Shown here piece by piece: positions 1 through 25,621 of a DNA stretch of 25,621 nt. Position 1 is the stretch's first letter. Every line of letters begins with the position of its first letter. A program made the translations under genes and the position numbers. The notes under the pieces are model-generated. The model searched no databases, was not told where the DNA came from, and was given only the letters and a program-made list of their open reading frames with translations. Where the stretch lies: positions 1 to 25,621 of the IMG/VR virus record IMGVR_UViG_3300009124_000093. The stretch is one strand, 5' to 3'. This DNA comes from a virus.

Positions 1-1
1 T

Positions 2-1888
2 GTTGGTGAGGGCTTTAAGGGTGTCACCTCTATCATGGACAAGAGCTCGTCACAGATTGGCGAGGGCCTCGCCACCATGACTGATGCCGTAGGCTCCTCG
101 GTTGATGCAATCACGAGCCTCAAGGATGGCGTGGCGAAACTAGGCTCAGGGGGAGTGGCGAGCTTCACAGGTCTACTTGGCCCGATTGGGCTTGTCACAG
201 GTGCAGTGGCTACGCTTTGGCAAGGCTACCGACAGCTCAGCGGCGCAGCGCGTGAGGCGGAGGTGCGCCAGCAAGCTATGGCTGAGGCAGCCACTGATCT
301 TAGCACTAAGCTTGAGATACTCGCTGAGGGTGGAGTCGTTCCCACAACTAAAGCGCTCATTGAGTTCAGCAAGGTCACGCTCCGAAGCCAAATGAGCAAG
401 ACGCTACTTGAGAACGCCATTGAGAAGGCTCGCCCTAAAATGGAAGCCTACACCACCGCGATGGAGGCACAGGCTAAAGCTCAGCGAGAGATGAACGCTC
501 TTGAGGCTAAGGGCTTGAAGAACACAGATGAGGGCTTGACCGCGCGCCAACGGCTCACTAGAGCTGAGGGTGAGCTCATCAAGGCTCAGGGCGCTTATGA
601 GGAGCGCCTCAAGAAGCTTCAAGGCCCACTCCAAGAGAACCTCAAGCTAATCGCTGCGGCAGCGGAGCAAGAGAAGAAGCTTGAGGAGAACACCACCGAT
701 AACCTCAAGGCCAAGATCAAGGAGCAAGCTGAGCGCCTCAAGGTCTTACAGATAGCTGAACAAGAGCTATACACTAAGGATCAGCTAGCCCTCACCACAG
801 CTAAGGAGCAGATTGAGCTTGAGGCGGCTCAGGTGGCCCGCAAGTCTGAAGATATGAGCCGCCAAGAGCTCATCAAGACTGTTAATGAGCAACGCGAGTC
901 AATCCGACTCTTGGGTCAAGAGGACTATGAGATCAGGGCGCGCTCTGCCAAGTCACAGAGGGCATTTGCTGACGCAGACAAGAAGCTTGCTGAGGAGGAG
1001 CTCAAGCGGGGCCAAGCAATCGCCCTCGCTCGCGGGCAAGCACAACGAGCTGAGGCGTCACGCCAGATGATGCTCGCCTCACAGCTCCGCCAGCTAGACA
1101 TTAAGCTCACCAAAGAAGGAGATGATGAGCAGCTTGCCCTTGCTAAAGAGCGTTATGATACGAGCTTAAAGCTCGCAAAGGATAACGCACTGCAACGCAA
1201 AATCGTCGAGGCCCAGTATCAGCTCGATGTACAGCAGATCGAGGACAGGCGCACCGAGCGAAACTTTCAGCGCTTGCAGGCTGAAGAAAAGGCCCTTGCT
1301 GATTCTCTGCAGAAGCAGATGGATCAGCGCAAGGCTGCAGATGACAAGATGCTCTCAGACCAAAAAAAGCAAATCGATGAGCTGGGCGCAGCCTTTGAGC
1401 ATTATGGGCAAGGTTTAGCGCAAGCGGCAGCATCAAATCTGCTGTTTGGTGACAGCTTCAAAGAAGCAGCAGGTCAGGTGCTCAAGGGCCTCGCTATCGA
1501 GAGCACTGTGCGCGCCTTAATGGAGTCAGCAAAAGGTTTCGCCGCTCTCTTTGGCCCCACACCACAGCTCGCTGCTGGCTACTTTAAATCTGCAGCTCTT
1601 TTCGGTGCAGCGGCAGGAGCTGCTCGAGTGGGCGCAGGTGCGCTCGGTGTCGGTGCCGCAGGTGGCGCGAGCGGTGGCGCGACTGCATCACCCTCGGGCG
1701 CTCCTCAGACTGCACCGACTCCACAGCGCGAGCAGGCCGAGTCGAGAGAGATGGTTTTCAATCTTAATTTCGGTGGCGCTGTGATATACGACACCAAAGA
1801 GGCAGCCAAGCGAGCCATGCTCGGTGATCTTGTGCGAACCTATAATCAGCCTAATCGGGGCATGCCTCGATTTAGCTCTGCGAGGTAA
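2..1888 (+). CDS. Tail tape-measure protein, C-terminal part (5' truncated by window edge)
   Basis: The frame is open from the first bases, with no stop before the first ATG at 35, so this is probably the C-terminal part of a longer gene. Tape-measure proteins set tail length and thread inside the tail tube. From the ATG at 35 the visible part is 617 residues. It has a Gly/Ala-rich hydrophobic stretch near residues 39-65, a long charged helical/coiled-coil section of roughly residues 75-450 rich in Lys, Glu, Gln and Ala, and then a hydrophobic Gly/Ala segment near 465-550 containing ESTVRALMESAKGFAALFG, a pattern I associate with tape-measure C-termini. A Pro/Ser/Thr linker and a beta-like tail (MVFNLNFGGAVIY) follow. 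Position just before tail-tip genes agrees. Family assignment rests on architecture and context; no homology search was possible. Confidence 0.78.
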   Translation, partial: VGEGFKGVTSIMDKSSSQIGEGLATMTDAVGSSVDAITSLKDGVAKLGSGGVASFTGLLGPIGLVTGAVATLWQGYRQLSGAAREAEVRQQAMAEAATDLSTKLEILAEGGVVPTTKALIEFSKVTLRSQMSKTLLENAIEKARPKMEAYTTAMEAQAKAQREMNALEAKGLKNTDEGLTARQRLTRAEGELIKAQGAYEERLKKLQGPLQENLKLIAAAAEQEKKLEENTTDNLKAKIKEQAERLKVLQIAEQELYTKDQLALTTAKEQIELEAAQVARKSEDMSRQELIKTVNEQRESIRLLGQEDYEIRARSAKSQRAFADADKKLAEEELKRGQAIALARGQAQRAEASRQMMLASQLRQLDIKLTKEGDDEQLALAKERYDTSLKLAKDNALQRKIVEAQYQLDVQQIEDRRTERNFQRLQAEEKALADSLQKQMDQRKAADDKMLSDQKKQIDELGAAFEHYGQGLAQAAASNLLFGDSFKEAAGQVLKGLAIESTVRALMESAKGFAALFGPTPQLAAGYFKSAALFGAAAGAARVGAGALGVGAAGGASGGATASPSGAPQTAPTPQREQAESREMVFNLNFGGAVIYDTKEAAKRAMLGDLVRTYNQPNRGMPRFSSAR

Positions 1889-1890
1889 TC

Positions 1891-3105
1891 ATGCCATACA
1901 ATACGCCAGCGCCCGACTTTGCTCTGCTCGCTGCCTTTGATGCAGGCGCTTGGGCCGGTGTCGACGTTGTGAGCTATAACGCTGCTAACATCAGCCTGCC
2001 CTCGTATGCTGTCGGCTCAGGAGTGTATGAGGATGGCTTATATTTCCTAAATGGTCGAGGAGTGGGTGACACAGCACCAGGCCGAGCGATGGGCACATTC
2101 AGCGAGGCGCTCAGCTCGCTCGCGACCTTTGGCTCGTCTTGGTCGGTATCGCTTACCTCAGCCGATCGCATCAAGATTACAAGCGATGTATCTTTTAGTG
2201 TCGCGCCTGTCGATGCTGATGTGCTCGGCCTCGGCACTCAGACTGCTGTAGTCGATGGTGCTAATTACTCAGTCACAGCCTCTGCCGACTGGGTGCGCGG
2301 CATCTATGCAGGGCAGCGCTATCAGTTCACAGGCACCGGCACATTCACTGCTTTTCGCGAGCAGTCTAATCGACCCTGGCCTGCTCAAGATGTCATCTCT
2401 GGGCTGCGCGCTCGAGGCTCAGCTGATCTCGATGATCTGAGCCCGACCAACTGCCTCGAGGAGCTCATGCGCGATCAAGGCTTGCTTGAGGCGCGAGTCA
2501 TATTAAATGATCAAGGACATGTCGAGATTTGGTCGATGAATAGTGGGGCTTTTGCTTGGCTCGATACTGGCTTCAGAGATCGGCTTGGCTTCTCGGGTAA
2601 TGAGACACCAATCGCGCAGGGCTCGACTGCCTCTGATTATGTCGAGCGCTTGACTGCCGATTATCCGATGCCCGGTGCTGTATTTCCATCGAGGCCCTAT
2701 CAGGCTCACCACTATCAGGTCGACAGCGTAACCGAGGCGAGGCGCAAGATCGGTGGAGGCTATACGAGCAACCTGATCGGCACCTATACGACATCGGTGC
2801 TCGCTTGGGATCTCGATGCTCTGCTCGATCAGCGCGACCTATATCGGCACTTTACCGATGCCTTTGTGCCTTACTGTCAAAATGGGCAGCGCATTAACTT
2901 TTATCAGACTTGGGGAGACAGCAGGCGCTCACTACGCTCAGCTCTCGTGACATCGACTCAGCCTGAGTATGATCTGATTTATACCAGCGAGGATAATGGA
3001 GACTGTGGACGCTTGCGTTGCTCGCTTGTGACTGCCTCTTATGATCTCGCTTATGGCGCGCTAAAGAGGCGAGTGCCAGTCAGCATGAGGCTCGAACACC
3101 TATGA
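1891..3105 (+). CDS. Unrecognised virion (tail) protein
   Basis: 404 residues, starting two bases after the tape-measure stop and overlapping the next gene by ATGA, so it is translated as part of the tail operon. I do not recognise the family. Composition is Ser/Thr/Gly/Asp-rich with many short beta-like stretches, typical of virion structural proteins; no signal peptide, membrane segment or catalytic motif is evident. The stretch around residues 185-235 (SGLRARGSADLDDLSPTNCL and the following residues up to VEIWSMNSGAFAWLDTG) reads like a folded domain rather than a repeat. Position directly after the tape measure suggests a distal-tail or tail-tip component. From this gene onward TCGA (for example GTCGAT, CTCGAG) becomes abundant, unlike in the preceding gene. 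Function is inferred from position only. Confidence 0.7.
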   Translation: MPYNTPAPDFALLAAFDAGAWAGVDVVSYNAANISLPSYAVGSGVYEDGLYFLNGRGVGDTAPGRAMGTFSEALSSLATFGSSWSVSLTSADRIKITSDVSFSVAPVDADVLGLGTQTAVVDGANYSVTASADWVRGIYAGQRYQFTGTGTFTAFREQSNRPWPAQDVISGLRARGSADLDDLSPTNCLEELMRDQGLLEARVILNDQGHVEIWSMNSGAFAWLDTGFRDRLGFSGNETPIAQGSTASDYVERLTADYPMPGAVFPSRPYQAHHYQVDSVTEARRKIGGGYTSNLIGTYTTSVLAWDLDALLDQRDLYRHFTDAFVPYCQNGQRINFYQTWGDSRRSLRSALVTSTQPEYDLIYTSEDNGDCGRLRCSLVTASYDLAYGALKRRVPVSMRLEHL

Positions 3106-4166
3106 GTAACAGTTTCACATCGCCACCAACGCTCGGCAGCGAGCTCACAGTCGTTGCAGGTCAGCCCATCACCGAGGGCGCTATTACTGCGATGAGCGAA
3201 ACAGCAAATTATCTATGGGCAGTCGGTGGCTCACATAACTGCATCTCACAGGCTTGGGCCGAGGGGCAGTGTACGCAAAAGGGAACAGCTTATCAGCTCA
3301 TGCTGAGCTATCGTATACCGACGATCTCAAATGATCATTATGATTTTCACATGCACTTTATAGCGCTCGGCCCTGGTTGTGTCAGGTCGACGCTAACGCT
3401 CGGTGCGTCCTCATACACAAGCGAAACATGCTCGACTGGTGCAGGGCCTCACGTTATCGAGCAATCAGTTGTTGTCACATCAGCCTCGACTGCGACTTAT
3501 GCAACGCTCGACATTGAGGTTAAGCATACGACAGGCACACCGAACCATCATGAGCTGCGCTGCGTCGCAGGTCGGTGGGTGGCTAAGACATCGCCAGTCG
3601 ATACAGGTGCGCGCTATCTTGGCACGACTGATGAGTTTATCCCTTTCGGCATCAATCGAGTCGGCAATGATAATGCGCTCAGTGCTCGATGGGGCGTGGA
3701 TATGCTACGCAATATCGAGACGCTGAGGCGCAGGCCGATCTCTTATCTGAGCTGGTCGGGTGTCGATAACCTGCTCGCAGCTCCTACAGGCTCGACCGAT
3801 CCTGCGCCTGCTCTATATCTCGGCCTCGGTGATATAAATACAGTTCAAGTGCCTGTGCATATCCCTCAAGAGGTAGTCGAGCAGGGCTCATATACCATTC
3901 ACCTGCACGCTTATCTTGTCGATGTGGTCGGCTCGATCGAGTTTGATTTCATGGGTAATCGAGTGAGCTTTACCGGCAACGGCTGGCAGACTGCCGAGAT
4001 CGAGATGCAGATCGAGGCTGATGCTGAGTTGAGTAGGCTCTTTGATCTCAACATATATCGGATCGGGCCAGAGAACACCTTCAGCAATAATTTTGCTCTA
4101 ATCAGTCAGAGCACAGTGCCTTGGACTGCCGCTAAGATCCAAAGCCTGTCGATCTGGGGAGTGTAG
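3102..4166 (+). CDS. Unrecognised virion (tail-tip) protein
   Basis: 354 residues; its ATG overlaps the preceding stop (ATGA), indicating translational coupling. No family recognised. The N-terminal part contains VVAGQPITEGAITAMSETAN and then LWAVGGSH, a layout common at the start of phage tail/fibre-like proteins. The rest is beta-rich with scattered cysteines (about residues 47, 57, 98, 110 and 153) and no membrane segment. A section near residues 245-300 (VPVHIPQEVVEQGSYTIHLH, then VGSIEFDFMGNRVSFTGNGW) looks like a beta-sandwich. The next two genes follow immediately, so a stoichiometric tail-tip or baseplate assembly is plausible. Confident as a real gene because of length, coupling and codon use; role inferred. 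Confidence 0.68.
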   Translation: MSNSFTSPPTLGSELTVVAGQPITEGAITAMSETANYLWAVGGSHNCISQAWAEGQCTQKGTAYQLMLSYRIPTISNDHYDFHMHFIALGPGCVRSTLTLGASSYTSETCSTGAGPHVIEQSVVVTSASTATYATLDIEVKHTTGTPNHHELRCVAGRWVAKTSPVDTGARYLGTTDEFIPFGINRVGNDNALSARWGVDMLRNIETLRRRPISYLSWSGVDNLLAAPTGSTDPAPALYLGLGDINTVQVPVHIPQEVVEQGSYTIHLHAYLVDVVGSIEFDFMGNRVSFTGNGWQTAEIEMQIEADAELSRLFDLNIYRIGPENTFSNNFALISQSTVPWTAAKIQSLSIWGV

Positions 4167-4169
4167 CGC

Positions 4170-4811
4170 ATGACGACACCGACAAACTTTCAGAGGATGC
4201 CGAGCGAGCAGGGCTGCTATAACGGCAGGCTCGTTATGGGTTCAGGTGTCGCGCAAATGGCGCTCGCGCTTAAGCAGCTCACAAACGTTAAGTTTAGAGC
4301 AGCAGGATACTACCCAGTCGGGCGCACGACTTGGCAACCTATAACGAATCAGTATATCAAGGCGAATTATTGGCCCGGTTCAAACCCGATCACAAAGGGT
4401 GCGACTGATGAGCACGATCTGTTTTATTTCTCTCAGCCGACTAGCCAATGGATCGGGTTAGAGATTGTATATGGGCCGAGCACTGAGCTTGATGTTGAGC
4501 CCGAGATACTCTGCGAGCTCTATGAGATTAGCGGTGGCGCAGTCAGCACTAAGATCGACGAGGGCATCCTGTTTACATCGCCCGATCACCTTGAGCGCAT
4601 CTCTGGCAGGAACGGCATCGGCTATTTTAGAGCGAACACAGGCGGCAGGCCTTATGTATTCCCGAGCGCTGGCATCTCAGCACCTACTATTCCGAGGCCT
4701 CTATATATCCCGAGCGCTAATCGAGGCGATGAGCTCGTCGTGAGAGTCACAGCGACCGACGCGATCATCTTTGGCGTTTACATGTTCGACCTTTATCTGG
4801 GGGCCTCATGA
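4170..4811 (+). CDS. Unrecognised small virion (tail-tip) protein
   Basis: 213 residues, beginning three bases after the previous stop and ending in an ATGA overlap with the large gene downstream. It resembles its upstream neighbour in general character (Thr/Ser/Gly-rich, mixed beta structure, TCGA-rich DNA) but I see no clear sequence repeat between them. Segments such as WIGLEIVYGPSTELDVEPEI and DELVVRVTATDAIIFGVYMF suggest a beta-sandwich. No signal peptide or membrane helix. Function unknown; context says tail-tip structural or accessory protein. Confidence 0.66.
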   Translation: MTTPTNFQRMPSEQGCYNGRLVMGSGVAQMALALKQLTNVKFRAAGYYPVGRTTWQPITNQYIKANYWPGSNPITKGATDEHDLFYFSQPTSQWIGLEIVYGPSTELDVEPEILCELYEISGGAVSTKIDEGILFTSPDHLERISGRNGIGYFRANTGGRPYVFPSAGISAPTIPRPLYIPSANRGDELVVRVTATDAIIFGVYMFDLYLGAS

Positions 4812-7800
4812 TCACAGACGATCGAGCGCGCAGAGTCTTTGCTCTCGAGGTGGCTGGCCTGCCGGTGCGCTATACCTCGGGCAGCTTTGACCCGAGCAGC
4901 AGCAACCTATCAGCGACCATCGCCACCGGTATCAGTTACACCAACCTCGAGGCGATCGTCTCAGTAGGTGCTTTTAGTGGCTCAGTCGATCCGAGTGGCG
5001 GTGTCGCTAATTATTCAGGCGTATCGATCACCCTCGCGAGCGATCGAGTGCGCGGCACCCTCGATGATCCCTCGGTGATCTTTGGGCGCTGTGGAGCTCG
5101 CGCTAGTGGAGTCAGCAGAGCTCAGCTGACCTCTGATTTATTCTATGTTGACGACTCAGGCAGCTTTACCATCGACACCGATTTAACCTCGGTGCTCACT
5201 CCTCTGCCTGCTCTGCTGCATATAGGCGCTGAGACGATCAGAGTGACAGGCTTGACGAGCTCAACTGTGACCTATGACGAGAGAGCAGTTGGCTCATCTC
5301 AGAGGCAGTCACATGAGATCACTCAAGAGGGCGTTAATGTCCCAGAGGTCAGCACAGGCATAACGACCTTTAGAGGCAGACGCGCCTCGCTGTGGTGCGC
5401 GCATCAATACCCAGACGGCACGCTCTCGAGCTTCACTGAGATTGTGAATGGCTTTGTCGAGAGCTCACCTATCGTCGAGGAGGGTGGCACAGTCTCGCTG
5501 AGCATCATGCCGCTCACAGCTCTGCTCGATACCTCATACTCAGTTAAGAGCTCGAGCACTAAGCTGCTGCATGGTTATCACTATTTCGGGGCAGCTACTG
5601 GGTGCTTTCTCGAGTGGGCTGTACAGCTCAAGAATCTGGCCGGTGTCCTCTATCAGATCGATCGAGACTCGATTGATACTGTCGCAAACACCTTCACCCT
5701 GCAGCAGAGCTCGCTCGATATGTTCTGGTTTGGTGGGCCTAAAGACACCGATACCGGCTTTGATCGATCTCACCCTCGTTACCCGATGCTCAAAAATGTC
5801 GGGCTCAGAATCTACCCAACAGCAGGCTCAGGCCAAACGATCACCTATGACCCGAGCATAACTGAGCCCAACCCATTAAACGGCACGACGTGGAACCCCT
5901 TAAACGTCAACATTTCGACCGAGCCCGAGATTAAGATCGTGCAGCTCGGCAGTAATGAGGTGAAGCGCTGGCCCGAGGTTATCACCGAGGAGCTCACGAC
6001 GTTTGGGCCGACCTCATCAACCGGGGTCGATGGTGCTTTCGCTCGATGGAACCTCACAGCAGATGAGCAGCTCTCGGTGCGCGCTGTCGATGCGCCTGAG
6101 CGCCTGCGCCCTCAAATCGTGCTCAATACGAGCTCGCTGTATCGCATGGTAGTTAATGGTGATGTGTATCACCCGAGGCGCTGGTCAGCTGATGCAGTCT
6201 ATGAGCCGCTCGCGAGGCTGTATCGGCTTTGGTACCCGATCGACATAAGAGCAGAGGATGATCAGACTGAGCCCGATAACTACCCACTAAACAGAGTCGC
6301 TAACGTGCGCACGCTGTCGGTGCCTAATGATCCCGAGACTATGACAGCGCGAGAGCCGATCAGGGATATCGCTCGAGGTTATTATCAATGGCGCGAGACT
6401 CGCATACTCGTCGAGGATCGCCTCGAGTGGCTACCAACCTCAGCCACATCGGGCGAGTATTATTGGATCGACGTTAAGTTTTACGATCGCGTCGCAGGCG
6501 CGATGCGCTCTCAGCTCATGCAAGCGACTCACCAAACGACAGCGAGCTTTGATGGCTCGACAGTTGGCTACTTGATTCATCTGCGAGTGCAGCAAGACTG
6601 GGATAATCTGTGCTCGTTTGGCGATTGGTCAGAGGGTGATCGCGTCGAGATACATGCAGCCGCGAGCTTTACTCGCATCAGACCTGCTGAGCTCATGCTG
6701 CAGCTCCTGCAGTCCGGTGGCGGTGGGCAGAAGCTCGGCACTTATGATGTGCTCAGCCTCGGGCTCAGTATTCCCTCGACGTACATCGACGAGGCGAGCT
6801 TTCTCGCCTATGACTCAGCGAGCCCTTTTGTGTTTAGCGGCTCGATCTCCTCAGATGGGCTCGTCTTTAAAGACCTACTCGACAGCCTGCTCAAAGCGAT
6901 GGGCTGCGTGATGATCATGCAGCGCGGCCTCGATGGTCGCAGCAAGATCACTCTGCAGCCGATCGGTGCCGAGCGCGCAGCCTCAGCGACTCAGACAATC
7001 AGCGCAGAGGACTGGCTCGCAGATCAGCCGCCTACTTGGTCGATCTATGAGGACGTAGTTACCCAGACCGTCATCAGGTACGACTACGACACCGAGCGAG
7101 GAGCGTTTAGCGTCGAGACCACCTACAACAATCAAGAGGCGATAAATCGCTATGGTGGCGAGCGCTCGCAGATCAGCCTCGACCTCTATGCGCTGAGCTC
7201 TCGCGATGTCGGTGGCACGATCGGTGATACCTTTGGTTATTTCCTGCCGGTTGTCTCTCGCATCTGGGATCTGCTCAGTAACCCTCTGCGATCCTGGCGC
7301 GGCTCGATCGGTACAGGCAAGAGCCTGCTGCTTGATGTCGGCAGTTATGTCAAGGTGAGCTCGCCTCATCTCAAAGGATATAACGATGCTTGGGGAGTAG
7401 TTGATGAGGTCGGCATGGTGCAAAGCCTCTATCAGGAGCTGATGAGCGAGGGCGCACAGATCGACCTCATCGCCACCGGGCTCGCGCCTGTGGCTTGGAA
7501 CAGCTCAGCGCTTGTCACAGGCATCAGCAGCACGACAGCCCTCGCCATCGCACAGGATATTTACAGCGACATCGCCACCGACGACTCGAGCTTTTTTGCT
7601 GTCGGTGATGTGGTCGACTACCTGCCCGAGGGCGATCATGATAATGCGATCACAGGCCTCGAGATCAGCGACATCACAGGCAACATCATCACCTTTACTG
7701 CCGCGCATGGTGTCACTGCGACCGGTGGCACCCTCGAGCCAACGACATATTTAAGCGCGAGCGCTCACCATAAGGCTGATGCTTATCTCGCTAGTAACAC

Positions 7801-7849
7801 AAGCCCGCCCGTGTTAGGCTCAAGCACAGAGGCCCAGAGGTATTCATGA
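4808..7849 (+). CDS. Large putative tail hub / tip protein
   Basis: 1013 residues, the largest protein between tape measure and fibre, where siphophage-like genomes carry the central hub or tip protein. ATGA overlaps couple it to both neighbours. Visible sections: an N-terminal region with a cysteine (FGRCGARASGV), then near residues 190-240 a stretch reading FRGRRASLWCAHQYPDG followed by IVNGFVESSPIVEEGG, which resembles hub proteins that bind short structural loops; a long mixed alpha/beta middle; and a C-terminal part near 950-1000 with beta-strand repeats (GDVVDYLPEGDHDNAITGLE, then ITFTAAHGVTATGGTLEP) like those closing many tail hub proteins. No catalytic motif seen. DNA is strongly TCGA-rich throughout, unlike downstream genes. 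The hub assignment is from size, order and general resemblance, not a firm homology call. Confidence 0.65.
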   Translation: MITDDRARRVFALEVAGLPVRYTSGSFDPSSSNLSATIATGISYTNLEAIVSVGAFSGSVDPSGGVANYSGVSITLASDRVRGTLDDPSVIFGRCGARASGVSRAQLTSDLFYVDDSGSFTIDTDLTSVLTPLPALLHIGAETIRVTGLTSSTVTYDERAVGSSQRQSHEITQEGVNVPEVSTGITTFRGRRASLWCAHQYPDGTLSSFTEIVNGFVESSPIVEEGGTVSLSIMPLTALLDTSYSVKSSSTKLLHGYHYFGAATGCFLEWAVQLKNLAGVLYQIDRDSIDTVANTFTLQQSSLDMFWFGGPKDTDTGFDRSHPRYPMLKNVGLRIYPTAGSGQTITYDPSITEPNPLNGTTWNPLNVNISTEPEIKIVQLGSNEVKRWPEVITEELTTFGPTSSTGVDGAFARWNLTADEQLSVRAVDAPERLRPQIVLNTSSLYRMVVNGDVYHPRRWSADAVYEPLARLYRLWYPIDIRAEDDQTEPDNYPLNRVANVRTLSVPNDPETMTAREPIRDIARGYYQWRETRILVEDRLEWLPTSATSGEYYWIDVKFYDRVAGAMRSQLMQATHQTTASFDGSTVGYLIHLRVQQDWDNLCSFGDWSEGDRVEIHAAASFTRIRPAELMLQLLQSGGGGQKLGTYDVLSLGLSIPSTYIDEASFLAYDSASPFVFSGSISSDGLVFKDLLDSLLKAMGCVMIMQRGLDGRSKITLQPIGAERAASATQTISAEDWLADQPPTWSIYEDVVTQTVIRYDYDTERGAFSVETTYNNQEAINRYGGERSQISLDLYALSSRDVGGTIGDTFGYFLPVVSRIWDLLSNPLRSWRGSIGTGKSLLLDVGSYVKVSSPHLKGYNDAWGVVDEVGMVQSLYQELMSEGAQIDLIATGLAPVAWNSSALVTGISSTTALAIAQDIYSDIATDDSSFFAVGDVVDYLPEGDHDNAITGLEISDITGNIITFTAAHGVTATGGTLEPTTYLSASAHHKADAYLASNTSPPVLGSSTEAQRYS

Positions 7850-8559
7850 GTAAGACCAAGGCACAACTCGAAGCAGAGAACAAAGAGCTCAAGCTCATGG
7901 TGGCTGACATCAAGGAGAGCTATGAGCATGAGCTGAGGCGTCTCCATCGCTCAATCTCTCAAATGGGCCTCGACCTCAAAGCGCTTGAGGTGGACAGCCG
8001 CCCTGAGCGCAGCGTGTACGCTTGCCCTCAGAGTGAGGAGGCGCTCAAGCGCGCTCAAGCTGAGTGGGAGCTGAACGTCACAGAGCCCAACTACGGCGGT
8101 GATTGGCAGCGGATCAATACATACATCAAGAGCTCTGAAGGCTTGGGGTGGTCATGGGAAGATGACTACACACGCAACGGTCAATTCTCTTGGTGTGGCG
8201 CCTTCGCCGCCTTCGCCTATGGGCGCTCTGTGCTCCCCTCGATCCGCAAAAAGATCTTCCCCTCCTGCTATCGCATGTGGGCGAATTGGGGCAAGACCTC
8301 ACGCTGTCGTGATGGGGAGCTCCCCGCGCCTGGGGATATTGTGACCGTGTTCACCTCAGATGAGCAGAGCCCCGCTCAAGGGAACCATATTGTGTTGGTG
8401 GCGAGCGCTCCTGATGATATGGGACTCTTTGATACCATTGAGGGCAACGCTCACGGCGAGGGGCCTGAGGGCAGGATTGAGGGCGTGATCAAGCGTCAGC
8501 GATCAATGGACAGCGTGGCTCACATCTATCGTTTACTCTCAGAGGACTTCGAGGACTGA
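7846..8559 (+). CDS. CHAP/NlpC-like cysteine peptidase (tail-associated lysin or endolysin)
   Basis: 237 residues. The C-terminal half has the marks of a papain-like peptidoglycan hydrolase (CHAP type): a Cys in FSWCGAFAAFAYG (C117), a His in GNHIVLVAS (H181) after a GDIVTVF strand, and an acidic/Asn position in TIEGNAHGEG (E199, N201). Such enzymes cleave peptide bonds in peptidoglycan. The first 50 residues are a charged heptad-like helix (coiled coil), with no signal peptide or membrane segment. It sits between the tail hub and the fibre, far from the lysis proteins at 14836-15810, so it could be a virion-carried enzyme that helps genome entry. As no other endolysin is visible, it could also be the lysis enzyme. 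Coupled to the upstream gene by ATGA. Confidence 0.78.
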   Translation: MSKTKAQLEAENKELKLMVADIKESYEHELRRLHRSISQMGLDLKALEVDSRPERSVYACPQSEEALKRAQAEWELNVTEPNYGGDWQRINTYIKSSEGLGWSWEDDYTRNGQFSWCGAFAAFAYGRSVLPSIRKKIFPSCYRMWANWGKTSRCRDGELPAPGDIVTVFTSDEQSPAQGNHIVLVASAPDDMGLFDTIEGNAHGEGPEGRIEGVIKRQRSMDSVAHIYRLLSEDFED

Positions 8560-8560
8560 C

Positions 8561-8926
8561 ATGATTCAAGCACAATACCCAGCCAAGGCGGGATCAATCC
8601 GCGCCGTCATTGATCTCAGCTCTGTCTCCAATACAGATTGGAACAACCTCACAAGCGCTGACTTTGTGGACTCGACCACAGGCGCAGCCTGTGACAGCGG
8701 CCTCAAGTTTGAATGGCTCGGCTTCTATAATGCAGGGACTGGGAACATGTTCATCAAGTATAGGGCGAGGGCCTCAGCCTCAGACTCGACCGCTAATGAG
8801 CTCGCTGTGATCACTTGGTGGGATGATGACCTCGGCACCCTCCGAACACCTATCTCAACGGTCGCCTATAAGAAGGCGAGCGCCTCAGATACAGTCATCG
8901 CCTTCGCTGGCTTCAGCGCGATTTAA
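8561..8926 (+). CDS. Small virion protein of unknown function
   Basis: 121 residues, starting two bases after the peptidase stop. It reads as one compact beta-rich domain (IRAVIDLSSV, FEWLGFYNAGTGNMFIKYRA, ELAVITWWDD, TVIAFAGFSAI) without signal peptide or transmembrane helix. No family recognised. Lying directly upstream of the long fibre, it could be a fibre-attachment or tail-tip decoration protein; that is inference from position. Confidence 0.62.
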   Translation: MIQAQYPAKAGSIRAVIDLSSVSNTDWNNLTSADFVDSTTGAACDSGLKFEWLGFYNAGTGNMFIKYRARASASDSTANELAVITWWDDDLGTLRTPISTVAYKKASASDTVIAFAGFSAI

Positions 8927-8937
8927 GGGGGCTTAGC

Positions 8938-11900
8938 ATGTCAGTCAAGTTTGGTATTCCGGGAGCGGGCGCGAGCGTCCAAGACGCATCAACCACAGTC
9001 AAGGGGATCGTTCGCCTTGCCACTATCGCAGAGGCGAGCGGCAACAGTCAGACCATCGCTGTGACTCCAGCAGGAGTGCAGGCTGCCATCGCTGGCATTG
9101 TGGGCGGCATGACCTACAAAGGCCCTTATGATGTAGCCATCGCCTCACCTGATATTAGTTATGGTGAGAAGGGTGACTTTTATATCATCTCTAATGTCAA
9201 GGTGAACCCCACCGACACCAACACGACCTTTGATCGCTTTGGTAAAGAGTGGGCGGTTGGCGATCACCTCATCATCAATGAGGATCTCAGCGGCACTATC
9301 GCAGACGATCAGATTGAGAAGGTGGACAACACTGAGAAGGTTCAAGTTCTCAATGACCTCCTTGATGTGACTACTAGCTTGGAGAGTATTGGTCAGGTGC
9401 TCATCCATGATGGGACTGACTTCAAGAATCGAGTCTTGACTACGGCTGACATTGTAGGCATCGCCACTCGACTTCCAGAGCTGCTTGACGTGACCCTTAA
9501 TGAGCTCTCAAGCGCTGTCTATAGCTCGACCACATCAGCGCTGAGCTTGGTTCATAGTCGAGACTATACGATTGATCTTCTCACAGGTGAGTCAAAGACT
9601 CTCACTCTCCCCTCCTCGCTGAATGATGATGAGGATTTAATCCGTGTTGTAAACATGGGTGATGGTGAGATTGAGCTTCAGGTCACAGGTGCGGCTGTCT
9701 TTAATGTGGGCGGCTCACCCTCAACAACGCCCATCTCCGTCACGACTCAGAAGGAGCTCACCATCGTGGGCCAAGTTGAGGACTTAGGCGGGACGAACTA
9801 TGTGGCTTGGACTGTGACCCAAGCGGCCATCCCATCGCGCATGTCTCTCGTTCGCGAGGGCTCAAACGATTGGACAAACGGCTTCCTCACAGCGGCTGAC
9901 ATTGTGGGCGTGGTGACAGAGGGTCAGCTCAACGCCTTGCAAGTCGAGGTCAACAACATTGAGGCTGGAGCTGGCCTCAACAGTGATGGGACGCTGACCC
10001 CGTTTGGCGGCAATTTCATCAGCGGCAACACTACGCTCAAGCAAGCGATCAGCTCACTTGACAGCGCGCTCTATACAGAGCAACAAGCGAGGATCAGCGC
10101 AGACAATACGCTTCAGAGCAACATTGACGCTGAGGCCGTGACTCGCGCCAACGCTGACACCACGCTTCAGAACAACATCAATGCTGAGGCCACAGCTCGC
10201 GCCAACGCTGACACCAATCTTCAGAATCAGATTGATGGACTCGCCACAGTAGCGACCACAGGCGCAGCGGCTGACGTGAGCGTGGCTCATACAGCGGTGG
10301 CCTATACGCCAACGAGCGCAGACGTTGAGGCTCACATCGTTGGGATTGATGGCGCTCTTGATAGCATCCTCTCAACCAACGTCCTCAGTGTTAATGGCGA
10401 GACACCGACTCTGGGCGATGTGACCCTTGATGGGACTCACATTGACAGCCTCACGACCGCCACCAATTACACAGCGGCAGCTGCTGATATTGACGCTCAC
10501 TTGAGCGGGATCAACACCAAGTTTGGAACGCTCGACACAACTGACTCAAGCCTCCAAAGCCAGATTACAGCGCTCGCCACTGTAGCAAGCACAGGCGCAG
10601 CGGCTGATGTGAGCGTGGCGCATACTGCAACGAGCTACACACCGACAAGCGCAGACGTTGAGGCTCACATCGTTGGGATTGATGGGCAGCTCTCCACCTT
10701 GGGCTCTCAGATCGTGACTGACGTTAATGGTGAGGCTCCAGTCAACGGCTCGGTCACCTTGAACGCTGAGCACATTGACAGCGCTCACACGGCCGTTAAT
10801 TACACAGCGGCAGCGGCTGACGTTGATTCTCACATCAGCGGAATCGACACCAAGCTTGGGGAGCTCCAGACTGAGGTGGACGCGATTGAGACAGGCGCAG
10901 GGCTTAACGCTGATGGCACCTACACAGCCAACGCGAGCGCCAATTATATCTCAAGCGTGGCAAGCCTCAAGGCTGCTGACAACGCGCTCGACACTCAGCT
11001 CAAGTCAACTCAAGATGAGGTTGACGCGATTGAGACAGGCGCAGGGCTCAATGCTGATGGAACCTACAGCGCGCCAGCAGGGACTAATTACTTGGGGAGC
11101 GCCACAAGCCTCTCAAATGCTGACGTGCTGCTTGATGCTCAGATCGCGCTCATCAACTCATCACAGGTCAACACAGTCAACAGTCAGAGCCCCGATGTGT
11201 CAGGTAACGTCACAGTCGATGGGTCACAGATTGACAGCACTCACACAGCCGTTAATTACACAGCGGCAGCGGCTGATATTGACTCTCATGTGGCTGGCAT
11301 CGACACCAAGCTTGGCGATCTCCAGACTGAGGTGGACGCGATTGAGACAGGCGCGGGGCTCAACGCTGATGGCACCTACACTGCCAACGGTGGCGCGGTC
11401 TATATCTCAGGAGCCACAAGCCTCAAGAGCGCTGACAATGCGCTCGACACAGCGCTTGCTACAGCTTACACAAGGCTTGGTGTGGTCGAGGACAGCGCAG
11501 TTTATACCATCACAAGCGGCTCAACCACGCTCTCAGTCACGCCTGCAAGTAATGACTTGGTGATTGATGCTGATGACCTGGAGGCCACTCACGCAGGGGT
11601 CAACTACACAGGGCTCAGCACAGACTCGGTAGCAACTCACTTGGGGGGCATTGACACAGCCATTGGGCTCAAGGCTCCGATTGACAGCCCCACCTTTACG
11701 ACAGCCGCCAACGCGCCAACGCCAACCGCTGGCGATAACTCAACAAGTATCGCCACGACTGCCTTTGTGGCTACGGAGCTCGCCAACCTCACCACGACCG
11801 CGCAAGGCACAGCGGGAACCATGCAGACCTCAGATGGGTCTGGCGGCTTCGCTGCATCTCAGTGGGAGGTTGACACAACCTCAGGCCACTTTAGGCCAAA

Positions 11901-13431
11901 GGCTAACGAGACGTATGACTTGGGAACCTCAGCGGCTCGCGTCCGTGACCTGTACCTCAGCGCCTCCTCAATCAAGATGGGGGCGAGCGCGATTGAGGTT
12001 GGTCTGACTGATGGCGCTCATGCTCAAGGCGCTGATCACGTCAAGACCACTGATGGCGTGGTGGCGATCTGCAATACTGATGTGGCTGTGACTGATCCAG
12101 TCCTAGCGCTTGTCGCTCATACAGGCAGCTACACCGACCTCATTGACGCACCTGATAGCCTCATTCAGACCGCGAGCTTTGACACTACTGTGGGGACGTA
12201 CAACCTCAACGCAGGTCAACATCACACCTACTTCCCACCCACATCAGGAACCATGACGCTTATTCTGCCTGATAGCGTCACAGGTTCAGGCGGTGATCAT
12301 ATCCGTGTCACCAACTGGGGAAATGGTGAGCTGAAGATCACCACATCAGGAAGCAGCGCAAACACTTGGATTCAGTATGGGCAGACGCTCAGCCAAGCTC
12401 AGACAGGTGGAGGCGCTCAGCCTGAGTTTATCGTTGAGGCTCGAACCACGCTCGACCTCTATGGTTGGAGCTACAGCTCAGGCGGTACGACTTATGACCC
12501 TGCTTGGGGTGTCTACTTCGCGCCATCTATCGAGCTCAACACCAAGAGCCTCACCACATCGGGCCAGATGCTTGTCTATGATGCGACCAATGAGGAGCTC
12601 GTGGCCGGTGGCCTTGGTGACCTGACCCTCAGCTTCTCGCCTGTCAACTACGACAACACGCGAGGCGGCACAGTCACAGGTAACACTGTTGAGGATCACC
12701 TTGGCGGCATTGATGACAAGTTTGCTGACATCAGCCTTGATGAGCTCACAGACGTTGACGCGACTGTGGCCTCAGCCACATCAGGCAAGATACTTCTCCA
12801 TGATGGGGTCAACTTTAAGCCCGTCACCCATGACCTAGACAGCCTCACCGATGTGGACACAACCACCACAGCGCCTGTGGCTGATGACTTGCTCAAGTTT
12901 GACGGGTCTAACTTTGTCCCTGCTACGCTCAGCATTGATGATCTCAGTGATGTGGACACGACCACGACAGCGCCCACCACAAGTGATGTGCTGACTTGGA
13001 ACGGCTCTAGCTGGGTTCCAGATGCAGCCACCGCGACAGTGGCGAGCTTGGGTGACATTGGCGATGTGGACACCACCACCACAACTCCTGTGGATGGTGA
13101 TCTCCTCAAGTATGATGGCACCAACTGGGTTCCTGTTGAGCGCTTTGAGGTGGTTGCCACAGTCACCACAACGACAGCGCTTACAGTTCCTGAGATGGAG
13201 CAGCTCGTTAGGACAAGCGGCTCAGGCATTACGCTCAATCTGCCCAATATCGCAAGCAACAGCATTCCCGCTGGGGTTCGCTATCAAGTGAAGGTCACAG
13301 ATAGCAATCCTGTGACCATCGCCCCCAATGGCTCTGAGCTCTTAGAGGGCCTTAATTCATCCTATGCAACATCAGGAATCAAGGAAGCTCTGACGGTTCT
13401 TTGTGATGGTTCTGGGTGGTGGTTTGTCTAA
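8938..13431 (+). CDS. Long repetitive tail fibre protein
   Basis: 1497 residues. A good Shine-Dalgarno (AAGGGGG at about 8924-8930) precedes the ATG. The N-terminus (STTVKGIVRLATIAEASGN and TPAGVQAAIAGI) has the look of a phage fibre attachment region. The middle contains coiled-coil-like repeats (NNINAEATARANADTNLQNQ) and several diverged copies of blocks containing TAVNYTAAAADxDSHxxGID and EVDAIETGAGLNADGTY. A segment near residues 918-945 (SPTFTTAANAPTPTAGDNST and then SIATTAFVATEL) matches the widespread Stf-like side-fibre repeat. Near 985-1010, AARVRDLYLSASSIKMGAS is also common in fibres. Near 1275-1400 a shorter repeat, L-x-DVDTTTTxP with a following DLLKxDGxNWVP, occurs at least three times. 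The C-terminus ends GWWFV. The protein forms the slender host-binding appendage; receptor unknown. Repeats at DNA level allow recombination-driven length change. Confidence 0.9.
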   Translation: MSVKFGIPGAGASVQDASTTVKGIVRLATIAEASGNSQTIAVTPAGVQAAIAGIVGGMTYKGPYDVAIASPDISYGEKGDFYIISNVKVNPTDTNTTFDRFGKEWAVGDHLIINEDLSGTIADDQIEKVDNTEKVQVLNDLLDVTTSLESIGQVLIHDGTDFKNRVLTTADIVGIATRLPELLDVTLNELSSAVYSSTTSALSLVHSRDYTIDLLTGESKTLTLPSSLNDDEDLIRVVNMGDGEIELQVTGAAVFNVGGSPSTTPISVTTQKELTIVGQVEDLGGTNYVAWTVTQAAIPSRMSLVREGSNDWTNGFLTAADIVGVVTEGQLNALQVEVNNIEAGAGLNSDGTLTPFGGNFISGNTTLKQAISSLDSALYTEQQARISADNTLQSNIDAEAVTRANADTTLQNNINAEATARANADTNLQNQIDGLATVATTGAAADVSVAHTAVAYTPTSADVEAHIVGIDGALDSILSTNVLSVNGETPTLGDVTLDGTHIDSLTTATNYTAAAADIDAHLSGINTKFGTLDTTDSSLQSQITALATVASTGAAADVSVAHTATSYTPTSADVEAHIVGIDGQLSTLGSQIVTDVNGEAPVNGSVTLNAEHIDSAHTAVNYTAAAADVDSHISGIDTKLGELQTEVDAIETGAGLNADGTYTANASANYISSVASLKAADNALDTQLKSTQDEVDAIETGAGLNADGTYSAPAGTNYLGSATSLSNADVLLDAQIALINSSQVNTVNSQSPDVSGNVTVDGSQIDSTHTAVNYTAAAADIDSHVAGIDTKLGDLQTEVDAIETGAGLNADGTYTANGGAVYISGATSLKSADNALDTALATAYTRLGVVEDSAVYTITSGSTTLSVTPASNDLVIDADDLEATHAGVNYTGLSTDSVATHLGGIDTAIGLKAPIDSPTFTTAANAPTPTAGDNSTSIATTAFVATELANLTTTAQGTAGTMQTSDGSGGFAASQWEVDTTSGHFRPKANETYDLGTSAARVRDLYLSASSIKMGASAIEVGLTDGAHAQGADHVKTTDGVVAICNTDVAVTDPVLALVAHTGSYTDLIDAPDSLIQTASFDTTVGTYNLNAGQHHTYFPPTSGTMTLILPDSVTGSGGDHIRVTNWGNGELKITTSGSSANTWIQYGQTLSQAQTGGGAQPEFIVEARTTLDLYGWSYSSGGTTYDPAWGVYFAPSIELNTKSLTTSGQMLVYDATNEELVAGGLGDLTLSFSPVNYDNTRGGTVTGNTVEDHLGGIDDKFADISLDELTDVDATVASATSGKILLHDGVNFKPVTHDLDSLTDVDTTTTAPVADDLLKFDGSNFVPATLSIDDLSDVDTTTTAPTTSDVLTWNGSSWVPDAATATVASLGDIGDVDTTTTTPVDGDLLKYDGTNWVPVERFEVVATVTTTTALTVPEMEQLVRTSGSGITLNLPNIASNSIPAGVRYQVKVTDSNPVTIAPNGSELLEGLNSSYATSGIKEALTVLCDGSGWWFV
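10250..11450 (+). repeat. Diverged in-frame repeats inside the tail fibre gene
   Basis: Two repeat families are visible. In the first, a run of about 38 identical bases (around GCAGACGTTGAGGCTCACAT) begins near 10318 and again near 10651, 333 bases (111 codons) apart. In the second, a block containing GCCGTTAATTACACAGCGGC and, further on, GAGGTGGACGCGATTGAGAC occurs at about 10792 and 11248, 456 bases (152 codons) apart; a partial third copy of its second half lies near 11020. Periods are multiples of three, so copy-number change would keep the frame. Confidence 0.85.
12845..13135 (+). repeat. Short tandem-like repeats (DVDTTTT unit) in the fibre C-terminal region
   Basis: Copies of GATGTGGACAC followed by an ACC/ACG run start at about 12850, 12949 and 13063. 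Each encodes DVDTTTT and is followed about 12 residues later by a DGSNFVP, NGSSWVP or DGTNWVP segment. A weaker fourth copy (DVDATV, then HDGVNFKPV) precedes them. Units are 33-38 codons and diverged. They resemble the short repeats seen toward the distal end of many phage fibres. Confidence 0.75.
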
Positions 13432-13901
13432 TGTCATACAATAACACCAAGACTAACCAGGTCAGCACAATCGCGGTTGAGCTCAGCTTGAGCTCAAGCC
13501 AAACTGTGAGCGCTGGGGATAAAGTGATCTTTGACACTATCAGAGCCACGGGCGCAGGTCATGGTGTCTCTGTTAACGGATCAGGAAATATCACTTTAAA
13601 CACAGGGCGAAAATATTGGATGCAAGCTAGTTTTGACATATCACGCTCAAGCACGACCTCAAGCATCAGGCTCGACTTTGCCAATAGTTCAGGGACTGCT
13701 CTTGATCATACTGATGGGGCGTTCCATGCTGAATGGGTATATCACTCCAGCAGTGTTGGCCCTGCACAGCCAAACGCGACTTTTACAGCTACCTATGTCA
13801 CAGAAGCGCCTCTCAGCAGTATTAACTTAAAGCTGACAACAGTGGCCTCTAATTCCACCGTCAATGTTGGCACTCGACTTTTAATATTGGAGTCTTCATG
13901 A
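13431..13901 (+). CDS. Small beta-rich fibre-accessory / receptor-binding-like protein (MSY protein 1)
   Basis: 156 residues using the ATG at 13431, which shares its A with the fibre stop (TAATG). A GTG at 13416 would extend it by five residues inside the fibre gene, but the overlapping ATG is preferred. The sequence alternates strands (KYWMQASFDISRSS, SSIRLDFANSSG, ATFTATYVTEAP, NVGTRLLILESS), a pattern resembling C1q/TNF-like jelly-roll trimers found at the tips of phage fibres. No membrane segment or catalytic motif. It starts MSYNN, and the next two genes also start MSY. DNA is visibly more AT-rich than in the fibre. A receptor-binding or head/tail decoration role is inferred from fold impression and position. 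Confidence 0.65.
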   Translation: MSYNNTKTNQVSTIAVELSLSSSQTVSAGDKVIFDTIRATGAGHGVSVNGSGNITLNTGRKYWMQASFDISRSSTTSSIRLDFANSSGTALDHTDGAFHAEWVYHSSSVGPAQPNATFTATYVTEAPLSSINLKLTTVASNSTVNVGTRLLILESS

Positions 13902-14332
13902 GCTACAGACCATCACCAAGCGCTCAAGACAGCCCATTCTTCTTCGCTTATCGCTCAACGTCTGTCAATGTAAATGGGACAGATCAGCCGATTCCTTTTA
14001 CAGATGTCGAATATGCAGAAAATTCAGCTATCTCTGGGGGGATTGTCCCAAGCCTTCAAGCTCTCGCCTATGTTGTTGGAGAGAGCCGAACATCGGGCCA
14101 GAATAATGACTACAACTTGAATGATATAGATATTGCAGAAAATACAGGTGAGCAGAGTGAGGGCTATCAAGTGAGAAACAATGCTACTGGGACAGTCTGC
14201 ATGGATGATGCTTGTTATGGGGTCACTCCAGCCTTTAGTAGTGCTACAATGAGGCGAGCTGATGGCAACACAGCATATCCCACTTATAGCAACGCATATG
14301 AGACAAGGATGATGGGGGTGCTCACATCATGA
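13898..14332 (+). CDS. Unrecognised small virion protein (MSY protein 2)
   Basis: 144 residues, ATGA-coupled at both ends. It begins MSYRPSPSAQDSPFFFAYRS and continues with polar, Asn/Asp/Ser-rich sequence (NNDYNLNDIDIAENTGEQ), no membrane segment, and three cysteine-free thirds except for a Cys pair near residues 107 and 113. No family recognised. The shared start and coupling with neighbours suggest that the three MSY proteins form one functional set, probably on the fibre or tail surface. Confidence 0.62.
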   Translation: MSYRPSPSAQDSPFFFAYRSTSVNVNGTDQPIPFTDVEYAENSAISGGIVPSLQALAYVVGESRTSGQNNDYNLNDIDIAENTGEQSEGYQVRNNATGTVCMDDACYGVTPAFSSATMRRADGNTAYPTYSNAYETRMMGVLTS

Positions 14333-14823
14333 GCTACAATCCGCTGATCGTATCAACCACGCCAATTAAGGCGGATATAATTAAGGCGGGAACGCCAACG
14401 AGCTCAGCGGCTAATGGTCGCTTTTCTTTGAGTGGCACTATCAATGGATCGGCCTCAATCGTCAGTGATCGTTTAAGACTATCAACAGGCTCATCATATT
14501 ATCTTGAGGGCTCTGTTTTAGTTCAGCAGACCGCCAGAGATGGCGCCATTACCTGGCAGTGGTACGACAACACAAACAGCACATATATCGGCTCTGAGGG
14601 CTTTATGAACCTAGCGACAAGCTTTGGTGCGGTTGCTAGGGTCAGTCGGCGCGTGGCCTGTGCGCTTGTCCTTGATTCTGATATTAGTACAAGCATTGAT
14701 GTGGAGCTGCGAATCAAGAGCTTGACAGGCTCCACATGGAATCTGACCATCACAGCCACGGGGATCAGTACCTTTAATTATGTGGGCTATCCCTCGGCCC
14801 GCATCCTTGAGATTCCCACCTAG
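14329..14823 (+). CDS. Small beta-rich fibre-accessory-like protein (MSY protein 3)
   Basis: 164 residues, ATGA overlap with the gene before. Begins MSYNPLIVSTTPIKADIIKA. Strand-rich pattern (LSTGSSYYLEGSVLVQQTA, GAITWQWYDNTNSTYIGSEG, IDVELRIKSLTGSTWNLTIT, ARILEIPT) is similar in character to the protein encoded at 13431, including a central aromatic GSSYYLEG-type strand and a C-terminal hydrophobic strand, so the two may be distant relatives with a jelly-roll fold. Last structural gene before lysis. Role inferred. Confidence 0.63.
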   Translation: MSYNPLIVSTTPIKADIIKAGTPTSSAANGRFSLSGTINGSASIVSDRLRLSTGSSYYLEGSVLVQQTARDGAITWQWYDNTNSTYIGSEGFMNLATSFGAVARVSRRVACALVLDSDISTSIDVELRIKSLTGSTWNLTITATGISTFNYVGYPSARILEIPT

Positions 14824-14835
14824 CAGGAGCTCCTC

Positions 14836-15117
14836 ATGAACTGGGACAAGATTAAAGACATTCTCACCATCTGCCTCATCCCCGCTGTGGGTTGGGCGCT
14901 TGTCACCTCACGCGATGTGGGGCAGCTTGAGACAAGGCTTGAACAACAGGCGGGCGAGATCATGGAGGCCCAAGCTGAGATCAAGGCGCTCTCCAAGCGC
15001 GCTCAGATTATGGAGGTCGCTCAAGCGCGGATCGAGACAAAGCTTGAGGTCTTGGGCGCTCAGTTGACAAGGATTGAGGGGATGCTCAACACCTCCTTTG
15101 GGCCAATCAAGCCATGA
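14836..15117 (+). CDS. Holin-like or lysis-associated membrane protein with coiled coil
   Basis: 93 residues. One predicted N-terminal transmembrane helix (about residues 8-25, ILTICLIPAVGWALV) is followed by a long amphipathic charged helix (residues 28-80, rich in Glu, Lys, Gln and Ala) and a short tail. The start is supported by the Shine-Dalgarno AGGAGCTCCTC ten bases upstream, itself a palindrome around GAGCTC. Phage holins and i-spanins both include one-helix small proteins; here the cassette position before two more membrane proteins supports a lysis role. It could be a class III-like holin or an inner-membrane spanin subunit. Couples to the next gene by ATGA. Confidence 0.55.
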   Translation: MNWDKIKDILTICLIPAVGWALVTSRDVGQLETRLEQQAGEIMEAQAEIKALSKRAQIMEVAQARIETKLEVLGAQLTRIEGMLNTSFGPIKP

Positions 15118-15446
15118 TTGATCAGCTCAAGGGTCAACACCTCCTCATCTTCGTGGGCGTGTGGTCTTTGGCCTTGCTAGGCGCTGGCGTGTTCATTGGC
15201 TTCTCATTGGTCGAGACTGATTGCGCCACATGTGAGGTGTCTCTTGAGGAGGCCATTGATCAGCTCCACACCTGTGAGCGTCAGAGCTTGACCCCTGACC
15301 CCAAAGCGTGTGAGGATGAGCGCCTTGCTGAACGTGAGAGCTGTGAGGCGCAGATCAAGCGCATCAAGGAGCTCCGCTGCCGAATCTGTGAGGCGTCCCA
15401 TGATCCCTATCCTCCTGAGCCTAATCACGCTAACTCCACTCACTGA
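15114..15446 (+). CDS. Cysteine-rich one-helix membrane protein of the lysis cassette (spanin-like?)
   Basis: 110 residues. A transmembrane helix (about residues 10-30, LLIFVGVWSLALLGAGVFIG) is followed by a short extracytoplasmic domain with seven cysteines (C37, C40, C54, C66, C77, C89, C92) and a helical charged stretch, ending PYPPEPNHANSTH. Several spanins and other periplasmic phage proteins use disulfides, and the topology (N-in anchor, periplasmic helix) fits an i-spanin. Its last 47 bases overlap the next gene in another frame, as seen for nested Rz/Rz1 pairs, although the partner here is not an obvious lipoprotein. Function inferred from topology and context. Confidence 0.55.
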   Translation: MIDQLKGQHLLIFVGVWSLALLGAGVFIGFSLVETDCATCEVSLEEAIDQLHTCERQSLTPDPKACEDERLAERESCEAQIKRIKELRCRICEASHDPYPPEPNHANSTH

Positions 15447-15810
15447 GCCGCTTGTCCTCACCACAGGTGAGGAGATCAGCGCCAAGTATGTGGAGCCGTC
15501 AGATGAGTTTTGTCTCAAGCTTGAGGACTTCGCGAGGGTGCAGCATGACCTCACAGATCAAAAGCTCTATTGGGAGCGGCGGCTCCAGCTCAAGGATGAG
15601 GTCTGGATTGACAAGCTCACAGAGATTCAGCGCAACCATAAGGCTGTTCATCAGTCTTACCTTGAGGAGCAAGAGCTCTTTAAGGCTGAGCTTCAAGAGG
15701 CTCTTAAGCAGCGCGACTTAGCGCGCTCTGATCTTTGGTGGTGGAGAGGGGCCACGGTTGGCCTCATTCTCTCCACAGGGGTCACGATTGTTTATCTCAT
15801 AGCGAGGTAA
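15400..15810 (+). CDS. Secreted coiled-coil protein with C-terminal membrane anchor (spanin-like lysis protein)
   Basis: 136 residues from the ATG at 15400, which has GAGGCG seven bases upstream. The open frame extends back to 15310, but that extra 30-residue stretch is Arg/Ser-rich and lies entirely inside the previous gene, so it is rejected. Starting at 15400 gives an N-terminal hydrophobic segment like a signal peptide (MIPILLSLITLTPLTEP), a long charged coiled coil (about residues 38-112), three tryptophans (WWW, 113-115), and a C-terminal transmembrane helix (117-134). No lipobox cysteine is present; the only Cys is C38. A signal peptide-coil-C-terminal anchor layout occurs in many phage proteins near lysis genes and recalls unimolecular spanins, but lacks their lipid anchor. 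Role in outer-membrane disruption is an inference. Confidence 0.55.
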   Translation: MIPILLSLITLTPLTEPLVLTTGEEISAKYVEPSDEFCLKLEDFARVQHDLTDQKLYWERRLQLKDEVWIDKLTEIQRNHKAVHQSYLEEQELFKAELQEALKQRDLARSDLWWWRGATVGLILSTGVTIVYLIAR

Positions 15811-15824
15811 ACCCACCACCGACA

Positions 15825-15837
15825 GGGGCCAAGCCCC
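15825..15837 (+). other. Small GC hairpin upstream of the ribonucleotide reductase
   Basis: GGGGC-CAA-GCCCC forms a perfect five-pair stem with a three-base loop, in the 40-base gap between the lysis cassette and the reductase. There is no T-run after it, so it is not a classic terminator. It ends three bases before the Shine-Dalgarno GGAGA (15840-15844) and might influence translation of the reductase. Weakly supported. Confidence 0.35.
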
Positions 15838-15850
15838 ACGGAGATTCAAC

Positions 15851-17857
15851 ATGCAGAATGACCTGCTAGGTCAGGTGGCCTTCGCCGCCCAATACGCTCG
15901 ACCCCTCAATTCAAAGCCTGGCCGTGAGAGCTGGGAACACGCCGCCAACCGTGTTGAGGCCATGCACCTCAAGCGCTATCCCCAAGTGGCGGGAGAGACA
16001 ATGAGGGCCTTTGATTTGGTGAGGGATCAGCGCGTGTTTCCCTCACAGCGCTCGACTCAGTTTGGCGGGCTCCCTATCGAGCGAAACAACATGAGGATTT
16101 ATAACTGCACCTACTCCCCATGTGACCGCCCTCGCTTCTTCTCTGAGGCGTTCTGGCTCCTGCTCAGCGGCTGCGGGACAGGCTTCTCATTGAGGGCGCG
16201 TGACATTGAGGAGCTCCCCCGCCTCCTCACCCTCAGCGAGTATGTGAGGAGGGAGACGCGAACCCACATCATCAGCGACTCCATTGAGGGGTGGGCTCAC
16301 GCTGTGCAGCTCGTCATAGATAGTTACCTCCACCGTGGCTATTATGAGGACTACTATGATTGGCGCTTTGACTACTCACAGATTCGTGAGCTTGGCGCTC
16401 CCATCTCAAGCGGCGGCTTCGCTCCAGGGGCCAAGCCTCTCAAGCGAGCGCTCGACAAGATTGACGATATGCTGAGCGGGTTAGTCAAGGATCGCCTCAA
16501 GCGGCTCCGCTCCATTGACTGCTTTGACGTGATGATGCTGCTGAGTGAGGCCGTCCTCTCAGGTGGCGTGAGGCGCTCCGCCTCCATCGCGATCTTTGAT
16601 GAGGATGACGCCCTCATGATGAACGCCAAGACTGGCGATTGGTGGAAGGAGCACCCTCAGCGCGCCTATGCGAACATCAGTGCGGGGCTGTCTATCACGG
16701 ACGCTGAGCGCTCGACCGTTGACCAAGTGGTGGCGATGGCCCGCCAATGGGGTGAGCCTGGCGTGTTGTGGCAAGCTGACCCTCACCACGGGACAAACCC
16801 ATGCGCTGAGATTGGGCTCTTTCCATATCTCGTCACCGATCCCAAGGGGAACCACGTCCCTGAGATCACCCTCGACCTGCTTCAGCGCCGCGAGTGGTAT
16901 GAGGCGCGAGGCTATGACTTCACCTCTGGGTGGGCGGTCTGCAACCTCACAGAGATTAACGGCGCCAAGATCAAGAGCCGTGAGGACTTCTTGGAGGCTT
17001 GCAAGGCGGCGGCTCACATTGGGACGCTCCAAGCGGGCTACACCCATCAAGGCTATCTCTTGCTCGTCACCAAGGTCATCCTCCAACAAGAGGCCCTCAT
17101 TGGTGTGAGCATCACTGGCATGTGTGCAGCGCCTGAGCTCCTCTTTGATCCGCAGCTCTTGGAGGAGGGCGCCAAGGTCTGCATTGAGCAGAACGCAGCC
17201 ACCGCCAAGGCCATTGGCATCAAGACCGCCTCACGGATCACCACGGTTAAGCCAAGCGGAAACACCTCCACCGTGGCGGGAACGAGCGCAGGGGTTCACC
17301 CCTTCCACGCTCGCCGCTACATCAGGCGAATGAGGATCGCTCGCGTCAATCCTGTATGGGATGAGATCGCGGCCAAGGTTCCTGAGGCTTGCCATGAGTA
17401 TGATGAGCACACGGGGATTGTGGCCTTTGCGTGTGCTGCACCTGAGGGAGCGCTCACCCGTGAGGATGACACGGCGCTTGATCACCTCAAGCGTGTTCGC
17501 TTGGTGTATCAGCACTGGGTGAAGCCAGGTAGCGAGCCCACTAGGGTCGAGGGGCTCACCCACAACGTCTCCAACACCTGCACCGTCAAGGATGATGAGT
17601 GGGGTGACGTGGCTGACTTCCTGTGGGAAGCTCGAGGGGAGCTCCGTGGTGTGGCCCTCCTTGGTTGGTTTGGTGATAGCGCCTACAACCAAGCGCCCTA
17701 CCAAACGGTCGAGGAGGGGAGCGAGGCTGAGACGATCTGGCTCAAGCTTGCCTCATTGGATTGGTCTGAGGTAGACCTCCAAGGGATCGCAAGCGACTAC
17801 TATGAGACAACCCTTGACCCCGCTTGCTCCTCTGGCCAATGCACCTACACCCCCTGA
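15851..17857 (+). CDS. nrdJ: Ribonucleotide reductase, adenosylcobalamin-dependent (class II, monomeric RTPR type)
   Basis: 668 residues. Reduces ribonucleotides (triphosphates in the monomeric class) to deoxyribonucleotides using adenosylcobalamin to make the active-site thiyl radical, which supplies DNA precursors during phage replication. Active-site residues visible: C86 in MRIYNCTYSP (reducing-pair cysteine), N316-C318-E320 in NPCAEIGL (radical cysteine and partners), C364 in GWAVCNLTEIN (second reducing-pair cysteine), the phosphate-binding-like segment KPSGNTSTVAGTSAGVHP, and a C-terminal redox pair C659 and C664 in CSSGQC. These match Lactobacillus leichmannii RTPR C119, N406/C408/E410, C419 and the C-terminal CX4C. 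Length is slightly below the 739 residues of that enzyme. The 46-residue distance between C318 and C364 is longer than usual. A weak hairpin precedes its Shine-Dalgarno GGAGA. The end overlaps a small membrane ORF. Confidence 0.95.
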   Translation: MQNDLLGQVAFAAQYARPLNSKPGRESWEHAANRVEAMHLKRYPQVAGETMRAFDLVRDQRVFPSQRSTQFGGLPIERNNMRIYNCTYSPCDRPRFFSEAFWLLLSGCGTGFSLRARDIEELPRLLTLSEYVRRETRTHIISDSIEGWAHAVQLVIDSYLHRGYYEDYYDWRFDYSQIRELGAPISSGGFAPGAKPLKRALDKIDDMLSGLVKDRLKRLRSIDCFDVMMLLSEAVLSGGVRRSASIAIFDEDDALMMNAKTGDWWKEHPQRAYANISAGLSITDAERSTVDQVVAMARQWGEPGVLWQADPHHGTNPCAEIGLFPYLVTDPKGNHVPEITLDLLQRREWYEARGYDFTSGWAVCNLTEINGAKIKSREDFLEACKAAAHIGTLQAGYTHQGYLLLVTKVILQQEALIGVSITGMCAAPELLFDPQLLEEGAKVCIEQNAATAKAIGIKTASRITTVKPSGNTSTVAGTSAGVHPFHARRYIRRMRIARVNPVWDEIAAKVPEACHEYDEHTGIVAFACAAPEGALTREDDTALDHLKRVRLVYQHWVKPGSEPTRVEGLTHNVSNTCTVKDDEWGDVADFLWEARGELRGVALLGWFGDSAYNQAPYQTVEEGSEAETIWLKLASLDWSEVDLQGIASDYYETTLDPACSSGQCTYTP

Positions 17858-17988
17858 ACGCCGCCATCTTCCTCATCCTCATCTTTGGCTTTGGCTTCTT
17901 TGGGGATTGGATCGCTGACCAAGTGGGGGAGCTCACTTGGCTCCTCTCAGTCATCGCCCTCATTCTCTATGGGGTCTTGGCGAGCTGA
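17839..17988 (+). CDS. Tiny two-helix membrane protein overlapping the reductase end
   Basis: A 49-residue ORF, starting with the ATG at 17839 inside the last codons of nrdJ (different frame) and stopping with TGA at 17986-17988. It consists almost entirely of two hydrophobic helices (AAIFLILIFGFGFFG and WLLSVIALILYGVLA) separated by a polar loop, DWIADQVGELT. Such a clean two-pass pattern is unlikely by chance, and it fills the otherwise unexplained gap after nrdJ. No strong Shine-Dalgarno is visible; translation could be coupled to nrdJ termination. Its last 42 bases overlap the end of the leftward HNH gene tail-to-tail. Possible holin/antiholin-like or superinfection protein; function unknown. 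Confidence 0.5.
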   Translation: MHLHPLNAAIFLILIFGFGFFGDWIADQVGELTWLLSVIALILYGVLAS

Positions 17989-18480
17989 GATGAGCTTAGC
18001 CTTGATACAGGCGATTAAAGCGGATGAGGAGACTTTGCCCTCAACCATCTGAAAGGATGGGTCACTCCATGTCTCATGGTAGAGATTGAGCAGCTCGTCC
18101 GCTTTGTCCATATTGCCCTGAGCACACTCCTCAATCCACTTTGCAAGCTCCGCTCTGTAGTGCTGGCAATCATCAAGCCACAGCCAAAGCGCATTGGGAT
18201 CATCAATGGTGGGGCTGTCAAGGTGACACCTACGGCACATCAAGATGAGGTTGGCCACAACATCAGGGCCGTTGGCGCTCTTGGGGATGATGTGGCAGCG
18301 CTCAAGTGAGCGCCAGCTAGACCGCGCTCTCCTGCACCCCCAACATTGTGGATTGTCGTAATCAAGGTTTGCTATACGAGATTTAAGGCTTGTTCCGAGA
18401 TGCTTGTCTATCTCACCAAGCCTCATGAACCCAGCTTTACTGACCCAATAGCGATAAATCTTTGAGTGAGATATATTCAT
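17947..18480 (-). CDS. HNH endonuclease
   Basis: 177 residues. Contains a zinc-supported HNH (beta-beta-alpha metal) core: C46 and C49 in QCWGCRRA, H63 in ERCHIIPKSANGPDVVANL with the Asn at 77, and C82-C85-H86 in LMCRRCHLD. HNH enzymes nick or cut DNA; in phages they act as free-standing homing endonucleases or in packaging. The N-terminal 35 residues (YRYWVSKAGFMRLGEIDKHL) may bind DNA, and a roughly 90-residue C-terminal helical extension follows the core. Shine-Dalgarno GGAGG lies five bases before the start (read leftward). Last gene of the leftward operon and far from terminase genes, so a free-standing mobile nuclease is more likely than a packaging one. The 64-base gap before it (18481-18544) shows nothing else notable. 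Confidence 0.85.
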   Translation of the reverse strand: MNISHSKIYRYWVSKAGFMRLGEIDKHLGTSLKSRIANLDYDNPQCWGCRRARSSWRSLERCHIIPKSANGPDVVANLILMCRRCHLDSPTIDDPNALWLWLDDCQHYRAELAKWIEECAQGNMDKADELLNLYHETWSDPSFQMVEGKVSSSALIACIKAKLISARQDPIENEGDD

Positions 18481-18544
18481 GAATCCTCCATTCGTTGTGG
18501 GGTGATGACGTATGCCCCGCCACGCTCGACCGCTAGGTCAAGGC

Positions 18545-19483
18545 TCAGAAGATGCCCAGCTTCGCCTCAGAGTAGCCAAGGCTCTTGATGGTCAAGAGGA
18601 GCTCGTCAATCTCGTCAGCGCTCCCCTGCTCTTGGGTCAGCATCCACAGCCCTGTGGCGAACGCCTCAAGGTCAGTCCATGAGAGCACCTTAGCGGCGCG
18701 CTCCGTCACATCATCGAGTTTATCCTCATCCCACTCCGTGTCCTCAACCTCAACGCTCCCATCCTCAACGTTGATCTTGCCTAGCGTGGCCACCTCAAGG
18801 AGACGCTGCGCGACATACTGAGGCGTGGGGCGATCCTGCGGGGCGGTCTGAGTGAAGGCGGGAGGGAGATGCTGATCAGCGGGGGGATTGCTTGGGATAG
18901 CGCGGTGTTGCTGTGGGGGCGTCTGCGCTCGCGGAGCCTGTGAGGGGGCGCGGAGCTCCTCACCCAAAGCGTCAGCGCTGATCTGAGCGCGCTCATCATC
19001 GCTCATGTTCATGTTGTCAGCGAGCTCATCAGGGGAGTAGATGCCGCTCACGGCGTCAGGATAGACCGCCCTCAACATCAAGGTGAGAGCGCGAGCGCGG
19101 AGCATCTGCATAGGCATCTGCTGCCAATTGCGGTTCCTCGTCAGCCCCTGGGCCTTGGCCATGTCAAAGGTATAGGTGAAGGTGTGGACGATCTGCTCAG
19201 GCTCATCGTTGCGAGCGCACTGATAAGTACAATGCTCATGATCCCAAGAGGTGATGACCATGAAGCGACAGATGCCAGAGCGCCTCACGACCCCGCTCAT
19301 GGCGTCAGCGTTGAGTGAGGGCTTACCCTTGAGCATGTAAGCGTTGTTCTGAGTGATCGCCATATCCCCGCCAAAGTGAGCGCCAAAGGCAGCGTGGAGG
19401 CGGAGACAGTCGCGGGGGTTGTCGCTGATGAGGGTGGCGATCTCTTTGGCTTGGTCGAGGTTCTTTGGTGTGTAGATAGTCAT
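18545..19483 (-). CDS. recT: RecT-family single-strand DNA annealing protein
   Basis: 312 residues. RecT-like proteins bind single-stranded DNA and anneal complementary strands in phage recombination. Residues about 48-155 carry family-like landmarks: NAYMLKGKPSLNADAMSGVV, SGICRFMVI, DMAKAQGLTRNRNWQQMP, then MLRARALTLMLRAVYPDAV and SGIYSPDELAD, closely resembling the RecT phrase of a Trp-containing segment followed by ML-ARA and GIYTPEEL. The C-terminal part, from about residue 175, is Pro/Gln-rich (a linker) and then an acidic helical domain. A partner exonuclease is not seen nearby, though the truncated gene at 25146 is nuclease-like. Shine-Dalgarno AGGAAAA precedes the start. Second-to-last gene in the leftward operon. 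Confidence 0.75.
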   Translation of the reverse strand: MTIYTPKNLDQAKEIATLISDNPRDCLRLHAAFGAHFGGDMAITQNNAYMLKGKPSLNADAMSGVVRRSGICRFMVITSWDHEHCTYQCARNDEPEQIVHTFTYTFDMAKAQGLTRNRNWQQMPMQMLRARALTLMLRAVYPDAVSGIYSPDELADNMNMSDDERAQISADALGEELRAPSQAPRAQTPPQQHRAIPSNPPADQHLPPAFTQTAPQDRPTPQYVAQRLLEVATLGKINVEDGSVEVEDTEWDEDKLDDVTERAAKVLSWTDLEAFATGLWMLTQEQGSADEIDELLLTIKSLGYSEAKLGIF

Positions 19484-19527
19484 GATTTTCCTGCTTGTTT
19501 GAGTTGGGTTGGGTTGGTGGTGGTGGA

Positions 19528-19941
19528 TTAGACGTTGGCTTGGAGGCGGAGCTTGAGGGATGCCACGCGCTCACGGTGGGGAAGATCACGGGTGACATAC
19601 CAAGCGCGAATGATCTCAAACCAATCGCTCATGGGGATGATCACGTCACGGCCCAGGTCACGCTTGAGGTGGCCCTCGATCTCGTTGACCATTTGAAGGT
19701 TGTGGTAGTGCTTGGGGCCAAGGCCCATCACGCTGTCATAGATGCTGAGGTGCTTGAGGAAGAAGCTGATCTCATCGCCCGTCATGCGGCGCTGAAGCCA
19801 ACCGTCACGCTTGGGGAGCTCCCTGACCTGTGGCTTGTCACCAAAGAGCAGTTGAAAGAGATGGGCAGCCACCGCGAGCATCAAGGCGGCGATGGAGATG
19901 AGACAGAAGATGATGAAGGTGTCAGCGGCGGCGTTGCTCAT
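19528..19941 (-). CDS. Unrecognised membrane-anchored protein
   Basis: 137 residues. A single N-terminal hydrophobic helix (about residues 8-33, FIIFCLISIAALMLAVAAHLF) is followed by a soluble, basic domain of about 100 residues with aromatic-rich stretches (DGWLQRRMTGDEISFFLKHL, MSDWFEIIRAWYVTRDLPHR). No lipobox, no catalytic motif. ATGA overlap with the regulator gene upstream in the operon means co-translation. Membrane protein next to an early regulator might act in superinfection exclusion or host takeover; that is speculation. No family recognised. Confidence 0.65.
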   Translation of the reverse strand: MSNAAADTFIIFCLISIAALMLAVAAHLFQLLFGDKPQVRELPKRDGWLQRRMTGDEISFFLKHLSIYDSVMGLGPKHYHNLQMVNEIEGHLKRDLGRDVIIPMSDWFEIIRAWYVTRDLPHRERVASLKLRLQANV

Positions 19942-20171
19942 GAGTGGTGAATCCTTGTGATGGTGATGAATTGATCTGGGGTGTAAGTCTCAAGACCTGT
20001 GAGACGGTTGGCGGATCGTGCCAATGATGTGGCAACAAGGAGAGAAGGGGCGAGCTGCCCTGAGAGGATGCGAGAGAGATAAGACCTATTGATCATGGCC
20101 TCACTCGCTAGATGACCAAGCGTGTAGCGCTCAGCTTCAAGGTCAGCTTTGAGCTGATCTCTAAAAGTCAT
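19938..20171 (-). CDS. Small helix-turn-helix (XRE-like) regulator
   Basis: 77 residues. Residues about 15-60 read as a Cro/CI-type helix-turn-helix: YTLGHLASEAMINRSYLSRI followed by LSGQLAPSLLVATSLARSAN, with conserved Leu/Ala spacing and an SYLSRILSG recognition-helix phrase. Such proteins bind operator DNA as dimers and repress phage promoters. First gene of the leftward operon with a strong Shine-Dalgarno (AGGAGGT about five bases before ATG), facing the divergent replication promoter, which it may control. It lacks the long C-terminal dimerisation/cleavage domain of lambda CI, so it is more like Cro or a small plasmid-type repressor. No integrase was seen, so temperate life is not proven. 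Confidence 0.75.
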   Translation of the reverse strand: MTFRDQLKADLEAERYTLGHLASEAMINRSYLSRILSGQLAPSLLVATSLARSANRLTGLETYTPDQFITITRIHHS

Positions 20172-20315
20172 AACGACCTCCTGTGTGGTTGATGGGTACT
20201 GTGTAGCAGCCCTGTGTTTAATATGTCAAATTAAAATTGTCATGTTGGGAAAGATTCTTGACATAAGCAACAGCCATATATATAAGAGAAGCTCCACCGC
20301 GACAAGGAGCTCCCC
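20172..20315. promoter_or_regulatory. Divergent control region between the regulator operon and replication genes
   Basis: This 144-base gap separates the leftward regulator operon from the rightward initiator. It is distinctly AT-rich (around 20215-20245) compared with neighbours. On the rightward side lies an excellent sigma-70 promoter (separate entry). On the leftward strand TTGACA (plus-strand TGTCAA, 20224-20229) with an extended -10 candidate TGCTACACA 18 bases further on is a weaker promoter. The sequence TGACA appears twice on the minus strand 14 bases apart (plus-strand TGTCA at about 20225 and 20239), overlapping the leftward -35: possible operator sites for the adjacent XRE protein. 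Confidence 0.6.
20258..20286 (+). promoter_or_regulatory. Sigma-70 promoter for the replication operon
   Basis: Perfect -35 TTGACA (20258-20263), exactly 17-base spacer, then TATAAG (20281-20286), five of six -10 consensus bases. The predicted start of transcription near 20293 leaves a leader of about 23 bases before the initiator ATG at 20316, with Shine-Dalgarno AAGGAG six bases before it. The best promoter by eye in the window. Confidence 0.75.
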
Positions 20316-21377
20316 ATGAAGGAAGCAGACGTAAGGCGGGCCATTGGGCTCGACACCACCCTCACCACCGCTCAGAAGTACACGCTCATCATGCTTCTCA
20401 CTCGACTCGACTGGGAGACATGGACAGGCCAAGTGAGCGCTCACGATCTCGCCACCATCAGCACCCAAGCAGACCGACAGGTCAAGCGGCACATGGCAGC
20501 GCTCAAGCGCGCTGGATGGATCGACCGCATGAGCAACCGCCGCCCTGACACTCCCCGCCTCAACCACAAGGCTGACACCATCCTCAACACAGCCCTTGTG
20601 GCTGAGATTCTCAAGGGTAGTGTCAAGAAAGACACTAGTGGCGAAAGTGACACTAGTGGCAAGAAAGACACTAGTGACAGAGTGGCACCTCAGACCATAA
20701 ATGTCACTAGTGGCGAAAAAGACACTAGTGGCGAAAGTGACACAGGGGTAGTGGCGAAAACGACACTAGAGGGGTGTCAAGAAAGACACAGGGGTAGTGG
20801 CGAAAGTGACACAGGGGTAGTGGCGAAAACGCCACCCAATATCAATATAGATCAATATAATATCAATATAGATCAATCTGACATCAATGAGGCTGAGCCT
20901 GAGGCTGAGAGCACACGCGAGGAGGAGGAGGAGCTCAGAGCAGCTCAATGGGATCAGATCATGGCCAAGGCTGAGGAGCTCCCGCCACCACCTCCACCGC
21001 CAACAGTGTCACAGCGTGAGGACGGTTTATATATTCTCAGTCATATCAATGATGATCTCGACTACAAGCGTGAGGTCTATCGTGAGCTCACTCATCACAA
21101 GCGCCAAGACATTAGGGACGCCCTGTGGGCGCGGGGTAATGATGAGCTGTTCACCAAGATGATGGGCGAGCTCATAGCTCCACGCTCAGCCATTGATTGG
21201 GTGACGTTCATCGCGAGCGGTCACAAGCCAAGCGTCTCCACGCCAGCGGCGCCACCTCCCAAGCCAACCTCTTGGACGGTCACCGTTGACCAACAGCAGA
21301 AGATCAAGGAGGCTGACAGCGCATGGCTTAGCGCCGACTATGGAACAGCAGACAAGAAGAATGGAGGATGGCATTGA
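20316..21377 (+). CDS. Phage replication initiator (lambda O-like) containing the probable origin
   Basis: 353 residues. Residues 1-90 look like a winged-helix DNA-binding domain: TTAQKYTLIMLLTRLDWETW, then VSAHDLATISTQADRQVKRH and MAALKRAGWIDRM, the helix-turn-helix plus wing layout of phage replication initiators. The central part (about residues 102-190) is low-complexity and encoded by DNA repeats and an AT-rich tract that resemble an origin (separate entries). An acidic stretch (EEEEEL) and a Pro-run (PPPPPP) separate it from the C-terminal region (about 245-310, DYKREVYRELTHHKRQDIRD) that likely contacts the helicase loader encoded next. This matches the lambda O-P arrangement: initiator binds iterons in its own gene and recruits the helicase via the loader. 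Starts just after the strong divergent promoter; overlaps the loader gene by ten bases. Confidence 0.82.
   Translation: MKEADVRRAIGLDTTLTTAQKYTLIMLLTRLDWETWTGQVSAHDLATISTQADRQVKRHMAALKRAGWIDRMSNRRPDTPRLNHKADTILNTALVAEILKGSVKKDTSGESDTSGKKDTSDRVAPQTINVTSGEKDTSGESDTGVVAKTTLEGCQERHRGSGESDTGVVAKTPPNINIDQYNINIDQSDINEAEPEAESTREEEEELRAAQWDQIMAKAEELPPPPPPPTVSQREDGLYILSHINDDLDYKREVYRELTHHKRQDIRDALWARGNDELFTKMMGELIAPRSAIDWVTFIASGHKPSVSTPAAPPPKPTSWTVTVDQQQKIKEADSAWLSADYGTADKKNGGWH
20619..20830 (+). repeat. Iteron-like array: probable replication origin within the initiator gene
   Basis: About nine copies of a unit starting GACAC and carrying AGTGGC(GAAA) begin at 20631, 20649, 20667, 20703, 20721, 20739, 20762, 20785 and 20808. 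The first six are 18 or 36 bases apart with core GACACTAGTGGC (the ACTAGT palindrome; the 20703 copy has GTCAC); the last three follow at 23-base steps, and the 20739, 20785 and 20808 units read GACACAGGGGTAGTGGC. A perfect inverted repeat GTGTCAAGAAAGACAC occurs at 20620-20635 and again at 20774-20789. By analogy with the iterons in lambda gene O, these are probable initiator binding sites. Confidence 0.8.
20838..20890 (+). other. AT-rich origin segment with two 19-base direct repeats (probable unwinding element)
   Basis: AATATCAATATAGATCAAT occurs at 20838-20856 and 20859-20877 (21-base period), followed by further CAATCTGACATCAATG. It is the most AT-rich stretch of the window inside a GC-rich gene, directly after the iteron array, as the DNA unwinding element lies beside the iterons in lambda and iteron plasmids. 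Each copy holds a GATC. It encodes NINIDQ twice. Confidence 0.7.
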
Positions 21378-22174
21378 TCGACTACCACAACATCACAGCT
21401 GAGAACTTCCCCGCTGAGGAGTGGCTCAGCTCCTCAGGCTACCTCAGCACAACGCCGCTCCCTTATTGCGGTGAGTGCTTTGAGGGGATCGTCTATGAGA
21501 AGCCACCACCACCCACGGCGCCCATCGCTCGCCGCTGCCCAACATGCACCCCGCTCCGCTCAAGGCTCAAGCGCTTGGAGGAGGCCCGCCTCCCCTTCCT
21601 CGCTCATCAGCACACCTTGAACGGCTATGAGTGGGACAGCCCAGAACAGCGCAACAGGGTGGGCGCTGTGCTTGATTGGATTCATGGCAACACCGACCCC
21701 ATTGACAAGCCCGCCGTCATGCTGTGGGGCAAGCCTGGCAACGGCAAGAGCACCATCCTCCATATCCTCGCCAAGCATGCGATCTTCGAGGGGAAGCGCG
21801 CTCTGTTCCTCACCCATGAGGGGCTCTTTGCTGATATCCGCGCCTCATGGAAGGCGAACAGCCTCAACCTCCATGAGATGCTTGAGAAGGTTGACCTGCT
21901 CTGCTTGGACGAGCTCGGCGGCCTAGGTGGCGGTGGGCGGTGGTCTGAGTGGTACAGGTCACAGACTAGAGAGATGATTGGCGCGATCTATGACCGATGG
22001 GCAGCCAAGACGCTCTCCGTGGTCGCAACCTCCAACCTAGCTCCCAAGACGATCATTCATGACCTATGCGATAACAACAGCGCGGTGAGGTCGAGGCTTG
22101 GCGCGATCTTTGGGCGGCCTGTGCAGATGATGGGCCATGATCGGCGCGCTGGCGTTGATGATGGGTGGGGTTAA
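21368..22174 (+). CDS. AAA+ helicase loader (DnaC/IstB-like, lambda P functional analogue)
   Basis: 268 residues. Loads the replicative helicase at the origin. An N-terminal Cys4 zinc-binding pair is visible (C34-x2-C37 in YCGECFEG and C57-x2-C60 in RRCPTC). The ATPase core shows Walker A GKPGNGKS (121-128), Walker B LLCLDELG with D181 and E182, sensor 1 in VVATSNLAP (around 221-223), and a possible arginine finger R241 in SAVRSRLG. These are DnaC/DnaI family features and size is typical (about 250-270). The ATG lies ten bases before the initiator stop, so the two are co-translated and probably interact. No helicase gene is in view, so it probably loads the host DnaB-type helicase. Confidence 0.9.
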   Translation: MALIDYHNITAENFPAEEWLSSSGYLSTTPLPYCGECFEGIVYEKPPPPTAPIARRCPTCTPLRSRLKRLEEARLPFLAHQHTLNGYEWDSPEQRNRVGAVLDWIHGNTDPIDKPAVMLWGKPGNGKSTILHILAKHAIFEGKRALFLTHEGLFADIRASWKANSLNLHEMLEKVDLLCLDELGGLGGGGRWSEWYRSQTREMIGAIYDRWAAKTLSVVATSNLAPKTIIHDLCDNNSAVRSRLGAIFGRPVQMMGHDRRAGVDDGWG

Positions 22175-22175
22175 G

Positions 22176-22859
22176 ATGAACATAAAGAAACTCGACCGAT
22201 CCAAGTTCAAGACAAGTCATGTGCTGTATGTCTTGAAGTCAGATGACCTCGGAGGGCTCTATTATATCGGCTGCCACTCATGCACAGGGATGTCATACAA
22301 CTGCACAAAGTTTAAATGCCACTATAGAGGCAGCTCATCCACTATCACTGACCTAGTTGCTTTACACCCTGAAGCCCGTTGGGTCATGACGGCTCTAGCG
22401 TATGCGTCAGATCGAGAGGAGCTCAAGACGTTGGAGGAGATGCATATCGGTCTTCATGTGGGCCACCCTAAGTGCCTTAACATCAAAACATCAGGGCAGT
22501 CGATGCCAAAGCATACCCCCGAAGGCAAGGAGCGAATAAGGTTAGCGACTAGAGCCAAGGGATACAGAATGAAGAAGCAGAATGGGGAAGATGTGCTTAT
22601 CAAGAAAGAGCATCTGAGGTCAGCAATCTTGGCTGGCTACTCATTTAAACGTCTTAACATCAAGATCAAAAGTTATGAGCACAAGGTTCAAGCATTTGTT
22701 GGAACAAACACCCTCACTCAAGTCCTTATAGAGCTCTTGGATCAAGGGTGGGAGATTGGAGAGGATAGGCGCTTGACCATGATCAGTGCAGCAGAGTTTT
22801 GGAGTCTTGTCGGCTATAGAGTTGAGCAGCAAACGCGCTTTGTCGTAGTGCCTGTCTAG
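22176..22859 (+). CDS. GIY-YIG family nuclease (probable free-standing homing endonuclease)
   Basis: 227 residues from the ATG at 22176, one base after the loader stop; an upstream in-frame ATG at 22137 would run into the loader gene and is less likely. The N-terminal domain carries the split GIY-YIG pattern: HVLYVLKSDD followed by GGLYYIGCHS, then YRGSSSTITDL, where phage GIY-YIG enzymes of the Seg/Mob type have a YxGSS motif. Catalytic Arg/Glu candidates follow at R70 and E78 (SDREELKTLEE). The rest is a basic domain that could bind DNA (NIKTSGQSMPKHTPEGKERI is reminiscent of NUMOD-type tails; RIRLATRAKGYRMKKQNG). DNA is more AT-rich than its neighbours, suggesting recent acquisition. It meets thyX tail-to-tail with 12 bases between. 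Confidence 0.72.
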   Translation: MNIKKLDRSKFKTSHVLYVLKSDDLGGLYYIGCHSCTGMSYNCTKFKCHYRGSSSTITDLVALHPEARWVMTALAYASDREELKTLEEMHIGLHVGHPKCLNIKTSGQSMPKHTPEGKERIRLATRAKGYRMKKQNGEDVLIKKEHLRSAILAGYSFKRLNIKIKSYEHKVQAFVGTNTLTQVLIELLDQGWEIGEDRRLTMISAAEFWSLVGYRVEQQTRFVVVPV

Positions 22860-22871
22860 GCTGCCGCCAAG

Positions 22872-23537
22872 CTAGAGCGTGAGGGCCAACAGGCGGCTCA
22901 TCCCCTCAATCCCCCAAACTGAGTCACGAATCGCGCTCGCATAATTCCTTATCTCAGCCTGAGCGTGACCATCCAACCGTAAGCTCAAGAAGTGGATCAG
23001 CGCGTGAAGTGAACAGCTCCAATAGCACTCACTCATCAGCGCCAGGGGGAGCACCGTTCGAGCTTGCTCCTTCGCAACACCCACGCTGAGGAGCTCCTCA
23101 TAGCTCTTGAAGGCTTGCTCAATCGCTCGCTGATAGATGAGCTGAGCGCTGAGCGCCGCGTCATCCTCAAGCGGCCCCGCTGATCCTTGCTTGACGCTCG
23201 CTGAGCCTTGCCTCCACTCACTTGGCTCCCAAGTCTCATGATCAAACTGGACATATCGCCCGCTGATCTCATTCCAAGCGCAGCCCACTTGATGCTTCAT
23301 CCATTGGCGCAGCACAAACACAGGGGCCTTGATGTGAAACTGAAACTGCATGTGGCGGAATGGTGAGGTGTGCTTGTGCTTCCACAGGTAGCCAATCAGC
23401 CGCCAGTCATCCTCATTCAGCTCATCGCTCATACGTCCCATTGAGACGCGAGCGCTGTTCACCACGCTGAGGGGCGATCCCATCACCGCGAGGAGCTTCA
23501 CGCTTCCTCCATCTATTGCTATCTGCTCACTCATCAT
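22872..23537 (-). CDS. thyX: Flavin-dependent thymidylate synthase ThyX
   Basis: 221 residues. Makes dTMP from dUMP using FAD, NADPH and methylene-tetrahydrofolate, which boosts thymidine supply for phage DNA. Landmarks: VVNSARVSMG (N-terminal), HTSPFRHMQFQFHIKAPVFV (40s-70s), the signature region at 81-95 reading KHQVGCAWNEISGRY where the family consensus is RHRxxSxNExSxRY, EQARTVLPLALMSE (Arg160 near the dUMP site) and DGHAQAEIRNYA (Arg197) close to the C-terminus. The RHR triplet is replaced by KHQ. Length is typical (about 210-250). Translation starts at either of two adjacent ATGs; GAGGTG lies seven bases upstream. Leftward, divergent from ssb, sharing the 97-base gap at 23538-23634. Confidence 0.92.
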   Translation of the reverse strand: MMSEQIAIDGGSVKLLAVMGSPLSVVNSARVSMGRMSDELNEDDWRLIGYLWKHKHTSPFRHMQFQFHIKAPVFVLRQWMKHQVGCAWNEISGRYVQFDHETWEPSEWRQGSASVKQGSAGPLEDDAALSAQLIYQRAIEQAFKSYEELLSVGVAKEQARTVLPLALMSECYWSCSLHALIHFLSLRLDGHAQAEIRNYASAIRDSVWGIEGMSRLLALTL

Positions 23538-23634
23538 TTATTGTCACCTCGTTGATGTGTTATAGGGTCGGACATCGAGGGCGGCGCCGTGTGAGTGTTG
23601 CGGCGCCGTCCTCACTAATCTAATGGAGGACACC
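23538..23634. promoter_or_regulatory. Divergent region between thyX and ssb with paired GC palindromes
   Basis: Holds a rightward extended -10 candidate TGTTATAGG (23558-23566) with a poor -35, and two direct copies of GCGGCGCCGT at 23581-23590 and 23600-23609 (19-base period), each with the palindromic core CGGCGCCG. These could be regulator sites or form a hairpin in the ssb leader. Shine-Dalgarno GGAGGA (23625-23630) precedes the ssb ATG. Confidence 0.45.
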
Positions 23635-24003
23635 ATGAATCATGTCATCTTGATTGGCAATATCGGACGCGACCCAATCGCGCGCGGCTCTGAGCGCAAC
23701 ATCGCCAGCTTCTCCCTCGCGGTCGAGCACAGGAAGAAGGGCGGCGAGAAGCAGACCCAGTGGTTTGACTGCGTGGCCTTTGGCAAGACAGGGGAGGCCC
23801 TCCTCGCTCATGCGAAGAAGGGGGACAAGCTCGCCATCACAGGCAAGATCAAGACTAAGGTCTGGGAGCGCGATGGCATCAAGCAACAAGACATGGACAT
23901 TGTGATTGAGACTTGGCAGTTTGTGGGGAGTAAGCCCACCTCCAACGCTATAGGCAATCAAGGCCCCGCCACATGGGAGCCTGATGGAAACAAGTGGCCT
24001 TGA
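23635..24003 (+). CDS. ssb: Single-stranded DNA-binding protein
   Basis: 122 residues from the ATG at 23635, chosen because GGAGG at 23625-23629 sits five bases before it; the ATG at 23623 lies within that signal. OB-fold features of bacterial SSB are clear: MNHVILIGNIGRDPIARGSE, ASFSLAVEHRK, TQWFDCVAFGKTGE (the W-F aromatic patch), GDKLAITGKIKTKVWERDG. It coats single-stranded DNA during replication and recombination. The protein is shorter than host SSB (about 160-180 residues) and ends WEPDGNKWP instead of the usual acidic DDDIPF-type tip that recruits partner proteins. Works with the initiator, helicase loader and RecT-like protein of this phage. Confidence 0.93.
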   Translation: MNHVILIGNIGRDPIARGSERNIASFSLAVEHRKKGGEKQTQWFDCVAFGKTGEALLAHAKKGDKLAITGKIKTKVWERDGIKQQDMDIVIETWQFVGSKPTSNAIGNQGPATWEPDGNKWP

Positions 24004-24009
24004 CCGCTT

Positions 24010-24025
24010 AGCTCCTCGCGGAGCT
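24010..24025 (+). other. Hairpin between ssb and the sigma-like gene
   Basis: AGCTCC-TCGC-GGAGCT: a perfect six-pair stem with a four-base loop in the 41-base gap, with no trailing T-run. It could stabilise the ssb mRNA end or modulate the sigma gene, whose Shine-Dalgarno (GGA at 24037-24039) is weak. Confidence 0.4.
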
Positions 24026-24044
24026 CCCCAACGAATGGAACAGC

Positions 24045-24575
24045 ATGACGAATGAATTGACAGATCAAGAGATCATAGGCGCTCGCCTCAATGAGATGCG
24101 CTCCGCGATGATCAGAATGCTTATGTTTAAGCTGCGACTAGAGCCTCATGATGCTGAGGACGTATTCTCTGAGGTCACGCTCTATATCTTGGAGAATGGC
24201 CCCCGCCTCCTAGATATGGAGAAGGAGATCAGCGGGGCGATCCGCAAGCTCACGCGATTGAGGGGGCTCAATTATATCCGTGACAACAAGCGGATCGTTC
24301 ATGGGTGGTTTCACCACCGTGAGGAGTGGGGCTTTGAAAGTGATGACAGCCCTGAGCGCTGGGACGAGCTCATTGACATGAATGTGATAGCGGCTGATGT
24401 GCTCGACTCTGTTGAGCGGCCTTCTCACCGAGCTCCATTTGCTGCCATCATGGCGGGTGGTCAAATCAATGTTGTGGCGCGTGAACAAGGGTGGAATCAG
24501 AACACCCTCCACAGCGCGTGGAAGCGGATGAGATACAAGATGAAGGCGAAGTATGAGCAAGAAGAAGAAGTCTAA
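24045..24575 (+). CDS. ECF-like RNA polymerase sigma factor (phage-encoded)
   Basis: 176 residues. The two-domain layout fits a minimal (ECF-type) sigma factor: region 2 near residues 16-85 (MRSAMIRMLMFKLRLEP, then HDAEDVFSEVTLYILENG, which corresponds to the DAEDVxQETFL segment of sigma region 2, then RGLNYIRDNKR), and a C-terminal region 4 helix-turn-helix at about 139-166 (INVVAREQGWNQNTLHSAWK, RMRYKMK). A role in late-gene transcription, redirecting host RNA polymerase, is the natural inference. It overlaps terminase small subunit by 23 bases. Similar short HTH proteins beside terminase also exist as regulators or RinA/ArpU-like activators that resemble sigma factors, which is the main alternative. 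Confidence 0.68.
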   Translation: MTNELTDQEIIGARLNEMRSAMIRMLMFKLRLEPHDAEDVFSEVTLYILENGPRLLDMEKEISGAIRKLTRLRGLNYIRDNKRIVHGWFHHREEWGFESDDSPERWDELIDMNVIAADVLDSVERPSHRAPFAAIMAGGQINVVAREQGWNQNTLHSAWKRMRYKMKAKYEQEEEV

Positions 24576-25077
24576 ACAAGACCTTGAAGCGCTCAAGGAT
24601 ATGGCGGCGCGTGAGGCCCTCATCGTTGACTCTACAGAGAAGTCACAGGAGACAGACGTGGGCGCGCGCGCGACCCCTAAGCATGGCCCATATTCCCGCA
24701 AGTATGAGGAGAAAACCCACAAGCTCCTCACCTATCTAGCGCAAGGCTACAGCAAAGAGGCGGCCTGTATCGGCGCCCACCTCAACCGCCCCACGCTGTA
24801 CAAATGGCTGAGCGAGTATCCAGACTTCGCGGAGGAGGTCGAGGACGCTCAATTCATGGCTGAGGGTCACGTCCTCGCGGAGCTCCGCGGCGCGATCCAA
24901 CGGAAGGATGACACCAAGGCGCTCATGTGGCTCCTCTCCAAGCTTCGCCCTGATCGTTATGGGGACAGGAAAGAGGTTGAGATCACCACCAAGACCAATG
25001 ACGGCGTCCAAGAGGTGGTGGCTATGTTCGAGCAGACAAACGCTATGCTTGAGGACAAGACTGACGAAGAACGATGA
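24553..25077 (+). CDS. terS: Terminase small subunit
   Basis: 174 residues. Recognises the packaging site and hands DNA to the large terminase. After a basic N-terminus (MSKKKKSK), residues about 50-95 form a helix-turn-helix: KLLTYLAQGYSKEAACIGAH, LNRPTLYKWLSEYPDFAEEV, followed by the helical oligomerisation segment AEGHVLAELRGAIQRKDDTK and ALMWLLSKLRPDRYGDRKEV, which is very typical of small terminases (the x-W-LxxxxPxxYGDR phrase). Start is inside the sigma-like gene (GAAGG-like site about eight bases upstream). A large terminase does not follow directly: the next gene looks like a nuclease. Confidence 0.88.
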   Translation: MSKKKKSKQDLEALKDMAAREALIVDSTEKSQETDVGARATPKHGPYSRKYEEKTHKLLTYLAQGYSKEAACIGAHLNRPTLYKWLSEYPDFAEEVEDAQFMAEGHVLAELRGAIQRKDDTKALMWLLSKLRPDRYGDRKEVEITTKTNDGVQEVVAMFEQTNAMLEDKTDEER

Positions 25078-25145
25078 ACCGCCCTCCCTTGACTAGCCAC
25101 CACAACTAGCCAAGAGAGGACAACTCAAACAGGCAGGAGCTTGTT
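25078..25145 (+). other. Gap between terS and the nuclease-like gene with a short direct repeat
   Basis: 68 bases without a gene. ACTAGCCA occurs twice, at 25092-25099 and 25105-25112 (13-base period). The Shine-Dalgarno AGGAG (25135-25139) serves the next gene. A packaging (cos or pac) site is often near terS, but nothing here proves one. Confidence 0.3.
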
Positions 25146-25621
25146 ATGACATACGCCAAGCTTGAGATCAACCGCCCCGCGCTCACCGCCACTTGGACAA
25201 AGGCTCAAATGGAGGCCGCCGTGGTGAGGATTCATCAGCGCTTCCAAGGTTTATTCACCTCGATCATCGAGAGCGCAGATTGGGCCAACTATCGCTTGGT
25301 CGATCATCCGCTTGAGGCGGGGCGTCCATCATGGCCTGACCCTGGAGAGTATTGTGACCTAGTGCTCCAACACCGCGAAGGTGAGGCGGTGGCAGCAGTC
25401 GAGATCAAGACGCGCCACATCAAGATGAGGGATGAGCGCACCGTTTGGATGATCGCTGATGACGTGCTCGACCACATGAGCTCACAGCTCACCAAGCTCC
25501 AGACCCTCGCTCACAGGAGTGACGCGCTGTGGCTCGTGGTGATCGGCCTCTATCGCGTCCCCTTCCAAGCGGCGGCGATCAACTTCAACACGCCCTTTGA
25601 TTTGGTCTTGGTGTGGGGACG
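25146..25621 (+). CDS. Truncated PD-(D/E)XK nuclease-like protein (runs off the window)
   Basis: At least 158 residues from the ATG at 25146 (AGGAG six bases upstream); the frame stays open to the window end, so the C-terminus is missing. It contains a D...(E-x-K) arrangement: GEYCDLVLQHREGE followed by AAVEIKTRHIK, matching the PD-(D/E)XK nuclease core (Asp on one strand, Glu-x-Lys on the next), preceded by a helical stretch (AQMEAAVVRIHQRFQGLFTS). Later hydrophobic strands (DALWLVVIGLYRVPFQAAAI) fit the alpha/beta core. Candidates include a Holliday-junction resolvase, a RecB-like exonuclease partner for the RecT-like protein, or a restriction-endonuclease fold of unknown role. A domain search would separate them. 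Confidence 0.6.
   Translation, partial: MTYAKLEINRPALTATWTKAQMEAAVVRIHQRFQGLFTSIIESADWANYRLVDHPLEAGRPSWPDPGEYCDLVLQHREGEAVAAVEIKTRHIKMRDERTVWMIADDVLDHMSSQLTKLQTLAHRSDALWLVVIGLYRVPFQAAAINFNTPFDLVLVWG

Follow-up and report, generated by a model that had tools for sequence, protein, structure and literature searches.

The array of repeats within the putative initiator gene of this virus is most probably a phage replication origin encoded inside the gene of its own initiator, similar to the ori/O arrangement of phage lambda. The probability of this reading was put at roughly 90%, based on sequence, structure modeling, and comparative analysis. The window (the whole stretch of 25,621 nucleotides analyzed here) contained an O-like replication initiator gene (20316-21377, + strand; 353 amino acids), identified by weak PHROG matches, by its layout, and by its homologs, in which the putative origin was located. 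The resemblance to the in-gene iterons of lambda O had been proposed in an earlier note on this DNA, and it was supported by the palindromic array, by the AT-rich DNA flanking it, and by the presence of a DnaC-like loader as the next gene.

Nine exact copies of AGTGKC-N6-GMCACT, a hyphenated palindrome of 18 bp whose core is A-rich, were found at 20619-20836, inside the initiator gene. The full array over this span, in the middle of the gene and some 300 bp past its start codon, was made up of these nine perfect iterons and two degenerate 18-bp slots. The N6 cores were GAAAGT, AAGAAA, GAAAAC, and GAAAAA. The first three iterons abutted one another: iteron 1 (AGTGTCAAGAAAGACACT) at 20619-20636, iteron 2 (AGTGGCGAAAGTGACACT) at 20637-20654, and iteron 3 (AGTGGCAAGAAAGACACT) at 20655-20672. 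These were followed by the degenerate slots (20673-20708), which kept the register with an AGTGAC left half and a GTCACT right half, and by iteron 4 (AGTGGCGAAAAAGACACT) at 20709-20726. Iterons 1-4 were thus spaced in multiples of 18 bp without a linker, and neighboring units created an ACT/AGT junction. Iteron 5 (AGTGGCGAAAGTGACACA, 20727-20744) opened a zone with a pitch of 23 bp, produced by a 5-bp linker of either GGGGT or AGAGG: GGGGT (20745-20749), iteron 6 (AGTGGCGAAAACGACACT, 20750-20767), AGAGG (20768-20772), iteron 7 (GGTGTCAAGAAAGACACA, 20773-20790), GGGGT (20791-20795), iteron 8 (AGTGGCGAAAGTGACACA, 20796-20813), GGGGT (20814-20818), and iteron 9 (AGTGGCGAAAACGCCACC, 20819-20836), the end of which was also the right-hand breakpoint in identity profiles against the type B relatives described below. 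When close relatives were compared, most of the substitutions in the array were located in the degenerate slots or the linkers.

The repeats and their 18- and 23-bp pitches were therefore present as first described, and a 17-base unit did recur, but its register was not correct, as that unit straddles two neighboring iterons. AGTGKC-(GAAAGT/AAGAAA/GAAAAC)-GMCAC was constant across the change in pitch, which indicates that the 17-base unit consists of the right half of one iteron, the linker, and the left half of the next, and that the apparent switch from 18 to 23 bp is a change of linker from 0 to 5 bp with no new motif. A separate and longer binding unit, GGGGTAGT, to which the array had been thought to switch, was accordingly rejected, since the unit AGTGKC-N6-GMCAC was unchanged and only the linker between iterons varied.

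Chance was excluded as the source of the array by two comparisons. RGTGKC-N6-GMCAC had nine exact matches on the + strand of the whole window, all of them in 20619-20836; with one mismatch allowed and both strands searched there were 27 matches, versus a mean of 3.8 and a maximum of 13 in shuffled sequences. When synonymous codons were resampled with the protein held fixed, none of the 2000 trials reached nine sites (mean 0.18, maximum 3).

The repetition could also be explained at the level of the protein, if the peptides DTSGES and DTSGKK were selected and the DNA repeats were a by-product of recent duplication. The 18-bp zone is read in one frame, and the type C iterons of relatives are nearly always read in a single frame, both of which fit such an explanation, but several lines of evidence made it extremely improbable. 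Identical DNA was read in all three frames (SGESDTS, VVAKTTL, and GCQERHR), as the earlier note had observed: GACACAGGGGTAGTGGC is translated as DTGVVA at 20739 and 20808 and as RHRGSG at 20785, and the copy at 20762 is in the remaining frame. Unrelated peptides were swapped in at this location among homologs, and the last iteron was inverted in the A3 relatives (GGTGTCACTTTCGCCACC). Residues 104-194, the span encoded by the array and the AT-rich DNA, were predicted by AlphaFold2 to be disordered (pLDDT <50), consistent with the proposal that the protein tolerates any frame as a flexible linker. Furthermore, four-fold degenerate sites were nearly constant within the half-sites. In pairs of close relatives, 16 of 573 such sites in the half-sites differed (22 of 611 when an iteron was required in only one sequence of the pair), whereas the coding region flanking the array had 520 differences at 1866 sites in its N-terminal part and 701 at 1922 sites in its C-terminal part. 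This amounts to 2.8-3.6% in half-sites versus 28-37% in flanking codons, an approximately tenfold difference seen in every group, though the pairs are non-independent and gene conversion between iterons may enlarge the gap. These data agree with the suggestion that selection acts on the DNA.

The protein itself resembled known initiators weakly in sequence. Its PHROG matches were weak ('replication initiation O-like' phrog_391 with an E value of 1e-4, phrog_345, and phrog_678), there was no Pfam match for the whole initiator of the window, and a search by sequence against solved structures found nothing relevant. The type C domain from relatives matched PF04492 (Phage_rep_O) with an E value of 0.009, which fell short of the cut-off, and profile comparison with lambda O using hhalign gave a probability of 1%, which was not significant. 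Membership in the Phage_rep_O family (PF04492), which includes lambda O, was therefore indicated by neither Pfam nor hhalign. Classification as an iteron-plasmid Rep initiator was also rejected because there was no Rep family among the Pfam matches and because the iterons were in the coding sequence rather than outside rep.

The AlphaFold2 model predicted an N-terminal winged-helix DNA-binding domain (DBD) of type A at amino acids 1-100 (20316-20615, + strand), with helices at 3-12, 18-28, 42-49, and 53-65 and strands at 69-73 and 86-90. The pLDDT was mostly 92-96 for amino acids 1-70 and 69-95 for amino acids 71-100. The helix at amino acids 53-65 (20472-20510, + strand), which includes Lys57, is the putative recognition helix according to the model and the alignment. 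The C-terminal domain (amino acids 196-353; 20901-21374, + strand), of backbone type alpha, was modeled as helical and, from the model and trees, is presumed to bind the loader. The top PDB matches of the DBD in Foldseek were MarR-like winged helices, none with E ≤ 0.001. A MarR-like fold would also fit the repeats being an array of operators, that is, sites for transcription control (autoregulation or partition) rather than for the start of replication, and the location of the array inside a gene and the abutting of the distal iterons, as in operator sites, are in keeping with that possibility. It was nevertheless judged very unlikely, because the array is mid-gene, about 300 bp past the start codon, beside AT-rich DNA and a helicase loader gene, and because this layout was retained in distant relatives.

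The AT-rich region, at 20837-20888, is a candidate unwinding element with ATCAAT at a spacing of 10-11 bp. ATCAAY at a spacing of 10-12 bp was found beside the array both in this region and in L181 (from ~2330), in unrelated C-terminal settings, and could possibly be a helically phased unwinding or single-strand binding motif. It did not qualify as a universal unwinding motif: the regular spacing of 10-11 bp was seen in L181 and in the majority of type A and B genes, but type C genes had few copies and A2 genes had none. The gene downstream of the initiator (21368-22174, + strand) was predicted to encode a DnaC-like helicase loader, an AAA ATPase, from its matches to phrog_50 (E 9e-18), phrog_3277 (E 7e-13), and IstB_IS21 (E 1.6e-6). 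In the proposed replication mechanism, dimers of the winged-helix DBD would each bind one 18-bp palindromic iteron, and nine to eleven bound dimers would form a complex similar to the O-some. The AT-rich DNA at 20837-20888 would melt next to this complex, and the C-terminal domain would recruit the DnaC-like loader encoded by the next gene, which would place the host helicase.

A homing-endonuclease-like gene (phrog_314; 22137-22859) directly followed the loader gene and overlapped its end in the window. Homologs were found sporadically at the same place in L022, L023, L036, L062, and L095, which have origin types A, B, and C. As it was sporadic and was present with all three types alike, this gene was rejected as the driver of the exchanges described below. 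Elsewhere in the window, tandem DNA repeats with periods of 54, 333, and 144 bp were found at 10108-11124 within an open reading frame (8938-13431) that probably encodes a tail protein with duplicated segments.

No close relative of the initiator, the loader, or the window DNA was found among deposited phages, and the type A domain was not found in bacterial genomes. IMG/VR contained eight direct relatives, and many more were recovered via searches with the loader and the domains. The analysis of mosaicism included approximately 50 related IMG/VR contigs, 49 of them with a readable DBD. Three types of DBD, each with an iteron of its own, were found on several C-terminal backbones, indicating that the initiator is a mosaic. 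The type A iteron was GTGKC-N6-GMCAC, the type B iteron was GTGAC-N5-GTCAC, and the type C iteron was asymmetric (GACANNNTTGGT) and was found in both orientations. Apart from short partial genes, there were 5-9 copies of the matching motif in each gene and essentially none of the motifs of the other types. The exceptions to this pairing of DBD type and iteron were L068, L075, and L076, which are divergent and each have a separate array.

It is also conceivable that the iterons are a decoy or an inert relic and that replication starts elsewhere, for example at a second origin outside the fragment, given that the record is a 25.6-kb fragment of a genome and that two of the slots are degenerate. 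The strong constraint on the iteron bases and the constant presence of the array in relatives made this highly improbable. A search for homologs that retained the flanking domains without the repeats, a case that the earlier note had named as refuting its reading, found an array in every initiator of the A/B/C clade with a readable array and in the 14 distant relatives for which the arrays were inspected. In these distant relatives, with loaders 36-49% identical, the winged helix, the repeat array, and the loader were all retained, while the iterons had other sequences, commonly with an A-rich core. A scan of bacterial genomes for paired type B iterons, the only type scanned, identified two contigs and no decoy; both are winged-helix genes with in-gene arrays and thus not decoys. 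The initiators on these contigs shared GTGACAGAAAGTCAC with type B and had a different winged helix.

Within the origin reading, the distribution of the DBD types indicated repeated exchange. DBD identity was 59-100% within types and 26-48% between types. Four C-terminal backbones were each found with all three types, and a fifth was found with types B and C; some of these combinations were represented by one contig, and others recurred in independent metagenomes. By parsimony, the number of changes in DBD type was 2 on the tree of the DBD, 16 on that of the C-terminal domain, and 13 on that of the loader, which puts the moves of the DBD cassette at ~13 or more. In phylogenetically independent pairs from the C-terminal tree, DBD and iteron types agreed in 6 of 6 pairs for type A, 7 of 7 for type B, and 6 of 6 for type C (sign test p = 0.03, 0.016, and 0.03, respectively). 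In the trees the loader followed the C-terminal backbone and not the DBD.

Comparison of phages with the alpha backbone located the exchanged segment. Their DNA flanks were 84-95% identical, whereas the cassette segment, which started close to the initiation codon or as much as ~135 bp before it and ran through the array, was unrelated. Against type B (L018, L025), identity rose to ≥95% from gene position ~520, which is 20836, the end of the last iteron; against type C, the breakpoint was some tens of bases beyond the array end. As some combinations recurred in independent metagenomes and the DBD and the array are within ~600 bp, assembly chimeras are an unlikely source of the link between them. 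Close linkage alone could in part account for their co-inheritance over ~500 bp, but the perfect association over at least 13 swaps and the right-hand breakpoints just past the array argue against linkage alone. The type B array of L018 (from ~5295), on an alpha backbone, included one type-A-like stretch, AAGAAAGACACTAGTGACAG, which may be the scar of recombination between arrays.

Within the A/B/C clade, Lys57 was replaced in just two cases: K57F (L068, 4001-5005) and K57Q (type C2, for example L032, 775-1989). Both accompanied altered half-sites, CTGTC and ACGAC versus GTGNC. However, the initiators of the two bacterial contigs have Ile at this position, as read by eye, and yet use GTGAC, so that a recognition code at Lys57 is at present a weak lead.

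The pitch of the iterons also differed among types. It was 18, 18, 54, 18, 23, 23, 23, 23 in A1, multiples of 18 followed by four intervals of 23 in A3, and 45 five times and then 23 in A2; type B arrays ended mostly in 23, 22, 23, 22, and type C arrays had intervals of 21-24 plus longer gaps. In A3 the last iteron, GGTGTCACTTTCGCCACC, was in inverted orientation. In A2 (L028-L030) strong iterons recurred every 45 bp, which is two steps of 22.5 bp, and the intervening DNA was more weakly palindrome-like, as though alternate sites had decayed. The abutting 18-bp zone was peculiar to A1 and A3, in which the AT-proximal 23-bp zone was also kept. Next to the AT-rich DNA, a pitch of 22-23 bp is thus the norm, as it is in lambda (20, 24, 23), and it is the 18-bp zone that is exceptional. 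The two binding modes suggested earlier were not supported as a switch of unit, though a weaker form is possible, in which an AT-distal zone of abutting 18-bp iterons is distinguished from an AT-proximal 23-bp zone. By analogy with lambda and the Stx phages, the AT-distal zone may raise affinity or the local concentration of the initiator, and the AT-proximal iterons at 22-23 bp are probably those needed for melting.

The type specificity of lambda O and ori is a textbook result based on a handful of hybrids. In-gene origins and the swapping of DBDs with origins are already known, and the apparent novelty lies in the extent of the natural exchange and in its near-factorial form, with three specificity cassettes on four backbones in an uncultivated phage group. 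Such a set makes recognition between DBD and iteron and recognition between C-terminal domain and loader separately testable with natural sequences, and alleles common to diverged backbones make the causes of changes in origin specificity testable. One tentative explanation, itself somewhat doubtful, is that negative frequency-dependent selection keeps the three cassette alleles (DBD plus iterons) circulating on at least four diverged backbones. If so, rare origin types would escape, for example, origin decoys, satellites, origin-directed nucleases, or co-infecting relatives. Ectopic copies of the lambda origin arrest lambda, a cost of having a common origin type (PMC4488673), and a lambda/P22 replication hybrid evades inhibition by ori-lambda plasmids (PMC3349717).

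Among known systems, the PLE satellites also exchange the iterons and the origin-binding domain, that of RepA, as modules, and ICP1 Odn, an origin-directed nuclease that cuts satellite origins, was proposed as the selective force (PMC8263062). PLE differ from the present phages in being satellites whose origin region is noncoding and whose initiator is RepA, and no origin-directed nuclease was found in the present group. The closer likeness is to lambda ori/O and P, in which the origin is mid-gene in the initiator, the AT-rich region is on the same side, and the loader gene is next. The window likewise had an iteron array within the initiator coding sequence, hyphenated palindromes of ~18 bp with an A-rich core, an AT-rich flank on the C-terminal side of the array, a DnaC-like helicase-loader gene directly downstream, and, from the model and trees, an N-terminal DBD, a flexible middle, and a putative C-terminal loader-binding domain. 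Lambda iterons are also 18 bp, and their pitch of 20, 24, and 23 gives a mean of ~22 bp at the AT-rich end. In lambda, two iterons beside the AT-rich region together with that region are the minimal unwinding unit, and in Stx phages (P27 and 933W variants) extra AT-distal iterons, six versus four, are needed for plasmid establishment (PMC7466680). The window differs from lambda in that its initiator has no detectable sequence homology to lambda O, its loader is a DnaC-like AAA protein instead of P, and its array comprises 9-11 iterons, which in the AT-distal zone abut as 18-bp units. In the lambda-phi80 and lambda-82 O hybrids of Furth and Yates in 1978, a study cited in PMC6022878, the N-terminal part of O reportedly stayed with its own origin and the C-terminal part stayed with P. 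The type specificity is alike in that the DBD part goes with the origin, but those were laboratory hybrids of a few phages, whereas here there were at least 13 natural events involving three alleles on several backbones.
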